DNA of 64,000 nt from NCBI RefSeq assembly GCF_000374565.1, contig NZ_KB894693.1, forward strand, positions 88,281 to 152,280. Reading direction: 5' to 3'. Each line of letters starts with the position of its first letter. The stretch's first letter is position 1. Shown here piece by piece: positions 1-64,000 of this stretch. The DNA comes from Siminovitchia fordii DSM 16014 = CIP 108821 (GTDB lineage: Bacteria > Bacillota > Bacilli > Bacillales > Bacillaceae_C). Both the position numbers and the translations under genes were made by a program. A model generated the notes under the pieces. That model saw nothing but the letters and a program-made list of their open reading frames with translations, was not told the DNA's origin and did not search any database.

Positions 1-300
1 CCGCGAAAACGGGCATCTTTAGTCGGTCTTTGTGACCGGATAAGCTTAAAAGTTGGATTTACGGGCACCTTTAGAGGCTATTAGTGACCGAAATGGCGTA
101 TATACCGCGAAAACGGGCATCTTTAGTTGTTCATAGTGACTGGTAAAGCTTATAAATTAGATTCACGGGAACCTTTAGAGGCTATTAGTGACCGAAATGG
201 CGTAAATACCGAGAAAACGGGCACCTTCTGTCGGTCTTTGTGACCGTACAAGCTTATTAATTGGATTCACGGGCACCTTTAGCCATTCACGGCACTTGAA
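1..300. repeat. Tandem 104-bp repeat made of two alternating 52-bp half units
   Basis: Six half units are visible: A at 1-52, 105-156 and 209-260; B at 53-104, 157-208 and from 261 (recognisable to about 290). A begins CCGCGAAAACGGGCA and B begins TTGGATTCACGGGCA; both then carry CCTTTAG or CTTTAG and a GTGACCG or GTGACTG box. A1 and A3 contain CGGTC-N5-GACCG, which could form a small hairpin. The 104-bp period is not a multiple of three and no long reading frame spans it, so it is noncoding. The array touches the left window edge and may be longer. Confidence 0.85.
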
Positions 301-397
301 CAGGCTTAAAAATCGAACATCACTTTTCTATTGTTCGGTATGGGCAGAATATTAAAAAAAATGACAGAAATTAATGCCAAAAAGGCAATGAAGTAAA

Positions 398-433
398 AGA
401 AAAGAGATTCTTTTGGACAGAATCTCTTTTTTA
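398..433. terminator. Bidirectional intrinsic terminator 3' of ytpB
   Basis: AAAAGAGATTC and GAATCTCTTTT form a long stem around a short TTTGGACA loop, with T runs on the outer side in both directions. It lies exactly at the ytpB stop codon, so it can end minus-strand transcription of ytpA-ytpB. Confidence 0.8.
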
Positions 434-1531
434 TGGCTTAACAGGGGTAGAAACAAATTTTCTTGTTCCTGAAAATTTCTTCTGAAAAGCCCTATACACT
501 CTACCGTTCCAATAAAAGAAATAACTGATCATTCCTCCGTGTTTCATGATTTTCTTTGCAAGCGCCCTGACACTGGCCTGATTGTTCACCTTTCGATCGG
601 AAAGATAAACTCCGAGCAAACCTCGGTTTATCAGCTTATGGAACTTTCGGTCCGGCAAATGTTTTGTATGCCTGTCGGCTTCCTTAAGAAAATGAATGAA
701 ACGGTTCAGCATTTCCTCTTCATTTTTATAATAAAAACAGAAATTCAAGTCTCCGCCTTCCCTGTCCTCATCCTGATCGATAAAATAGTCAAGCAAAATA
801 TGGAGACCCTGTATATACGGAAAATACCCTTCACGGATCATTTCAGCATGCTTCTGTTCGAAATCATCCCTTAAAGCATAAGACACGAGACAAAATATGC
901 CGAGTGTCGATCCTGAGCAGGCTGAAAATTCGTGCCAGCCCATCTTTGGCAGGAGGCGTTCATGCTCTGCAAACCACTGTTTGAGACGCTCCTCCCTTTC
1001 TTCCTTGCAAACATGTTTATGTATTTGCAAATCACAATAATATGTACAAAGTTCAAGTAGATATGGTTTGATTATTTCATAATGAGGTACTCTCTCGAGA
1101 ACGGATTGACAAGTCTTCATCAATTCGGCCAAGTATCCTCCATCATCTTTGTCCTCGCGTAAACGATAATAAAGCCTCTCTGAAGCTCCCAACGTCAATG
1201 CATCCTCCATGGATTCATGCAAAGCAGCAAAGTCCTTCGGATCCAAAGAAGTGCTCCTATCGCACAGGTTATCCAAATAATCGCTGATTGTTTGATAAGC
1301 TACGATAAATTTTATGGCGTCTTTTTTATGTTCCAAAGCGGCCAAGGCCATGATTGATCCACCTTCGCAATGAAAGGTCTTATACTGTATACTTGCCAGA
1401 GCCTGCCGTCTTAGCTCTTCGTTTGGAATCTCACCCGCCCGCTCTTTCCAGTAGGATAACTCCATATGAACTGCCGGCATAATTTCCCGGTAAACTTTAT
1501 TCATGAGTGAAATAGGATGGGTTGGCAGCAT
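431..1531 (-). CDS. ytpB: Tetraprenyl-beta-curcumene synthase, YtpB-like (DUF2600)
   Basis: The roughly 366-residue protein resembles Bacillus YtpB, the class IB terpene synthase that cyclises tetraprenyl diphosphate to tetraprenyl-beta-curcumene for C35 sesquarterpenes made in sporulating cells. Acidic clusters typical of the family are visible: DYLDN near residue 84 and DYFIDQDED near residue 248. The start is placed at ATG 1531, with AGGTGA eight bases upstream; a GTG four codons earlier has no ribosome binding site. It lies directly downstream of ytpA on the same strand (20-bp gap), as in B. subtilis, so the two are probably cotranscribed. Function is transferred from the family. Confidence 0.88.
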   Translation of the reverse strand: MLPTHPISLMNKVYREIMPAVHMELSYWKERAGEIPNEELRRQALASIQYKTFHCEGGSIMALAALEHKKDAIKFIVAYQTISDYLDNLCDRSTSLDPKDFAALHESMEDALTLGASERLYYRLREDKDDGGYLAELMKTCQSVLERVPHYEIIKPYLLELCTYYCDLQIHKHVCKEEREERLKQWFAEHERLLPKMGWHEFSACSGSTLGIFCLVSYALRDDFEQKHAEMIREGYFPYIQGLHILLDYFIDQDEDREGGDLNFCFYYKNEEEMLNRFIHFLKEADRHTKHLPDRKFHKLINRGLLGVYLSDRKVNNQASVRALAKKIMKHGGMISYFFYWNGRVYRAFQKKFSGTRKFVSTPVKP

Positions 1532-1551
1532 AAATAATATCACCTAACTTA

Positions 1552-2355
1552 CTAAATTTTATATGGTAGCAGCCGCAGCCGAAGCTCAGCAAAATTTTTT
1601 GCATAATCAAAAATCATTTCTCTTTCAGGCTCGTTGAATATCTCATGATAACACTTCGACCACTCTTTATAAAGCTTTTCGGATATTACAAGCTCGTCAA
1701 ACCAATTTCGCACATCGGTTTTATTCACAATTTTATCATCTCCGCCCTGCATAACCAAAAGAGGGATATCCGGAAATTTTGAAATATTTGTGAAGGCTTC
1801 TTTCATTGCCTTTAATAATTCCCTGTACCAGCGGACCGAAACTTTCGTAATGAGCAGACTGTCATTTAGTGCGCGGTCTATCGCATCAGGATTGCGGGTG
1901 GCAAGATCCACATCCAAGTGGCTGTCAACTTTCAACTCAGGAGCAATCCAATTCAAACCAACTGACAAAGCGTTTACCGGCATGGGAGGATAGTTGACTA
2001 ATCCAAGACATGGTGATGAAAGAATCACCCCTGCTATTTCCTGTTTTTCTTCTTGGAGCAACCTGATCACAGTCAATCCGCCCATACTGTGTCCCAGAAG
2101 GAAAACGGGCAAACGATATGTCACCGCTTCCTGTATCCATTTTTTCACTTCCATCACGTACTCATCAAATGAATCAATATGACCTCTGTGTGTTCTGGTC
2201 GTCAGTCCTTGACCTGGCAAATCCCCCATCACAACGTGAAAGCCACTCAACACCCACATATCTCTCAACCATCTATACCGTCCGTGATGCTCCATTGCTC
2301 CGTGTACAATGACAATGACCCCCCTGGCTTTTCCTTCCGCTCCCCATTTTCGCAT
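1552..2355 (-). CDS. ytpA: YtpA-like lysophospholipase (alpha/beta hydrolase)
   Basis: An alpha/beta hydrolase of about 267 residues with an oxyanion-side HGAMEHHGRY segment, the nucleophile elbow GHSMGG, a GDLPGQG motif, and a C-terminal CYHEIFNEPER segment carrying the catalytic His region. It closely resembles B. subtilis YtpA, a phospholipase that produces the lysophospholipid antibiotic bacilysocin. The start at ATG 2355 has a G-rich Shine-Dalgarno (AGGGGG) at good distance; a longer frame to 2376 lacks family support. It is followed by ytpB in the same operon. Serine hydrolase activity is well supported; the exact lipid substrate is family knowledge. Confidence 0.88.
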   Translation of the reverse strand: MRKWGAEGKARGVIVIVHGAMEHHGRYRWLRDMWVLSGFHVVMGDLPGQGLTTRTHRGHIDSFDEYVMEVKKWIQEAVTYRLPVFLLGHSMGGLTVIRLLQEEKQEIAGVILSSPCLGLVNYPPMPVNALSVGLNWIAPELKVDSHLDVDLATRNPDAIDRALNDSLLITKVSVRWYRELLKAMKEAFTNISKFPDIPLLVMQGGDDKIVNKTDVRNWFDELVISEKLYKEWSKCYHEIFNEPEREMIFDYAKNFAELRLRLLPYKI

Positions 2356-2650
2356 TTTCCTGCCCCCTTTTCCCATTCATATATATAAATATTCTACCCT
2401 TTTTCCCCTCAAGAATCTCTTTACATATAGAGGCAGGAAGAGTTTTTCGTTATGATAGTGTTAGATGCCTGTTTTCAAAAAGTTGCCAAAATAGTAGAAG
2501 GTCAAAGTGGTGAAATTTCGAATAGCTGACTTTTCACAGTATATGAGGACTTCCGTTAGATATATGAGCAGCGCAAAGAAACTGGTCAACGTAGAAAATC
2601 GCCGAAGGTTATTTGGTACCTTCTACAAAAGTAAAGAAAGGATGTTTATT

Positions 2651-3172
2651 ATGGCTGTCTACCCATACAAAGGAAAGGCTCCCCAAATCCCTTCATCGGT
2701 ATTTATTGCCGATTATTCCACTATTACAGGAGATGTCATTATTGGTGAGAATTCCAGTATTTGGTTCAATTGCACGATCAGAGGTGATGTCGCACCAACC
2801 ATCATTGGAGAAAAAGTAAATATCCAAGATAATTCCGTGCTACATCAAAGCCCAGGAAATTCTCTGATCATTGAAGATGAGGTCACGGTTGGGCACCAGG
2901 TGATTCTTCATAGCTGTGTCATTCGGAAAAAAGCATTGATCGGCATGGGGTCCATCATTTTGGACAAAGCAGAAATAGGTGAAGGAGCGTTCATTGGTGC
3001 AGGTAGTCTTGTGCCTCAAGGAAAGGTCATTCCCCCAAACACTGTCGCATTCGGACGTCCCGCCAAGGTGATCCGGGAAGTGAATGAGGAAGACCGTGCT
3101 GAAATGATCCGTATTTCAAAGGAGTATGCTGAAAGGGGACTCTATTATCAAGCCATGCAAAAAGATAAATAA
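2651..3172 (+). CDS. ytoA: Gamma-class carbonic anhydrase-like hexapeptide protein YtoA
   Basis: A left-handed beta-helix protein of 173 residues with repeated hexapeptide motifs (VIIGENS, VNIQDNS, ALIGMGS, AFIGAGS). The His positions used for metal binding in gamma carbonic anhydrase-like proteins are present (VLHQSP, VGHQVILHS). The start MAVYPYKGK at 2651 is preceded by AAAGGATG and matches YtoA; the open frame extends upstream to 2507, but that stretch contains an inverted repeat and has no family similarity. The family includes true carbonic anhydrases and proteins of unknown activity, so the enzyme function is uncertain. It is divergent from ytpA. Confidence 0.88.
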   Translation: MAVYPYKGKAPQIPSSVFIADYSTITGDVIIGENSSIWFNCTIRGDVAPTIIGEKVNIQDNSVLHQSPGNSLIIEDEVTVGHQVILHSCVIRKKALIGMGSIILDKAEIGEGAFIGAGSLVPQGKVIPPNTVAFGRPAKVIREVNEEDRAEMIRISKEYAERGLYYQAMQKDK

Positions 3173-3284
3173 GGTTCAAAGACTTTTCACAAAAAACAGT
3201 GGATATTTATGCTTTTATGTCGATGTAATTGATAACGGAGTATTTTACATAAGTGAAAGCGACCTTTACATTGAGCTGTTGGCT

Positions 3285-3377
3285 TAGGCGAAACCAGGAC
3301 AGCCCACCATCTGGCTCATTCTGCGACGTCCTGTCGCTTCGCCTGCCACTAGGACATCCTGTCCGGCGTATCTAGAC
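3285..3377 (-). repeat. GC-rich interspersed repeat with short hairpins
   Basis: Read on the minus strand, this segment has the hairpin units GGAC-AGGAT-GTCC and GCGAC-AGGAC-GTCGC next to TCTAGATACG. The same unit types occur in a larger element at 52996-53140 on the other strand. It sits between ytoA and the first C39 peptidase gene and has no coding potential. Confidence 0.7.
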
Positions 3378-3394
3378 TAAAAAGGAGATCCAAT

Positions 3395-4219
3395 ATGAAT
3401 GCATGGCCCATTTTCGTAGTTGTCTTTATCGGTTTTATGCTTATTCTTTTTTTGGGGAAGCGCAGCTCGTACAAAGCAGTCTTTGCCTTTTTTATAGCCG
3501 CGTGCATATTCACTTTTGTCCTTTTTAACACCATTAATGATTCTGAAGAGCAAAAAGCTACGGCATCTCAAGAAATACAGCAAAACGATGATATCCAGCT
3601 GATTAAAATAAAAGATAATGTAAAATTGGATTTCCCTGTAATTGAACAGTTACCAGAGCTTCCTCGCGGTTGTGAAGTCACTTCGCTTGCCATGCTCCTT
3701 GAAAGCGCAGGAACAAGCGTAGATAAGATGACGCTTGCTAAAGAAGTCAAACGAGATCCGGCCCCTTACGTTGTAAAAAATGGAAAAACATACTTCGGAA
3801 ACCCCCATAAGGGATTTGTAGGGGATATGTATGATTTCAATAAACCAGGGCTTGGCGTTTACCATGAGCCGATCATGGAGCTGGGAGAAAAGTATCTTCC
3901 TGGAAGATTGATGAATTTGACGGGTGAAACATTTGAGGAATTAAAAATTCCACTGTCTGATGGGAGACCCGTTTGGGTTATTATCAATGCAGAATACCGC
4001 GAACTGCCAGATTCTTATTTTGAAACGTGGGAAACAGATTCTGGACCTGTAAAAATTACAAAAAAAGAACATTCTGTCCTGATTACGGGATATGATCAAA
4101 AATTTATATACTTCAACGATCCCCTCACAGGGAAGAAAAACAAAAAAGTACCCATTGGTGATTTTGAGAAATCGTGGGTACAAATGGGCAGCCAGGCGCT
4201 TACCTATAAGGTTGAGTAG
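3395..4219 (+). CDS. C39-family (YvpB-like) cysteine peptidase, membrane anchored
   Basis: A 274-residue protein with two predicted N-terminal membrane segments (about residues 3-20 and 27-46), followed by a papain-like C39_2 domain. The likely catalytic Cys is in LPRGCEVTSLAMLLE, the His in EHSVLITGYD, and an Asn/Asp pair in FNDPLTG. It resembles B. subtilis YvpB. The start has a strong AAAAAGGAG site. The gene is followed 120 bp later by a close paralogue on the same strand, which suggests a local duplication. The C39 fold is clear; the substrate (peptide, cell wall or signal) is unknown. Confidence 0.8.
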   Translation: MNAWPIFVVVFIGFMLILFLGKRSSYKAVFAFFIAACIFTFVLFNTINDSEEQKATASQEIQQNDDIQLIKIKDNVKLDFPVIEQLPELPRGCEVTSLAMLLESAGTSVDKMTLAKEVKRDPAPYVVKNGKTYFGNPHKGFVGDMYDFNKPGLGVYHEPIMELGEKYLPGRLMNLTGETFEELKIPLSDGRPVWVIINAEYRELPDSYFETWETDSGPVKITKKEHSVLITGYDQKFIYFNDPLTGKKNKKVPIGDFEKSWVQMGSQALTYKVE

Positions 4220-4339
4220 CGGCTGCTTTTTTTCATTAAAAAGGAAAAATAGTCCTTGCGTGGCTTCCATTTAATGTTCGGTATCTCTGACAATCGAATA
4301 CAGACAATATGATTTAAGCTCTGTTCAAAGGAGAGGTAA

Positions 4340-5182
4340 ATGAAAATGAAGGGCATGATGTTCAACATTGTTGCCATTTGTAAATCTCTTCTCCCGTTAA
4401 AATATGACAGGCGCAAATTCATTTTTAGTTTATCGATCTTGATAACCGCCACTCTTCTTGCCTGCTCCAGAGATCAAGCGACTCCCCCTTCTGTGGATAC
4501 ACAACCTACAGAAACCCAAACGGACTCCCGTCCTATCCAAGTGAAACAAGAAAAGAAGCCTGAAATAAAAATAAAAGATAAAGTCTCAATTGATGCTCCT
4601 ATTATCAATCAGCTTCCCGAGCTGCCTCGGGGCTGCGAAGTGACTTCTTTAGCTATGCTTCTTGAACATGCAGGAATTAAGACAGATAAAATGAAATTGG
4701 CCAAAGAATTAAAAAAAGACCCGGCCCGCCGGGTCATAAAAAACGGGAAGGTTCATTTTGGGAATCCGCATAACGGATTTGTAGGTGATATGTACTCATT
4801 CAGCAAACCGGGACTTGGTGTCTATCATGAACCGATCCAGGAGCTTGGAGAAAAATACATGCCGGGGAAAATAGTCAATTTGTCCGGCAAAACATTTCAA
4901 GATTTGAAAATCACTTTGTCTGAGGGAAAACCCGTATGGGTCATCATTAATGCTGAATACCGTGAACTTCCCGACTCTTACTTTCAAACATGGGAAACAG
5001 CTTCAGGGCCGATCAAAATTACCATGGAAGAACATTCAGTTTTAGTCACTGGCTACGATGATCAGCATGTTTATTTTAACGATCCCCTTACAGGAAAGAA
5101 AAACAAAAAAGCACCCATCGGCGATTTCGAGAAATCGTGGGTGCAAATGGGCAGCCAAGCGCTCACTTATAATGCTGAGTGA
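4340..5182 (+). CDS. C39-family (YvpB-like) cysteine peptidase, lipoprotein
   Basis: This 280-residue paralogue of the upstream gene shares almost the whole peptidase domain, including LPRGCEVTSLAMLLE, the His segment EHSVLVTGYD and NDPLTGKKNKK. The N-terminus differs: a basic stretch, a hydrophobic segment near residues 30-40 and the lipobox LLAC indicate a lipoprotein rather than a double membrane anchor, so the two copies probably sit differently at the cell surface. The start has AAAGGAGAGG just upstream. The 3' end overlaps the convergent asnB gene by 16 bp. Confidence 0.8.
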   Translation: MKMKGMMFNIVAICKSLLPLKYDRRKFIFSLSILITATLLACSRDQATPPSVDTQPTETQTDSRPIQVKQEKKPEIKIKDKVSIDAPIINQLPELPRGCEVTSLAMLLEHAGIKTDKMKLAKELKKDPARRVIKNGKVHFGNPHNGFVGDMYSFSKPGLGVYHEPIQELGEKYMPGKIVNLSGKTFQDLKITLSEGKPVWVIINAEYRELPDSYFQTWETASGPIKITMEEHSVLVTGYDDQHVYFNDPLTGKKNKKAPIGDFEKSWVQMGSQALTYNAE

Positions 5183-7062
5183 GCGGCTGCCATTTCTTTA
5201 TCGAAGCTGTACCGTTCTTCTACAAATACTGCATGCCATACCATAAATACAAGCACCGTCCAAATCTTACGGCTGTAATCCATTTTCCCTTGGCAATGGT
5301 CTTCCAACAGTTTTAAAACATACTGCTTGTTGATCAAGTGGTCTGTTTCACTGTGCTTGATGATATCCTTTGCCCAGTCATACATTTCATCTTTAAGCCA
5401 GTGACGGATCGGCACAGGGAAACCAAGCTTCTTACGATTCAATACATGATCCGGGACAATACCTTCCGCTGCTTTCCGCAAAACATATTTTGTTGTTCCG
5501 TCTGCTGTTTTTAAACTCGTCGGAATTGTGGAGGCCAAGTCGAATACCTTCGTATCTAAGAAAGGGACCCTAAGTTCAAGCGAATGAGCCATCGTCATCC
5601 GGTCCGCTTTCAGTAAAATATCGCCCCTCATCCAAGTATGAATATCGATAAACTGCATGCGCTCAACAGGGGCGTATCCTGCCGACTCCGCATACAGGGG
5701 ATTCGTTATATCAAGATGGTTGATATCCGGATGATAATGATTTAACAGATCCTTTTTCTCTTCCTCTAAAAACATTTTTGCGTTTCCGATATAGCGCTCT
5801 TCCATCGGTGTTACACCGCGCTCGATAAAGCTTTTACCTTTAACACCTTCAGGCAATGTTTTGGCGAGCGCCCTCAAAAGAGATTTGCCCACTTCCGGAA
5901 TTTTATCGAACATTTCAAGGGATTGCGGCTCTCTGTATATATTATAACCGCCAAATAGCTCATCTGCGCCTTCTCCAGAAAGAACAACCGTTACATGTTT
6001 CCTTGCTTCCCTTGCAACAAAATAGAGCGGAACGCAGGCAGGGTCAGCCAGTGGATCATCCGCATGCCACATGATTTTGGGCAGCTCTTTCATATATTCC
6101 TCAGGGCTGATTACATAGCTGATATTTTCAACTCCAAGCCTGTCAGCCGTCTCTTTTGCCACATCGATTTCACTAAAGCCATCACGTTCAAATCCGACCG
6201 AGAACGTTTTGATATTCGGATGGAACTGTTTCGCGATTGATACGATGATGGAAGAATCGATTCCTCCTGAAAGGAATGAGCCGACCGGCACATCACTGCG
6301 CATATGGATATTGACCGAGTCAAATAAAACGTCCCTGATTTCCTTAATGAAATCTTCCTCAGATTTATTCTGGATCGGCTTAAAGTTTGCCCTCCAATAA
6401 CGTTTAATGCTCATGGGTTCGCCAGGCTTCTTTGTAAAATAATGCCCTGGCTCGAGCTTTTTGATATGACGCGTCATCGTTTCCGGCTCCGGAACGAATT
6501 GATATGTCATATATTGCTGAAGAGCCTCTGTATTCAATTCTTTTTTCTCCAAAGCCAACAGGATGCTTTTCTTCTCTGAAGCAAAAAATGTACGATCATC
6601 TTCCTCTATATAAAAGAAAGGCTTGATACCAAAGGGGTCTCTTGCACCGAATAGTTCCTGCTTTTCTTTATCCCATATCAAAAAAGCGAACATTCCGCGA
6701 AGTTTTGCCACAGCTTTTTCTTGTAAATCACTATATAAAGCGATAATGACTTCAGTGTCCGAATCAGTTTCAAATGCGTATCCTTTTTTTGTCAGCTCTT
6801 CCCGGAGTTCGACAAAGTTATATACTTCTCCGTTAAAAATGATCCAATAGCGCTCATTTTCATAAGAAAGCGGCTGGCTTCCGCTCTCAATATCAATGAT
6901 GCTCAACCTGCGGAAACCGAACTGGATAGATTCATCCTGAAAATAACCTTCATCATCAGGCCCGCGATGGGTGATTATATTGTTCATTTGTTGAAATAAC
7001 TGCTGATCAGTTGTTGCTTCTTCTCTTGTATGATTATGCATACACCCGATAAAACCGCACAT
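5167..7062 (-). CDS. asnB: Asparagine synthetase (glutamine-hydrolysing)
   Basis: Class II glutamine amidotransferase of 631 residues. The start at ATG 7062 leaves MCGFIGC, with the N-terminal nucleophile Cys exposed after Met removal; AGGTGA lies eight bases upstream, whereas the frame start four codons earlier is badly placed. Downstream are the amidotransferase motifs (THRGPDDEG, IIFNGEVYN) and the ATP pyrophosphatase loop LSGGIDSS with the later ASN synthase signatures. It converts aspartate and glutamine to asparagine. It lies upstream of metK's terminator region as in B. subtilis and converges with the C39 peptidase gene. Confidence 0.95.
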   Translation of the reverse strand: MCGFIGCMHNHTREEATTDQQLFQQMNNIITHRGPDDEGYFQDESIQFGFRRLSIIDIESGSQPLSYENERYWIIFNGEVYNFVELREELTKKGYAFETDSDTEVIIALYSDLQEKAVAKLRGMFAFLIWDKEKQELFGARDPFGIKPFFYIEEDDRTFFASEKKSILLALEKKELNTEALQQYMTYQFVPEPETMTRHIKKLEPGHYFTKKPGEPMSIKRYWRANFKPIQNKSEEDFIKEIRDVLFDSVNIHMRSDVPVGSFLSGGIDSSIIVSIAKQFHPNIKTFSVGFERDGFSEIDVAKETADRLGVENISYVISPEEYMKELPKIMWHADDPLADPACVPLYFVAREARKHVTVVLSGEGADELFGGYNIYREPQSLEMFDKIPEVGKSLLRALAKTLPEGVKGKSFIERGVTPMEERYIGNAKMFLEEEKKDLLNHYHPDINHLDITNPLYAESAGYAPVERMQFIDIHTWMRGDILLKADRMTMAHSLELRVPFLDTKVFDLASTIPTSLKTADGTTKYVLRKAAEGIVPDHVLNRKKLGFPVPIRHWLKDEMYDWAKDIIKHSETDHLINKQYVLKLLEDHCQGKMDYSRKIWTVLVFMVWHAVFVEERYSFDKEMAAAHSAL

Positions 7063-7236
7063 TATAAGTGTCACCTACTCTAATAAGATTCAAGCGCTGC
7101 GAGTAAAATCTGCACACCTTTTTTATATTATCATTAATTTACATGGATTGGCAGTTTTATTACGATAAAATCTTTTAGTTTTCACATGTAAAAGGACGGA
7201 GATGCCTTCCACACCCCCGCCCTTTTTATATAGGAA

Positions 7237-8436
7237 TCAAAGTGAAGTAGAACGGATCAGCGCCTCAGCTTTGTCTGTTCTTTCCCATGGCAAGTCGATG
7301 TCTGTACGCCCAAAATGTCCATATGCCGCTGTATGGCGGTATATCGGTTTCCTCAGATCAAGCATCAATATGATGCCAGCCGGACGCAGATCGAAATTTT
7401 CTCTGATGGCCTTCACAAGTTTTTCTTCCGAAACTTTCCCCGTTCCAAACGTGTCAACCGAAATGGAAACCGGCTGTGCCACACCAATTGCATAGGCAAG
7501 CTGTACTTCACACTTATTGGCAAGCCCCGCTGCCACAATGTTTTTTGCGACATATCTGGCAGCATAGGCAGCTGAACGGTCAACTTTAGTGGGATCCTTT
7601 CCTGAGAAAGCTCCTCCCCCGTGCCGTGCATATCCACCATAAGTATCGACAATGATTTTTCTTCCAGTCAGTCCAGCATCACTTTGAGGACCACCGATCA
7701 CAAAGCGCCCTGTCGGATTAATAAAGTATTTCGTAGCATCATCAAGCAATTCAGCAGGAACAACAGGTTTGATGACATGTTCCTTAATATCCGCTTTGAT
7801 CTGCTCCAGTTCGATTTCAGGGTGATGCTGTGTGGACAAGACAATCGTATCAATTCTTGCTGGCTGATTATTTTCGTCGTATTCTACAGTAACCTGAGTT
7901 TTACCATCCGGTCTCAAATAAGGCAGAATAGACTCCTTGCGAACCTGAGCAAGCCTTCTCGAAAGCTTATGAGAGAGTGAAATCGGAAGCGGCATAAGCT
8001 CCTCGGTCTCATTACACGCAAAACCGAACATGAGGCCCTGATCGCCTGCGCCAATTGACTCAATCTCCTCTTCAGTCATAGTTCCTTCCCTTGCTTCCAG
8101 TGCCGTATCCACTCCTGCTGCAATATCAGGAGACTGCTCGTCGATGGATGTGATAACCGCACACGTTTCAGCATCAAATCCATATTTCGCACGGGTATAT
8201 CCGATTTCTTTAATTGTGTCACGGACAATTTTGGGAATATCCACGTAAGTTGTCGTCGTAATTTCTCCGGCAACTAGTACCAGCCCTGTAGTCACCGAAG
8301 TTTCACAAGCAACCCGGGCATTGGGATCTTCTTTAAGAATCGCATCCAATATCGCATCTGATATTTGATCACAAATTTTATCCGGATGTCCTTCAGTAAC
8401 AGACTCTGATGTAAACAAATGCCGATTATGAGACAT
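7237..8436 (-). CDS. metK: S-adenosylmethionine synthetase
   Basis: A 399-residue methionine adenosyltransferase with the signatures [25 protein letters not shown] and [16 protein letters not shown]. It makes SAM from methionine and ATP. The start at 8436 has AAAAGGAGGAGC upstream. Transcription is expected to be controlled by the SAM-I riboswitch at 8740-8932; unusually, an interspersed repeat of about 200 bp separates the riboswitch terminator from the gene. Confidence 0.97.
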
Positions 8437-8498
8437 CAAAGCTCCTCCTTTTACCAAAATAAATATTTATAAAAAACAACGGTACTCTGTCCTTTATA

Positions 8499-8704
8499 GT
8501 GCGTGTTCAAAAAGTGCCAAATTCGAAGCAGGAAGTCGAAGCTCATTTTCGAGCAGCGTACTTTCAATGGTTGTCATGACTTCAGTATTGCCCAATGAAT
8601 GTGGGCGTTTTTAACCGAAATTCCTCTCTGCCTTACTAGAGCAGCAATCCAATGAAAAGTAAAGATTCGCCATTTATCATTTGGGCTTTTTGAACATCCT
8701 CTTA
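8499..8704. repeat. Interspersed element with imperfect terminal inverted repeats
   Basis: The left end GTGTTCAAAAAGTGCCAAAT (from 8503) and the right end, read in reverse (ATGTTCAAAAAGCCCAAAT), form imperfect terminal inverted repeats bounding about 205 bp. No open frame of note lies inside. This resembles the short nonautonomous repeats common in Bacillaceae genomes. It is located within the metK 5' untranslated region. A related fragment, TGTTTTCAAAAAGTTGCCAAAA, may be present near 2469. Confidence 0.55.
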
Positions 8705-8739
8705 AATAGAAGCACATCCTGGAAATCGGACTTGATAAA

Positions 8740-8932
8740 ATAAAAAACCTTTCCTGAAGTTGAGGAAAGGTTAGTTGATGTGTTCCGAGCCTTTCACTCT
8801 TATCGCCCAAGGCGGGTCGCCTTGCTACAGGTAAGCACCTTTCCGTCTGAAAAGCCGTTAGCTTCATTAGACAGCAGGTTGCCGGGCTTCAAAGGACCTG
8901 TTTCCTCCACCATCTCAGGATAAGAGTATCCG
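8740..8932 (-). promoter_or_regulatory. SAM-I (S-box) riboswitch with terminator, upstream of metK
   Basis: On the minus strand the aptamer starts near 8932 with CTTATC, then GATGGTGGAGG, TGAAGCCCGGCAACC, an AAGGTGCT element and the closing GATAAGAG near 8796. These are the S-box hallmarks. The terminator follows: AACCTTTCCT and AGGAAAGGTT (8746-8772) with a T run. Known S-box logic is termination when SAM is abundant, which suits metK. Confidence 0.95.
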
Positions 8933-9222
8933 TTCAACTCAAAATCTTAACTTAAATAATAAATCAATGTCAACCGGGAAGGGTAATATTAATGAAATAG
9001 CCTACCTTTTTTTTATTGCTAAAAAGATGAAAAAAACAGGCATCTCGACTTATTTTTGGGATTTGTTCAAGTTATTTCATATCCTTCTGAGGATATCTGC
9101 ATTTAGTCAAATCCTGTTCAAGAAATAATTCAAAATTAGTATAGACTAATGAATTAAATGTGTTATACTATTTCACAAGTAAACTTATAGCTTAAATATA
9201 TAAACAAAGGAAGGGTAAACAT

Positions 9223-10812
9223 ATGAGTTCAGTAGGCATCAAAAGCGAATTAGTGCAATTATTGAATGGACAGAACGTTCATACGCAGTTATCAGTACCA
9301 CAACTTGTCGAGAAAGTCCTGAGCCGTGAAGAAGGGGTTCTGACAACTTCTGGTGCTGTTCGTGCCGAAACTGGGAAATATACAGGCCGCTCTCCTGAAG
9401 ACAAATTCATCGTTGATGAACCGTCTGTCACAGACAAGATCGATTGGGGTTCTGTGAACCAGCCGATTTCATCTGAGGTATTTGAAAAATTATATTCAAA
9501 AGTTGTTTCCTACCTACAGGAACAGGAAGAAATTTTTGTATTTAAAGGATTTGCAGGTGCAGATGAAAAATACCGCCTGCCCATTCAGGTAATCAACGAA
9601 TATGCCTGGCATAACCTGTTTGCCCACCAACTGTTCATCCGCCCGAATGGAGAGGAATTGGCAGAACATGACGCAAAATTCACTGTCATTTCTGCACCGG
9701 GCTTCAAAGCAGATCCAAAAGTTGACGGTACAAAATCCGAAACTTTCATTATCGTCTCATTTGAACGCCGCATCGTGTTGATCGGCGGTACAGAGTATGC
9801 AGGCGAAATGAAAAAATCCATTTTCTCCGTTATGAACTATGAACTTCCGGAAGCTGATATTCTATCCATGCATTGCTCCGCAAACGTAGGCGCTGAAGGC
9901 GACGTTGCCCTCTTCTTCGGATTATCCGGAACAGGTAAAACAACACTTTCAGCTGACCCGAACCGCAGATTGATCGGTGATGATGAGCACGGCTGGTCTC
10001 CAAACGGCGTATTTAATGTCGAAGGCGGATGCTATGCAAAAACATCAGGACTATCATACGAAAAAGAACCGCAAATTTATAATGCCATTACTTTTGGTTC
10101 TGTTTTGGAAAATGTCATGGTTGATCCAGAATCACGCAAGCCTCTTTATGATGATACATCATTGACAGAAAACACAAGGGCTGCGTATCCAATCCAAGCT
10201 ATCGACAATATCGTGGAACCAAGTATTGCGGGACATCCATCTGTCATTGTATTCTTGACAGCCGACGCATTTGGAGTGTTGCCTCCAATCAGCAAATTGA
10301 CAAAAGAGCAGGCAATGTACCACTTCCTAAGCGGTTTCACATCCAAGCTTGCCGGAACAGAGCGTGGAGTTACTTCACCAGAAGCAACATTCTCCACATG
10401 CTTCGGTGCACCATTCCTGCCTCTTCCTGCAGCACGTTATGCAGAAATGCTCGGTAAGAAAATCGATGAGCATGGCGTTCAAGTCTTCCTTGTAAACACT
10501 GGCTGGACCGGCGGCTCATACGGCGTAGGTAAGAGAATGAATCTTGCTTATACTCGTTCTATGGTTCAGGCTGCTTTAAACGGTGAGCTTGATAACGTTG
10601 AAACAACGAAAGACGACGTGTTCGGGCTTTCGATCCCGCTTCACGTTCCAGGTGTACCTGACGAAGTATTGCAGCCAATCAAGACTTGGGACGACGAAGA
10701 TGCCTACAAAACCAAAGCAAAAGAACTTGCAGAGAAGTTCAAAAATAACTTCAAGAAATTTGATCATGTCGATAAATCCATCTCTGAATTGGGTGGACCG
10801 ACTGTAAAATAA
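9223..10812 (+). CDS. pckA: Phosphoenolpyruvate carboxykinase (ATP)
   Basis: A 529-residue ATP-type PEPCK with the P-loop [11 protein letters not shown] and nearby GDDEHGW metal/ATP residues, plus the [11 protein letters not shown]-terminal motif. It converts oxaloacetate and ATP to phosphoenolpyruvate in gluconeogenesis. The start has AAAGGAAGGG upstream. A TATACT -10-like hexamer lies about 55 bp before the start; in Bacillus this gene is repressed by CcpN on glycolytic substrates, but no CcpN box is claimed here. It is the last gene of the conserved left block. Confidence 0.97.
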
Positions 10813-10842
10813 AAAAACCGGGCAATTTGCCCGGTTTTTTTA
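10812..10842 (+). terminator. pckA intrinsic terminator
   Basis: AACCGGGC-AATT-GCCCGGTT followed by a T run, immediately after the pckA stop codon. Confidence 0.93.
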
Positions 10843-10980
10843 TTTTCATTTCTTACTGAAAAAAATAAGTTCACCCATTATTTTGGGTATTCGAATTATG
10901 GAGTGGAAAACATTGCATAACCTGATTTAATTGTGTTGCAAATCAACTGTATTACTACTTGAGCAGCAAGTAATGTTTCA

Positions 10981-11009
10981 TTGACTTTATCTATAGTTAA
11001 AATTATAAT
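10981..11009 (+). promoter_or_regulatory. Sigma-A promoter of the erm leader
   Basis: TTGACT at 10981-10986, a 17-bp spacer and a perfect TATAAT at 11004-11009. It drives a leader of roughly 390 nt before the methylase gene. Confidence 0.85.
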
Positions 11010-11045
11010 ACACCTATATTAACATAAGGAGGGTTGTTAAAAACT

Positions 11046-11084
11046 ATGGGTGTAATTATTACTTTCCGTGCTTTGAACTGTTAA
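11046..11084 (+). CDS. Candidate leader peptide of the erm gene (12 residues)
   Basis: A short frame encoding MGVIITFRALNC follows AAGGAGGG by 12 bases and lies directly downstream of the promoter. Position and size fit the regulatory leader peptides whose macrolide-dependent ribosome stalling controls erm genes. The peptide does not carry the IFVI, IAVV or RLR stalling motifs I know, so the stalling residue cannot be assigned. It could instead act as a simple translation sensor for the downstream terminators. Confidence 0.6.
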   Translation: MGVIITFRALNC

Positions 11085-11181
11085 TTTAATAAGTTCGAAG
11101 GCTCTGTTTTCGCTTACAGAGTAAACGGGATAAGTGTGCCCATTTTTAACAATCTTCATTAAAATATTTTTTGTTAATGAG

Positions 11182-11213
11182 AGGAAAGACTGATTATTCA
11201 ATCTTTCCTTTTA
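11182..11213 (+). terminator. Leader terminator 1 upstream of erm
   Basis: AGGAAAGA and TCTTTCCT form an 8-bp stem around a 12-nt loop, followed by a T-rich stretch. It is weaker than the second terminator at 11333. Confidence 0.6.
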
Positions 11214-11332
11214 TATTGTTATGAGGACTTTCTTTAACTTTTAAGCAAAAAGTCTATTTTGTGCTATTTAGTTTTAATATGCCACAAATTCTTTTTGTCT
11301 TACTGTCAAATAACTGATCCTGTTTACTGCAA

Positions 11333-11362
11333 GCCACAGACGCCTATGTCTGTGGCTTTTTT
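11333..11362 (+). terminator. Leader terminator 2 upstream of erm
   Basis: GCCACAGAC-GCCTAT-GTCTGTGGC followed by TTTTTT, only 46 bp before the methylase start. With no gene between promoter and terminator except the leader peptide, this points to transcription attenuation. Confidence 0.85.
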
Positions 11363-11407
11363 GCGTTCAGGGCCGAAAGGTCAAATTAAGAAAGGGCTGT
11401 TTGAATA

Positions 11408-12265
11408 GTGACAAAAAGAAGGAAAAAGTATCAAAATAGAAAATTTACCTCTGGAAATCCTCCAAATTTTAGCGGGCAACATTTGATGCATAATAAAGCT
11501 TTAGTAAATGATATTGTAAACCTTGCTCACATTTCAGAAAATGATCTTGTATTAGAATTGGGGGCAGGAAAAGGGGCAATTACTAATGTTTTAAGTAATC
11601 GAGCTAGAAAGGTTCTCGCTGTTGAATACGATCAAAAGTTTATAAAGAAATTAAAACAACTTGAAATGAAAAATACAGTGATAATCGAGCAAGATATATT
11701 AAAAATTTCTTTACCTCGAGAGCATTTTGTAGTTGTTTCCAATATTCCCTATGCCATCACAACACCGATTATGAAAATGCTTCTTAATAATCCGTCAAGC
11801 GGGTTTCTAAATGGTGTTATAGTAGTGGAAAAAGGTGCAGCCAAAAGATTCACATCAAATTTTGTGAAAGATCCATACATCATCGCTTGGAAAATGTGGT
11901 TTGATATTCAGTATGTTAAAGGGATTTCAAGAAAGAATTTCTCTCCACCGCCAAGAGTTGATTCAGCAATGATTACAATAAACAGAAAAGCAAAACCGAT
12001 TGTACCTATTAGCGATTATTTAATCTTTTGGGGACTGGCCGAACACGTACTTAAAGACCCACAATTATCTATCGATCTAGCACTAAAAGGTATATTTACA
12101 CCACCTCAAATTAAGCATTTAAAAAGAAATCTTCGAATAAATAATGAGGTTTCAGTTGCAACTTTATCGGAACAGCAATGGGGTCTCATATTTGAAACAA
12201 TGGTGAAACATGTTCCATCATTCAGATGGCCAAAAGTAAAAAAAGCGAAATTAAACCATCTTTGA
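11408..12265 (+). CDS. Erm-type 23S rRNA adenine-N6 methyltransferase
   Basis: A 285-residue Rossmann methyltransferase of the Erm/KsgA superfamily. Visible motifs are the GQHLMHN N-terminal segment, LELGAGKGAIT (SAM binding), VEYDQK (acidic residue), EQDIL and the catalytic NIPYAITTP. A basic N-terminal tail (TKRRKKYQNRK) and length fit Erm proteins that modify A2058 and give macrolide-lincosamide-streptogramin B resistance. The start is GTG at 11408 with AAAGGG upstream. It is most like the Erm(D)/Erm(34) type found in Bacillus, but subgroup assignment is from memory. Regulation is probably by attenuation in the long leader. Confidence 0.88.
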   Translation: MTKRRKKYQNRKFTSGNPPNFSGQHLMHNKALVNDIVNLAHISENDLVLELGAGKGAITNVLSNRARKVLAVEYDQKFIKKLKQLEMKNTVIIEQDILKISLPREHFVVVSNIPYAITTPIMKMLLNNPSSGFLNGVIVVEKGAAKRFTSNFVKDPYIIAWKMWFDIQYVKGISRKNFSPPPRVDSAMITINRKAKPIVPISDYLIFWGLAEHVLKDPQLSIDLALKGIFTPPQIKHLKRNLRINNEVSVATLSEQQWGLIFETMVKHVPSFRWPKVKKAKLNHL

Positions 12266-12517
12266 AGATTTAAACAGCATAAACATTAAAATGGGCTTTG
12301 TATTTACTCTTAAAAACAAGAAAGGCATTTATATAAATAAATATACTTTTTTCCCCTTAAAGTAATGGACATAAAGGAGTTTGACGATGACTATCGTTTA
12401 TTGGTGGAGTCAACTACTCCACCACCCTTCCACTGTCTCTTCTGCTTTCTTTAATAAGGTCAACATATCATCCATCTCTCCAAATAATTTTGAACTCAAT
12501 ACATTCATTACTTTCTC

Positions 12518-12799
12518 TTACAACCGCGTTAACGCAAGGCAAGCAAAAATAACAAATATGACTACAATTGTAGTTCCTACCGTTTTAATACTAACATTTT
12601 CTGCCCTTTTTCGTACCTCACTATGAACAATAAAGAATACTCCCACTAAACAGTAAATAATGGAAACATACTTAAAGGCTGTATTTCCAAAAAACGGTTC
12701 AAGATTATTTTTTTCAGCGTAAAATGCTAATCCGAGTCCTCCAACAATAATTGTCACAGTAAAAAAATATACGATAAAATTCCAAGTACGATCGCTCAT
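12518..12799 (-). CDS. Small membrane protein of unknown function
   Basis: A 93-residue protein with three predicted hydrophobic helices (about residues 6-28, 40-60 and 72-90). I do not recognise a family. The start has TAGGAGTGG seven bases upstream, which supports it as a real gene. It lies alone between the methylase and the UvrA-like gene, on the opposite strand. Confidence 0.6.
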   Translation of the reverse strand: MSDRTWNFIVYFFTVTIIVGGLGLAFYAEKNNLEPFFGNTAFKYVSIIYCLVGVFFIVHSEVRKRAENVSIKTVGTTIVVIFVIFACLALTRL

Positions 12800-13225
12800 A
12801 ATACCACTCCTAAAAGAAGCTAGTTTAATAAGGTCTCTACCAAAAGTACTCTTTCTTCCAGTTAAAATAATTCTACCTTAAATTCCATAGAATACCATCC
12901 CTTCATTTTTTGGGTAATCGAATTATTGTGTAGCTAAATCTCGAAAAAGGCATGCATTGGATTATCGTTTTGAAAAACAACCAAGCAGCTTTTTTGATGT
13001 ACTACTTTATTATCTTTAAAAATTTGATAAGAAGTGAAAATATCAAAAAAAGCATGTACATGAAAGAAATCAATATCAATATTAAAACTCTCCCCACTCC
13101 AAGCAATTAGCCCCCACATGTTTAAACCTAAGAAGTTTAAATTCTTTTCATCCCTGACATAATGTTGTCAGGGTGCTTCTGTATAATGATCCTTATATTA
13201 TGGAAGCTTTACAGGAGTGGTTAAT
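12800..13225. other. Intergenic stretch with a possible gene remnant
   Basis: This 426-bp stretch has no convincing gene. A 61-codon frame on the minus strand (12934-13119) has protein-like composition in its C-terminal half (for example SCLVVFQNDNP) but no ribosome binding site, so it may be a decayed fragment. Near the right end lies the palindrome listed at 13152-13173 and a TATAAT at 13182-13187. Confidence 0.4.
13152..13173. promoter_or_regulatory. Perfect 8-bp inverted repeat upstream of the UvrA-like gene
   Basis: CCCTGACA-TAATGT-TGTCAGGG lies 53 bp before the start codon and just upstream of a TATAAT. It has no T run, so it is more likely an operator than a terminator. The WYL regulator encoded downstream is the obvious candidate ligand. 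Confidence 0.5.
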
Positions 13226-15478
13226 ATGATTGAAAATCAATTTATTAAACTTATTGGCTTAAAGGAAAATAACTTAAAAAATGTAACTATAAATATTCCA
13301 AAAAAGAAAATCACTGTATTTACGGGTGTTTCTGGATCTGGCAAATCATCAATCGTATTTGACACAATAAGTAAGGAAGCCCAACGCCAGTTGAACCAGA
13401 CTTTTACAACTTATATTCAAAACCGATTACCAACATACAGTCAACCAAATGCATTGTCCATTGAGAATCTTTCCCCCGCTGTGGTGATTGATCAAAGACG
13501 CTTAGGAGCAAATATACGTTCAACGCTTGGTACGGTTACAGATATTTACTCATTAATGCGATTACTATTTTCTCGTATTGGAAAGCCCTTTATTGGCGAA
13601 TCTGATGTTTTTTCTTTTAACAATCCAAAAGGAATGTGTCCGAGGTGTCAGGGAATTGGACGGAGAATTGAGCCAAATATAGAGAAGTTATTCGATAAGA
13701 TGAAATCGCTTAATGAAGGAGCGGTTTTGTTTTCCACTTTCGCTGTGGGAACTTGGTATTGGCATAAACATTTAATCTCAGGCATTTTTGATCCAGATAA
13801 AACGTTAAATAATTTTACCGATGAGGAGTGGCAGACGTTATTATATGGAAAGAACAAGAAAATCGTACTGCCTTTGAAAAATGAACCTATCAAGTATTTT
13901 GAAGGAGTTGTCGATCGGTTTAATCGTTTATACTTAAAAAAAGAAATTAACCAAATACCAAGTAATGTGAAGAATTATATAACCTTAAAACATTGTTCAG
14001 AATGTAATGGAACTAGATTAAGTAAAGGAGTATTAAATTGTAAAATCAATGGCTATAACATTGCTCAATTGGCCGCTATGGAAGTAACGGAGTTGATAAA
14101 ATTAATAGAAATGATCAAGGATCCAATCGCAAAACCAATCGTTTCTAATCTTGAGAATCGATTACAATCACTTGTGAACATGGGGCTCGATTATCTCACG
14201 CTGGACCGTGAAACCTCGACTTTGTCCGGGGGTGAATCGCAGCGTGTAAAGATGATACGGCATCTTAATAGCAGCCTAACGGATATGATGTATATTTTTG
14301 ATGAACCGAGTATCGGACTACACCCCCATGACGTGAAACGACTCAATCGGATGCTGCAAAAACTCCGAGACAAAGGAAATACTGTAATAGTGGTTGAACA
14401 TGACAAGGATGTTATTGAAATCGCTGATCATGTTGTGGATGTTGGACCGGGCGCAGGTACAAACGGTGGCAGAATTGTCTATGAAGGACATCTTCTTGGA
14501 CTATACGACGCTGATACACTAACCGGAAGATATATGAGGACTAAACAATCTTTTAAAAAAGAAACCCGTAAATTTAACGGATATCTTTCCATTGTCGACG
14601 CCTCAAAACACAACCTAAAGAACATTGCTGCTCATATTCCTTGTGGTGTTCTCACTGTCATTACTGGCGTAGCTGGTTCGGGGAAAAGTACATTGATTTT
14701 TGATGAGTTTTTAGACCAGCATCCAGATGCCATTGTTATCAACCAAAAGTCAGTGAGTACCTCGATTCGGTCAACCCCGGCGACTTATACAGGTATGATG
14801 GATGCCATTCGAGATTCCTTTGCCTCTGCTAACAAAGTAAGTAAGTCACTTTTTAGTTTTAACTCAGAAGGTGCATGCTCAGAATGCCAAGGAAACGGCT
14901 TTATTAATACGGACCTTGCATTCCTTGAGATTATTAGAACAACTTGTGAAACATGTGATGGGAAACGGTTCAAGGATGAAGTTCTTCAGTATAAGTTAAA
15001 TGGGAAATCTATTTCAGATGTATTAGACATGACAGTATCCGAGGCATTTCAATTTTTTCAGGGGGAAGAATTGGTGTCCACTTTAAAAACATTATCAGAA
15101 GTAGGACTGGACTATATGACATTAGGTCAGCCTTTGAACACATTATCGGGTGGAGAATGTCAAAGAATTAAATTAGCTGGCGAGCTGCACAAATCTGGTA
15201 ACATTTACGTTCTGGACGAGCCAACAACTGGACTGCATATGTCCGATATAAGACATTTAGTAAATATTCTTGACCGTTTAGTTGATAACGGGAGTACCGT
15301 TATTGTAATTGAACACAATCTAGACATGATGAAACAAGCAGACTGGATTATTGATCTTGGACCTAGTGGCGGAAAAAGAGGTGGAGAAATCATGTTCGCA
15401 GGTACACCACATGAATTTATAATAAGGAGTAACTCCCTAACCGCACAATATCTAAGAAACGATATACAGGAGGATTAA
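13226..15478 (+). CDS. UvrA-like ABC ATPase (short, resistance-type)
   Basis: A 750-residue protein with two ABC modules: Walker A GVSGSGKSS and GVAGSGKST, signatures LSGGESQRVKM and LSGGECQRIKL, and UvrA-type zinc motifs (CPRCQGIG, CSECNGTR, CSECQGNG, CETCDGKR). It is about 200 residues shorter than housekeeping UvrA and seems to lack the UvrB-binding insertion, like the short UvrA paralogues such as DrrC linked to drug resistance. The start ATG 13226 has CAGGAG eight bases upstream. It is cotranscribed with the WYL regulator two bases downstream. The role in antibiotic or DNA-drug protection is inferred. Confidence 0.85.
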   Translation: MIENQFIKLIGLKENNLKNVTINIPKKKITVFTGVSGSGKSSIVFDTISKEAQRQLNQTFTTYIQNRLPTYSQPNALSIENLSPAVVIDQRRLGANIRSTLGTVTDIYSLMRLLFSRIGKPFIGESDVFSFNNPKGMCPRCQGIGRRIEPNIEKLFDKMKSLNEGAVLFSTFAVGTWYWHKHLISGIFDPDKTLNNFTDEEWQTLLYGKNKKIVLPLKNEPIKYFEGVVDRFNRLYLKKEINQIPSNVKNYITLKHCSECNGTRLSKGVLNCKINGYNIAQLAAMEVTELIKLIEMIKDPIAKPIVSNLENRLQSLVNMGLDYLTLDRETSTLSGGESQRVKMIRHLNSSLTDMMYIFDEPSIGLHPHDVKRLNRMLQKLRDKGNTVIVVEHDKDVIEIADHVVDVGPGAGTNGGRIVYEGHLLGLYDADTLTGRYMRTKQSFKKETRKFNGYLSIVDASKHNLKNIAAHIPCGVLTVITGVAGSGKSTLIFDEFLDQHPDAIVINQKSVSTSIRSTPATYTGMMDAIRDSFASANKVSKSLFSFNSEGACSECQGNGFINTDLAFLEIIRTTCETCDGKRFKDEVLQYKLNGKSISDVLDMTVSEAFQFFQGEELVSTLKTLSEVGLDYMTLGQPLNTLSGGECQRIKLAGELHKSGNIYVLDEPTTGLHMSDIRHLVNILDRLVDNGSTVIVIEHNLDMMKQADWIIDLGPSGGKRGGEIMFAGTPHEFIIRSNSLTAQYLRNDIQED

Positions 15479-15480
15479 CC

Positions 15481-16404
15481 TTGAAAATCGATCGGTTATT
15501 AGGAATCATTGTGTTATTGATTTATAGGAAAAAAATAAAGGCTGCAGAATTATCGAGGTACTTTGAAGTATCAGAGAGAACGATATATAGAGATATTGAT
15601 TCCCTTAATCGTGCAGGGATTCCCATCGTATCGCTTCCTGGGCAAGAAGGCGGTTATGAATTAATGGATAGATTTAAATTGGATAAAAAATATCTAACTT
15701 TAGATGAATTACTTTCAATACAGTGGGCATTGAAAAGCATTGAAAAAGCTACTGGATTTGAAGATATCAATGAGTTGATTTCAAAAATTAATCAATTAAT
15801 TGACTCAGTACCCATACAAGATAAAAACATCCAATTACAAATCTCACATTCGAATTATAGTACCCAACATATACAAACCATATATAAATCCATTCAAAAT
15901 TGTCGTGTAATAAAGATTCGCTATGTAGACCATAAAGGAAATGAAACAGAGCGAGACATTGAATCGATGGGCATTTTTTTAAAAGATACCCACTGGTATA
16001 CATGGGCTTATTGCTTGTTGCGAAATGAACTCAGAGTATTTAAATTAACAAGGATAATGGAAATAGATAACACAAATCGCTTCTTTACCAGGCGCCCATA
16101 TACGATTGAAGATCTATACGAAAAAGAAGATGAGAAATTGGAAAGCAGCATAAGGCCATTCACGGTTTGCCTCCAATTTAGCCAAGAGATGAGGGCGCAA
16201 GTATTAGATAACTTTCAGGAAAATGAAATAGTTAATAATCCAGATGGGACAATTATCGTTGAAAAAAATTATTACACCATTGATCAAGCTATAACACAAA
16301 TTATAAATTTTAGAAATAAAGTCCGTATTATCTATCCTAAAGAGTTAATTTTAAAGTTTATTAAGTGTTTAGATGACACAATAAAATTATACAAAGATTT
16401 ATGA
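15481..16404 (+). CDS. HTH/WYL-domain transcriptional regulator (YafY type)
   Basis: A 307-residue protein with an N-terminal winged HTH (SRYFEVSERTIYRDIDSLNRAGIP, quoted here only as residues 24 to 48), a WYL domain centred on residues 140-215 and a C-terminal WCX-like region. The start is TTG with AGGAGG seven bases upstream. It is translationally close to the UvrA-like gene, so it probably regulates its own operon, possibly through the 13152 palindrome. The ligand is unknown; some WYL proteins bind nucleotides or single-stranded DNA. Confidence 0.85.
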   Translation: MKIDRLLGIIVLLIYRKKIKAAELSRYFEVSERTIYRDIDSLNRAGIPIVSLPGQEGGYELMDRFKLDKKYLTLDELLSIQWALKSIEKATGFEDINELISKINQLIDSVPIQDKNIQLQISHSNYSTQHIQTIYKSIQNCRVIKIRYVDHKGNETERDIESMGIFLKDTHWYTWAYCLLRNELRVFKLTRIMEIDNTNRFFTRRPYTIEDLYEKEDEKLESSIRPFTVCLQFSQEMRAQVLDNFQENEIVNNPDGTIIVEKNYYTIDQAITQIINFRNKVRIIYPKELILKFIKCLDDTIKLYKDL

Positions 16405-16643
16405 ACAAAATACCGACTTATTTTGAGGCTATGTATAATTGGAGCTTTTATTTTCAGCGTATATTCATAAGCTTTTATGACTATCATTCTTTAATTTATG
16501 TGGCAATGTTTTTCAGTTTATGAGTGTTTTTTCAGTCCTTCAAGAACCTCATATTCTAGCTGGGCAGAATCATTTTTCGTTAAAAAGGATGAATAGAAAG
16601 CCCTCCATTCACCCTTAAAATATATTTTTATACTTCCTGTTTC

Positions 16644-16826
16644 TTATGAATGCTCCTCTAATTCAGATAAATGAACGTTTTGCTCATTAGCAGGATCATC
16701 AAGCGGGTACACTCTTGCTGTTTCGTTGTCTCCATCTACGTGTTGGATATACACCCTCTCTCCGTTCAATGTTACATGAGCCATCACTGGAGAATCAGCA
16801 ATTTCTTGTGCACGCATAGTGTTCAT
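16644..16826 (-). CDS. sspH: Small acid-soluble spore protein, H type
   Basis: A 60-residue protein MNTMRAQEIADSP... with the family features YIQHVD and ARVYPLD and an acidic C-terminus. The start at ATG 16826 has AAAGGTGG upstream; a longer frame exists but is not supported. H-type SASPs are made in the forespore. This is direct evidence that the organism forms spores. Confidence 0.88.
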   Translation of the reverse strand: MNTMRAQEIADSPVMAHVTLNGERVYIQHVDGDNETARVYPLDDPANEQNVHLSELEEHS

Positions 16827-16969
16827 CACATTACCACCTTTTAGTATGATGGTAATAACTTTCGCCAATTGCCAAATAATATACGCTTGGACGATCCTAG
16901 CCTTCTTACATTCGCCAAATAAGATAACCTGCTTAAAGTAATAAGAAAATGATCTTATTGGAGACCGTT

Positions 16970-18268
16970 TTAACGGCTTAAAATCGTCATTGCCGATCTG
17001 AACAATACGTCAACTGCTATAGATAGAACTTCCTCATCATAATCGAACCTTTCATGATGATGCCCGGCCGCTAACGTGGTTCCGATGATCATATATGTTG
17101 CCTGCCCATTTTTGGACTGAACCCTCTCCATGAAAAAAGTAGCATCCTCCGAACCAAATGGGTTTTCACTGAACCTTGTCACCTTTTTAACATATGGAGA
17201 GTGTTCTGCAATTTCAGCTAACACTTCAACCAATTCTGGGCTCGGAGTACCGCTTTTGGCAGACCCTACAATTTCTATATCTACATCCACTTGATACATG
17301 GCAGCAGCACCCTTCATCACGGCTATCGCCTTTTCTTCCATATATTCGTTGATTTCCGAGGTGGCTCCCCGTGTTTCAATTTTTAATAATGCTTGGTTAG
17401 GAATAACATTTCGACCGCTACCAGCCTGTAAAACTCCAACGTTCACCCTAGATGCCCCCGCACTGTGACGCGGTATTCCATATAATCCAAGCACTGCTGA
17501 TGATGCTGCCATCAATGCATTCCTTCCTTTCTCGGGGTTCCCTCCCGCATGAGCAGCCTTTCCTCGGTAAACAACATCAAGTTTTGTTGTGGCCAAAAAT
17601 CCGGTTTGACCTGTTACAACCTCTCCTAAAGCTACCCCTGCTCCAAGATGTGTTGCAATAAAATAGTCCGTATCATCAACAATCCCCGCTTCAACCATTG
17701 ATTTTGCACCTCGTGTACCTTCCTCTGCAGGCTGAAAAATAAGTTTAATTGTTCCAGCCAAGGATTCTTTATTCTCCTGCAATAGAGTGGCCAGTCCCAA
17801 GCCGATCGAAGTATGCCCATCGTGTCCACAGGCATGCATCATCCCATCATTGACGGAGGAAAACCCCTCTCTGAACGGCCGATGTTTTTCAGTAAGATCC
17901 TCTTGTATCTCCAATGCATCCATATCAAATCGATAAGCTATCACAGGCCCCGGCTTATGGGTATGTAAAATGCCTACAACCCCAGTAAATCCATCTGCCA
18001 CCTTTTCAAGCCATTTTTTATTCGCACCGTTTTGAAGAGCCCACTCCTTATGGCTATGCAATATCTTAACATCGGGAACACCCATACGGTATTCTTTTTT
18101 CATTACTTCTTTTCCTGCCGACACTTCATAACCAAGCTTCTCCAAATATGCAGCCACTAATGAGGCGGTACGTATTTCCCTAAACCCAGATTCAGCATAT
18201 CTATGGAAATCTCTTCTCCATGAAATCAGCTGATCGCGTATTCCTTCTACTGACGTTTTTATTCTCAT
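16970..18268 (-). CDS. M20 metallohydrolase, AbgA-like amidase
   Basis: A 432-residue di-zinc M20D-type amidohydrolase with HACGHDGHTS, a QPAEEGTRGA glutamate motif and late GSEDATFF and HHERFDYDE metal-binding segments. It is most like AbgA, the subunit of p-aminobenzoyl-glutamate hydrolase, and related N-acyl amino acid amidases. It is the last gene of a run that starts with the Liv importer, so an imported N-acyl compound is a plausible substrate. An AbgB partner is not seen in the window. The M20 call is firm; the substrate is not. Confidence 0.8.
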   Translation of the reverse strand: MRIKTSVEGIRDQLISWRRDFHRYAESGFREIRTASLVAAYLEKLGYEVSAGKEVMKKEYRMGVPDVKILHSHKEWALQNGANKKWLEKVADGFTGVVGILHTHKPGPVIAYRFDMDALEIQEDLTEKHRPFREGFSSVNDGMMHACGHDGHTSIGLGLATLLQENKESLAGTIKLIFQPAEEGTRGAKSMVEAGIVDDTDYFIATHLGAGVALGEVVTGQTGFLATTKLDVVYRGKAAHAGGNPEKGRNALMAASSAVLGLYGIPRHSAGASRVNVGVLQAGSGRNVIPNQALLKIETRGATSEINEYMEEKAIAVMKGAAAMYQVDVDIEIVGSAKSGTPSPELVEVLAEIAEHSPYVKKVTRFSENPFGSEDATFFMERVQSKNGQATYMIIGTTLAAGHHHERFDYDEEVLSIAVDVLFRSAMTILSR

Positions 18269-18388
18269 CTTCCCATTCCTTTAAATATTTTTTAACATAT
18301 CAATTCAATAAGAAAAAAAGTTATCTTATCCGTCACTTTATCTCTAAATTTTAATTTTCAGAATAATTCTGTACCATTAAGCTCATAA

Positions 18389-19750
18389 CTACTCTTCGAA
18401 ATGATATTGAGGTGGTCTCTTGGAGAATCCTTTTGTTAAAAATAATAGGTATACAATACCCAAGAATGTCCATATTCCACCAACGACCAACGCATTGGTA
18501 CTGAGGTTAAGCCAAATACCGAAAGAAAGACATGCACCAATCATAGGTATGAGGAGGTATAATAAAGTCCCCATTAAACCACGTTGTTTATTCTTAATAT
18601 AAAAATGTGCAATCACCGACAAGTTCACAAATGTGAAAGCAAAAAGCGCACCAAAATTAACTAGTGAAAATCCCAGGTCAAGATCTATAAAGAAAGCACC
18701 AGCACAAATTAGTGCAACGATCAGTATATTATTAACGGGTGTTTTATATTTTGGGTGTAAATAGGCAAAAAACTTAGAGGGGAGAACAGAGTCTCTTCCC
18801 ATTGCATAGAGTAGTCTAGCTCCACTTGATTGAGCAGCCAAAATTCCACCAATTCCCCCCACTGAAAGCGCAGCAATAAAAAACGAAGTCAAAAATGTGC
18901 CTCCTAATGCTCCTATAATCTCCTCGCTTGCAGCATCTGTATTTTTGTATGCTGTAAAGTCCGGAAAGACTGAAGCCAACATATATGAGACAATGATAAA
19001 TATCGAACCGCCAATAACAGCTACAAGAAAAATTGCTTTGGGAACCGTCCTCTTTGGATCTTTTGTTTCTTCAGCAAAAGTAGTAACAGCATCAAACCCT
19101 AGAAAGCTCGTTGCAACAATTGATGCACCTGTTATAACAGGAAAGAATGCAAGTTCTGGATTATAAAAAGACCTCAAAGAAAAGCCCATTCCTATATTTT
19201 GAGTAGATATTTGATAAATAGCTAACGCAACAAAAGTTACAACGAACATTACCTGAAATAGAATAAAAAGTGTATTAAGTCTAGCACTCAGCTTAACTCC
19301 CAGTATACTGCAAATGGTAATTGGAACTATAAATATCAAGGCCCATACCCAAAATGGGACAGATGGGATTGCAGCGTTCAAAAATATACCTCCAGCCAAT
19401 ACATTGAGCATAGGCAAAAATAAATAATCCATCATGACTACCCAGCCTACAATAAAACCGGGATAGACCCCAATCGACTGCTGGGTATAAGTATAAGCCG
19501 AACCAGTAGAGGGGTAGGCTTTTATCATTCTTCCATAGCTGTACGCAGTAAACGCTATCATAATTAAAGCCGTTAAATATGCTGCCGGAACCCTCCCTTC
19601 TGTAATAACAGACACAATTCCGTACGGCGAAAATACAGCCATTGGAATCATATACGCCAAACCCATGAAAACAAGTGGAAAAAGTGTTAAAGAACGGTTT
19701 AATTGAGTTGGTTTAGATTTTTTTATTTCTACCTGTTTTGATACCCCCAT
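18389..19750 (-). CDS. APC-superfamily amino acid/amine permease
   Basis: A 453-residue polytopic protein with about 12 hydrophobic segments and APC features (GLAYMIPM in the first helix region, STGSAYTYTQ, GFDAVTTFAEETKDPKR). It should import an amino acid or amine by cation coupling. AAGGAGG lies before the start. Neighbours are the NCS1 permease upstream and the AbgA-like amidase downstream. Confidence 0.82.
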   Translation of the reverse strand: MGVSKQVEIKKSKPTQLNRSLTLFPLVFMGLAYMIPMAVFSPYGIVSVITEGRVPAAYLTALIMIAFTAYSYGRMIKAYPSTGSAYTYTQQSIGVYPGFIVGWVVMMDYLFLPMLNVLAGGIFLNAAIPSVPFWVWALIFIVPITICSILGVKLSARLNTLFILFQVMFVVTFVALAIYQISTQNIGMGFSLRSFYNPELAFFPVITGASIVATSFLGFDAVTTFAEETKDPKRTVPKAIFLVAVIGGSIFIIVSYMLASVFPDFTAYKNTDAASEEIIGALGGTFLTSFFIAALSVGGIGGILAAQSSGARLLYAMGRDSVLPSKFFAYLHPKYKTPVNNILIVALICAGAFFIDLDLGFSLVNFGALFAFTFVNLSVIAHFYIKNKQRGLMGTLLYLLIPMIGACLSFGIWLNLSTNALVVGGIWTFLGIVYLLFLTKGFSKRPPQYHFEE

Positions 19751-19764
19751 AAAAATAGACCTCC

Positions 19765-21132
19765 TTACCCCGCTTTATTTAATGGCCTTTTATTTATTTG
19801 AACTTTTAATAAAGAAACATATAAACAGAAAGAGACAACGATTCCAACAATCCAGGCTAAATCCAATCCCTCCATCATTACTGATATAGGACCTTGGTAT
19901 ATCTCGGTATTGATAAAAGGTATTTGAAATAAGACTGTTAGAAGATATGCCAATAAAGTAGATTTATTTAGTTTGCCAAAAGCTCCATCCTTTTTCATAA
20001 ATTCTTCATGGTGATAGTCATTATGCTTAAGCAGATAAAAATCAGTTAAATTAATCACACTCCAAGGTATGATAAAGAATAAAATAAATCCTAGGTATAA
20101 CTGAAAGTTACTCATAAAATTCCCAGCGCCTACTGTAGCAGCCAAAGCAATAAAAATCCCGATGGTAACGGAAGTAATTATACGAAGTTTTATTGTTGTT
20201 TTAAATGCAATGAAATTACTAGCAATCGATAAGGCGATAATCCCAGCCCCATAAATATTTAGTGAATTAATAACCAGGACTCCTAGAGAAAGCAGAAGAA
20301 CTATAAAAAAGCCAAGCCCTCCCATAGTTTTTATTTGTGCCATTACGTTTCCATTAACAACCATAGTTGCAATTGCTGCGCCTAAAAGCATTAGCCAGGC
20401 AGAGCTAAGAAAACTCCCTAAATATGAATATAAAAAGGTCTTTTTGGCGTGGGTCGGATCCATATATCTGGAATGGTCTGATACATAAGGTCCATAAGTA
20501 ATTTGCCAAGTAACACATATAGATGTTGCCAATAAAAATTGTGAAAAGGAAAATTCACCTTTGTTCAAAAGATTCATGGATAATTGGCTAATAACAAGAA
20601 TAGTTAAAATCAGGAAAATCACTGAATAAACAACGGTATATATTCTCATTGACCTTTGAATCAACCCTTGCCCATAAATAGCTAACAACACCATAGGAAT
20701 TAGACTGATGACTACTGTTAAATTAAGATTGACTCCTAGAGTTTCCTTGATTCCTTGTCCTACCAAAACAGTATTTGTTGCACCATAACCCAAATACATT
20801 ATAAAGACGATTATCATTGGCAGAATGACACCGTAATAGCCAAATTGAGCTCTGCTCTGAATTAATTGCGGGATTCCTAGCTTTGGACCCTGTGCCGAAT
20901 GAAGAGCCATGATTGCAGCACCAATAGCATGTCCAAGAATGATAGACAGGCCCGCCCACCAAAAATTCAACCCAATTACTATTGCCAAAGCCCCTGTGAC
21001 CAACGTTGTAGAAACTGTACTAGCTGCAAACCAAGTAAAAAATAATTCTTTGGGATTTCCTTTCCTTTCAGATAAAGAGATATATTCATAACTCTTTTTT
21101 TCTATTGAACCGGCACTATTATTTTCCCTCAT
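19765..21132 (-). CDS. NCS1-family cytosine/purine-type permease
   Basis: A protein of about 455 residues with 12 hydrophobic segments and NCS1 features (GNPKELFFTWFA near the N-terminus, GLNFWWAG, GIPQLIQSRAQFGYYG). NCS1 proteins carry cytosine, purines, allantoin, hydantoins or related compounds with sodium or protons. The start at ATG 21132 follows GGGGGAGG; the open frame extends 16 codons further without support. The substrate cannot be read from sequence, but the purine and amidohydrolase content of the window is suggestive. Confidence 0.82.
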   Translation of the reverse strand: MRENNSAGSIEKKSYEYISLSERKGNPKELFFTWFAASTVSTTLVTGALAIVIGLNFWWAGLSIILGHAIGAAIMALHSAQGPKLGIPQLIQSRAQFGYYGVILPMIIVFIMYLGYGATNTVLVGQGIKETLGVNLNLTVVISLIPMVLLAIYGQGLIQRSMRIYTVVYSVIFLILTILVISQLSMNLLNKGEFSFSQFLLATSICVTWQITYGPYVSDHSRYMDPTHAKKTFLYSYLGSFLSSAWLMLLGAAIATMVVNGNVMAQIKTMGGLGFFIVLLLSLGVLVINSLNIYGAGIIALSIASNFIAFKTTIKLRIITSVTIGIFIALAATVGAGNFMSNFQLYLGFILFFIIPWSVINLTDFYLLKHNDYHHEEFMKKDGAFGKLNKSTLLAYLLTVLFQIPFINTEIYQGPISVMMEGLDLAWIVGIVVSFCLYVSLLKVQINKRPLNKAG

Positions 21133-21250
21133 GTATTCCTCCCCCAATATTATTGATTTTTCATTAAGCTTTAGTGACATAAACTTATTAAAGTATTCAA
21201 TTCAGGATTCTGAATGGCCTTTTATCTCCAGATGTTTAGTCTTTCTTCGT

Positions 21251-22375
21251 TTACTGGCCAACCTTAGGCAGTAGATTTTGCCAGAATTCCGATTGGACTT
21301 TAATTACTTTATTAATTGCATCCTGCTCGTGTTCATATACCTTATCAGGATATCCGTTCGTCCCAGGTGCAAAAGGATCTTCTACATCTGTTTGTTTTTC
21401 ACATAATACTTCCATAATCCTTAACGTACAAAATGGGACATACGCATTACTGTAGCCGCCTTCATGACAAAAAACGAGTTTCCCATTACAATGCTTTTGG
21501 GCGATTTCTTTTATAATCTCTGTCATTTTTCCGAAACCTTCTGCTGAAACTCTCATTCTTCCCAACGGATCAAACATCCCCGGATCCTGACCGGCAGAAA
21601 CAATGATTAGTTGGGGTTGGAATTCGTCCGCCATCGGCTTTACGATTGTTTCTAGAGTTTGTAAATATGCTGCGTTGCCGGACCCAGGCGGCAATGGAAT
21701 ATTTACATTGTAACCTTCCCCATTTCCCTCTCCCGTATCAGTTGCATAGCCAGAGTTGTTTGGAAAATTTAAATGTTCATGAATAGAGATAAATAAAACT
21801 TCATCATCATCATAGAATGCCTTTTCCGTTCCATTCCCATGATGGACATCCCAATCCAATATCATGATCCTTTCTAAGCCGTATTTCTTTTTGGCATATT
21901 TTGCGGAAATAGCCACATTATTAAATAGGCAAAACCCTATTCCCTTGTCCGACTCGGCATGATGTCCAGGCGGTCTTGTGAGAGCATAAACATTATCTAC
22001 TTTCCCTTTCATGACACTATCCACAGCTGTTAATGCCCCACCAGTAGATAGTAATGCAATTTCATACGAACCTTTTCCGACAATTGCATGGTCACCAGCA
22101 TCTCCCCCTGTAGTATCACTCAAGTATTTCACCCTTTTGATATATTCAGGTGTATGATAGTACTGAATTTCCTCCAAAGTAGCTTTACGCGGCCGAATAT
22201 GATGCAGTTCCCTCATTAACCCGCATCTTTCTAATAGATTATTTACTCTTCTTTTCGTTGCAGGGTGTTCAGCAAAAACATCTGTTTCTAAATAGCCTCC
22301 CGAGGGGAGAAATAAAGTCCCCGTGCCTGTGTCATGCCAAAAGTAACTCTCATCATAAATATATCCGGTTCTCAC
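21251..22375 (-). CDS. Class II histone deacetylase-family amidohydrolase
   Basis: A 374-residue arginase/HDAC-fold zinc deacetylase. Motifs seen are RPPGHHAE, the zinc ligands in DWDVHHGNGT, ISIHEH and SAGQDPGMFDPLG. Bacterial members deacetylate acetylpolyamines or similar N-acyl amines. The start is GTG with GGGGGGA upstream. It directly follows livF, so the substrate may be what the importer brings in. Confidence 0.85.
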   Translation of the reverse strand: MRTGYIYDESYFWHDTGTGTLFLPSGGYLETDVFAEHPATKRRVNNLLERCGLMRELHHIRPRKATLEEIQYYHTPEYIKRVKYLSDTTGGDAGDHAIVGKGSYEIALLSTGGALTAVDSVMKGKVDNVYALTRPPGHHAESDKGIGFCLFNNVAISAKYAKKKYGLERIMILDWDVHHGNGTEKAFYDDDEVLFISIHEHLNFPNNSGYATDTGEGNGEGYNVNIPLPPGSGNAAYLQTLETIVKPMADEFQPQLIIVSAGQDPGMFDPLGRMRVSAEGFGKMTEIIKEIAQKHCNGKLVFCHEGGYSNAYVPFCTLRIMEVLCEKQTDVEDPFAPGTNGYPDKVYEHEQDAINKVIKVQSEFWQNLLPKVGQ

Positions 22376-22409
22376 TACAATCCCCCCATGTTATATAGAT
22401 TTAAATGAA

Positions 22410-23108
22410 TCATCCTAAATAAGAACTATGAACCAGTTCACTGCTTTTCAATTCGCTTTTCGTACCTTCACCGACTAAACGGCCTGCCATCAGAACGTAC
22501 CCTCGTATACAAAAGTCTATAGCCATTTCTGCGTTTTGATCTACAAGCAGAATTGTTGTACCTAGTTGGTGTAATTCTGATATTTTTTCATAGACTTCAT
22601 ATACAAGTTTTGGTGAAAGCCCCATGGATGGTTCATCCAACAATAAGATCTTCGGACTTGTCATCATAGCACGAGCTATCGCCAACATTTGCTGCTCTCC
22701 TCCTGATAACAGCCCCGCCATTTGATTCTTCCTTTCACGCAGTATCGGAAAAGGTTCTGTCACTTCTTCAGCCATTTGTTGTCGTTTTGTATATGGCAGC
22801 GTATATCCTCCGAGCAGTAGATTATCCCACACGGAAAGATAAGGGAATACCTGTCTCCCTTCAGGTACAAGTGTCATCCCCCGACTTACGAGCTGAAAGG
22901 TTTTCGCACTGTTAATTAATTTTCCGGATAATAGAATAGTTCCATTCCTTGGTCGGATTTCTCCCATAATACTTTTTAACAATGTGCTTTTTCCGGCACC
23001 ATTTGCTCCGATAACCGAAACAGCTTCTTTTTCATTAACATGCAAACTTACACCGTCCAAAGCACATATTTGCCCATAAAAAGTACTGATATTTTGTACG
23101 TTAAGCAT
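22410..23108 (-). CDS. livF: Branched-chain amino acid type ABC importer, ATPase LivF
   Basis: A 232-residue ABC ATPase with Walker A GANGAGKST, the LSGGEQQMLAIARAM signature and LLLDEPSMGL Walker B. It is the second ATPase of a HAAT (Liv/Urt type) importer. It overlaps livG by eight bases, and GGGAGG lies before the start. The substrate may be an amino acid, urea or another small polar compound. Confidence 0.9.
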   Translation of the reverse strand: MLNVQNISTFYGQICALDGVSLHVNEKEAVSVIGANGAGKSTLLKSIMGEIRPRNGTILLSGKLINSAKTFQLVSRGMTLVPEGRQVFPYLSVWDNLLLGGYTLPYTKRQQMAEEVTEPFPILRERKNQMAGLLSGGEQQMLAIARAMMTSPKILLLDEPSMGLSPKLVYEVYEKISELHQLGTTILLVDQNAEMAIDFCIRGYVLMAGRLVGEGTKSELKSSELVHSSYLG

Positions 23109-23889
23109 TTGCTTCAGCCCTCCCCATATAGGCCTCGAGCACCTCAGGATGGCGCTGTATTTCTGCAGGTGGTCCTTCTACAAGTTTTTTACCAAAGTTG
23201 ATTACCGTGACCTGATTAGATAACGTATTAACCAGATGCATATCATGGGCAATAATCAATATTGTTATGCCCTGGCTATTCACTAATGAAAATAAATCCA
23301 TTAGTTCCTTTGTTTCTTTTGGATTCATACCTGCTGTAGGCTCATCCAGTAATAGAAGCTGCGGATCCATTGCTAAGGCTCTGGCCATTTCTACTCGACG
23401 CTGATTACCATATGACAACTTGGCGGCATACTCATTTCTCACATCCCATAAACCTGCAAAATTAAGGATGTCTTCTACTTTTTCCTTTGCGAGACGTTCT
23501 TTTCTCCGAAATTCCTTAGATAAAAATAGAGCCGGTAGAATTTTACCTCCTGTTAACAGATAGGTACCTATTAATACCGTTTCAAAGACTGTCATATCCG
23601 GGAACAGTCTTATATTTTGGAATGTTCTGGATATTCCTTTTTCAGATATTTTGTCTGGTCTTAAAGAAGTAATATCTTCACCTAAAAATTTAATTCTGCC
23701 CTTATCTGATGAAATAACTCCTGTTATAAGATTAAATAACGTGCTCTTTCCCGCTCCATTGGGACCAATAACAGCATGAATATGATGCCCTTCAACTGAA
23801 AAGGAGAGATCACTCACGGCTTTAATTCCGCCAAATGATTTTGAAAGGTTATCCACTTTCAAAATTTCTTTCCCTTCCATGTTATTCAT
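23101..23889 (-). CDS. livG: Branched-chain amino acid type ABC importer, ATPase LivG
   Basis: A 262-residue ABC ATPase with Walker A GPNGAGKST, LSYGNQRRVEMARAL signature and LLLDEPTAGMNP, typical of LivG. AGGAGGGG lies seven bases before ATG 23889, and the gene overlaps livM by eight bases. It pairs with LivF. Confidence 0.9.
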   Translation of the reverse strand: MNNMEGKEILKVDNLSKSFGGIKAVSDLSFSVEGHHIHAVIGPNGAGKSTLFNLITGVISSDKGRIKFLGEDITSLRPDKISEKGISRTFQNIRLFPDMTVFETVLIGTYLLTGGKILPALFLSKEFRRKERLAKEKVEDILNFAGLWDVRNEYAAKLSYGNQRRVEMARALAMDPQLLLLDEPTAGMNPKETKELMDLFSLVNSQGITILIIAHDMHLVNTLSNQVTVINFGKKLVEGPPAEIQRHPEVLEAYMGRAEANA

Positions 23890-24892
23890 ACCTTAACCCC
23901 TCCTTCTTGGCAGCTCCATTTACCTGTACACCGCTTCTTGACAATCTCTTTCGAAAGAGATGAGTTAACCCCATAATACCCCTTGGGAAAAACATGATCA
24001 TGATAACAATAAGAAAACCGTAAACTACCATTCTTAATTCCGGAGTAGCCCGCAACGCTTCAGAAAACACGGTTAATAGAGAAGCTCCGATAATCGCTCC
24101 GGTAATGGTTCCTTGTCCGCCTATCATTACCATCGTTAATATAGTTACAGACATCGAGAAGCCAAATGTTTCTGGACTTACTACATGAAGAAAATGCGCG
24201 TATAAGGATCCCGCTGCCCCACAAAAAGCAGTAGAGATGGTAAAAACCATTACCTTGGTTTTAAATACCGGTATTCCCATGGCCTGAGCAGCAAGCTCAT
24301 CATCTCTAATAGCATTACACGCACGTCCAAATCCGGATTCCATTAACAATCGTGAGACGAAAATGGCTAGAAGTACAAAAATTAGGAATAACGGATAATA
24401 GTTCCCATATTCCTCAAATGTTAACTTGAAAGTTCCAAATCCAATTGGTGGCGGTGATGGTATCCCTGATATCCCCATAGGCCCCCCCGTCATGTCTGAC
24501 CAATTAAGAAATATTAACCATAAGATGGTTCCAAATGCCAGAGTAGCCATGACCAAATACTCTTCAACCAGCTTTAATCCAATATATCCAATGATCAGCC
24601 CGACTATAGCGGTAAAGATAATGGAGAGTGGAAGGGTCAACCAGAACGAGTACCCTAGTTTTGTTGATAACACGGCAGATAAGTACGCACCTACACCAAA
24701 AAAGGCACCATGACCGACGGATACCTGTCCTGTATAGCCGACTATTAAATCAAGTCCTAAAGCGAGAATAATATAAATTAAAATCAAGTTAAGTACATAC
24801 ATGAAATAGGGATTCGTGATTGCAAGAGGTACAAGAAATAATAATATTCCTCCAAATAGAATCCCATATTTTCGGATATTAATCTTTTTCAT
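23882..24892 (-). CDS. livM: Branched-chain amino acid type ABC importer, permease LivM
   Basis: A permease of about 336 residues with eight or nine hydrophobic segments and the LivM signature region LGLDLIVGYTGQVSVGHGAF. The start at ATG 24892 has AAAGGGG nine bases upstream; a longer frame runs into livH and is rejected. It pairs with LivH. Confidence 0.9.
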   Translation of the reverse strand: MKKINIRKYGILFGGILLFLVPLAITNPYFMYVLNLILIYIILALGLDLIVGYTGQVSVGHGAFFGVGAYLSAVLSTKLGYSFWLTLPLSIIFTAIVGLIIGYIGLKLVEEYLVMATLAFGTILWLIFLNWSDMTGGPMGISGIPSPPPIGFGTFKLTFEEYGNYYPLFLIFVLLAIFVSRLLMESGFGRACNAIRDDELAAQAMGIPVFKTKVMVFTISTAFCGAAGSLYAHFLHVVSPETFGFSMSVTILTMVMIGGQGTITGAIIGASLLTVFSEALRATPELRMVVYGFLIVIMIMFFPRGIMGLTHLFRKRLSRSGVQVNGAAKKEGLRYE

Positions 24893-24905
24893 TACTTTTA
24901 CCCCT

Positions 24906-25772
24906 TTATACTTTTTCCTGTACAATTTTTCCAAAAATCCCCTGTGGTCGAGCCAATAAAATAACAAGCAAAATAATCATAGCTACCGCATCTCTGTATC
25001 CGGACGATATGAATCCGGCAGCAAAGCTTTCCACAATTCCTAATATTATGCCTGCTATCATTGCTCCCGGGACATTGCCCATCCCCCCCATCACCGAAGC
25101 AGTAAAGCCTTTTAATCCGGCAAATACCCCCATGGTAGGATATACAAGAAAGACTGGTCCTACTAAAATACCAGCAAGCGCTCCAACACCGGAACCGATT
25201 GCAAAAGTGATTGAAATAACTTTATTTGCATTAATTCCCATTAGTTCGGTTGCGTTAATATTTTGGGCAGCTGCCTGGACGGCTTTTCCCATTAAAGTTC
25301 TATTTATAAACAATTCCAGAGCAAACATTACTATTATCGTAACGATAATGATATAAATATAATGTTGATTGATCAGCATACCTCCAACAATGATATTTTT
25401 ATCCAAGAAAGGCGAGGCTAATCTTTCTGGACTGGCCCCCCAAATCAATTGAGCTAGATTTTGTAAAAGTATAGCTATGCCGATTGCAGCAATTAACAAG
25501 TTCAATTTAGGTGCGCTTCTCATTTTTTTGTAGACAAGCTTTTCCATAAGATATCCAATTAAAGCACCGGCTACAACACCGCCCACATAAGCTATCCAAA
25601 CAGGAACATCAAGTATAATGAGATATAGAGAGACAAACGCTCCTCCCATATATACTTCACCATGTGCAAAGTTAATAAAACGAAGAACATTCCAAACCAT
25701 AGTGTAACCAATGGCCATAAGGGCATAAATACTTCCCAATACAATACCATTTATCAATTGATCTAATATCAT
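24906..25772 (-). CDS. livH: Branched-chain amino acid type ABC importer, permease LivH
   Basis: A 288-residue permease with the family's GSIYALMAIGYTMVWNVLRF start region (residues 13-32) and NFAHGEVYMGGAF. It lies 10 bp after livK, and AGGTGA lies before the start. It forms the channel with LivM. Confidence 0.9.
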   Translation of the reverse strand: MILDQLINGIVLGSIYALMAIGYTMVWNVLRFINFAHGEVYMGGAFVSLYLIILDVPVWIAYVGGVVAGALIGYLMEKLVYKKMRSAPKLNLLIAAIGIAILLQNLAQLIWGASPERLASPFLDKNIIVGGMLINQHYIYIIIVTIIVMFALELFINRTLMGKAVQAAAQNINATELMGINANKVISITFAIGSGVGALAGILVGPVFLVYPTMGVFAGLKGFTASVMGGMGNVPGAMIAGIILGIVESFAAGFISSGYRDAVAMIILLVILLARPQGIFGKIVQEKV

Positions 25773-25782
25773 CTTATATCAC

Positions 25783-26946
25783 CTATTCTTGTTCTTGAAT
25801 TACAATAAACTCTCCATTCTTAACTTGCATGATCATTGGCTTGTTAGATCGGTCTCCATTTTCATCGAACTCAATCGGACCGGTCACCCCATTATATTTA
25901 ATAGTGGCAAATGCTTCTCGAACTTTCTCAGGTGAATCGCCGCCTTCTTCAAATGCTTTCGCGATAGTCATAGCAGCATCGTACGCAATTGCTGTGTTGG
26001 CCTCAACTTTCACATTATTTGCATCAGCCAATTTTTTAAATTCATTCATTTCCTCAGTTTCCATATTTAAATTAAGCATAGAAGCAAAAATATGATTTTC
26101 CACAGCTTCTCCACCAAGTTCAATTAGCTGTTCGGAATACATGGAATCGTCAGGGGAAAAGAATTGAACATCCAGTCCTGCTTGTTTAGCTTGTTGAGAT
26201 ATTAAGGCCACTTCATTGTAAAGCCCTACGATCATCACTGCATCTGGATTAAGCTTCTTAATCTTTGAAAGTTGTGCAGAGAAATTCTTATCTCCCGGGT
26301 TGTAAGTCTCATTAGCAATGAACTCTACCCCCAAAGATTCAGCAGATTCCTTAGCCGCCTCAAACATCGTTACGCCGTAATCAGTGTTTTCGTATAATGA
26401 AACAACCTTTTTTATCCCTTTTTCTTCTGCCATATATTCCATTACAGCTGGAACATAAACAGAGCCAGTGAGAATAATTCTAAACAAATAAGGATTCGAT
26501 AGCTTCGAAAGTTCCGGGCTTGCACCCATGTTCACATGAAGAACTTCTGCCTTGCCCGATACTTCCTGAGAAGCAATCGTAGGTGATGAATTATATCCAC
26601 CAATAATAGCTTTTGCCTTATCATTCATTATCATTTTGTTTACTACTGCGACCGCTTCGGAAGGTGTAGCTTTATCATCACCAACAAGTAACTCTAACTT
26701 TTTACCATTAATTCCGCCATTGTCGTTAATATTTTTAAAAGCCAACTCTACTCCATTTTTCATCTCATCCCCATATTGTGCGTTATCGCCACTCATAGGA
26801 GCTTGTAATCCCACTCTGATAACATCATTATCTTTTGAAGATGAGCCACTACTTCCTGATGAGGCACCATCTGTTCCGCAACCGACTACCAATGTTGACA
26901 GAATTAAGAAAAGTACTATACCCAACAATTTGGTTTTAAATGCCAT
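25783..26946 (-). CDS. livK: Liv-type ABC importer, substrate-binding lipoprotein
   Basis: A periplasmic-binding fold lipoprotein of about 387 residues. The start at ATG 26946 follows AAAAGGGGG, then a signal peptide ends at the lipobox LVVGC. The mature part has a Ser/Gly linker and the HAAT-type sequence VGLQAPMSGDNAQYGDEMKNG. It is the first gene of the import operon. Family members bind leucine, amides, urea or aromatic acids; the substrate here is undetermined. Confidence 0.88.
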   Translation of the reverse strand: MAFKTKLLGIVLFLILSTLVVGCGTDGASSGSSGSSSKDNDVIRVGLQAPMSGDNAQYGDEMKNGVELAFKNINDNGGINGKKLELLVGDDKATPSEAVAVVNKMIMNDKAKAIIGGYNSSPTIASQEVSGKAEVLHVNMGASPELSKLSNPYLFRIILTGSVYVPAVMEYMAEEKGIKKVVSLYENTDYGVTMFEAAKESAESLGVEFIANETYNPGDKNFSAQLSKIKKLNPDAVMIVGLYNEVALISQQAKQAGLDVQFFSPDDSMYSEQLIELGGEAVENHIFASMLNLNMETEEMNEFKKLADANNVKVEANTAIAYDAAMTIAKAFEEGGDSPEKVREAFATIKYNGVTGPIEFDENGDRSNKPMIMQVKNGEFIVIQEQE

Positions 26947-27103
26947 TTTAATCCCCCTTTTAGGTTGATGCACTCAAAAATCATATTTGAATGAAATTTC
27001 TGTATAATCCGACCAGAAAAATTGACGTAATGGTTCACTATAGGATTTTACCCCTAAAATTCTTGAATAATAATTCTAGTTACCATCGCCAAGAGAAAGA
27101 AGA

Positions 27104-27156
27104 TTAAAAACCTCCCATCCCTTGTAAAATTTTTTATATTTACCAGATAGGAGGTA
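27104..27156 (-). terminator. Terminator downstream of the aldehyde dehydrogenase gene
   Basis: On the minus strand ACCTCCTATC pairs with GATGGGAGGT (one bulge) and is followed by TTTTTA. It separates the aldehyde dehydrogenase operon from the Liv operon. Confidence 0.7.
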
Positions 27157-27171
27157 TTTCCAATGCTTAAT

Positions 27172-28653
27172 TTATCCCAAATTAATCCATACACTCTTAA
27201 CTTCTGTATAGTTTTGCAATGCATAAGATCCCATTTCACGACCAAACCCGGATTGCTTGAATCCCCCAAAAGGTGAAGCCGGATCTACCATGCTGTAGCA
27301 ATTCACCCATACTGTCCCCGCTTTTAGGCGGCTGGCTATGTAGTGAGCATTTTTCACGTTCTCAGTCCATACACCTGCAGCCAATCCAAAGTCTGAGTTA
27401 TTTGCTCTGGCAATTATTTCATCCATGTCGTCATAAGGCATGGCAACTACCACCGGGCCAAAAATTTCTTCTTTTGCTATTCTCATATCATCACTGACGT
27501 CTGAGAAAATAGTTGGTTCAACAAAGTATCCCTTTTCCGAGCTTCCACCACCAGCGGCGACAGTCGCTCCCTCTTCCTGACCGATATTAATATAGTTGAC
27601 AACACGATCTTGTTGCTCTTTTGAAACAAGTGGTCCCATTTCAGTGGTTGTATCCAACCCATGGCCTTGCTTTACATTTTTGGCATAGTTGACAAGTTCG
27701 GACATAACATTGTCAAATTGCTTTTTCTGGATAAAGACGCGCGAGCCGGCGCTGCAAATCTCTCCTTGATTGGCCATGATTCCAGTAAAGACCCCAGGTG
27801 CCGCTTTTGAGAGATCAGCATCGGGAAGGATGATATTTGGCGATTTGCCTCCAAGTTCCAATGTTACGCGCTTCATAGTATCGGCTGCATTTTTCATGAT
27901 CATTTTTCCTACTGTAGTTGAACCAGTAAATGCAATCTTGTTTACATCCGGATGTTTTACGAGAGCATCGCCTGCTGTCTCCCCGAAACCCGGGATAATA
28001 TTCACCACTCCAGGCGGGAACCCTGCCTCTTCAATCAGCTCCGCTAGATATAATGCAGTTAACGGCGTCTGTTCAGCTGGCTTTAGAACGACCGTACATC
28101 CTGTGGCCAATGCCGGGGCTATTTTCCATGCAGCCATCATAAGCGGGAAATTCCATGGAATAATCTGTCCAGCAACCCCGACCGGCTCATGCCTCGTATA
28201 ATTAAGGAAAGGCCCTGAAACAGGGATTGTTTGTCCCATTACTTTGGTCGCCCATCCTCCAAAATAACGGAACTGCTCAATAGTATTTGGAAGGTCAGCC
28301 ATCTTGGCTTCATTAACTGGTTTACCATTGTCCAAGGATTCCAATTGTGCAAGCTCTTCTTGATTTTCTTCAATCAGATCAGCAAGTTTAAACATCAATT
28401 TGGCTCTTTCAGCCGCACTCATTTTAGACCATGGACCATCTTCAAATGCATTTTTTGCCGCTTTTGCCGCTTTATCAACATCTGCTGTATCCGCTTCACT
28501 TACTATTGCCAGCACTTTTCCTGTTGCCGGATTATAAGATTCAAAAGTTTTTCCGGAAGCTGCCTCGACAAATTCTCCATTGATATACAATTTCTTTGTT
28601 CCCTTTAAAAACTCTTCCACTCTCGGGTTTAAGCTAACGGTTGCGGTATCCAT
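27172..28653 (-). CDS. NAD(P)-dependent aldehyde dehydrogenase
   Basis: A 493-residue ALDH with GPFLNYTRHEPVGV, the Rossmann segment FTGSTTVGK, the glutamate motif LELGGKSPNI and the catalytic Cys in NQGEICSAGSR. It resembles betaine-aldehyde/gamma-aminobutyraldehyde-type enzymes. Next to an omega-aminotransferase and amine-type permease, it probably oxidises a semialdehyde or aminoaldehyde. No cofactor choice is claimed. AGGAGG lies before the start. Confidence 0.88.
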   Translation of the reverse strand: MDTATVSLNPRVEEFLKGTKKLYINGEFVEAASGKTFESYNPATGKVLAIVSEADTADVDKAAKAAKNAFEDGPWSKMSAAERAKLMFKLADLIEENQEELAQLESLDNGKPVNEAKMADLPNTIEQFRYFGGWATKVMGQTIPVSGPFLNYTRHEPVGVAGQIIPWNFPLMMAAWKIAPALATGCTVVLKPAEQTPLTALYLAELIEEAGFPPGVVNIIPGFGETAGDALVKHPDVNKIAFTGSTTVGKMIMKNAADTMKRVTLELGGKSPNIILPDADLSKAAPGVFTGIMANQGEICSAGSRVFIQKKQFDNVMSELVNYAKNVKQGHGLDTTTEMGPLVSKEQQDRVVNYINIGQEEGATVAAGGGSSEKGYFVEPTIFSDVSDDMRIAKEEIFGPVVVAMPYDDMDEIIARANNSDFGLAAGVWTENVKNAHYIASRLKAGTVWVNCYSMVDPASPFGGFKQSGFGREMGSYALQNYTEVKSVWINLG

Positions 28654-28709
28654 TTATTTAATCCTCCTGAAAATAAAGGTTTGCTTAAAAGAGAGCAGCT
28701 TGCTCTCTT

Positions 28710-30089
28710 TTAAAGTGTTTTTTCAAAAGATGTTAAAGCATCATCAACAATGTTGATAATTTCTTCCACTTCTTGCTTATTAATGATCAACGGTGGAGCG
28801 ATGGCTACAATATTTACTTGATGCTCAAAATCAGCAGCTCTCAAAATCAATTTATTATCAAAGCAATGATCTACTACGTAGCGTGCCGCTCTAATCGATT
28901 GTTCGAACGGAGTTTCAGTATCCGGATCCTGCATCAATTCAAATCCGGCCAATAATCCAACCGCTCTTGTTTTTGCGAGATGACGGTGGTTTTCCTCCAG
29001 GTATTTGAATCCTTTTTTCAATTCCTTTTCCATCTCGTTTACATTCTGTAAAATGTTGTTCTTTTCAAGGAAATCCAATGTTGCCAATCCGACAGCACAA
29101 GCTGTGGGGTGTCCACTGTAAGTAAATCCGTGTCCAAGTATTTGATCATATTGGACCAGTGTATCTCTAATTTCTTTATTTAACAGAACTGCTCCCAATT
29201 GTGCATAACCGCTTGTGATTCCTTTGGCAACACACATTACATCAGGTACAACATCCCAATTTTCGACACCAAACATTTTTCCGGTTCTGCCGAATCCGCA
29301 AATCACTTCATCCGCAATAAAGAGGATATTGTTTTCTTCACACAACTTTTTGACTGCTTGCAAATAGCCTTCTGGCGGAACATGAACTCCACCTGCCCCC
29401 TGAACAGGTTCCATTATTACGGCTGCAATCTGATCCGCGCCCGTTTTTTCTATCATACTTCTAATACTTTCATCATAATCAGGGGCAGTTTTGTCACCAA
29501 GCTCACAATTCGTCAAATGCGGTTTAGCATGAAGGATATCCATATCCTTTGAGCCGGAGAAGTTATGGAATCCTATGATTCCGGTCGCAGACCCGGTGGA
29601 AATCGTAGCACCATGATAGCCGCGTTTTAAAGAGATGATCTTTTTCTTATCAGACAAGCCTTTCATGTCCCAGTAATGCCTTACCAGCTTAAATGCAGTT
29701 TCATTGGACTCGGATCCGCCTGATGTGAAGAACACTGCACTTAAATCCCCTGGAGCCACAGAAACAACCTTTTCTGCTAATCGGATAGCGTTTTCATTTG
29801 AATAGCCGTAAAAAGAAGAACAGTATGGAAGTCTATTCAATTGCTCATATGCGGCGTCCGCAAGTTCTTTTTGACCATATCCCAGATTTACATTCCATAA
29901 CATGGATACCCCGTCTATATATTCATTTCCATTTACATCTTTTACCCGGATTCCTTTACCTTCAGAGAAGATAATCTTCGGTCCGTTTTCTATGAAGTCC
30001 TTGGGAACGGTTGTTGGATGGATAAAATATTCTTTATCTATTTTGCTGAGGTTATCAATATTGGTATTTTGTTTTACGATATTTGTCAT
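28710..30089 (-). CDS. Class III pyridoxal-phosphate aminotransferase
   Basis: A 459-residue fold type I enzyme of the omega-amino acid:pyruvate group. It shows the motif SGGSESNETAFK, LKRGYHGAT, the PLP aspartate region FIADEVICGFGRTGKMF, and the PLP lysine in CVAKGITSGYAQLGAV. It should move an amino group from an amine, beta-alanine or a related omega-amino acid to pyruvate or another keto acid. It probably feeds the aldehyde dehydrogenase 57 bp downstream. Confidence 0.86.
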   Translation of the reverse strand: MTNIVKQNTNIDNLSKIDKEYFIHPTTVPKDFIENGPKIIFSEGKGIRVKDVNGNEYIDGVSMLWNVNLGYGQKELADAAYEQLNRLPYCSSFYGYSNENAIRLAEKVVSVAPGDLSAVFFTSGGSESNETAFKLVRHYWDMKGLSDKKKIISLKRGYHGATISTGSATGIIGFHNFSGSKDMDILHAKPHLTNCELGDKTAPDYDESIRSMIEKTGADQIAAVIMEPVQGAGGVHVPPEGYLQAVKKLCEENNILFIADEVICGFGRTGKMFGVENWDVVPDVMCVAKGITSGYAQLGAVLLNKEIRDTLVQYDQILGHGFTYSGHPTACAVGLATLDFLEKNNILQNVNEMEKELKKGFKYLEENHRHLAKTRAVGLLAGFELMQDPDTETPFEQSIRAARYVVDHCFDNKLILRAADFEHQVNIVAIAPPLIINKQEVEEIINIVDDALTSFEKTL

Positions 30090-30187
30090 TTAGTACTACC
30101 TCCTAAAGATCAAGTAATTGATTTTTTCAGGTCTGAAATTTTGCTGACTCTAAAAAATTTCACCTCCTTAAAAAGGTTACAAGGCTA

Positions 30188-31588
30188 TCAAACTATGTTA
30201 CTTACATTTTCACTATCTTCATCCAATTCCGCCGTCAACTCTTCAAGCGGGGTTGTTTCAAAGAGAGGTTTTTTCATTACAAACTTGACCCAGATGGCAG
30301 AATAAATAATAGTCAACGCTAAAAACAACAACGAATATTTATAAATTTCCCCTTGTATAACAGGGTCAGGGTGCATATTAAACAGTACGTAGATCATCCC
30401 CATAATTCCTATCACTTGAAAGGTTATACCCAATGGGGATTTAAATGACCTTCTGGCATTTGGATACTTGATACGCAAAATGATTACATCCACATGGGCA
30501 ATAATATAGGTAACTACCCAGCAGAAGCATCCTGCCAAAATAAATGTCACGATCGTTTCACCAGTGGTTATTCCCATCAGCAAAAATATAACGAAAAGCA
30601 TGCACAGTGTGATAATAGCAGCATATGGAGTACCGAAACGGCTTGTCTTCCCAAATATTTTTGGCAGCTGTCCATTTAACCCCATTCCGTAAAGCATCCG
30701 AGAGATAGAACAAATCAAGGTGTTTAGTGTACTTGTGGTCGCAATGATAGCAACAAGTCCCATCCATGTTTGTCCAGGCCTTCCCAGCATGGCGCTTGCA
30801 AAGTCAACATGTGGTGATGCAGACTCTGCCAAAGTTCCCAATGGAACGTATTTAACTGAAGCAAGTCCAAAAAGGATATCTGCGATCAATATTACAAATA
30901 GACTTAACCCCATTGCCAATGGTATATAAATTTTTGGTTTTTTAATTTCTTCAGCAAGAGGTGTAACAAATTCAACCCCTATAAATAACCAAATGGCCAA
31001 GGCTGTCAATCCAAATACTCCCCATCCCATTTCATTGAATTTAAAGGATGTTTCCACCGGTTCTCCGGATACTCCTGTGCCGGTCAATCCCATAATTCCA
31101 AGGACAATTGTTGAACCTATTAAAATCATTGTCAGTACAATTTGGGTCCAACTGTAGGCTCTGATTCCCAAAATATTGATTACACCTAACAGTGCCGTAA
31201 TTGCGATGGATACCACTGTTGGATGCAGCCACGGAGCAAATACATCAGTAAATATTATCCCTGCAATCCCGGCTTCTGCACTTCCGGAAAAAATTGTTAC
31301 AAGCACGTAGCCGCTGATGACAGATATCATACCTATAAACCGCCCCATGGCTGGAAGTGTGTAATGGTTTATTCCTCCGGCAACAGGAATCATGCCTGAT
31401 AACTCAGCAAAAGAAAAGACCACAAAAAGATTTAAAATCAAAGCTGCAAACATCGCTATGATAAAACCTTTTCCACCAGCACCAAACCCTTGTCCCAAGG
31501 AAACAAGTGCACTCGAGCTGACTACAATTCCCACACCAGTTGCTACTGCAGCTCCAAGTCCTAATGTTCTATTTAACTGTTGACTCAT
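30188..31588 (-). CDS. APC-superfamily amino acid permease
   Basis: A 466-residue protein with about 12 membrane segments, starting with LGLGAAVATGVGIVVSSSAL and containing FVTPLAEEIKKPK, typical of APC transporters. It precedes the aminotransferase and aldehyde dehydrogenase genes on the same strand. Its promoter at 31815-31843 carries the same 15-bp element as the flavin reductase promoter, so both clusters are likely coregulated. Confidence 0.83.
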   Translation of the reverse strand: MSQQLNRTLGLGAAVATGVGIVVSSSALVSLGQGFGAGGKGFIIAMFAALILNLFVVFSFAELSGMIPVAGGINHYTLPAMGRFIGMISVISGYVLVTIFSGSAEAGIAGIIFTDVFAPWLHPTVVSIAITALLGVINILGIRAYSWTQIVLTMILIGSTIVLGIMGLTGTGVSGEPVETSFKFNEMGWGVFGLTALAIWLFIGVEFVTPLAEEIKKPKIYIPLAMGLSLFVILIADILFGLASVKYVPLGTLAESASPHVDFASAMLGRPGQTWMGLVAIIATTSTLNTLICSISRMLYGMGLNGQLPKIFGKTSRFGTPYAAIITLCMLFVIFLLMGITTGETIVTFILAGCFCWVVTYIIAHVDVIILRIKYPNARRSFKSPLGITFQVIGIMGMIYVLFNMHPDPVIQGEIYKYSLLFLALTIIYSAIWVKFVMKKPLFETTPLEELTAELDEDSENVSNIV

Positions 31589-31802
31589 AAATAACGGTAC
31601 CCCCCGTTTTTCTCAAATAGCAAAACTGCTCTCTCATGGAATTTATCGCCGATTCTCTTATGGTGGGTACATTTTTATGCCTGCTGGCCATTCCATTTAA
31701 ACCATTTGATATCGCTTCCAAATCCGAACAAAGGTGCACTTTACTTTTGATTTGAATGTTTTCCCTTTTTATCACCACTCATTTCGGAAATTATCCATAT
31801 GT

Positions 31803-31843
31803 ATTCTTAAATAGAATCTAAATCATCGTCATTTATTTGTCAA
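31803..31843 (-). promoter_or_regulatory. Promoter and candidate operator of the APC permease operon
   Basis: Minus strand: TTGACA (31838-31843), 17-bp spacer and TAGATT (31815-31820). Overlapping the downstream edge of the -10 is ATTCTATTTAAGAAT (31803-31817), an inverted repeat with 5-bp arms. The same element occurs at the same place in the promoter at 37857-37885. The rest of the 306-bp gap (31589-31894) shows no convincing gene. Confidence 0.65.
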
Positions 31844-31894
31844 TATTTAAAATAGTTTTTCTTTTTAAATTTCTACATTTTTATTCTTTTATCA

Positions 31895-33151
31895 TTACAG
31901 GTTTGTTTTTTCTGCAAAAATCTTGTCGATATTTATAATCCCATGCAACAGAAGGTTGGCAGCTTTCTCTATATCTTCTGGCGTGCTATATTCCTCCGGA
32001 CAATGGCTTTTTCCATCAATACTTTTTACAAAAATCATGCATGCTTTGGAGATGGAGGCCATATGTGCTGCATCATGGACAGCCATGCTTGGAAATCTTA
32101 TAAATGGCTCTGACATATCTCTGGCTGTTTTCTCTAATATCGATACGATCTCTCCATCCATCCTTAACGGGGCTTGTTTAACCATCAGATCCTTCTCAAA
32201 CCTTACTTTTCTTTTTTCAACAATTTGATTCCATTTGTTATCTATCAGTTGAATCACTTTATCCATGCGCCACTGGTTTTCACTTCTGATTTCCAAGACA
32301 AAATTCACTTCGCCTGGAACAATGTTCACAGCGTTGGGATAAACGAATAATTGACCAATTGTTCCAACCAGGTCTGTCTCGTCTTCATTACAAATTGATT
32401 CTGCTGCTAAAATCATTTCTGATGCTGCACTTAGGGCATCGAACCGATGATTCATCATCGTTGTTCCCGAATGGTTCGCCTCTCCTTTTACTTGCACCAT
32501 CGTCCGGTAAACCCCTACCATATCTTCAACAATTCCGACAGCAAGGTTCTTTGCTTCCAACCTTTTTCCCTGTTCTATATGAACTTCAACATAAGCTTTT
32601 TTTTCTTTCCGGGCTTTACTTAATTTATTTAATTCTCCTATTTCACCGCCGGCCAACTTGACGGCATCCCTCAAAAAAACTCCCTGGGAATCACTGACTT
32701 GATTTAAATCCTCTACCCCCAGCTTTCCCGCGAATGTTTTACTTCCCAAGGTTGATAAACCAAAATCGTTCGACTCTTCCGCTGTAAATGAAACTATTTC
32801 AAGGTCATGCGCAAGAGTAACTTTGTTTTCTATCAATGTTTGAATAACTTCTTTCGCTATGAGTACCCCCACAGCACCATCGTATTTTCCACCATTAGGT
32901 ACTGTGTCCAAATGTGACCCAATGACGATGCTCCCACTCTCATTAGAGTGACCTTCCCATTTTCCCCATATGTTTGCTATCGGATCTATTGTAACTGTTA
33001 GACCCATCTTTTCTAATTCATTTGTAAACAACTTCCGTACTTCTATATCCGCCTTAGAAAAACTTGGTCTTGTAATCCCACCCATAATATCTTTTCCATA
33101 TTGGCCGTATCTTTCAATATCATCTAACAGTCTTTGACGGTTAATCTTCAT
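31895..33151 (-). CDS. M20-family N-carbamoyl amino acid / allantoate amidohydrolase
   Basis: A Zn-dependent hydrolase of about 418 residues in the hydantoinase/carbamoylase group (beta-ureidopropionase, N-carbamoyl-L-amino acid hydrolase, allantoate amidohydrolase). Motifs are IGSHLDTVPNGGKYDG, FTAEESNDFG, HIEQGKRLEA and the late SMAVHDAAHMA. The start at ATG 33151 follows GGCGGAGG; a longer frame has no site. In this operon it probably removes a carbamoyl group from a ring-opened product. The exact substrate is open. Confidence 0.83.
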   Translation of the reverse strand: MKINRQRLLDDIERYGQYGKDIMGGITRPSFSKADIEVRKLFTNELEKMGLTVTIDPIANIWGKWEGHSNESGSIVIGSHLDTVPNGGKYDGAVGVLIAKEVIQTLIENKVTLAHDLEIVSFTAEESNDFGLSTLGSKTFAGKLGVEDLNQVSDSQGVFLRDAVKLAGGEIGELNKLSKARKEKKAYVEVHIEQGKRLEAKNLAVGIVEDMVGVYRTMVQVKGEANHSGTTMMNHRFDALSAASEMILAAESICNEDETDLVGTIGQLFVYPNAVNIVPGEVNFVLEIRSENQWRMDKVIQLIDNKWNQIVEKRKVRFEKDLMVKQAPLRMDGEIVSILEKTARDMSEPFIRFPSMAVHDAAHMASISKACMIFVKSIDGKSHCPEEYSTPEDIEKAANLLLHGIINIDKIFAEKTNL

Positions 33152-33197
33152 TCTCAAACCTCCGCCCAAAAGATCTTGTAACTTCAATAAGATGGGT

Positions 33198-33884
33198 TTA
33201 CTGATCCCCTAAAACTCCATAGGATGGGGCTGCCTCTGGAGTAACTGCCCTGATCCTGTAATCTTCAGCTTGTGGTCCATATATCTCCCAAAGCTTTTTC
33301 AAATCTTCAAGAGGATTGTCGCTGTAATCTACTCTAAGATCGACATAAGGGAATGAATCATCCTTATAGATTAAAAGACCAATGGATCGTTCCTGATCTA
33401 ATTCGCCGCCCATTTGAAAGCCTTTTTCAATCGCTAAAATCAGTCTTTCAGTAAAAGGAAGCCCTTCCGTCTCTAGAAACTTCCGCCCCATTTTCTCAGG
33501 AATACTCGGATCACTCAGAAGGTTTCCAATACTTGCAACGTTATGATCTCTGAATTCCCCATGAACCCCCAGTGCCTTTTTTCCGGTAAAAACCGCTGAA
33601 TTGCCTTCTGCATCAACGATAGCCAACTGACGGTACTCTGGAAATGGTGTAGACTCCTTCATTGCTTGTAAAGCATTTTGGGCGCCTAATCCATGCTCCA
33701 AAACTGTCAAGCCAATATTTGCTAATCTTGGATCCGTTACATTTTGAGTTAAAATAGCCCCAACGCCTTGTTTTGCCCAAGGACAACGGGCACCAACAGA
33801 TGGGCTGCTTGACGTTACAACAACTCCCAACGCTCCTGTTTCTGAACACCTTCCGGCTACAGAGAATGTATTGGTGATCTTCAT
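33198..33884 (-). CDS. DUF1028 family protein
   Basis: A 228-residue protein of the DUF1028 family (Ntn-hydrolase-like fold), recognisable by NTFSVAGRCSETGALGVVVTSSSP (residues 4-27), VGARCPWAKQGVGAILTQ and NVASIGNLL. The biochemical role of the family is not established, but members often lie beside amidohydrolases and Rid proteins in nitrogen catabolic clusters, as here. GGGAGATATC lies before the start. Confidence 0.8.
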   Translation of the reverse strand: MKITNTFSVAGRCSETGALGVVVTSSSPSVGARCPWAKQGVGAILTQNVTDPRLANIGLTVLEHGLGAQNALQAMKESTPFPEYRQLAIVDAEGNSAVFTGKKALGVHGEFRDHNVASIGNLLSDPSIPEKMGRKFLETEGLPFTERLILAIEKGFQMGGELDQERSIGLLIYKDDSFPYVDLRVDYSDNPLEDLKKLWEIYGPQAEDYRIRAVTPEAAPSYGVLGDQ

Positions 33885-33948
33885 TTGATATCTCCCTTCC
33901 CTTTGTTGATTAATCAGACGGGAACCTCCCGCCTGATCCGATTATTTT

Positions 33949-34401
33949 TTACTCACTTACTACTGCCTCAACATCAATCTCCATTAACATTTCCGGCAAT
34001 GCAAACCCGCTTACAATCAACCCAGTACTGCAAGGATAGACATCCTTAAAATGTTTGGCGATGACCGGGTAAACTTTACTGCGATCTTCCCGGTTCAGTA
34101 TATAAACAGTGATCTTACATATATCCTTCACCGATCCGCCTGCTTCTTCCAACAATTGCTTAACGCATTTACAGGCCATTTCTGCCTGTGTCTCAACATC
34201 CCCTTCTCCGTGGAAGTTTCCATCCAGATCAAATCCTGTCTGCCCGCGTAAGAATATTCTATTCCCGGCACGAACAGCCATACTGAATTCATTATCGATA
34301 TGATGTTCCGGTTCTCCTAATTCTGATGGATAAAAATTTTTCGTTTTAAATTTTCTGAACCTCTTAATATCAACCTTTTTAATTTCTCCAAATACTGACA
34401 T
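33949..34401 (-). CDS. Rid (YjgF/RidA superfamily) protein, atypical subgroup
   Basis: A 150-residue Rid-fold protein (FLRGQTGFDLDG, ICKITVYILNRED, CSTGLIVSGFALPEMLMEIDVEA). Canonical RidA carries an Arg in the PARS segment before the last strands that binds the imine substrate's carboxylate; here the segment reads YPCSTGLI, so that Arg is absent. This suggests one of the non-canonical Rid groups, whose role may differ from enamine deamination. Located between the FAD synthetase-like gene and DUF1028. Confidence 0.8.
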   Translation of the reverse strand: MSVFGEIKKVDIKRFRKFKTKNFYPSELGEPEHHIDNEFSMAVRAGNRIFLRGQTGFDLDGNFHGEGDVETQAEMACKCVKQLLEEAGGSVKDICKITVYILNREDRSKVYPVIAKHFKDVYPCSTGLIVSGFALPEMLMEIDVEAVVSE

Positions 34402-34440
34402 TACGACTTCTCCTCCTAATAAATAGTTAGTTTTATATAT

Positions 34441-35001
34441 TTATTGAGCGGATGAAAAAGAAGTTTCCTTCAACCAGCTCCAGTTTAAAAGGTTATATGC
34501 TTCATGTATCTTTCCTTGTGCAAATAAATTACGGATCCTCGTTGATGATATGACTTTTCCTTCTGTACACTTGACAGGTTCCAAAATGGATACCTTAAAA
34601 TGCTTTCCCAAAGTATTAATATCTCCCTCTCTATTTCTGCCAAACCGAAAGTCATGACCTTCAAAGATCTCCCGAGGATTCAACTTTGTCAACTCCTCTA
34701 GAAAAGCTTCTGTACCTTGTGTCATGAATTTTGCATTGAATGGGGTGATAATCGTATGGTCAACCCCCATTCTTTCTAACATGGTTAATTTCTCATCCAA
34801 TGGTGTTAATAACATTGCACGTTGAAAAAATACTTTTGGGGGCGGGTCAAATGTATAGACTACCAATGGAACTTCCATCTCCCTGGCTCTTCTCCTGGCA
34901 TGAAGGATAAGTGTTTGGTGACCTTTATGCAGTCCGTCAAGAGCCCCAATAGTAAGGATGCACTCAGGCAGTTGCAAGCTGTTCAATTTATGAGTCTGCA
35001 T
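34441..35001 (-). CDS. Stand-alone FAD synthetase (RibF N-terminal domain)
   Basis: A 186-residue nucleotidyltransferase with the ALDGLHKGH motif (HxGH type), FDPPPKVFF and ISSTRIRNLF, as in the adenylyltransferase half of RibF. The riboflavin kinase half is missing, so the protein would convert FMN to FAD. The start at ATG 35001 follows AGGGGGC. It lies directly after a flavin-dependent monooxygenase gene, so it may supply FAD for that two-component system. Confidence 0.82.
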   Translation of the reverse strand: MQTHKLNSLQLPECILTIGALDGLHKGHQTLILHARRRAREMEVPLVVYTFDPPPKVFFQRAMLLTPLDEKLTMLERMGVDHTIITPFNAKFMTQGTEAFLEELTKLNPREIFEGHDFRFGRNREGDINTLGKHFKVSILEPVKCTEGKVISSTRIRNLFAQGKIHEAYNLLNWSWLKETSFSSAQ

Positions 35002-35054
35002 AGAAAAGCCCCCTATCATGTATTTCAAGTATCACATTCCCTGAATGTATCCAT

Positions 35055-36512
35055 TTAGCTTTTAACCAGGTCCGAACTTAAGTTAGCTGCTTTAATGACC
35101 AGTTCGCGATGTGGCGTCAAGTCATAGTTTTTGAATGCTGCTGCTGACTGTGCAAATGGCGGGCTTTGAGCAAAGAGTTCAAATGTTATCTGGTGGCCAG
35201 CCAATGAGGAATTTAATAAATCTCTAGCGAAGTATAGTAGTTTTGCTCTTTCTTCAGCGCTCCATTTACCTACCGAGTAATATCTGTAGATGTGATCCTT
35301 GATTTTTGGATCTCGCATTGTTGCCATATCAGGTGTTACTGCCAATTGCCCCCCCACTAATTCACGAGCTAAATGCGCCATTGCCGGGAAGTGCTTCAAG
35401 GCATAAATCCTTCCCGTATATAATAGAGATTGATTCGGCATCATTAGACCTCCGGCCGTTTCCTGTGCCTCTGCAACAGCAGCAGTTAGATGTGCATTGA
35501 TTGTTTCACGGTAACTTATCAGCTCAGTGAGTTTTTCCTGAACAGAAGGAATTTTAGTTAAACCGGTCTGCTCTACATTCAACAACGCTACTCCTATTAG
35601 GTAATCGGCTCTTTTCAATATACGTAATACATAATTAAATGCAGAATAACGATGAACCGTTTCCCTAATATACTTGGCAGACTCCAAGGATCGATGAAAC
35701 AGCACGTTTTCCCAAGGAATTAAAACATCATCGAAAATGAGCAGAGTATCAATCTCTTCAAATTTCGAGGAAATCGGGTAGTTTTCCGGGTCTTTTCCTG
35801 CCCCGACAGGAGAACGGCAAATATGTTTCAGACCGGGCGCTCCCATATCGCAAATGAAACCAACAGCATAGTTTTCCATATTGACACTAGAATTAGACCA
35901 ATTGGAGATGGTTGGTTTGACAAAAGCCTGATTGGCATATGCTGCCGCTGTTTCAAATTTTGCCCCCCTTACCACAATCCCTTTCTCATTTTCATCAACA
36001 ATATGAAGAAGTGTTCCACCATCTTCTCCGTTGATTAATTTGCTTCTGTCTCCTTTAGGATCAGTGTTTGCCGAAACGTGGAACAGATCCAATCTTGCAA
36101 TGCGGTCAATATGGTTTCTAATATTCTCAGCATACGTAGGGTCAATTTCGTTCAGTCGATCTTGTGCATCATATAAAGACCACATTTCCCCAATTGTCTC
36201 GTCTCCTACACGATAAAACACTCCGCCAAGATCTTCTAAAACTGTGTCCACGTATTTACGAATTGCAGCAAGATCTTCTTTTGATTTCGGCATATGATAA
36301 CCTCGATTTATCTCATCTCCATCCGGCAGTGTTACGGTGCAAATTTCTTTATATTTTTCCTCATGATTTATGTCATACATTCGTGCCTTTACATCGATGA
36401 TTGGTTTGAAAGCGGGATGCTCCGTTATGTTGTAAACCCTTTCTCCATCAATATACACCTCTCTTCCATCATTGATTGATTCCTTATAGTCCTTACCTGT
36501 ACGCAAAGCCAT
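35055..36512 (-). CDS. HpaB-family flavin-dependent monooxygenase
   Basis: A 485-residue protein of the 4-hydroxyphenylacetate 3-monooxygenase oxygenase (HpaB/PvcC) family, with the N-terminal TGKDYKESINDGREVYIDG (residues 5-23), a central VNMENYAVGF and IFDDVLIPWENVLFHR flavin region, and the C-terminal ELVGGQLAVTP helix. It uses reduced FAD and oxygen and needs a reductase, which is encoded 31 bp upstream. Neighbouring amidohydrolase and Rid genes suggest a nitrogen heterocycle rather than a phenol as substrate; this is inference. Confidence 0.85.
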   Translation of the reverse strand: MALRTGKDYKESINDGREVYIDGERVYNITEHPAFKPIIDVKARMYDINHEEKYKEICTVTLPDGDEINRGYHMPKSKEDLAAIRKYVDTVLEDLGGVFYRVGDETIGEMWSLYDAQDRLNEIDPTYAENIRNHIDRIARLDLFHVSANTDPKGDRSKLINGEDGGTLLHIVDENEKGIVVRGAKFETAAAYANQAFVKPTISNWSNSSVNMENYAVGFICDMGAPGLKHICRSPVGAGKDPENYPISSKFEEIDTLLIFDDVLIPWENVLFHRSLESAKYIRETVHRYSAFNYVLRILKRADYLIGVALLNVEQTGLTKIPSVQEKLTELISYRETINAHLTAAVAEAQETAGGLMMPNQSLLYTGRIYALKHFPAMAHLARELVGGQLAVTPDMATMRDPKIKDHIYRYYSVGKWSAEERAKLLYFARDLLNSSLAGHQITFELFAQSPPFAQSAAAFKNYDLTPHRELVIKAANLSSDLVKS

Positions 36513-36543
36513 CTGATTGCCTCCTCTTACTATTAAAATTTAT

Positions 36544-37707
36544 TTAAATACTTCCTCCTGCATTTCCGATCAAATATTTGCCTAGCTTTTTCGCTTCTTC
36601 GGTATGCTGTTGGATGATTTTTTTGGCTTCTTCTTTATCTCCGGCTTCATAAGCAGCCAATAAAAATATGTGATCTTGAGCCAGCTTGTTCAACTCATCA
36701 TATGCCTCTCTGTTGTTAGTCTCCAGCGCCGCTCTTAAAGCACTGAACATAACAGCTTCGGCAGTCAGTCGACGGTATGATTCCAGCAGTGCTGCGTTTT
36801 GGGCCAAGGCGACAGTATAGTCATGTAAAGCTATATTGGCTTCGATATATTTATCCGGTTTCAGTTGAGAAGCGGTTTTTGGAATTGTCTCTTGTACCCG
36901 TTTTCTCAATTCTTCAAGTTCTTCTTCGGATAGTTTTCCAACTGTCTTCTCGATTGCTGCGACTTCTAAGACATTTCGTGTTTCCAGTGCATCATAGAGC
37001 ATTTCTACAGTAAGCGGAGTAACAGTATAGTCACCATCCTTAGTTCGGTTCAATAATTGTTCTCCTTCTAGCTTTGCAAGTGCATAAAGAACTGGCTGGT
37101 TGGTCATATCAAGCAAGTCGACCAAAGAATTTACAGTAATACTTTCACCGGCTGTAAACTCCCGTTCCAGAACCTTTCTTTTAATTTCACGGTAGGCCCT
37201 CTCATTGTCATATGGTTGAAAGTGTCCAAACTTTCCGCGATAGTATGCCAATGGATGTTTATCTTCTGCACCGGCATGAACTACTTCAGCCAGAAAAACT
37301 GAGTGGGTTCCTCCTGTTACCTCCTTTACTACACGACATTCTAAATGGGCTAGTGCATCATTCAGTATTGGTGCCCCCAATTTTCCGTAGGTGATTTCAA
37401 CGCCCTCAAACTTATTTGTGTTGGAGCGGGCAAATTGCAGTGCCAATTCTCCTTGTTCTGCATGAAGTATATGAACCCCAAAAACCTTTGACTTAGAAAT
37501 CGCATGACATGTACCGGTGCTTTGATTTACGCAAACCAAAAGCATTGGAGGCTCCATTGATAACGAGGTTACCGCACTGGCCGTAATACCATAATCAACT
37601 CCTTCATGTTTAGTCGTGATAATTGTGACACCGCTTGCAAAATGACCAATCACATCCCTGAATAAGACATTGTCAACAGTTGGTATCCTGTTTTTTTCAG
37701 ATATCAT
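36544..37707 (-). CDS. Flavin reductase fused to a GntR-type HTH and FCD domain
   Basis: A 387-residue fusion. Residues about 10-165 are an HpaC/RutF-type flavin reductase (GHFASGVTIITT at 21-32, YYRGKFGHF at 155-163). Residues about 171-230 look like a winged HTH (YREIKRKVLEREFTAGESI...NQPVLYALAKLEGEQLL) and 234-380 like an FCD ligand-binding domain (LYDALETRNVLEVAAIE). The reductase should supply reduced flavin to the HpaB-type enzyme. The C-terminal part may sense substrate and tune the reductase, as the MarR-like domain does in the Acinetobacter p-hydroxyphenylacetate hydroxylase reductase, or may still bind DNA. Confidence 0.82.
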   Translation of the reverse strand: MISEKNRIPTVDNVLFRDVIGHFASGVTIITTKHEGVDYGITASAVTSLSMEPPMLLVCVNQSTGTCHAISKSKVFGVHILHAEQGELALQFARSNTNKFEGVEITYGKLGAPILNDALAHLECRVVKEVTGGTHSVFLAEVVHAGAEDKHPLAYYRGKFGHFQPYDNERAYREIKRKVLEREFTAGESITVNSLVDLLDMTNQPVLYALAKLEGEQLLNRTKDGDYTVTPLTVEMLYDALETRNVLEVAAIEKTVGKLSEEELEELRKRVQETIPKTASQLKPDKYIEANIALHDYTVALAQNAALLESYRRLTAEAVMFSALRAALETNNREAYDELNKLAQDHIFLLAAYEAGDKEEAKKIIQQHTEEAKKLGKYLIGNAGGSI

Positions 37708-37733
37708 TGTATGCGTATTCCTCCTTTACTCAA

Positions 37734-37835
37734 TTAAGGAAATATTCCATTTCTATTCCTTAAATACTAAAATAAAATGCAAATTTATCATTTGCTTGTT
37801 TGTACTTTTACCATATTCATATTTACGGTAAAAGT
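37734..37835. promoter_or_regulatory. Two inverted repeats in the flavin reductase leader
   Basis: TTAAGGAA (37734-37741) with TTCCTTAA (37756-37763), and ACTTTTACC (37804-37812) with GGTAAAAGT (37827-37835). Both pairs are perfect and both have a 14-bp gap. They lie between the promoter and the start codon of the flavin reductase fusion gene and lack T runs, so they are operator candidates. Confidence 0.5.
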
Positions 37836-37843
37836 CTGTAAGT

Positions 37844-37885
37844 ATTCTTTAAATAGACTATAAAATTGATTCTGATAATTGTCAA
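37844..37885 (-). promoter_or_regulatory. Sigma-A promoter of the monooxygenase operon
   Basis: Minus strand: TTGACA (37880-37885), 17-bp spacer, TATAGT (37857-37862). The element GTCTATTTAAAGAAT (37844-37858) overlaps the -10 edge, as in the permease promoter at 31815. Confidence 0.8.
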
Positions 37886-37982
37886 GGTTTTTTATTGTGT
37901 TTTTTTGCAGAATATAAAAATAGACGCTTTTCTTTAAAAACGCCTATTAACTATACGTTAGATTCAATTGAATCTAAGTTCT

Positions 37983-39302
37983 TCAATCTTGAATTGATGC
38001 AGAATCTAATCCGACCCTATATATTTTCCTTGGACGCCCCCTTGATGAAGGGGCCTCTTCACCAATGATTCTGGCAAAGCCTGTTTTAGTTAGATCATTT
38101 AGAATGCGCCTGGCATTCCTTTCAGTCATTTTTAACCAAACTGCCACATCGTTCGCTGTTACTGCATGCCTGCCTGTGTTTTTTTGAATGGAGATAATTT
38201 TATTAAATGTTGTAATAGACACTCCACTTTCTTTTAATTTTACACCAACTTCTTTGTTCTCATTCCGATAGCCAAAGCTGATGCTATGCTTATCACTTAA
38301 GGGCCCTTCGATTTTCCCGTTAAATTCAACAGCGAATGCACAGTATCCATCATAATTCTGTGCATGTGCTAACGCGAGGCGGGCATTTTCTTCAGCGGCA
38401 AGGGTTGTATCTCCATATCCAATTCCTATATTTGCAGGCAAATCCGTTATTAAAGCTAATTTTTCAAGTAATGAACTGCTTTGTTTGCCTATATTATCAA
38501 ATGAACCCCTTGTTGAAAATATTATAAAAGAACCGCTTCCCAAAGGAACAAATGACCCTGATATTTCCTCAGTAAAAGTTAAAATAGCTGATTGTAATTC
38601 AAGATCCAGTCTATGAACATCGTAAGACATTAAATTTGATTGTTCGGATTTGTCCGCGTTTTTCACTTTGACCAAAAGAACAGTAATCTGTGATTGTTTA
38701 AAATGAAAGGCCGTCCAATACTGCAATGCCAATTTTATTGTTGAACGTATGTTTGCTCGTGTAGGTGAAATCCGGTAAACCGGAATCATTTTAGCCTTTA
38801 ATTGAGCATATACGTCACTCAAACACGTAAAACATACTGATGCTACACCATCTTTATAATTCTTTTCGTGAAAATCTACAATTTCTTTTATTGGCGTATA
38901 CCCTTTATATTCATAAAGTTGAACATCTACAGTAGGTATTTTTAAATCAGTGAAAGTTTCGGTAATATCCCGCCATTCAAGCATGTCTACACTTATATTC
39001 CCTAAACTTCTCTGATCTTTGTATCCACTCTCTAACAGCACTTTCATTAAACTAGAACTATTTAAATTTAAATAGAAGAATGGTTGTCTAGAAGAGCTTT
39101 TTTTTGCCAAAGTATATGGCGTAAGGCCTGAAAACACCCATAAATCCACCAAATGCTGATTCGTTTCTACTATTTCCCCCGTTTCAGAGGCATGGTTATA
39201 CATAAAGTAGACAGGATCCAGTTCATCTTTATGTTCATCAGCAATCTGGCTGATAATGTTTAATGAGTCTTTTGGTCCGACAAATCCTATTCTCGTCTTC
39301 AA
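37983..39302 (-). CDS. One-component transcriptional regulator with C-terminal HTH
   Basis: A protein of about 440 residues that I cannot place in a named family. The C-terminal 75 residues form a likely winged HTH (VTANDVAVWLKMTERNARRILNDLTKTGFARI, residues roughly 388-419) with a basic tail SSRGRPRKIYRVG. The middle (about 190-330) has nucleotide-cyclase/GGDEF-like spacing (IGIGYGDTTLAAEENARLALAHAQ) as in some Firmicute PucR/CdaR-like regulators; the N-terminus is a possible sensor. TTG at 39302 with GGGGGTCG upstream is preferred over a TTG 17 codons earlier. It lies next to the flavin reductase operon and probably controls it. Confidence 0.65.
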   Translation of the reverse strand: MKTRIGFVGPKDSLNIISQIADEHKDELDPVYFMYNHASETGEIVETNQHLVDLWVFSGLTPYTLAKKSSSRQPFFYLNLNSSSLMKVLLESGYKDQRSLGNISVDMLEWRDITETFTDLKIPTVDVQLYEYKGYTPIKEIVDFHEKNYKDGVASVCFTCLSDVYAQLKAKMIPVYRISPTRANIRSTIKLALQYWTAFHFKQSQITVLLVKVKNADKSEQSNLMSYDVHRLDLELQSAILTFTEEISGSFVPLGSGSFIIFSTRGSFDNIGKQSSSLLEKLALITDLPANIGIGYGDTTLAAEENARLALAHAQNYDGYCAFAVEFNGKIEGPLSDKHSISFGYRNENKEVGVKLKESGVSITTFNKIISIQKNTGRHAVTANDVAVWLKMTERNARRILNDLTKTGFARIIGEEAPSSRGRPRKIYRVGLDSASIQD

Positions 39303-39473
39303 TCCAACGACCCCCAAATCATAATATCTAAACCATTTTCCACTAAGAAACAAAATGTTTAGCCCATTGTGCAGTTTTAATTATATCACGAATCTATCCA
39401 GACACTGATTGCAAGCCTTCTAGTCTGATGTACATATGAATTGCGAAGTGATTCCAGTGTTTGAGACCTACAA

Positions 39474-40637
39474 TCAACTTTCCGCTTGTTTAACCCCGTA
39501 GGGCCTGGTTAAAGAAATAATCCCGCATATTAAAGCTATCACGACAACTCCGGCACCAACATGCGCTGTACTAATGACTGAATGTGTATGCTCCAATACC
39601 ACACCGCCAATTGCTGATCCCAACGATATTCCAATTTGCAGAGCTGAGTTGTTAATACTTTGTTGAATATCAGAAGCATCAGGATCAATTTGTATAATGT
39701 AGTTCTGTTGAGGAGGAGCAAGACTCCAGCTTAGCGCTCCCCATAGCAGCATGGCTACTAAGAATATTGGAAAAGAGAACGTTGAATATGGAAGCAAAAA
39801 TAATACAATGGCAAAGGAACTAATGACTAGTAAAATACTTTTTTGAGACCCGATTCGATCAGCTAGCGTACCCCCAAATGCACCACCGAATACAGCTGAA
39901 AGACCAAACAAGAAATAGCAAATACTAATCCAGTATTGCCCCATGTTCAAGGTAGTTTCCAAAAAAGGGGTAAAGTATGCATAAAACGTGTAATGTCCGG
40001 CAAGCATAAACATGGTGGCCAAGTGTGCACTTGCCATCTTAACGCTGCCAAGAGATTTTATTTGCACAGATATGGGTTGAACTTCTTCAGTAGGAATGTT
40101 CTCTAAAAATACATAGATTAAAATAATAGATATGATTGAAAGAAAAGCAATCCCCAAAAACACAGTTCGCCATCCAAAATGATCCGTGATCAAGATTCCT
40201 ATAGGCACGCCTAAGACAAGTGATGAGCTGATCCCCATATAAATAAACCCCAAAGCTTTCGCTCTATGGGCCGGATCAACGATTTTTGCAGCAATCGTTA
40301 AAGAAAGGACAACTACTAGGGCAGTACTCATAGCTGTTATAACTCTCGCAACCATCACTATAAAAAAGTTAGGGCTGAAGTATGTCATTACATTCCCAAG
40401 GAAAAATATAAATAAAGCCAAAAGATATAATTTTTTCCTTTCAATTTTTGCCGTCAATGATAAAAGGACAGGGCCGGAAATGGCATAAATAAGAGCAAAC
40501 ACAGTAATAAGCTGCCCGGCTGTGCCAAGAGAGACATTCAAGTCATCAGCAATAACAGGTAAAATTCCACCTACAATTAATTCGACCAGCCCTACTGCAA
40601 TCGTAGATGCAGCAAGTATAAATACTTTAAAATTCAT
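39474..40637 (-). CDS. pbuE: Purine base efflux pump PbuE (MFS)
   Basis: A 387-residue 12-helix MFS transporter whose N-terminus [20 protein letters not shown] is essentially that of B. subtilis PbuE, which exports hypoxanthine and adenine. Further shared segments are [13 protein letters not shown] and [15 protein letters not shown]. Start codon follows AGGAGGAGC. It is controlled by a purine riboswitch directly upstream. Confidence 0.9.
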
Positions 40638-40681
40638 GAAAGCTCCTCCTTATACTTTTCGCCGCATATTTTTAAAAAAAC

Positions 40682-40777
40682 AAAAAACCCCTGCCCACAA
40701 AAATAAGATTGCCATTTTTGTAGTCAGGAGTTATGGTTCCTGGTAGAGACCCTCAAACCAGATTATTGAGGTTATAC
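40682..40777 (-). promoter_or_regulatory. Purine riboswitch of pbuE, with C at the specificity position
   Basis: Minus strand aptamer: GTATAACCTC from 40777, TCTGGTTTGAGGGT, CTCTACC, AGGAACCATAACTCCTGACTA. The nucleotide equivalent to position 74 is C (plus-strand G at 40723; GACUAC), where the B. subtilis pbuE aptamer has U (GAUUAC). C74 pairs with guanine or hypoxanthine in known purine riboswitches. The expression platform is a terminator whose 5' arm (CTCCTGACTACAAAAAT) overlaps P3 and P1, and whose 3' arm is followed by TTTTTTG, so ligand should turn the gene on. Confidence 0.92.
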
Positions 40778-40896
40778 ATATTTGCGGTTATAAAAATTTT
40801 TCCTTTAATAATTTACCATATCTGTTCACATTTTTTCAAGTATGAGTTTACACTAAATTGCAAGTGCTGTACATTTTTGGTGGAGTTACCGGTTGT

Positions 40897-41766
40897 TTAA
40901 GTAAATATAATCGTTTTATTACCATGCACAATCACTTTGTTCTCCACGTGCCACGCAACAGCATGGGCGAGGACATGTTTTTCTACGTGACGGCCGGCAA
41001 CTTTTAAATCATTTGCTGTATAGCGATGTGTAACCCGCAGTACGTCCTGCTCAATAATCGGGCCTTCATCAAGGTCGTTTGTTACATAATGGGCGGTTGC
41101 TCCAATTAGTTTTACTCCGCGGTTAAAAGCCCGTACATATGGGTTGGCTCCCACAAATGCCGGTAAAAATGAATGGTGGATATTGATGATTCGATTCGGG
41201 AACTTGGAGATAAATTCAGGTGAGAGAATTTGCATGTACCTTGCAAGGACAATAAAATCAACTTTTCCTTCCAATAGCTCCAACGTCCTCGCTTCTGCTT
41301 CATCCTTCGTTTCTACACTAACCGGTATATAATGATAAGGAATTCCTTCTCTTTCTACGATTTCTCTCAGGTCATTATGATTGCTGATAACCATTGGTAT
41401 GTCCGCGTCTATTTCTCCTGATTTGACTCTCCATATCAATTCCATCAAACAGGAGTCCTGCTTTGTCACAAAAATGGCCATGCGCTTTTTTTCTCTTTTA
41501 TTGTTTAACTGCCACTTCATATGATATTCTTCCGCAAGTCCATCCAAATCTTCCTGCAACTTGATATAAGAGGAATCAAAATCCGATAAATCAAATTCGA
41601 TTCTCATAAAGACCATACCCGCTTTCGGGTCTGTTGTATGCTGATCAAATTGTACGATATTCGCCTGGTGCTCCAACAAAAAGTTTGATACAGTTGAAAT
41701 AATTCCCGGCTTTTCTGGGCAGGAAATCAATAAGGTGGTCCTGTTTCTATTCTGTTCTGACTGCAT
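40897..41766 (-). CDS. purU: Formyltetrahydrofolate deformylase
   Basis: A 289-residue protein with an N-terminal ACT domain (CPEKPGIISTVSNFLLEH) and a formyltransferase-like catalytic domain (NIHHSFLPAFVGANPY, LIGATAHYVTNDLDEGPIIEQ) with the Asn, His and Asp residues of the family. It hydrolyses 10-formyl-THF to THF and formate. As the last gene of a glycine-riboswitch operon, it probably releases C1 units made when glycine-yielding substrates are degraded. Confidence 0.92.
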   Translation of the reverse strand: MQSEQNRNRTTLLISCPEKPGIISTVSNFLLEHQANIVQFDQHTTDPKAGMVFMRIEFDLSDFDSSYIKLQEDLDGLAEEYHMKWQLNNKREKKRMAIFVTKQDSCLMELIWRVKSGEIDADIPMVISNHNDLREIVEREGIPYHYIPVSVETKDEAEARTLELLEGKVDFIVLARYMQILSPEFISKFPNRIINIHHSFLPAFVGANPYVRAFNRGVKLIGATAHYVTNDLDEGPIIEQDVLRVTHRYTANDLKVAGRHVEKHVLAHAVAWHVENKVIVHGNKTIIFT

Positions 41767-41805
41767 TGCTTTTCCTCCGTTTATTTTTAAATTAATCCGT
41801 TTTGC

Positions 41806-43203
41806 CTATGCGTGAATCTCCATTCCGGTAACTGCCAGAGCAGCTTCGGCCATGGCTTCGGACAAGGTCGGATGCGGGTGTATGGCCTCAGCAATATCCA
41901 TTGCTGTCAAATTGAAGACTTGTGCCAAACCCGCACCGGAGATCATTTCCGTTACATTTGGCCCAACCATATGTACGCCTAAAACTTGTCCTGATCCCTC
42001 TTCCACTACAAACTTGACAAATCCGTCTGAATTGCCAAATACAAGTGCTTTTCCAACAGCACGGAATGAGAATTTGCTTGTTTTTACATAGAAGCCTTCA
42101 GCTTTCGCCTGATCTTCCGTTAATCCTACACTTGCGGCTTCAGGATTGCTGTATACACATTTTGGAACAAGAATGGGGTCGAGCTTGGCCGGATAGACTC
42201 CCGCCATATGCTCAACGGCAATCATCCCTTCATGAGAAGCCACATGAGCCAACTGCAGTCCCCCAATGACGTCACCGATGGCATAGACGTTAGGCACATT
42301 TGTCTGGTAAAACTCATTCGCTTTGATAAATGCCCGGTCCATTTCAACATCCAAAATATCCAATCCAATATTTTCTGTATTGGGGATACGGCCGACCGAT
42401 ACGAGAATTTTTTCAGCCACAAAAGACTTTATCTCACCTTTATGTTCAGCACTAATGAAAACTCCGTCCCCTTTTTCCAATGTTTCTGGAAGAACTTTGG
42501 CATGTGTTACGATTTTGACTTTCTTCTTTTTCAATAGACGCTGTATTTCTTTTGAAATGTCCCGGTCTTCCGTTGGCAGAATGCGGTCTTCATATTCAAT
42601 AATCGTAACATCCAATCCAAAATCCGAAAACATGGATGCCCACTCAATGCCAATTACACCGCCGCCCACAATGATAATAGATTTTGGAAGATCTGTCATT
42701 TGCAACGCTTCATCTGAAGTCATCACATATTTCCCATCCGGTTCTAGACCCGGCAGGCTTCTTGGGCGGGATCCTGTTGCTACTAAAATATTTTCGGCTC
42801 CTAAAGTTAGCGTTCCATCCCCTGGCCTCTCAACTACGACAGAGCGCGGTCCTGCAATCCTCCCCATCCCTTCATAAACATCAATTTTTCCTTTTTTCAT
42901 TAAATGCTGGACACCTTTAAAAAGCTGTTCCGTAATTTGTTCCTTCCTTGATTGGGCTTTTGAAAAATCGATGCCACATTCCGGGACAACAACTCCAAAC
43001 TTTTCCGCGTTTTTCGTATTGGCATAAACTTCCGCGCTTCTTAATAATGCCTTGCTAGGTATACAGCCCGCATGTAAACAAGTTCCTCCTAATTTTGCTT
43101 TTTCCACAACGGCTGCCTGCAGGCCCAATTTGGAGGCCCGAATAGCCGCTACATATCCTCCAGGCCCTCCGCCGATAATAACTACATCGTATATCTTTTT
43201 CAC
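41806..43203 (-). CDS. lpdA: Dihydrolipoyl dehydrogenase (E3 / L-protein)
   Basis: A 465-residue flavoprotein disulfide reductase with GGGPGGYVAAIRA (FAD), the redox pair GGTCLHAGCIPSK, GGGVIGIEWAS (NAD) and the C-terminal HPHPTLSEAM with catalytic His-Glu. The start is GTG. It reoxidises dihydrolipoyl groups. Being in a glycine-riboswitch operon suggests service as the L-protein of glycine cleavage, although P, T and H proteins are not in this window. Confidence 0.92.
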   Translation of the reverse strand: MKKIYDVVIIGGGPGGYVAAIRASKLGLQAAVVEKAKLGGTCLHAGCIPSKALLRSAEVYANTKNAEKFGVVVPECGIDFSKAQSRKEQITEQLFKGVQHLMKKGKIDVYEGMGRIAGPRSVVVERPGDGTLTLGAENILVATGSRPRSLPGLEPDGKYVMTSDEALQMTDLPKSIIIVGGGVIGIEWASMFSDFGLDVTIIEYEDRILPTEDRDISKEIQRLLKKKKVKIVTHAKVLPETLEKGDGVFISAEHKGEIKSFVAEKILVSVGRIPNTENIGLDILDVEMDRAFIKANEFYQTNVPNVYAIGDVIGGLQLAHVASHEGMIAVEHMAGVYPAKLDPILVPKCVYSNPEAASVGLTEDQAKAEGFYVKTSKFSFRAVGKALVFGNSDGFVKFVVEEGSGQVLGVHMVGPNVTEMISGAGLAQVFNLTAMDIAEAIHPHPTLSEAMAEAALAVTGMEIHA

Positions 43204-43233
43204 TTCCCATCTTCCCCTCTTATCTAATATTTA

Positions 43234-43539
43234 TTATTTGATCTCGATCGCACAGGCACCTGAGGAAAAACTGTCTCCAATAATAAAACCATTTTCCTCT
43301 GTGTAATCTATTTGTGTTTCATCGTCCAGGTTACGCATAGTAAATCGGTCCATTCCGATTTGAATGCCGTTATACTCAATCATATGATCGTTTCTCCTCG
43401 GCTCATCCACTATGAACTTGTAGGACATCGACATACCGCAGCCTCCGGTAATATCCACATCTATCCGCGGAATTTGCCCTGCTTTTATATCCATTATTTC
43501 TAATTTCTTCAGAGCTGCCTCCGTCAACGTAATAACCAT
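43234..43539 (-). CDS. HesB/IscA-like (YneR type) protein
   Basis: A 101-residue HesB-like fold protein (VITLTEAALKKLE, DITGGCGMSMSY, SSGACAIEIK). It has one Cys in the GGCG segment and one near the C-terminus instead of the A-type CxC pattern, so iron-sulfur carrier function is uncertain. It is the first gene after the glycine riboswitch at 43693-43901 and has GGAGGG before the start. Confidence 0.75.
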   Translation of the reverse strand: MVITLTEAALKKLEIMDIKAGQIPRIDVDITGGCGMSMSYKFIVDEPRRNDHMIEYNGIQIGMDRFTMRNLDDETQIDYTEENGFIIGDSFSSGACAIEIK

Positions 43540-43692
43540 TGTTATCCCTCCTGCCTTTCATATGAAAGCGAAAGCTCTCCTAACAAAGCCTCGTTCGTTT
43601 GCTGGAATTGAATTTATCGTTCTGCCTTTTATTTAATCCGCGAAAATAGGATTAATTGCGAAGATGCTGGCCCTCCGTCTACCTATGTTTCA

Positions 43693-43901
43693 TAAAAAAA
43701 CAGAAAAGGGTGTTGTTCCCTTCTCTGTCCTTGTACCTGAGAGTTTAACCCTGATTTTCGAGGTTTTCTCCTTTGGTGGCGTTTAACAGATCACGCTCTC
43801 CAGAGTTGCGTCCGAATGTGGTTCTTCTGCCTGAGAGATTTGTTCCAAGGGGTTTTTTGGACCTTGCTCCTTCGGCGGCTTATTAAAAAGCGCTCTCCCA
43901 C
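43693..43901 (-). promoter_or_regulatory. Tandem glycine riboswitch upstream of hesB-lpd-purU
   Basis: Minus strand: first aptamer begins GGGAGAGCG near 43899, with GCCGCCGAAGGAGCAA and CTCTCAGGCAGAAG; second begins GGAGAGCGTGAT near 43801, with GCCACCAAAGGAG and CTCTCAGGTACAAGGACAG. These are the glycine aptamer hallmarks. A terminator (CAGAGAAGGG to CCCTTTTCTG plus TTTTTTT) ends near 43693. Known gcvT-type logic is antitermination with glycine. Confidence 0.95.
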
Positions 43902-43934
43902 AATCTTCACCCGCTATTTTTTCCATTGAAGGCA

Positions 43935-44837
43935 TTAAGCTCTTTTTAGACATGGTTTTCCTAAAATCTTTTTCTTCATTTCCTCACCAGTAGGGGTAGC
44001 AGCCAAACCACCAAGCGCAGTCTCCTTCAGCGATCTGGGCATGCTTTTTCCGATATCGTACATCGCTCCAATGACCTCATCAAATGGAATACGGCTTTCC
44101 AATCCGGCAAGAGCCATTTCAGCTGATGTAAAGGCAATCGATGTACCGATCACATTCCTCTTTATGCAAGGCACCTCTACGAGTCCTGCCACCGGATCGC
44201 ACACTAGCCCAAGAAGGGATTTGAGAGCCATGGCTCCTGCATGTACCGCTTGTTCCGGTGTTCCTCCCCTCATTTCCACAATTGCCGCTGATGCCATAGC
44301 TGTCGCAGATCCCACCTCTGCCTGACAACCGCCGGCAGCTCCGGAAATAAAAGCACGGTTGGCAATCACATACCCTATTGCGCTGGCTGTGAACAACCCC
44401 ATCACAAGCTGATCAAAAGGAATATCGGTATTTTCCTTCAGGGCAAAGATACAGCCTGGCAGTACTCCTGCCGACCCTGCGGTAGGAGTAGCCACAATGA
44501 CCCCCATCCGTGCATTCATTTCAGAGGTGGCAAATGAATACTTCATTGCATCGATCATCAGACCCCCTACCATGTAATTCCCTTTTTCTCTATACTTTTG
44601 CATTAAATACGCATCACCGCCTGAAATACCGCTCGGAGTTGGCGATGGGTCTGTAATTCCATTTTCTACTGCCTCTTTCATTTTATGGAGTCGTTCTTTC
44701 ATCATTGCAAAAATTTCATTGCTGCTCTTCCCTGTCTTTTGTTTTTCAGTCTCGATCATCAGCTCGCCTATCGTCATTTCTTTTTCCTGACAAAGCTGAA
44801 GAAGTTCTTTAATAGTCTGAAAATCCATCCCTATCAT
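43935..44837 (-). CDS. sdaAA: L-serine dehydratase, alpha chain
   Basis: A 300-residue iron-sulfur serine dehydratase alpha subunit (PSGISGGDAYLMQKY, VATPTAGSAGVLPG, SGAAGGCQAEVGSA and GLVCDPVAGLVEVPC with cluster-type Cys residues). With the beta chain it converts serine to pyruvate and ammonia. It overlaps sdaAB by four bases (ATGA). An alternative start three codons in is possible. Confidence 0.92.
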   Translation of the reverse strand: MIGMDFQTIKELLQLCQEKEMTIGELMIETEKQKTGKSSNEIFAMMKERLHKMKEAVENGITDPSPTPSGISGGDAYLMQKYREKGNYMVGGLMIDAMKYSFATSEMNARMGVIVATPTAGSAGVLPGCIFALKENTDIPFDQLVMGLFTASAIGYVIANRAFISGAAGGCQAEVGSATAMASAAIVEMRGGTPEQAVHAGAMALKSLLGLVCDPVAGLVEVPCIKRNVIGTSIAFTSAEMALAGLESRIPFDEVIGAMYDIGKSMPRSLKETALGGLAATPTGEEMKKKILGKPCLKRA

Positions 44838-45331
44838 CTCCGCTCCTGAAGAAGATACCTCTGTCTTATAGACTCAATATCAATCTTGGAATTTAATAAT
44901 ATATCCGCTGACTGTCCATTGATCAGGAAAATTTTCGAGACTCCTCCTCCCAGGGAAACGCCTCCAATTTCTATCGTATTGGCCTCATTTTTCATATCTA
45001 TTAAAAGCGTATTAGGATGTTCATAGTATGGACAGTTCTCTTCAAGTTGAAAAGACACATTCATTCTCTGCTTATCTGCCAGCTCGAATGCATGCTTGAT
45101 TCTGGGGTTATCTGTTTCAAGCCCCAACAGTCCTCCCACGATGGCCTTATCCGTTCCGTGGCCCTGATATGTTTCGGAGAAGGAATCGAAAAATGTTATA
45201 TTCACAGAATCCGGAATCCCGCCAAAGAGATCGTGTCCGAACTTCCCGATCGATACAACCCCTGCAGTATGGGAGCTGGAAGGACCAACCATAATGGGTC
45301 CAATTATATCGAAGCAACTGTTAAAAACCAT
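44834..45331 (-). CDS. sdaAB: L-serine dehydratase, beta chain
   Basis: A protein of about 165 residues with the beta-chain motif FDIIGPIMVGPSSSHTAGVV and the segment SFSETYQGHGTDKA. The start at ATG 45331 follows GGAGG by eight bases; the open frame extends another 35 codons into glyA and is rejected. It sits between glyA and sdaAA in one operon. Confidence 0.9.
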   Translation of the reverse strand: MVFNSCFDIIGPIMVGPSSSHTAGVVSIGKFGHDLFGGIPDSVNITFFDSFSETYQGHGTDKAIVGGLLGLETDNPRIKHAFELADKQRMNVSFQLEENCPYYEHPNTLLIDMKNEANTIEIGGVSLGGGVSKIFLINGQSADILLNSKIDIESIRQRYLLQERR

Positions 45332-45347
45332 ATGAATGCCTCCATAT

Positions 45348-46598
45348 CTACCTAACCAGTATTTTTTGATAAAGAGGATACGAATCACATAACTTACTGA
45401 TATTTTCCTGCACTCTCTCTTTGACTTCAGGTTCACCTTTGCTTTTTAAGATATCTGCAATATTTCCAGCAATAATTTCCATATCCCTTTCATTCATTCC
45501 ACGCGAAGTAAGAGCAGCTGTTCCGATCCGGATGCCGCTTGTGACAAAAGGGCTTTCGGGATCATACGGGATCGTATTTTTATTGACGGTCATGCCCGCT
45601 TCTTCCAACAGGTGCTCAGCTTCCTTTCCAGTGAGTCCCCATGGTCTGACGTCCACTAAAAGTAGATGGTTATCTGTTCCGCCGGAAACAATGGCAGCCC
45701 CCGCTTTTTTCAACGATTCCGCGAGTGTTGATGCATTGCTTACCACTTGAGATGCATAGGTTGTAAAACTCGGGTCAAGGGCTTCCTTGAATGCTACAGC
45801 CTTCGCCGCAATCACATGCATCAGCGGTCCGCCTTGAATACCGGGGAAAATGGCCTTATTGACCCCTTTCATGATTTCTTCACTGTTTGTCAGAATTATT
45901 CCTCCGCGTGGCCCCCGAAGTGTTTTATGGGTGGTACTTGTAACAACATCCGCATAAGGGACCGGAGATGGGTGAAGTCCTGCTGCAACAAGGCCGGCAA
46001 TATGTGCCATATCAACCATGAAAAAGGCCCCGACTTTATCAGCAATTTCCCTGAATTTTGCAAAATTGATGATTCTTGGATAGGCACTCGCCCCGGCTAT
46101 AATCAACTTGGGACGTTCCTGAAGAGCGATTCTTTCCACTTCCTCATAATCAATCAAATGATTATCCTCTCTCACCCCATAAGACACTACTTTAAACCAT
46201 TTCCCAGACATGTTGACTGGGCTGCCATGCGTCAAATGGCCACCATGGGACAAATTCATTCCCATAATCGTATCACCTGGTTCAAGCAGCGAGAAAAAGA
46301 CTGCCGTATTTGCCTGGGCTCCTGAATGGGGCTGAACATTTGCATATTGAGCACCAAATAGTGCTTTTAAACGGTCGATAGCCAAATTCTCCACAAGATC
46401 AACATGCTCGCAGCCGCCGTAATAGCGTCTCCCGGGATATCCTTCCGCATATTTGTTCGTTAGGACTGACCCCATTGCTTCCATTACATCTTCACTGACA
46501 AAGTTTTCAGATGCTATCAGTTCAAGTGACTGATCCTGTCTTTTCCGTTCTTCCTCGATGGCTTGAAAAACTTCAATATCTGAACTCACCAAACTCAT
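45348..46598 (-). CDS. glyA: Serine hydroxymethyltransferase
   Basis: A 416-residue PLP enzyme with [13 protein letters not shown], the PLP lysine in [14 protein letters not shown] and [13 protein letters not shown]. Behind a glycine riboswitch and in front of serine dehydratase, it probably runs from glycine plus methylene-THF to serine. B. subtilis has its main glyA elsewhere, so this may be a catabolic second copy; that cannot be checked in this window. Confidence 0.95.
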
Positions 46599-46649
46599 TG
46601 TTTCATCCTCCTTTTTTTCCTACCCGCCCCTGCCATAAAAGAAAACACA

Positions 46650-46862
46650 AAAAGGACAGGGGAAAGATAGATATCCATCTACCTTCCTCTGTCCTGTTAC
46701 CTGAGAGTTTAACTTCATAAAGAAGTATTCCCCTTGGGTGGCCTGAATAGGCTCTCTCCAGAGACGCGTCCAAACGCGGTGCTTTTACCTGAGAGATTGG
46801 ATCCCATGGTCTTTTTGGGACTTGCTCCTTCGGTGCTAAACTAATTGTTTAGTCTCTCCCGC
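46650..46862 (-). promoter_or_regulatory. Tandem glycine riboswitch upstream of glyA-sdaAB-sdaAA
   Basis: Minus strand: GGGAGAGACT from about 46860, GCACCGAAGGAGCAAG, CTCTCAGGTAAAAG (first aptamer), then GGAGAGAGCC, GCCACCCAAGGGG and CTCTCAGGTAACAGGACAG (second aptamer). A terminator follows: GGACAGAGGAAGGTAGAT pairing with ATCTATCTTTCCCCTGTCC, then TTTTTGTG. It should activate the operon when glycine is high. It occupies most of the 354-bp gap before glyA. Confidence 0.95.
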
Positions 46863-46952
46863 GATTATCATTCGCAAATATTCTGCTTTTTCTAATATAT
46901 CTCAACTCTAAATTTATGTCAACACTGTGAACGAAATAATGAGTAAAACTTT

Positions 46953-48299
46953 TTAGCTTGACACCTTCATAATGGACGGGATTCTTTTCAAGAGACGCTT
47001 GATTGACTTATTTGATTCATGTAAAACAAGGTCTTTATCGACTGTTTTAACAGTCCCGCTTTCCATTACGATCCTTCCATTAATAATCGTAGCATCCACA
47101 TCCGCCCTTGTGGCAGAGTAGACGATTCTGGAAATCGGATCAACCTCAGCAGATGGGAACGTATGGAATTTGTTCAGGTCGAGAATAGCGATATCCGCTT
47201 TTTTTCCGATCTCAATGCTTCCTATTTGATCTTCAAGTCCAACAGCTTTTGCACCGCCAATAGTTGCCATTCTGAATATCGTCTTTGCGTCCATGATCGT
47301 TGGTCCATGAATCGGCTTTTGAATGAGTGATGCCATTCTCATTTCATTAAACATATCAAGATTATTATTGCAAGGTGCACCATCTGCTCCAAGACTAACA
47401 TGAGCTTGAAGGTCGAGCATATCGGGTACATCTGCAATTCCCGAAGCGAGCTTCATGTTGGAATTCGGGCAATGGCTCATTTTAATACCGCGTTCTTTGA
47501 TGATCCGTTTTTCTTCATCATCCAGCCATACACAATGCGCCAAAATCAGATTCTCATTTGCAAGGCCGATATGATCAAGATAAACGATATTCCTCATCCC
47601 TCTTTGCTGTTCAACAATTTCGATTTCCTTTCTATTTTCCGATGCATGAGTATGGACTTTGACATTATAGTGATTGGACAGATCCCGTACTTCTATCAAC
47701 AGTTCTTCTGTACAGGAAACAACAAATCTTGGGCAAAAAGCATATTGGATGCGTCCGTTATCATATTGATTCCATTTTTCCAAGAGGTCAACACTTTGCT
47801 GGATGGACTTCGCCGTATCCTCCAGCAAAAGGTCAGGGACATCGTCCCCCATATCCATCATCACTTTCCCAGCAAGGCAGCGGATACCACTTTCAGCCAT
47901 TGCCTGGAAGGCGGAATCTGTATGGTTAACGGTTTCCATATCTACGATGGTCGTTGTACCGCTTTGAATCAATTCCCCTACACCAAGCATGGCTGAATAA
48001 TAGCTTGATTCTTCGTCATGTGAAGCTTCCAGCGGCCAAATTCTTTTTTGCAGCCAATCCATCAACTCCAAATCATCGGCCTGACCTCGGAACAATGTTT
48101 GGCAAAGGTGGATATGCGTCTGGATAAAGCCTGGGATAACTGTCTTACTCGTAGCATCAATCACCCGATCAGCCTGATCCCCGAGATCTTTCCCTATTTT
48201 TTTTATTTTATCATCCACAATAAACAAATCCCCTTGGATAATCTCCTCCTGGGCGTTCATCGTGATGATCTGCGCATTTTTAATCAGAATGCTGGGCAT
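46953..48299 (-). CDS. SsnA/guanine-deaminase-like aminohydrolase
   Basis: A 448-residue metal-dependent amidohydrolase of the ATZ/TRZ/SsnA group: TVIPGFIQTHIHLCQTLFRG (residues about 53-72) with the HxH metal site, THASEN, AHCVWLD and LGADGAPCNNNLDM with the catalytic Asp. Family members deaminate guanine, 8-oxoguanine, thioadenosines or similar rings. SsnA-like genes are also part of uric acid/purine clusters of anaerobes. In this operon, candidates are guanine deaminase or an aminoimidazole deaminase. It is the last gene of the BMC operon. Confidence 0.8.
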   Translation of the reverse strand: MPSILIKNAQIITMNAQEEIIQGDLFIVDDKIKKIGKDLGDQADRVIDATSKTVIPGFIQTHIHLCQTLFRGQADDLELMDWLQKRIWPLEASHDEESSYYSAMLGVGELIQSGTTTIVDMETVNHTDSAFQAMAESGIRCLAGKVMMDMGDDVPDLLLEDTAKSIQQSVDLLEKWNQYDNGRIQYAFCPRFVVSCTEELLIEVRDLSNHYNVKVHTHASENRKEIEIVEQQRGMRNIVYLDHIGLANENLILAHCVWLDDEEKRIIKERGIKMSHCPNSNMKLASGIADVPDMLDLQAHVSLGADGAPCNNNLDMFNEMRMASLIQKPIHGPTIMDAKTIFRMATIGGAKAVGLEDQIGSIEIGKKADIAILDLNKFHTFPSAEVDPISRIVYSATRADVDATIINGRIVMESGTVKTVDKDLVLHESNKSIKRLLKRIPSIMKVSS

Positions 48300-48318
48300 A
48301 CCGCTTACCTCTCTCTTT

Positions 48319-49467
48319 TTATAGATTAATTGACGCTTTGCTTTTATCTTTAGAGAATCTCACCGCTAACTCCTTATAAAAATCGATGGACCTTAAGTAA
48401 GCTTGGATATCAACGTTTTCATTGGGCTGGTGGGCAAGACTTTCATCACCGGGTCCGTAAATCAACGTTGGAATCCTGCTCTCGGGATTTAATACAGCGG
48501 CATCCGTATAATAAGAAACACCATATAACGAATCTTGCTTTTTCAGTTCTAATGCCAAACTGATCAGTTTGCTGGATTTATCAGTTAGGATAGCCGGCCG
48601 ATCCAATTGCATGTTGACAGAATAATCCGGGGAGCCTTCTGTAGAAAATAATTCGTTCAAACTATTTTTGATTTCCATGAGTAATCGTTCGTGGGATTGA
48701 GGAGGAACCGATCTGATATCCACAGAGATGCTGCACCGGTCCGGAATGACATTCGTTTGGACTCCCCCATTTATTTTGGTTATAGCGAGACTGCTTTCAC
48801 CCAGTGGTTCAGCGGAATTCTTCCACTTTTCCTTTAATGAACTCAATACATCTATAACCTTGTTCATCCATTCAACCGCATTGATTCCCTTATCCGGCAT
48901 GGAACCGTGCGCTGTTTTACCAAGTGTGACAATCTCAATCCACAAGGCACCTTTATGCCCAACGACGACTTTCTCTTTGGTCGGCTCACCAATCACCAAA
49001 GCTTCGACATTTTCCATCGTCTGATCTGCTAGGTATTTCCTTGCACCGCAGCTATCGACTTCTTCTCCCGCGGTAGCCAAGAATACAACTTCCTTTGGAA
49101 GCCTTTTGCCTTCTTTGATTAATGACTCAACAGCCAAAAACATTGCCGCAAGACCGCTTTTCATATCAGAAGCTCCGCGGCCGTACATCTTGTCTCCGAC
49201 AACCTTACCGGAGAACGGAGAGTACTTCCATTGCTGTTCACCTGGAAGTACTGTATCCATATGGCCGCAAAAGACCAGCTTCCCGTCTGTTTCTCCTTCT
49301 AAGCGGATTTCAAAATTGCTCCTGCCGGGTTCAACTTGGGTAATTTGATAGGGAATGCCGGCTGATTTACATCTTTCAGCCAGCATTTTTGATACTTTAT
49401 CTTCATTACCAGGAGGGTTGGAGCTGTCAATTTGAATCATTTCCTGTAAGAAACGGACAGCATCCAT
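48319..49467 (-). CDS. M20-family ArgE/DapE/YgeY-like hydrolase
   Basis: A 382-residue di-zinc M20 hydrolase with VFCGHMDTVLPG, YGRGASDMKSGLAAMF, TAGEEVDSCGA and a late ESRIPTLIYGPGDESLAHQPNE. ArgE, DapE and YgeY act on N-acyl or similar amides. YgeY-type proteins accompany SsnA and HydA in anaerobic purine clusters. Its start overlaps the DUF1989 stop (TAGATGG), so translation is coupled. Substrate is not known. Confidence 0.8.
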   Translation of the reverse strand: MDAVRFLQEMIQIDSSNPPGNEDKVSKMLAERCKSAGIPYQITQVEPGRSNFEIRLEGETDGKLVFCGHMDTVLPGEQQWKYSPFSGKVVGDKMYGRGASDMKSGLAAMFLAVESLIKEGKRLPKEVVFLATAGEEVDSCGARKYLADQTMENVEALVIGEPTKEKVVVGHKGALWIEIVTLGKTAHGSMPDKGINAVEWMNKVIDVLSSLKEKWKNSAEPLGESSLAITKINGGVQTNVIPDRCSISVDIRSVPPQSHERLLMEIKNSLNELFSTEGSPDYSVNMQLDRPAILTDKSSKLISLALELKKQDSLYGVSYYTDAAVLNPESRIPTLIYGPGDESLAHQPNENVDIQAYLRSIDFYKELAVRFSKDKSKASINL

Positions 49468-50091
49468 CTAAATCTTCTCCACAATTTGCATTTTAAGAGA
49501 GGTCACTTTAAAACCGTTCACTGGGGCCATATCCTGTGAGCACGTTGAGCAGGCAATGACCACTTCTTCCAATGCTTTCAACCTGACGTAATCTCCAGGC
49601 TTTGACAACGGTTCTTGAATCTTATAATCCCCCTGGTCGTCCAATACATTATTCATGAAGAAGTTGATCGGATCCGGAACAGGCTCATTTCCCAACCCAA
49701 ATGACTCCAACGCTTTCTTCAAATTGTCATGACAATTGGGGTGATCTTCCATGTCAAAATCAATTTTATAGCGATAGTAGTCACATGCAGGGAAAAAGAA
49801 ATCATGCTTTCCGACTGTATCTTCGACAAAAGTCATCAATGGGCGGCGCCTGTTGCTGTATAAGGCATCTCCCGGCTTCAAGCGGATGCTGCTGAGGGAA
49901 GCCCTCATATGAACAGGCGAAACAAACTCTTTTGGATCATTTCTATTGAAACAAACAAAATCACCGACTTGTTTTCCGTCCATATCAATAATGATCAGTT
50001 CTTCACCTGGTTTTAGCAATGCGCTCCTTCCCTCATACGGGGGTATGATAATCTCTTCCCTGATTCGCTCCCGTGCTGAATTCACCATCAT
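49468..50091 (-). CDS. DUF1989 (urea carboxylase-associated type) protein
   Basis: A 207-residue DUF1989 protein, recognised by GEELIIIDMDGKQVGDFVCF (residues about 29-48), HDFFFPACDYYRY and the late VIACSTCSQDMAPVNG with a likely metal-binding Cys pair. The family occurs beside urea carboxylase, allophanate hydrolase and other nitrogen catabolic genes; no reaction is established to my knowledge. Being inside the BMC operon, it may act on a breakdown product. Confidence 0.8.
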   Translation of the reverse strand: MMVNSARERIREEIIIPPYEGRSALLKPGEELIIIDMDGKQVGDFVCFNRNDPKEFVSPVHMRASLSSIRLKPGDALYSNRRRPLMTFVEDTVGKHDFFFPACDYYRYKIDFDMEDHPNCHDNLKKALESFGLGNEPVPDPINFFMNNVLDDQGDYKIQEPLSKPGDYVRLKALEEVVIACSTCSQDMAPVNGFKVTSLKMQIVEKI

Positions 50092-50115
50092 TCCACACCT
50101 CTTTTTCGCATTCAG

Positions 50116-50799
50116 TTAATCAATAAATAAAGCAACGGCTCTGATTGGCGAGCCAGACCCCTTCCTGATTTTCAACGGCAAACCAAAGTAAAGGAAACGC
50201 ATTCCGGCAACCTGATCCAGGTTGATCAGGTTTTCGGTATTGGATATTCCGTATTCTCTGCAGACTAAATGGCCTGAGTACCGGTCATCTTTGGGATTAT
50301 CCACTGAAGGGGAGTCGATTCCAATATTGACCACGCCTTTTTCAGCAAGCCATTTTGCCCCTTCGTAATTTAGACCTGTGTAACGCGTCAGCCACTCATC
50401 CGTTCCAAACTTTCGGTTATAATGGCCGGTGTATAGAAGGACGATATCCCCTTTTTCCAAGACCTGCTGCGATTTTTGTAAAGCCAACTCCAAATCCCTA
50501 GGTGTGATGTAGTCATCCGGAGAAACGTGGGAAACATCCAAACAAACAGCAGGACCATAATAATACTCAAGCGGCATATCATTGATATATTTACCATTTG
50601 GATCGAATTCGTAAGTCGCGTCGGTATGTGTACCGCCGTGTTCGTTTATCAGGATATTGTTTGTAGCGAATTCGAATCCGATTTTTTTCAAACTTTCTTC
50701 ATGGGAAATGTTCTGCCAAATATGTGTAGGCTGATGCAGGGGAAACACCGGCATGCCTTGATAGATTTCCTGTGAAAGATCAACCAGTCTGATACCCAT
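50116..50799 (-). CDS. Cyclase-family metal hydrolase (kynurenine formamidase-like)
   Basis: A 227-residue member of the cyclase/kynurenine formamidase family with the metal motif HGGTHTDATYEF (usual form HxGTHxDxPxH, here with Tyr-Glu instead of Pro-x-His), GLNYEGAKWLAEKGVVNIGID and a C-terminal KIRKGSGSPIRAVALF. Relatives open lactam or formamide bonds (isatin hydrolase, arylformamidase). In the purine hypothesis it is a candidate imidazolone ring opener. Confidence 0.8.
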   Translation of the reverse strand: MGIRLVDLSQEIYQGMPVFPLHQPTHIWQNISHEESLKKIGFEFATNNILINEHGGTHTDATYEFDPNGKYINDMPLEYYYGPAVCLDVSHVSPDDYITPRDLELALQKSQQVLEKGDIVLLYTGHYNRKFGTDEWLTRYTGLNYEGAKWLAEKGVVNIGIDSPSVDNPKDDRYSGHLVCREYGISNTENLINLDQVAGMRFLYFGLPLKIRKGSGSPIRAVALFID

Positions 50800-50815
50800 T
50801 TAAACTGTCTCCCTC

Positions 50816-52627
50816 CTATTCCACAACCGGGGAAAGTACTTCGAATTTATCTACATCAATTAATCCCATATCTGTAATCTTCCATTCAGGGCTTGTGACA
50901 AGCGACCAGAAGGATAAGTGCATAAATGGTACAGGTATACCGCAGCCAAGCTCGGACTCTGCCAATCTCGTCAGTTCAGCGATTTTTTCACTTACTTCCT
51001 GTCCGCTCAGTTCATCCGTAATCAGACCTCCGACCCTCAATGGGAGATCACCGACGACCTTGCCGTCTTTAATCATGGCAATTCCGCCATCCATTGAAAT
51101 GACCCGGTTTACAGCTGTTACCATGTCTTCATAGTTGGTACCTGTAACAATAATGTTATGTGTATCATGCGCTACACTTTCCGCAATAGCCCCGCTTTGC
51201 AGTTTAAAGCCATTCAAAAATGCCTTTCCGATATTCCCTGTCCTACCATGTCTCTCAACCACTATAAGTGGAAGGACATCCTGTTGAAGGCACGGCTGGA
51301 CTACACCGCCGGAAACATTTAAATTAAATTCCTGCGCACCTGTAAGGTTCTGGAACGGAATGGCTACAATTGATCTAACACGAGCACGGCTTCCATTTGC
51401 GGTAATGTGAAGATCTTCCGCTTTGACAGGTCCTCTTTTAACTGACTTTTTGACGCTCTCCGGATAAGTGTAGGAGCCGAGGTCAATTGTCAATTGTCCC
51501 CTTTCCGCGGCAAGGCTTCCATTCAGGTATACCTGATCGATGGCCATTTCATTCAAATTGCTGATAACTGCAATATTGGCTCGCTTGCCTGGTGCAAGAA
51601 TCCCGACATCCTTGAATCCAAAGTGTGTTGCCGGATTGATGGTCCCCATTTGAATCGCTTCTACCGGGTCAACCCCTTGAGCGATCGTCCGTCTAATAAT
51701 GTCATTCATATGTCCGTCTTTTAATAGATCTTCCGGCACCATGTCGTCTGATACGAGGATGGCACGCCTAGAGTCCATGCCTTCTTCGGTAATCGCACGG
51801 ATGCATTCCGCCATATTTCTTTGGGAAGATCCTTCCCTCATAAACACACTCACTCCGTAGCGAAGCTTTTCCATCATTTCTTCTTTGGTAGTAGTCTCAT
51901 GACACGATACATGTCCGCCACCACTGATGATATGCGCAGCTAGTTCTTTTCCGAATAAAGCTGGAGCATTCCCTTCAACGGTTTTCCCTATGCTTTCCGC
52001 ATAGGAAACTGCTGCAACAAGATCATCAATCAGTTCGGGGGCATTTTCATAAACTGGACCTATATTACTAAAGCTTTGAATTTCCCCGATTCCCTGAACA
52101 TAAGGGTCGTTCAAAAGTTCCTCCATATGGGATGAATTCACATCAAAGCCTGCCGTTTCAAGCCCAGGAGCATCTGGTACTGCACAAGGTACAGTAAAAT
52201 AAATTTGATTCGGCAAAGTCTTGGCTTCCTTTATCATTTCCTGCATTCCGTGAACTCCCAAAACATTTCCGATCTCATGCGGATCAGCTACGATTGTAGT
52301 TGTACCTGTAGGGATCGATAGTCTTGAAAACTCGGTGCAAGTCAACATCGCGCTCTCAAAGTGCATATGTGAGTCGATAAAACCGGGCGATACAAATTTG
52401 CCTTTGACGTTTTCAACTTTTGTCTTGCTGCCGATCAGGCCGCTCGCATCTCCTACCATTAGTATGTATTCGCCTTTAATCGCCACATCCGCTTCATAAA
52501 TTTCCCTTGTCACCGTATTGATGACATATCCATCCTTCAGTACGATATCAGCATACTGATTGGAGTCTAGTAGGACGTCGATTAACTTTCGGTACTGAAC
52601 GGCCTTCTTTATATTCTCAGCCTGCAT
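50816..52627 (-). CDS. adeC: Adenine deaminase
   Basis: A 603-residue amidohydrolase of the Ade/AdeC type: SPGFIDSHMHFESAMLT metal site, VADPHEIGNVLG, SGGGHVSCHETT and a C-terminal domain with HDTHNIIVTG. It converts adenine to hypoxanthine and ammonia. It lies 27 bp after the BMC pentamer gene in the same operon, which ties the compartment to purines. Confidence 0.9.
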   Translation of the reverse strand: MQAENIKKAVQYRKLIDVLLDSNQYADIVLKDGYVINTVTREIYEADVAIKGEYILMVGDASGLIGSKTKVENVKGKFVSPGFIDSHMHFESAMLTCTEFSRLSIPTGTTTIVADPHEIGNVLGVHGMQEMIKEAKTLPNQIYFTVPCAVPDAPGLETAGFDVNSSHMEELLNDPYVQGIGEIQSFSNIGPVYENAPELIDDLVAAVSYAESIGKTVEGNAPALFGKELAAHIISGGGHVSCHETTTKEEMMEKLRYGVSVFMREGSSQRNMAECIRAITEEGMDSRRAILVSDDMVPEDLLKDGHMNDIIRRTIAQGVDPVEAIQMGTINPATHFGFKDVGILAPGKRANIAVISNLNEMAIDQVYLNGSLAAERGQLTIDLGSYTYPESVKKSVKRGPVKAEDLHITANGSRARVRSIVAIPFQNLTGAQEFNLNVSGGVVQPCLQQDVLPLIVVERHGRTGNIGKAFLNGFKLQSGAIAESVAHDTHNIIVTGTNYEDMVTAVNRVISMDGGIAMIKDGKVVGDLPLRVGGLITDELSGQEVSEKIAELTRLAESELGCGIPVPFMHLSFWSLVTSPEWKITDMGLIDVDKFEVLSPVVE

Positions 52628-52654
52628 ATCTCACTCGCCACCCTTTCTCCTCTC

Positions 52655-52918
52655 TCATTCCAAACTGTCTATTATTCCTACTATCGCTGCATCTACAGGG
52701 GCATCCTTGTTTTGCATAGCTCTTGAGGCCATGCTACCCTTGACAAAGATGACCTTTTCGCCAATTCCTGCACCGACCGTATCAACGGTAATAACGGGCT
52801 GAGAATCCAGGGGGACACCGTCCAGGCCGATTGGCTGGGTAACCAGTAATTTTGTTCCTACTAATCTTTCATCTTTCCTGGTTGCCGTTACTCTTCCAAC
52901 TACGATTCCCATTTCCAT
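52655..52918 (-). CDS. BMC pentameric vertex protein (EutN/CcmL family)
   Basis: An 87-residue EutN/CcmL protein (GIVVGRVTATRKDERLVGTK, residues 4-23; VDTVGAGIGEKVIFVKGS; VDAAIVGIID). Such pentamers close the vertices of microcompartment shells, so a closed shell can be built from this operon. The start follows GGGGGAAATCT. Confidence 0.93.
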   Translation of the reverse strand: MEMGIVVGRVTATRKDERLVGTKLLVTQPIGLDGVPLDSQPVITVDTVGAGIGEKVIFVKGSMASRAMQNKDAPVDAAIVGIIDSLE

Positions 52919-52995
52919 AGATTTCCCCCGCCCTTTTCTCGTTAAATAAGAAAGTATAAAGTTACACTAAGTTTTCTATTAAAATAATATGCGCT

Positions 52996-53140
52996 ATGTC
53001 TAGCTTCGACGGACAGGAAGTCCTAGTGCCACCGACGCACAGGAAGTGCTAGTGCAAGCGAAGCGACAGGACGTCGCGCCCTAGCCTGCCGACGCAACAA
53101 GATGTGGCGTTCTGAGGCGACTAGGCGCCATCGGCTCGAG
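52996..53140 (+). repeat. GC-rich hairpin repeat inside the BMC operon
   Basis: Four successive units carry short palindromes with changing arms and a similar loop: GGAC-AGGAA-GTCC, GCAC-AGGAA-GTGC, GCGAC-AGGAC-GTCGC and the imperfect GCAAC-AAGAT-GTGGC. Arms covary, so RNA or DNA hairpin structure seems to be preserved. It starts TCTAGCTTCG and ends near GGCTCGAG. It fills the 223-bp gap between the 279-residue BMC protein gene and the pentamer gene. A partial relative is at 3285-3377. Confidence 0.75.
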
Positions 53141-53141
53141 A

Positions 53142-53981
53142 TCACAAGTCAAATTGCTGTGGTGGCTGAGGAACTGCCTTATCAAAATTCGCCTTGTGCT
53201 TGTCGCCGATAATCGGGCTCCTTGCGCTTTTAGTACAGATTTCGATTTGATATTCTTGCGCAACGTCCCGCGCCAACGGCGTTATGATCATTCCTTGTCC
53301 AACCTCAATAAGCCGGTTACCCGCATCGGCATGCCTTTTTATCGACTCTGCCGTAACTATCTGTTTCTCTTTTTGCAAAACGGCCGGCTTGAAATATGAT
53401 TGAAGCTGTGCGTCGTCTTTTAACAATTGAATTCCAAACCCCCCCAGCTTCTGAAGCTGTTTTTTCATCTCATGTTTTAAAAAAGGGGTTCCATTGTTCA
53501 ATCCTGCCGCTTCCCAAATCGAATGGTAAGGATCTGCCCCCGCAGCATATGCGCTGACTTTCCTCCCGCTCATCAATGCCCATAATAGAAGTCTGATAGG
53601 TCTATGTTTATCATTGAAGCGCAATAAATCTGAAACTGCGGAAAAAGGCAATACCGGAATAAAAAAATGGTCCACTTTTTCTTTCAGATATTCCGCATCC
53701 TCCAATGAAATCCAATCATCAACTCCGGCCATACAGGCAAGTTCTGTCATACTCAAATGATCCAGAACTGACTGATCGGGACATATCCGGATTCTAATAT
53801 GCTTGCCATACCACCCATTTAATTCTTTCAATCTTTGTAATCCTTCTTCCATCCCATTCATATGATAGAAAAGGAGAGCAAGCACTGTTCTGGGGCGTGC
53901 ATTTTCAATGCTGCTCTTATTCCTATAAAACAGCTCCCGCAAAATTGACTCTGCCAGAGCACTATTACGGTTGAGATTCAC
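53142..53981 (-). CDS. BMC-associated protein, flavoprotein-like, function unknown
   Basis: A 279-residue protein between shell genes. The section LLLWALMSGRKVSAYAAGADPYH (about residues 131-153) and the C-terminal MIITPLARDVAQEYQIEI resemble segments I associate with flavoprotein-like accessory proteins in ethanolamine and glycyl-radical BMC loci, but I cannot name the family. The N-terminus (SALAESILRELFYR) could form an amphipathic helix of the encapsulation-peptide type. GTG start with AAAGGTGA upstream, two bases after the BMC-H stop. Confidence 0.6.
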   Translation of the reverse strand: MNLNRNSALAESILRELFYRNKSSIENARPRTVLALLFYHMNGMEEGLQRLKELNGWYGKHIRIRICPDQSVLDHLSMTELACMAGVDDWISLEDAEYLKEKVDHFFIPVLPFSAVSDLLRFNDKHRPIRLLLWALMSGRKVSAYAAGADPYHSIWEAAGLNNGTPFLKHEMKKQLQKLGGFGIQLLKDDAQLQSYFKPAVLQKEKQIVTAESIKRHADAGNRLIEVGQGMIITPLARDVAQEYQIEICTKSARSPIIGDKHKANFDKAVPQPPQQFDL

Positions 53982-53983
53982 TC

Positions 53984-54265
53984 TTATTCACCTTTTGTCA
54001 AAAGGGCACGCTCGACCTCGCTGTGCGGTCTAGGAATGACATGGACGCTTATCAGTTCCCCTACACGGCTTGCTGCATCAGCACCCGCATCAGTCGCGGC
54101 TTTTACTGCACCCACATCTCCGCGTACCATGACTGTTACAAGACCAAAACCCACTTTTTCATATCCGCAAATTTCCACGTTTGCGGCCTTTACCATCGCA
54201 TCTGCAGCTTCAACCGCTCCTACTAGTCCTTTTGTCTCAACCAATCCTAAAGCTTCTCCACCCAT
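53984..54265 (-). CDS. BMC-H shell protein
   Basis: A 93-residue hexameric shell protein with the classic [21 protein letters not shown] start (first 21 residues after the initial MGG) and [13 protein letters not shown]. The pore segment reads EKVGFGLV where KIGSG is common, so the pore may be lined by Phe. The C-terminal [10 protein letters not shown] is typical. AAGGAGGG before the start. Confidence 0.93.
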
Positions 54266-54296
54266 ATTAAGACCCTCCTTGTAAGTTTCAGATTAT

Positions 54297-54791
54297 TTAA
54301 GCTTTCTTCTCTCCGTCTCCGTTTTCGGTGACATTTTTCGCTTCCGTATTTTCAGTAGCTGTATCTTTTGTTTTAGACTGCCCCTTGCTTGATTTTGGGG
54401 ATCCTGCCGATTTACTTGTTTTCTTTTTGGGATTTATACTCTCTGTTCCTGGTTTTGATGCCGTTGGAGATATATTTTGTGATTTCTTTTCCGCAGATTC
54501 TTTAATAAGGAATTTGCTCAACAGCTTTTGGCTAACCTCTGAGTGAGCCCTTGGAATCACATCTGTTGAAATGATTTCTCCGATCAGCTCCCCCTGCTTC
54601 CTTCCTGCTTCCACTGCTGAAGTAACGGCTGCAACATCACCGGAAAGATGTATGGTTACCCCGACGTATCCACTGACTCCAATTACCTTTTCCATTCCGA
54701 TGATTTCCACATCTGCCGCCTTCACCGCAGCATCTGCCGCCGAAACTGCTGTTGTATAACCAACAGTCTCAATTAATCCCAGTGCAAACAA
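54297..54791 (-). CDS. BMC-H shell protein with long low-complexity tail
   Basis: A 164-residue protein. Residues 1-90 are a BMC domain (FALGLIETVGYTTAVSAADAA, STDVIPRAHSEVS) with an enlarged pore region (EKVIGVSGYVGV). Residues about 95-164 are rich in Ser, Lys, Thr and Glu and probably disordered. Start is TTG after GGAGG. Tailed BMC-H proteins such as PduK or EutK carry extra domains, but this tail has no Cys cluster or HTH that I can see. Confidence 0.85.
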   Translation of the reverse strand: MFALGLIETVGYTTAVSAADAAVKAADVEIIGMEKVIGVSGYVGVTIHLSGDVAAVTSAVEAGRKQGELIGEIISTDVIPRAHSEVSQKLLSKFLIKESAEKKSQNISPTASKPGTESINPKKKTSKSAGSPKSSKGQSKTKDTATENTEAKNVTENGDGEKKA

Positions 54792-54813
54792 TCACCCCAT
54801 CCTCCTTTCCGGA

Positions 54814-55767
54814 CTATATCGTTATCTTGTCTGCGCTTGTCAGCCTGCCCGATTCCTTTTTAAGCTCCGTGACAAGCTCGGAAATGACATGATAATTTCC
54901 TTTCAAAAGCAAATATTTTTCCTCTATTTCATAGTCTATGCCAGTATTCTTAAAGTTTTTCAGTAATGAATCCATCAACACAATGCTTGTGTAATACGGA
55001 ACCCCTTCAAGAATTGCGATTGCATCCACTGACAGACTGATATTAAGTTGTTTCGTCAGCCAAGGACTTGGGGAAATGGCTGTATATGCTTCGAAGTGCT
55101 TCAAAGAGCGCCTGTTAAGTTTTTGATAGACTTCATTCATGATTTTTTCAAGTCTGTCGACATCATCATCGTAAAATTCAGCAGTAAACGGTGCATCACC
55201 ACCTCTTTCCCATGATATGTAAAACTTGATGTCCTGATTGTCACGAATGATTTCATTGACTAGCAAAAGATAGCTGGGCAGACATTCCGGCATTCTCACC
55301 GTTCCTACCGCCGCCCTGTTTAACGGCCTGTGGAAGCTTCCCATCAGTTCCTGTGGAAGGTCCGGAAAAAACCAGACACAGCCCCCATTTCGGGTATGTC
55401 CAATAATTTTTGCGGATTTTGTCTGCCGGTGATCACCGTGTGCAGGCGTATTGCTTTTTCTTGATACTTTCCCCTGTGCCAGAGAAATCGATCTAAGTCT
55501 CGACATGGCCTCCTCGTTGAATTGTTTAGCAGATAATCCATTCGGGCGGCCTTGTGCTGCAGGCTTTTTATAGCCAGCAGGTGACGATCTTTGGTTTTCC
55601 AGTACCGAAAGCCGCTGCTCCTTTTTTAACCGCTGATAGTTCGGTCTTTTAATATCATTGAGAGATTTACTTGCAGACGGTTTACTCGTATTCTCTACTC
55701 TGTTGGAAATAATTGTTTTATTTCCCTTGAGGACTTCCTGTACTACCTGCTTCATCACATCCGACAA
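54814..55767 (-). CDS. Divergent tandem-BMC (BMC-T-like) protein with N-terminal targeting-like helix
   Basis: A 317-residue protein with no obvious annotation. Residues 1-16 (SDVMKQVVQEVLKG) form an amphipathic helix like BMC encapsulation peptides. Residues 17-125 are a basic, Ser-rich linker. Two segments match the BMC alternation: about 152-216 (AAVGTVRMPECLPSYLLLVN then FTAEFYDDDVDRLEKIMNEV) and about 247-305 (VDAIAILEGVPYYTSIVLMD then YLLLKGNYHVISELVTELKK). It may be a diverged shell trimer or a shell-cargo adaptor. TTG start with GGAGGTG upstream, in the middle of the shell genes. Confidence 0.6.
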   Translation of the reverse strand: MSDVMKQVVQEVLKGNKTIISNRVENTSKPSASKSLNDIKRPNYQRLKKEQRLSVLENQRSSPAGYKKPAAQGRPNGLSAKQFNEEAMSRLRSISLAQGKVSRKSNTPAHGDHRQTKSAKIIGHTRNGGCVWFFPDLPQELMGSFHRPLNRAAVGTVRMPECLPSYLLLVNEIIRDNQDIKFYISWERGGDAPFTAEFYDDDVDRLEKIMNEVYQKLNRRSLKHFEAYTAISPSPWLTKQLNISLSVDAIAILEGVPYYTSIVLMDSLLKNFKNTGIDYEIEEKYLLLKGNYHVISELVTELKKESGRLTSADKITI

Positions 55768-55782
55768 CTTTTACACCTCCCA

Positions 55783-56046
55783 TTAAAGAATTTTTTTCAG
55801 CTCAGCATGCGGCCGTGGAATGACATTTGATGAAATCAGCTCTCCGCCGGCAACTTCAGGAGCAAGTCTTCCAATTTCCACGGCAGATTTTACATCCGCA
55901 ACATCTCCTTCTACGATGACAGTCACCAGGCCTGAGCCGACCCTTTTCATGTCAACCAAAGAAATATTCGCTGCTTTTGCCATCGAATCCAAAGCCTCTA
56001 TCGCTGCCGTCAGCCCTCTTGTTTCCACTAATCCTATTGCACTCAT
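55783..56046 (-). CDS. BMC-H shell protein
   Basis: An 87-residue hexameric shell protein: SAIGLVETRGLTAAIEALDSM, pore segment KRVGSGLV, VEGDVADVKSAVE and VIPRPHAELKK. It has the more usual small-residue pore. It lies between UbiD and the tandem-BMC protein. Confidence 0.93.
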   Translation of the reverse strand: MSAIGLVETRGLTAAIEALDSMAKAANISLVDMKRVGSGLVTVIVEGDVADVKSAVEIGRLAPEVAGGELISSNVIPRPHAELKKIL

Positions 56047-56075
56047 TCAATCTTCACCCGCCTTCGCCTTATAGC

Positions 56076-57413
56076 TTATAAGTAATCATTCAAATCAATC
56101 TCAACAGGGACAGACGTTCTTCTGAACATCTCTTTTTCGGAGAGCGGGTATGTTGCATCTATCCCCATTTTGGCAGATACGCCTCTTAAATTATGTGATG
56201 ATTCCAAGGGAGATCCCTTTGTACCCGGGATAATAAAAACATCAAGATCAGCCTGACAGCGAGTGGCAATCGCCCATTCGACATCCTCGGGATTAAAAAT
56301 ATCTACATCTGTATCTACTACGACTACATGCTTCAAATCTTTATCACTGGCAAAAGCGGCCATCGCAGCCTGTTTAGCATCGCCTTCCGTTTGCTTGTCA
56401 ATTTGAATAATGGCATGGAGTCTTGCCGCAGCAGCCATTGTAACGTGGACTGCTTTTACATTTTCAACTGTTTGTCTAACCGTACTTAATAGAGTCATCT
56501 CACGAACAAGACACATCGGAAGTCTTTCTTCCGAACTTGAGGGGAAAATGGTTTGGGAAATTGGATTATTGCGGTAGGTGATGGCTGTCATTTCGACAAT
56601 AGGTTGAGGCTCGTTTCCGCCATAATAACCGCCGAGCTCACCGAAAGCTCCTTCCGGGTCCCTTTCATGCGGAAGTATTTTTCCTTCCAAAACGATTTCG
56701 GCTTCTGCAAGCACTTCAATGTCCACGGTCTTGCATTGAACCACATCAAGCGGCTGTCCAAGAAGCGCTCCGGACACATCCAATTTATCAGCATGGAATA
56801 AATGGGTGCTGACCTGCGATGCCAACACGACTGCGGGGACCACTCCGAACATGACGGCAATTTCCATTGGCTCCCCTCTTTCTTCAAAATGCGCAAATTG
56901 CCGATTGAGTTCAGGGGAAGTTATGACGATATTCGTTTTGTTTCCACCGATAAACTTCATCCTCCGAATGGATGTATACCTCTTCTTTCCTTCAGGATCT
57001 TTTACAACCAAAACTCCTGAAACATAGTAAGCACCGCAGTCTTCTGCATGAAAGGTCGGTATTGGAAAAAAATCATCCAAATCGAACGGCGGCAAAACGA
57101 CATTTTCATGAACGGGACCGGTTGGAACGAGCTTTGTAGGAAGCGGATTCACAATGGCGTCAACCATTTTGGGAATCAATTCGGTTTCATCCACACCAAT
57201 ACTGTCGGCCATGAACTTCCGGTTTCCACCCAAGCCTGCGGCCATGGGAACGGAATAGCCCTGTACATTTTCAAACAGAACAGGCTGCTCCCCTTTCATT
57301 GCTCTTACTACCGCGCCTAGTTCGTATTCGGGACTGACCTCTTTTTTGACATGATGCAATAATCCACGCTTGTCCCAATCAGCAAGCAGTTCTCTCATAT
57401 TAAGGGGATTCAT
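56076..57413 (-). CDS. UbiD-family prenylated-FMN decarboxylase
   Basis: A UbiD-family protein of about 445 residues. The catalytic Arg lies in TSIRRMKF, and the two Glu residues in DPEGAFGELGGYYGG with the family's five-residue spacing; Lys/metal segments are typical. These enzymes reversibly decarboxylate aromatic and heteroaromatic acids using prenylated FMN made by UbiX. Start ATG 57413 is preferred over the GTG nine bases upstream. In this operon a heteroaromatic substrate such as aminoimidazolecarboxylate is plausible. Confidence 0.9.
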   Translation of the reverse strand: MNPLNMRELLADWDKRGLLHHVKKEVSPEYELGAVVRAMKGEQPVLFENVQGYSVPMAAGLGGNRKFMADSIGVDETELIPKMVDAIVNPLPTKLVPTGPVHENVVLPPFDLDDFFPIPTFHAEDCGAYYVSGVLVVKDPEGKKRYTSIRRMKFIGGNKTNIVITSPELNRQFAHFEERGEPMEIAVMFGVVPAVVLASQVSTHLFHADKLDVSGALLGQPLDVVQCKTVDIEVLAEAEIVLEGKILPHERDPEGAFGELGGYYGGNEPQPIVEMTAITYRNNPISQTIFPSSSEERLPMCLVREMTLLSTVRQTVENVKAVHVTMAAAARLHAIIQIDKQTEGDAKQAAMAAFASDKDLKHVVVVDTDVDIFNPEDVEWAIATRCQADLDVFIIPGTKGSPLESSHNLRGVSAKMGIDATYPLSEKEMFRRTSVPVEIDLNDYL

Positions 57414-57966
57414 TCTTCTCACCCCATCTTTCCATCAATTCATGTTCAATACCTAACTCATCCAGTATCCGGGCTACAATGAAGTTCACCAGCTCCCATA
57501 TTTCCGTCGGGCGGTGGTAAAAGCCCGGGCTCGCCGGTAAAATTGAAACCCCCGCTTCGGCCAAAGTTGTCATGTTTCGCAAATGGATCACATGGAAAGG
57601 AGCCTCCCTGGGTACAACCACAAGATTGCGTCTTTCCTTCATAACCACGCTTGCCGCCCGGCTCAACAGCGTATCCCCCACGCCATTGGCAATTGCTCCC
57701 AATGAATTCATTGAGCAAGGTACAATCACCATTCCATCTGTCTTGAATGAGCCGCTGGCTATGGAGGCAAACAGATTTTGATTGTGATGGACGACAGCAT
57801 ATTCTTTTAAATCATCCATTTTGACGCCGCATTCGAATTGCATTACCTTTACTCCCATTTCGGTAGCAACTACGTGGGTTTCAATTCCCAATTGGTGAAG
57901 CGCACGGATCAAGGTATATCCATACAATGATCCGCTTGCTCCCGTTATGCCGACGATAATTCTCAT
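57400..57966 (-). CDS. ubiX: UbiX flavin prenyltransferase
   Basis: A 188-residue flavoprotein with GITGASGSLYGYTLI, VPCSMNSLGAIANGVGDTLL and LVVVPREAPFHVIHLRNM, typical of UbiX. It prenylates FMN to make the UbiD cofactor. It overlaps the start of the ubiD-like gene, so they are coupled. Confidence 0.93.
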   Translation of the reverse strand: MRIIVGITGASGSLYGYTLIRALHQLGIETHVVATEMGVKVMQFECGVKMDDLKEYAVVHHNQNLFASIASGSFKTDGMVIVPCSMNSLGAIANGVGDTLLSRAASVVMKERRNLVVVPREAPFHVIHLRNMTTLAEAGVSILPASPGFYHRPTEIWELVNFIVARILDELGIEHELMERWGEKNESP

Positions 57967-57990
57967 TTCCCAGCCTCTTGGCTCACGGTA

Positions 57991-58587
57991 TCAGACCGTT
58001 TGTGGATCTTGGGAGAATTTCTTTTTGGCGGCATCCATGTATTCATCTGTAGTCATGACATCCCCAAAAATTCCAATATCACGTAGCCCTCCACGGTGCA
58101 TATCGTCATCCTGGGATGCGGTTGCATCGGATAGCGCGATGACATTATACCCATGGTACAATGCATCGGAAGCTGTACTTCTTACACAAACATTCGTCCA
58201 AACCCCTGTAAGAACAACCGTATCAATCTTCTCTTCTCTTAAGAAAAGGTCGAAATCTGTATAGCTGAATGCACTGTGGCGGCGTTTTTGTACAATGTAA
58301 TCGCCCTTGTCTTCTTCAGGCTGCAGTTCTTCGATAAACTCGGAACCCCATGTACCTTTTATTGCATGTACCGGTCTTACTCTGAAATCCGCATCATTTT
58401 TCCGATGGGCCTCCTGAACATGCACTACCTGAATGCCGTTTTCATGACAAAAGTCGATAGCTTCCCGAATCTTCGGAACAATTTTCTCACCATTCTCACA
58501 TCTCAATGCAGCTTTCTCACCAATGAAATCATTCAGCATGTCAATGATAACGAGCGCATGCTTTTCTCCCTTTAATTGTTGTGTCAT
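57991..58587 (-). CDS. Isochorismatase-family cysteine amidohydrolase
   Basis: A 198-residue cysteine hydrolase with a D-K-C triad: Asp in LVIIDMLNDF, Lys in VQKRRHSAF and Cys in GVWTNVCVRSTA. The family includes N-carbamoylsarcosine amidase, ureidoacrylate amidohydrolase RutB and biuret hydrolase. Following the cyclic amidohydrolase, it is a good candidate to remove a carbamoyl group from a ureido product. GGGAGGAAGG before the start. Confidence 0.88.
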   Translation of the reverse strand: MTQQLKGEKHALVIIDMLNDFIGEKAALRCENGEKIVPKIREAIDFCHENGIQVVHVQEAHRKNDADFRVRPVHAIKGTWGSEFIEELQPEEDKGDYIVQKRRHSAFSYTDFDLFLREEKIDTVVLTGVWTNVCVRSTASDALYHGYNVIALSDATASQDDDMHRGGLRDIGIFGDVMTTDEYMDAAKKKFSQDPQTV

Positions 58588-58603
58588 TTTTTTCCTTCCT
58601 CCC

Positions 58604-60097
58604 TTAGTTTGTAATCAAGTCTCTTCGTAATGCTTTTTCTACGCGTGGCTTGGCTTCTGCTTCTTTTGCCCCTTCTTCGTAAGTTTCATATTTAATGACG
58701 CGCTCAAGGCTCTGAATAGCCTGTCGTTTGACATATTGTCCATATCCAGCTTCGCCGACGATTCCGCCATTATCTTCGTCATAGACTACTCTGCCGCGAA
58801 CAATTGTCTGGATCGGTTTTCCTTTAAGCTGCAAACCGTGAAGCGGGTTGTATTTGGCCATAGACTCAGTCTTTTGCTCATCGATCGTATATTCACGCTC
58901 AAGATCGATGACAGTAAAGTCAGCGTCACTGCCAATCTCCAAGGCTCCTTTTTTCGGATAAATTCCGAAATGGATCGCGGCATTTCTACTCGTCACTTCG
59001 ACAAAACGTGATAATGAAAGCCTGCCCTTATTCAACCCTTCACTAACAAGGATCGGAACCATTGTTTCCACTCCCGGGATTCCAGGGAAGCTGTTCCAGA
59101 TCGTGGAGTCAGGTGCATCTTTTTCCGTGGCTATTTCATATGGAGCATGGTCTGTTCCAACAAAGTCGATTGTTCCGTCGGCCAAGCCTTGCCAGTGGAC
59201 AATATTATCTTCTTTTTCACGGAGCGGCGGTGCAATTTTGGCAAATGTGCCTCGCTCTGACATGGAGTCTTCAGCGTTGAGCATCAAATAATGCGGGCAT
59301 GTTTCCGCAGTTACTTTCACTCCACGCTTTTTGGCTGCCCTTACAAGTTCCACACCTTCTTTGGTACTCATATGAACAACATGGACCCGAGCACCGGTTG
59401 CTTCTGCAAAGCTAATGATCAATTGGATCGCAGTCTTCTCAGCAAGAGCCATTCTTGCTTCCGCCCATGCCGGACCATCAAGACGGCCTTCCTTTTTCAA
59501 CTTTTCAGAATAGAAGGTACAAATATCATAGTTTTCTGCATGGACGCCGATCGGCATTCCAGTTGGAGCGATATGGCTGAAGATTTCAAGCATCTCTGCA
59601 TCTGAAACCTTAGGGAAAGTAGGAACTGACGGAGTCATATACACTTTAAAAGCAACAACGCCTTCATCAATTTGCGGATGGATATTATCGAGCAGTCCTT
59701 CACGGACATCTTCGCCGGTCATTCCTCCCCAGAAAGCAAAGTCTATGTAAGCCTGATCTTTCAGAGGGGCAAGCTTTTTGTGGAAACTTTCAGCATCTCG
59801 TACGGAAGGCTTGCTGCAACACGGCATGTCGATATGGGTCGTCACTCCGCCAGCAGCTGCTGATCTTGTTCCTGTTGTAAAGGTTTCACGATGAGTGAAT
59901 CCAGGATCCATGAAGTGGGTATGTGGATCAATGCATCCCGGAACCACCAGATTCTCTTTAATATCAATAACCCTATCTGCGGACAAGCCATTTAGTGCTG
60001 AAGTGAACCCAACAATTTTTCCATTGTCAACCAAAATGTTTGTCTTTACCTTTCGATCCCCCTGTGGAATCAGCGCGTTTTTTAAGATTAAATCCAT
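58604..60097 (-). CDS. Cyclic amidohydrolase (dihydropyrimidinase/allantoinase/HydA type)
   Basis: A protein of about 497 residues of the hydantoinase group: VPGCIDPHTHFMDPGFTHRE metal site, the likely carboxylated Lys in VAFKVYMTPS, metal His in HVVHMSTKEG and TCPHYLML, and Asp in VGTDHAPYE. Relatives open the amide ring of hydantoins, dihydropyrimidines or allantoin. The start at ATG 60097 has GGGAGAGAG upstream; the frame extends 16 codons further. It is the first gene after the leader RNA and the first enzyme of the BMC operon, and could act on xanthine by inference. Confidence 0.87.
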   Translation of the reverse strand: MDLILKNALIPQGDRKVKTNILVDNGKIVGFTSALNGLSADRVIDIKENLVVPGCIDPHTHFMDPGFTHRETFTTGTRSAAAGGVTTHIDMPCCSKPSVRDAESFHKKLAPLKDQAYIDFAFWGGMTGEDVREGLLDNIHPQIDEGVVAFKVYMTPSVPTFPKVSDAEMLEIFSHIAPTGMPIGVHAENYDICTFYSEKLKKEGRLDGPAWAEARMALAEKTAIQLIISFAEATGARVHVVHMSTKEGVELVRAAKKRGVKVTAETCPHYLMLNAEDSMSERGTFAKIAPPLREKEDNIVHWQGLADGTIDFVGTDHAPYEIATEKDAPDSTIWNSFPGIPGVETMVPILVSEGLNKGRLSLSRFVEVTSRNAAIHFGIYPKKGALEIGSDADFTVIDLEREYTIDEQKTESMAKYNPLHGLQLKGKPIQTIVRGRVVYDEDNGGIVGEAGYGQYVKRQAIQSLERVIKYETYEEGAKEAEAKPRVEKALRRDLITN

Positions 60098-60302
60098 TTT
60101 TCTCTCTCCCTTCAAAATGATAAATATGCTAAATACTAATTTCATAGAATCATGGGCTTCAAACTAAAATACTTAATTCACCTCCTTAAAAGAAAAGCAA
60201 AAGCTTTCGCCCACAGGTCGAATAATGAGGTGCAGCTTTCTGCTCTCAGAAGGATCGTACCATCGCAGATAAGCTACATTATCTAACCTTTGCTTCCTTT
60301 GT

Positions 60303-60404
60303 ATATAAAAAACCGCAGATTCAAAATACTCCCTCAAAAAATAAGGAATATACTGAATCTGCGGTTCAAATAATCTCCGTACAACAGAGACTTATGTAAC
60401 CGTT
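60303..60404 (-). promoter_or_regulatory. Candidate riboswitch and terminator of the BMC operon
   Basis: Minus strand: AACGGTTACATAAG, then the hairpin TCTCTG-TTGTA-CGGAGA, then TTATTTGAACCGC (60404 to 60361). CGGTT pairs with AACCG to close the element. The terminator AACCGCAGATTCA / TGAATCTGCGGTT plus TTTTTT (60366-60303) uses the same AACCGC, so the two structures are exclusive and ligand binding should permit transcription. The pbuG leader has the same layout and sequence. It lies about 205 bp before the first gene; the 380-bp gap has no other feature I can support. Confidence 0.75.
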
Positions 60405-60477
60405 CTAAAAGCCTTGAATAAAAACGGACCTGCGTTTTCATTCCAGAGTGCTTAGATGTTTTTTGTAAAAATTGGTA

Positions 60478-60840
60478 TTATATAATGTTTTCTTCGAATA
60501 TGACGACACAAACTGCATCTTCGGAATCCGGATCATAGTCTTTTAAAACAGATATTACTTTCATACCAGTAACATCTTCGACTATCTTCTTGAGTTTAAT
60601 CTTAAATTCGACAATCAATGCTGCATCAGCATAAGTTGTGAGTTCCCAAAAATTTTTGCTCAATGCTTTAAAAGCCGTGACTCGTTTATGTTTTGCAAAG
60701 ATAATTACCCTGTCATCACAGATTTCAACCCGTTGGCTTCGGACGCCTGTAGCATAAAATTCCTGGTTTACCCGATTGTACACTTGGGCAATATCCCTTT
60801 TTAATGTTCTTATCTCTATTTCTGATGAGGTTCCATTCAT
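60478..60840 (-). CDS. DUF2294-family protein
   Basis: A 120-residue protein I place in DUF2294 on the pattern VEICDDRVIIFAKHK, VEFKIKLKKIVEDVTGMKVISV and a final VVIFEE. The family is small, of unknown function, and present in many Firmicutes. AAGGGGGG before the start. It lies upstream of the BMC leader RNA on the same strand, so read-through could join it to the operon. Confidence 0.6.
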   Translation of the reverse strand: MNGTSSEIEIRTLKRDIAQVYNRVNQEFYATGVRSQRVEICDDRVIIFAKHKRVTAFKALSKNFWELTTYADAALIVEFKIKLKKIVEDVTGMKVISVLKDYDPDSEDAVCVVIFEENII

Positions 60841-60916
60841 CTTGATGACCCCCTTGCACTTATAATGTTAATGAATTCGCTTACAACTGTCAAGCTATTT
60901 TTTAGAAAATTTAACC

Positions 60917-61135
60917 TTGACAAAAGAAATGGAATGATATAAATTTTTCTGTACATTATTTTACTTTTTTCAGTCAATTTCAGCAGAATTCTGGAAAGGC
61001 AGGAACAAATAATCGTTCTGACTTTTCATATTGGTAAGCGGTTACAACAGTGTCTGTTTACGGATTAGTCTGTACCGCAGCGACAAATTTGCCTTTTGTA
61101 TTTTCAAATGGCAAATTTGTCGCTGCGGTTTTTTT
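60917..61135 (+). promoter_or_regulatory. pbuG promoter, candidate riboswitch and terminator
   Basis: TTGACA at 60917 with TATAAA at 60938 is a possible promoter. The element GCGGTTACAACAGTG, hairpin TCTG-TTTA-CGGA, TTAGTCTGTACCGC spans 61038-61079 and matches the BMC-operon leader. A 20-bp terminator stem follows (61074-61093 with 61110-61129) and then T7; its 5' arm begins ACCGCAG inside the element. No purine-aptamer core (UAUA, CUACC, GACUA) is present. The remainder of the 400-bp gap has no gene. Confidence 0.75.
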
Positions 61136-61240
61136 AGTCAAAAAGGGGGGATTTGGCACAAAATAATTACTTGAATGATAGAAAACCTGCAGACCCGCTG
61201 TACTGGATAAAAAAACATATAAGGAGTGTGACTATTCATC

Positions 61241-62611
61241 ATGTCTCTGCCACATAAGAGTTTGGAAGAAAAAAAGCAAATGCTGGCCAAAAAGAGAGGG
61301 CCTATCGACCATTTTTTTAAATTGACCGAACGTGGGACCGATGTTAAGACCGAACTGATTGCCGGACTGACAACCTTCATGTCAATCAGCTATATAGTAA
61401 TTGTGATCCCATCCATTTTATCGGAAGCGGGCATGCCAGCAGAAGCAGCACTCGCAGCAACCATCTATGTCAGTGTGATTTGTACGCTTGTCTTCGCCCT
61501 TTGGTCGAACTTCCCAGCTGCAGTGGCTCCGGGTATTGGCCTTGTATCATTCTTTACCTATACGGTAGTAATCGGGCAAGGCTTGACCTGGCAGACAGCA
61601 TTGGGTGCGGTTTTCATTTCAGGGATCATCTTTACCATTCTGACAGTGACCGGTCTCCGAAAAAAAATTATTGATGCCATACCGGAATCAATGAAGTCAG
61701 CCATTACGGTCGGTATCGGTCTATTCATTTCATTTTTGGGATTTAAAAATGCCGGCATTATTGTCGCCAACGAAGCGACCATTGTTTCAATCGGAAACTT
61801 GGCAAATCCCGGGGTACTTCTGGCGTGCTTCGGATTGATTGCCGCAGCTTATTTTACTGCAAAAAATATAAAGGGCGGTTTGCTTTATGCTATACTTGCC
61901 ACCACCGCACTCTCCATGATTATCGGTTATGAGAAAGCCCCGTCTTCATTCAACGATATTGTTTCATTTCAATTGCCAAGTCTTTCCGAAACTTTTATGG
62001 CAATGGATATTAAATCAGCTTTTGGGTATGGGATTCTCACAATTATTTTCTCATTCACAATCGTTGAGCTCTTTGACAACACCGCTACCCTTATCGGCCT
62101 GGCGAAAAAAGGAGGTCTTGTTGACAAAGAAGGCAATATTGAAAAAATCGATCGCGCCCTTCAGGCAGATGCGGTCGGTACGATGCTCAGTGCCACAATG
62201 GGAGGGACTGCCCTGAACGCCTATGCGGAAAATGCAACCGGGGTAGCAGCTGGTGGAAGAACAGGTCTTAAAGCCATTTTTGTCGCTCTATTTCTAGCGC
62301 TTGCATTGGTTTTTGCACCTTTGATCGGTTTTATCCCGACATTTGCTACTGCACCAATTCTGATTCTTGTCGGGGCCTTTATGATTTCTGAGATCCGAAA
62401 TATCTCTTTTGATGACTTCACAACGGTTGTTCCAGTTTTCCTTACTATTATCTTAATGCCTTTAACATTCAGCATAGCTGAAGGTCTTGCATTCGGATTT
62501 GTTTCCTTTACGTTACTGAAGCTGCTGACAGGAAAAAGAGACGAACTCCATTGGATGATGTATATCATCAGCCTGGCATTCGCCATTCATTTTGCATCCA
62601 ACTTTATGTAA
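61241..62611 (+). CDS. pbuG: Guanine/hypoxanthine permease, PbuG/AzgA family
   Basis: A 456-residue NCS2/AzgA-type transporter with about 12-14 hydrophobic segments. Features are FFKLTERGTDVKTELIAGLTTFM (residues about 26-48), PGIGLVSFFTYTVV and VELFDNTATLIGLAKKGGL. It should import guanine, hypoxanthine or other purine bases. ATAAGGAGTG lies before the start. Its leader RNA is shared with the BMC operon, giving coordinated uptake and breakdown. Confidence 0.9.
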   Translation: MSLPHKSLEEKKQMLAKKRGPIDHFFKLTERGTDVKTELIAGLTTFMSISYIVIVIPSILSEAGMPAEAALAATIYVSVICTLVFALWSNFPAAVAPGIGLVSFFTYTVVIGQGLTWQTALGAVFISGIIFTILTVTGLRKKIIDAIPESMKSAITVGIGLFISFLGFKNAGIIVANEATIVSIGNLANPGVLLACFGLIAAAYFTAKNIKGGLLYAILATTALSMIIGYEKAPSSFNDIVSFQLPSLSETFMAMDIKSAFGYGILTIIFSFTIVELFDNTATLIGLAKKGGLVDKEGNIEKIDRALQADAVGTMLSATMGGTALNAYAENATGVAAGGRTGLKAIFVALFLALALVFAPLIGFIPTFATAPILILVGAFMISEIRNISFDDFTTVVPVFLTIILMPLTFSIAEGLAFGFVSFTLLKLLTGKRDELHWMMYIISLAFAIHFASNFM

Positions 62612-62613
62612 AA

Positions 62614-62645
62614 AACCATCCTTCCATTTGTAATGGAAGGATGCT
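62614..62645. terminator. Bidirectional terminator between pbuG and ytmA
   Basis: CATCCTTCCATT-TG-TAATGGAAGGATG (12-bp arms) lies between the convergent genes. The minus-strand side has a strong TTTTTT; the plus side is only T-rich. Confidence 0.8.
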
Positions 62646-63435
62646 TTACTTTGATGCCTTTTTCATCCATATGCAAAGATCATGCACGATTTTCCTGTTC
62701 AGATTGGGCGGAAAGTAGTGATTGACGTGTTCAAAATACCATGTTTCCACCTCTTTATTAAGTGCGGCCAGCCTTTGCTCGAGACGGTAAGCGTGTTCTA
62801 TTGACACATTTTCATCACGTAATCCATGGATGATCAGAACTGGGGACCTCAGTTTTTCAAGCTGGTATAAAGGGGTGCGGTATTTAAATTCGGCACCTGC
62901 GGTCTTCGGAGAACCGCCGATCACACGCTTCATCATTCTTCTCAGGTCCTTTCGTTCCACATAGGTAAGTTCCATATCGTACACTCCTCCCCACGTAACA
63001 ACTGAAGCTGCTTCTTCAAATCGAACTCCGGTTAAAAGGGCCATTACACCGCCGCGGGAAAAACCGAAAATATGAACTCGGCTGCCTGCAACAGACGGGT
63101 GGCTTCTTAACAATTCAAATGCGGCGAACGCATCTTCTCTGTCATCACCTGCGAAGTCTTCGTTGCCTTCACCGCCCCAATTTCCTCTGTAAAAGGGTGC
63201 AAATACAATGAATCCCTCGGCAGCGAATTGACTGACCCTGGCAGGCCTTACCATGCCAACGTTTTTAATTCCCCCCCCTTAAATAAAGCATCCCCTCATA
63301 AACGCCTTCCTGAACCGGCTCGGCCAATAACCCTTTCACTCTTAAGCCGGCGGATAGGTAAGTGACGAGGTACATATATACTTTAGGGCTTGGTGAGGGA
63401 AACATGACTTTCTCCAAAATTCGAGTATTTTCCAT
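62646..63435 (-). pseudogene. ytmA: YtmA-like alpha/beta hydrolase with a frameshift in a G8 run
   Basis: Residues read from 62646 to 63254 match YtmA from MVRPARVSQFAAEGFIVFAP onward, with the nucleophile elbow GFSRGG and a late NHYFPP His. Upstream, the N-terminal part of YtmA (FPSPSPKV, GLRVKGLLAEPV, YLRGG) is intact in another frame from ATG 63435. The frames meet at a C8 run on the plus strand (63271-63278): seven bases would restore RGGIKNVGMVRPAR. So the gene is frameshifted by one base, or the run is miscounted. Confidence 0.85.
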
Positions 63436-63541
63436 TATTGGTTTGCTCCTTGCCGGTATTTAATCACAATTTTTCGGGCCCATCATACGATATGTTAGCC
63501 CAATTTACTAAAGTCCTGCAAGACTGACTGGAGGTTCATGA

Positions 63542-64000
63542 ATGAAATCATGGTTTAAAATCGGACTGTTGGCTGCCGCTGCTTTCCTATTGATCTTCGC
63601 TGTTGCCTGCTCACCAAAAGAAGAAATGAAAAAAGTGAGTCTGGCAGAAGTAACGCGTTCCGTATTTTATACACCCCAATATGTTGCCCTTGCCAAAGGA
63701 TATTTTAAAGAGGAAGGACTGGATGTTGAATTAAAAACAACCTGGGGCGGCGATAAAACAATGACAGCCCTTTTGTCCGACTCTGCCGATATTGCTCTAG
63801 TCGGCTCGGAAACATCCATTTACGTATACTCCCAGGGGGCGAGTGACCCGGTCATCAACTTTGCCCAATTGACCCAAACTGATGGTACATTCCTTGTCTC
63901 CCGAGACAAAAACGAACAATTTAAGTGGGACCAACTGAAAGGCTCCACATTCCTCGGGCAGCGAAAAGGCGGAATGCCGCAAATGGTCGGCGAGTTTGTA
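63542..64000 (+). CDS. YtlA-like ABC transporter substrate-binding lipoprotein (partial)
   Basis: The frame runs off the right edge after 153 codons. It starts ATG at 63542 with GGAGG upstream, has a signal peptide ending in a lipobox (FAVAC) and then the NMT1/THI5-like pattern VTRSVFYTPQYVALAKGYFKEEGL (residues about 37-60). It resembles YtlA, the binding protein of the B. subtilis ytlABC importer that follows ytmA. Substrates in the family include thiamine precursors and sulfonates. The call rests on order and the binding-protein pattern. Confidence 0.82.
   Translation, partial: MKSWFKIGLLAAAAFLLIFAVACSPKEEMKKVSLAEVTRSVFYTPQYVALAKGYFKEEGLDVELKTTWGGDKTMTALLSDSADIALVGSETSIYVYSQGASDPVINFAQLTQTDGTFLVSRDKNEQFKWDQLKGSTFLGQRKGGMPQMVGEFV

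Follow-up and report, generated by a model that had tools for sequence, protein, structure and literature searches.

The DNA between two divergent transcription units of Siminovitchia fordii encodes two leader RNAs, one on each strand, that share an element of about 41 nt. This element is probably an antiterminator site, read by a protein of the DUF2294 family and working by DUF2294-dependent antitermination. The sequence evidence consists of two mutually exclusive predicted folds, conservation, covariation, a link with the DUF2294 gene, and matching leaders beside paralogues of that gene. The stretch analysed, here called the window, is 64,000 nucleotides long (G000:C9:88281-152280, where G000 is the window's own genome).

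An earlier note on this DNA proposed a candidate new riboswitch. That there is a real, conserved leader of the attenuation type, with no Rfam family, held up; the riboswitch reading did not. The note had named a protein-binding antiterminator site as the outcome that would refute it, and it is towards such a site that the comparative evidence points. It had also overlooked the DUF2294/MpsC gene directly upstream of leader A. The features of the locus are as follows.

60478 to 60840, minus strand: DUF2294/MpsC-family protein of 120 aa (PF10057), the proposed RNA-binding antiterminator
60362 to 60402, minus strand: core of leader A, an antiterminator-type element; P1 pairs 60362-60366 with 60398-60402 and is followed by an internal loop and a hairpin
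60374 to 60390, minus strand: hairpin P2 of leader A, UCUCUG-UUGUA-CGGAGA
60301 to 60366, minus strand: terminator A, whose 5' arm has AACCG(CAG) in common with P1; stem 60311-60366, then a U-rich tail
61039 to 61077, plus strand: core of leader B, the second copy of the element
61053 to 61064, plus strand: hairpin P2 of leader B, UCUG-UUUA-CGGA
61074 to 61135, plus strand: terminator B, whose 5' arm ACCGCAG... is common to P1; ends in a U tract
61241 to 62611, plus strand: purine permease-family protein behind leader B (PF00860 Xan_ur_permease, 160.5 bits, cut-off 27)
58604 to 60145, minus strand: allantoinase/hydantoinase-type amidohydrolase, start probably at 60097 (TIGR03178, 368.3 bits, cut-off 357.85)
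57991 to 58587, minus strand: isochorismatase-like amidohydrolase, scoring below equivalog cut-offs
56076 to 57966, minus strand: decarboxylase pair of UbiX (57400-57966) and UbiD (56076-57422)
54297 to 54791, minus strand: microcompartment shell protein with a BMC domain (PF00936, 77.5 bits)
60865 to 60893, minus strand: promoter-like site of the DUF2294 gene, TTGACA-17-TAACAT (consensus scan only)
60477 to 60506, minus strand: possible second promoter just 5' of leader A, TCGTCA-18-TATAAT (consensus scan only)
60917 to 60945, plus strand: promoter-like site of leader B, TTGACA-17-TAAATT (consensus scan only)

The minus strand thus reads DUF2294 gene, leader A, terminator A, operon. The plus strand reads leader B, terminator B and then the gene of the Xan_ur_permease family, whose product we take to be AzgA/PbuG-like. 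The promoter scan gave 9 sites in the region against 3.5 expected.

The operon of leader A starts with the allantoinase-type amidohydrolase, for which a protein-anchored search gives best matches in Siminovitchia (98 and 96%), and goes on with the isochorismatase-like hydrolase, UbiX, UbiD and microcompartment genes. A BMC shell gene (PF00936), an AllB-type hydrolase and UbiX/UbiD are found together here, as in the gene clusters of Xau, a xanthine-utilisation microcompartment predicted from five Firmicutes genomes in the available text of PMC6620236. Hydrolases, decarboxylase, permease and BMC shell genes are common to both; the word "riboswitch" is absent from the main text of that paper. The earlier note's purine permease and putative purine pathway are both borne out, the latter as an operon of this published kind.

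Other RNAs are found nearby. Two tandem glycine riboswitches lie near the xanthine operon, at 43716-43910 and 46687-46871 (minus strand), adjoining genes that by eye resemble glyA, serine dehydratase and lpd; the pathway of the operon heads towards glycine. Single glycine riboswitches also occur in two related loci, L038 and L045. A purine riboswitch at 40701-40799 (minus strand) sits 5' of what by eye is an MFS-like transporter gene, and 4 of the 6 related loci scanned (L011, L018, L026 and L047) likewise have purine riboswitches inside the locus.

The element consists of a lower stem P1 (CGGU.../...ACCG) with one bulged base, then an internal loop, then a hairpin, and both cores fold in this way, as the earlier note had described. 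The 20-nt pattern CGGTTACANNAGTNTCTGTT matches the window three times at up to 3 mismatches, against 0.16 expected from shuffles, and both leaders match it with 0 mismatches.

The same RNA can fold differently. The element plus 110 nt reaches -53.0 kcal/mol in leader A, versus -15.6 for the element alone; in leader B this is -58.3 versus -14.1. The terminator is the minimum-energy fold in both leaders, and in each copy computed it is far stabler than the lone element. In 49 of 51 copies (a set that includes near-copies), the final 7 nt of the element become part of a stem with the sequence beyond, and a T tract follows this stem. The double use as terminator arm, first seen for ACCGCAG in the two leaders, extends to these copies. 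A hairpin exclusive with an intrinsic terminator is also a feature of protein-dependent antiterminators in general.

An alignment of 40 unique copies (MAFFT, RNAalifold) has both P1 and P2, with double changes in at least one sequence at 5 of the 11 pairs. In it 92.7% of cells are paired and the covariation score is 0.372; slid structures reach no more than 49.9% and 0.188. There are 53 double-change cells versus 20.1 in shuffles, although these are not independent events because many alignment rows are closely related. By the number of covarying pairs (5 vs 4.7) or of pair types (17 vs 16.7) the element is not above shuffles. Four hairpin pairs have changed on both sides, in line with the extra pairs that the longer of the two window copies was said to add to both sides of its hairpin. 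The 40 rows (A4) are the 41 unique copies minus the near-copies L023, L028 and L048, plus L022:8421 and L047:5089; a further 11 pattern matches were removed by hand, as their sequence was coding or had no terminator.

It might be asked if there is any switch at all. A plain conserved terminator, preceded by the remnant of a duplication, would suit the far greater stability of the terminator fold in each copy computed. We hold this to be most improbable, since the terminator stems differ between copies, as had been noted for the first two, while the upstream hairpin covaries and keeps its loop.

Conservation is highest in P1 and in the end of the hairpin, UG-UUNAN-CG (U-A, U.G, G-C, loop UU). 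The internal loop differs among copies in both sequence and length. This matters for a second alternative, a metabolite riboswitch of a new class, in which xanthine, urate or another purine would steady P1/P2 so that termination does not occur, with DUF2294 as a mere neighbour in the regulon. Such a riboswitch would go well with purine permeases and a xanthine pathway as targets, with the two-helix layout, with covariation and with the terminator overlap. Its pocket would however have to be the variable internal loop or the short hairpin loop, and it is the hairpin end that is conserved. On all the evidence, including that on paralogues below, we consider this reading unlikely.

If the element is instead read by the DUF2294 protein, the default would be that the transcript folds into the terminator, and that RNA polymerase stops short of the permease gene or the purine operon. 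The DUF2294 protein, probably when it carries a purine or a product of purine breakdown, would bind the hairpin UG-UUNAN-CG and hold P1 and P2 together. The 3' strand of P1 doubles as the terminator's 5' arm, so that the terminator would be kept from forming. Leader A would then be open for transcription into the xanthine microcompartment operon. Leader B, which has its own promoter, would be opened in trans, and the permease gene would be transcribed. We infer the binding of DUF2294 to RNA, the ON state upon binding, and the ligand. The bound state is put as ON because of the fold geometry only; for the ligand, a purine or one of its breakdown products is the obvious candidate.

A search with the amidohydrolase protein yielded 49 related loci. 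More copies, at steady places, came from a covariance model built on the two window copies, and reading patterns added others; an exact-pattern search of 60 genomes, the window's own among them, returned only the two window copies. Many Bacilli have the element 5' of purine permeases and of the xanthine-type microcompartment operon. Further copies and covariation were what the earlier note had proposed to look for, and both were found, with many copies in related genomes.

The purine-type DUF2294 gene is present in 39 of the 49 related loci (profile search, open frames), and all 39 have the element according to model R2. The stop of the gene and the next element are 38-85 nt apart in 35 of these; in the other four the distance is 158 (L008), 183 (L009), 346 (L044) and 2409 nt (L010). 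Conversely, 40 query loci bear the element, and 39 of them have the purine-type gene. The fortieth, L039, has one in the same genome: it is the only one of the 10 gene-less loci with an element, and its contig is also that of L037, where the gene is found.

The other 9 gene-less loci have no element either, and a whole-genome search found no purine-type gene for them; G456 has a lower-scoring DUF2294 paralogue (101 bits). A credible element was found in 0 of 8 of those 9 genomes, and G451 has one partial 34-nt match (E 0.72). Five Fictibacillus genomes, L013 and L019 have kept the operon and miss both gene and element. On the amidohydrolase tree, the joint absences come to 2 events, 1 of them on starred (well-supported) branches. 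With only one or two independent joint losses, the co-occurrence by itself has no statistical power and is suggestive only.

This cuts both ways for the riboswitch. Element and DUF2294 are present and absent together, which counts against it; in its favour, the joint losses are few, and one genome has the element without the gene. This is Marinithermofilum (L052, G459, apparently identical to G129), where the element lies 5' of a permease and no purine-type DUF2294 was found. DUF2294 accompanies the element in 39 of 40 query loci, and the genome of L039 has it too; this also speaks against another trans-acting factor, discussed below.

Wider samples give a similar picture. In the window's family, the element is found in 5 of 34 genomes, all of one genus, and exactly these also have the purine-type gene (at least 184 bits). 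A class sample of 398 genomes has the purine-type gene at 159 bits or above in 6, of which R2 matches 5. The sixth, G070 (167 bits), gave no R2 match in the class search, which used stricter filters; by eye, the element is directly after the gene and 5' of an amidohydrolase of the same kind. Of the eight class-level genomes with R2 matches, two, G078 (L059) and G191 (L060), were rejected by eye as spurious, the grounds being coding-like sequence without a terminator, or a long perfect hairpin.

Some loci deserve a remark. In L012 (G449:C19:20914-21243), the purine-type DUF2294 profile match spans one stop codon and the open frame is 106 aa. The amidohydrolase tree places both L026 (Pseudomonas sp. 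ISL-84) and L028 (Paenibacillus sp. FSL R5-0490) within Cytobacillus, so they are probably misnamed.

The window's own genome also has a variant third copy, G000:C3:133202-133248 (L064; L144:1703-1749), 5' of a Xan_ur_permease-type gene. It has a different hairpin loop, an E value of only 0.04, and is known from one genome. This copy fits a trans-acting reader and a riboswitch equally. It also precedes a cupin gene and a gene that by eye is like 2-hydroxyacid dehydrogenases.

Other DUF2294 subfamilies have leaders of their own, which are built alike but differ in sequence. Motif 2 is GGGAGAUCUUCAA...UUGAAGRUAAACCG. It covaries, with 96.7% of cells paired and 15 double-change cells versus 3.9. 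Its model R3 (14 copies) matches 51 of the 398 genomes at E 0.05, and 35 at 1e-6 or below. All 35 are PF10057-positive, but 13 of them are no test because they supplied rows of the model, which had been found by looking beside DUF2294 genes. This leaves 22 other genomes, all of which carry PF10057, versus 224 of 398 overall.

In 20 of these 22, a motif-2 copy is within 5.3 kb of DUF2294 on the same strand. In 8 of them (including G104, a near-copy of one of the genomes behind the model) it follows the DUF2294 profile match by 24 to 128 nt. In the other 12 it heads a unit, and the match comes 4.2 to 5.3 kb further downstream on that strand. G052 and G126 have strong matches far from any DUF2294 gene.

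Pfam was run on the genes behind ten motif-2 copies. All six unit-head copies among them precede a Proton_antipo_M protein, presumably MpsA-like, and the remaining four, G126 included, precede an Sbt_1 bicarbonate transporter. Earlier Pfam scans behind motif 2 had given one of each. Over 20 loci scanned, motif 2 had no Rfam match at gathering score. The motif follows DUF2294 genes of an Sbt type or heads the MpsA-like units; examples among L065-L096 are L080:1873-1919 and L088:1854-1899, and tandem copies occur in G045, G303 and G107.

Motif 3 is GUUGGCACUUGGYAGCG..CCUGYUAAAG.CUAACCACC. It starts 4-18 nt past the stop of another DUF2294 subfamily (fdh-type) in 8 loci by pattern, and precedes a molybdopterin oxidoreductase in the one case tested. 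The loci are L101:1869-1911, L103-L107, L120 and L121; in the window's own genome the motif stands 5' of a molybdopterin oxidoreductase gene.

Motif 4 has, by eye, a P1 of GAC-U-GGU/ACC-GUC or GACGGGC/GCCGUC. It follows a DUF2294 subfamily near the purine type and lies 5' of DUF34/NIF3 proteins in 4 of 4 loci tested. It is seen in L143, L145-L147, L190, L194 and L196-L200, where the DUF34/NIF3-like gene and an unnamed second gene form a conserved pair with no assigned function.

When 88 DUF2294 proteins are placed on a tree, the type of leader tracks clade, with 13 changes versus 46.6 when shuffled; this tree has few columns, and its leader labels are partly by eye (L067, L070, L073, L108, L109, L118, m4). 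It leaves out 7 purine-type near-copies, four other near-copies and L112, a two-domain protein. The purine type and the motif-4 type are together in one starred clade. For 25 of the 88 rows, the patterns used recognised no leader directly downstream, and in the genomes of some of these rows motif 2 heads a unit instead.

A more distant set of 20 DUF2294 genes was picked only by similarity to the purine type. L204-L207 come from other families, and score 71-76 bits against the purine-type profile. Here the stretch that separates the DUF2294 gene from a gene for a solute-binding protein (SBP_bac families by Pfam) has a hairpin with a UUUA-type loop. By eye, this hairpin is G-C closed and its 3' strand continues into a terminator. 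Similar hairpins lie 5' of a flavoprotein (UbiX-like) and an isochorismatase in L193 and L195. In L189, L191 and L202, no such hairpin element was seen by eye.

Structure upstream of the terminator is stabler at 59 DUF2294-flanking terminators than at 620 control terminators, which were taken from 19 of the loci (Mann-Whitney p 3e-6). A stricter count of terminators gives 18/59 versus 95/620 (p 0.004). Upstream pairing of terminator arm bases is not enriched (32/59 vs 345/620), and 13 of 72 DUF2294 genes have no terminator within 300 nt. Both results count against DUF2294 as the reader, as do the 25 rows with no leader recognised and the motif-2 matches of G052 and G126. By eye, terminator-like hairpins also occur upstream of DUF2294 in L068, L080, L088 and L089; these are perhaps autoregulation.

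Hairpins specific to a subfamily, and a loop type that is kept in distant members with other targets, are to be expected if the protein reads the RNA. A purine riboswitch leaves the paralogues unexplained: their different but like-built leaders lie 5' of non-purine genes, and distant DUF2294 genes have a similar loop 5' of a solute-binding-protein gene. This also leads to a broader claim, which we put forward with somewhat less assurance than that for the window. DUF2294/MpsC may well be a large family of small antiterminator proteins that bind RNA, as the BglG and HutP families are, in which subfamilies and hairpins have co-evolved and each controls a transporter or a catabolic operon. The targets would be xanthine microcompartments, purine permeases, SbtA-type and MpsA-like bicarbonate transporters, formate-dehydrogenase-like enzymes, the DUF34 operon and a transporter with a solute-binding protein. 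It is possible that CO2, bicarbonate and formate are the common thread of these targets.

The family itself is common, being present in 224 of 398 sampled Bacilli genomes as PF10057. The window protein scores 39.6 bits against a cut-off of 23, and this is its sole Pfam match; among relatives, L018 is above the cut-off at 25.7 and L038 below at 20.0. The window protein is not basic (pI 5.9; the median of the purine type is 7.9), a point against the proposed role.

A structure model of the protein has a pLDDT of 90.5 and a pTM of 0.82. Foldseek finds nothing for it at E 0.001 or below, the best match being a ribosomal-subunit chain at 7.2e-3 with a TM of 0.37. The best VIA match is an FtsK motor domain with a Z of 7.9, in the tool's uninformative range, and a sequence search of solved structures gave one insignificant match (E 0.23). 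The fold comparison, made on a predicted model, neither supports nor excludes RNA binding by DUF2294.

The Pfam name of PF10057, MpsC, denotes part of a Na+-translocating system, in contrast to the RNA role proposed here. According to the available text of PMC6689103, deletion of mpsC in S. aureus had no growth phenotype, mpsC adjoins mpsAB in staphylococci only, and it was judged not to be a functional part of mpsAB. The function of YrhF is called unknown in the available text of PMC8216469. In one open-access literature collection, no report was found of an RNA or antitermination role for DUF2294, PF10057, MpsC, YrhF or YbcI, nor anything that combines antitermination with a bicarbonate transporter.

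If DUF2294 is indeed such a family, a widespread protein without an assigned function gains a testable role as RNA-binding regulator, and a partner is found for several leaders that no Rfam family covers. Simple reporters could then test directly how Bacilli regulate xanthine microcompartments, bicarbonate uptake and formate-dehydrogenase-like enzymes. It also offers a caution: a covarying leader of purine genes is not necessarily a riboswitch.

As to known RNA families, no Rfam family was found at gathering score on the leaders of the window and six related loci. Below threshold there was no fitting family; the best matches there came mostly from models of miRNAs and small RNAs, and lay on the long stems of the terminators. 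The purine riboswitch (RF00167) has no match at the leaders, in a scan that does find the one at 40701-40799, which agrees with the earlier remark that the purine aptamer core is lacking.

NMT1, to which the same note had seen a resemblance, is not among the Rfam matches, in an Rfam copy that may not hold it. What is alike is the purine context and a layout of two helices with an internal loop. According to the available text of PMC7373994, however, NMT1 RNAs are found in Proteobacteria only, are OFF switches and almost never have terminators. The window element is found in Bacilli, has its conservation in the hairpin end, and has terminators in 49 of 51 copies. Kinship was rejected on the basis of distribution and expression platform.

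The layout of the element recalls the targets of known antitermination proteins. The Rfam model RF03530 (bglG-cis-reg) scores 29.1 bits on the leader against a gathering score of 80. This match was discounted, as it runs along the long terminator stem. The RAT sites of BglG, LicT and SacY are short imperfect hairpins that overlap the 5' arm of a terminator, and the regulator gene adjoins the target operon. Both the terminator-overlapping hairpin and the place of the proposed regulator gene are shared with the window; the neighbouring protein is of a different family.

It could be then that another trans factor, an antiterminator of the BglG/LicT or ANTAR type, reads the element, and that DUF2294 senses the signal or is enzymatic. 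The RAT-like layout and the sub-threshold bglG-cis-reg match are in favour of this. Given where that match lies, and the near-constant presence of DUF2294, we give this reading little credence, less than we give the riboswitch.

For DUF2294 as the reader, HutP offers a close parallel in gene order. In the hut leader of Bacillus subtilis, the gene of a small RNA-binding protein comes first, then a terminator and a catabolic operon, and antitermination is activated by the substrate. LicT and HutP share the arrangement of regulator gene, antiterminator plus terminator, and target operon. The window has the order of regulator gene, terminator and target operon in common with HutP, and differs from it in protein family. 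Protein-dependent antitermination is in itself already known; what would be new is the protein family and its RNA sites.
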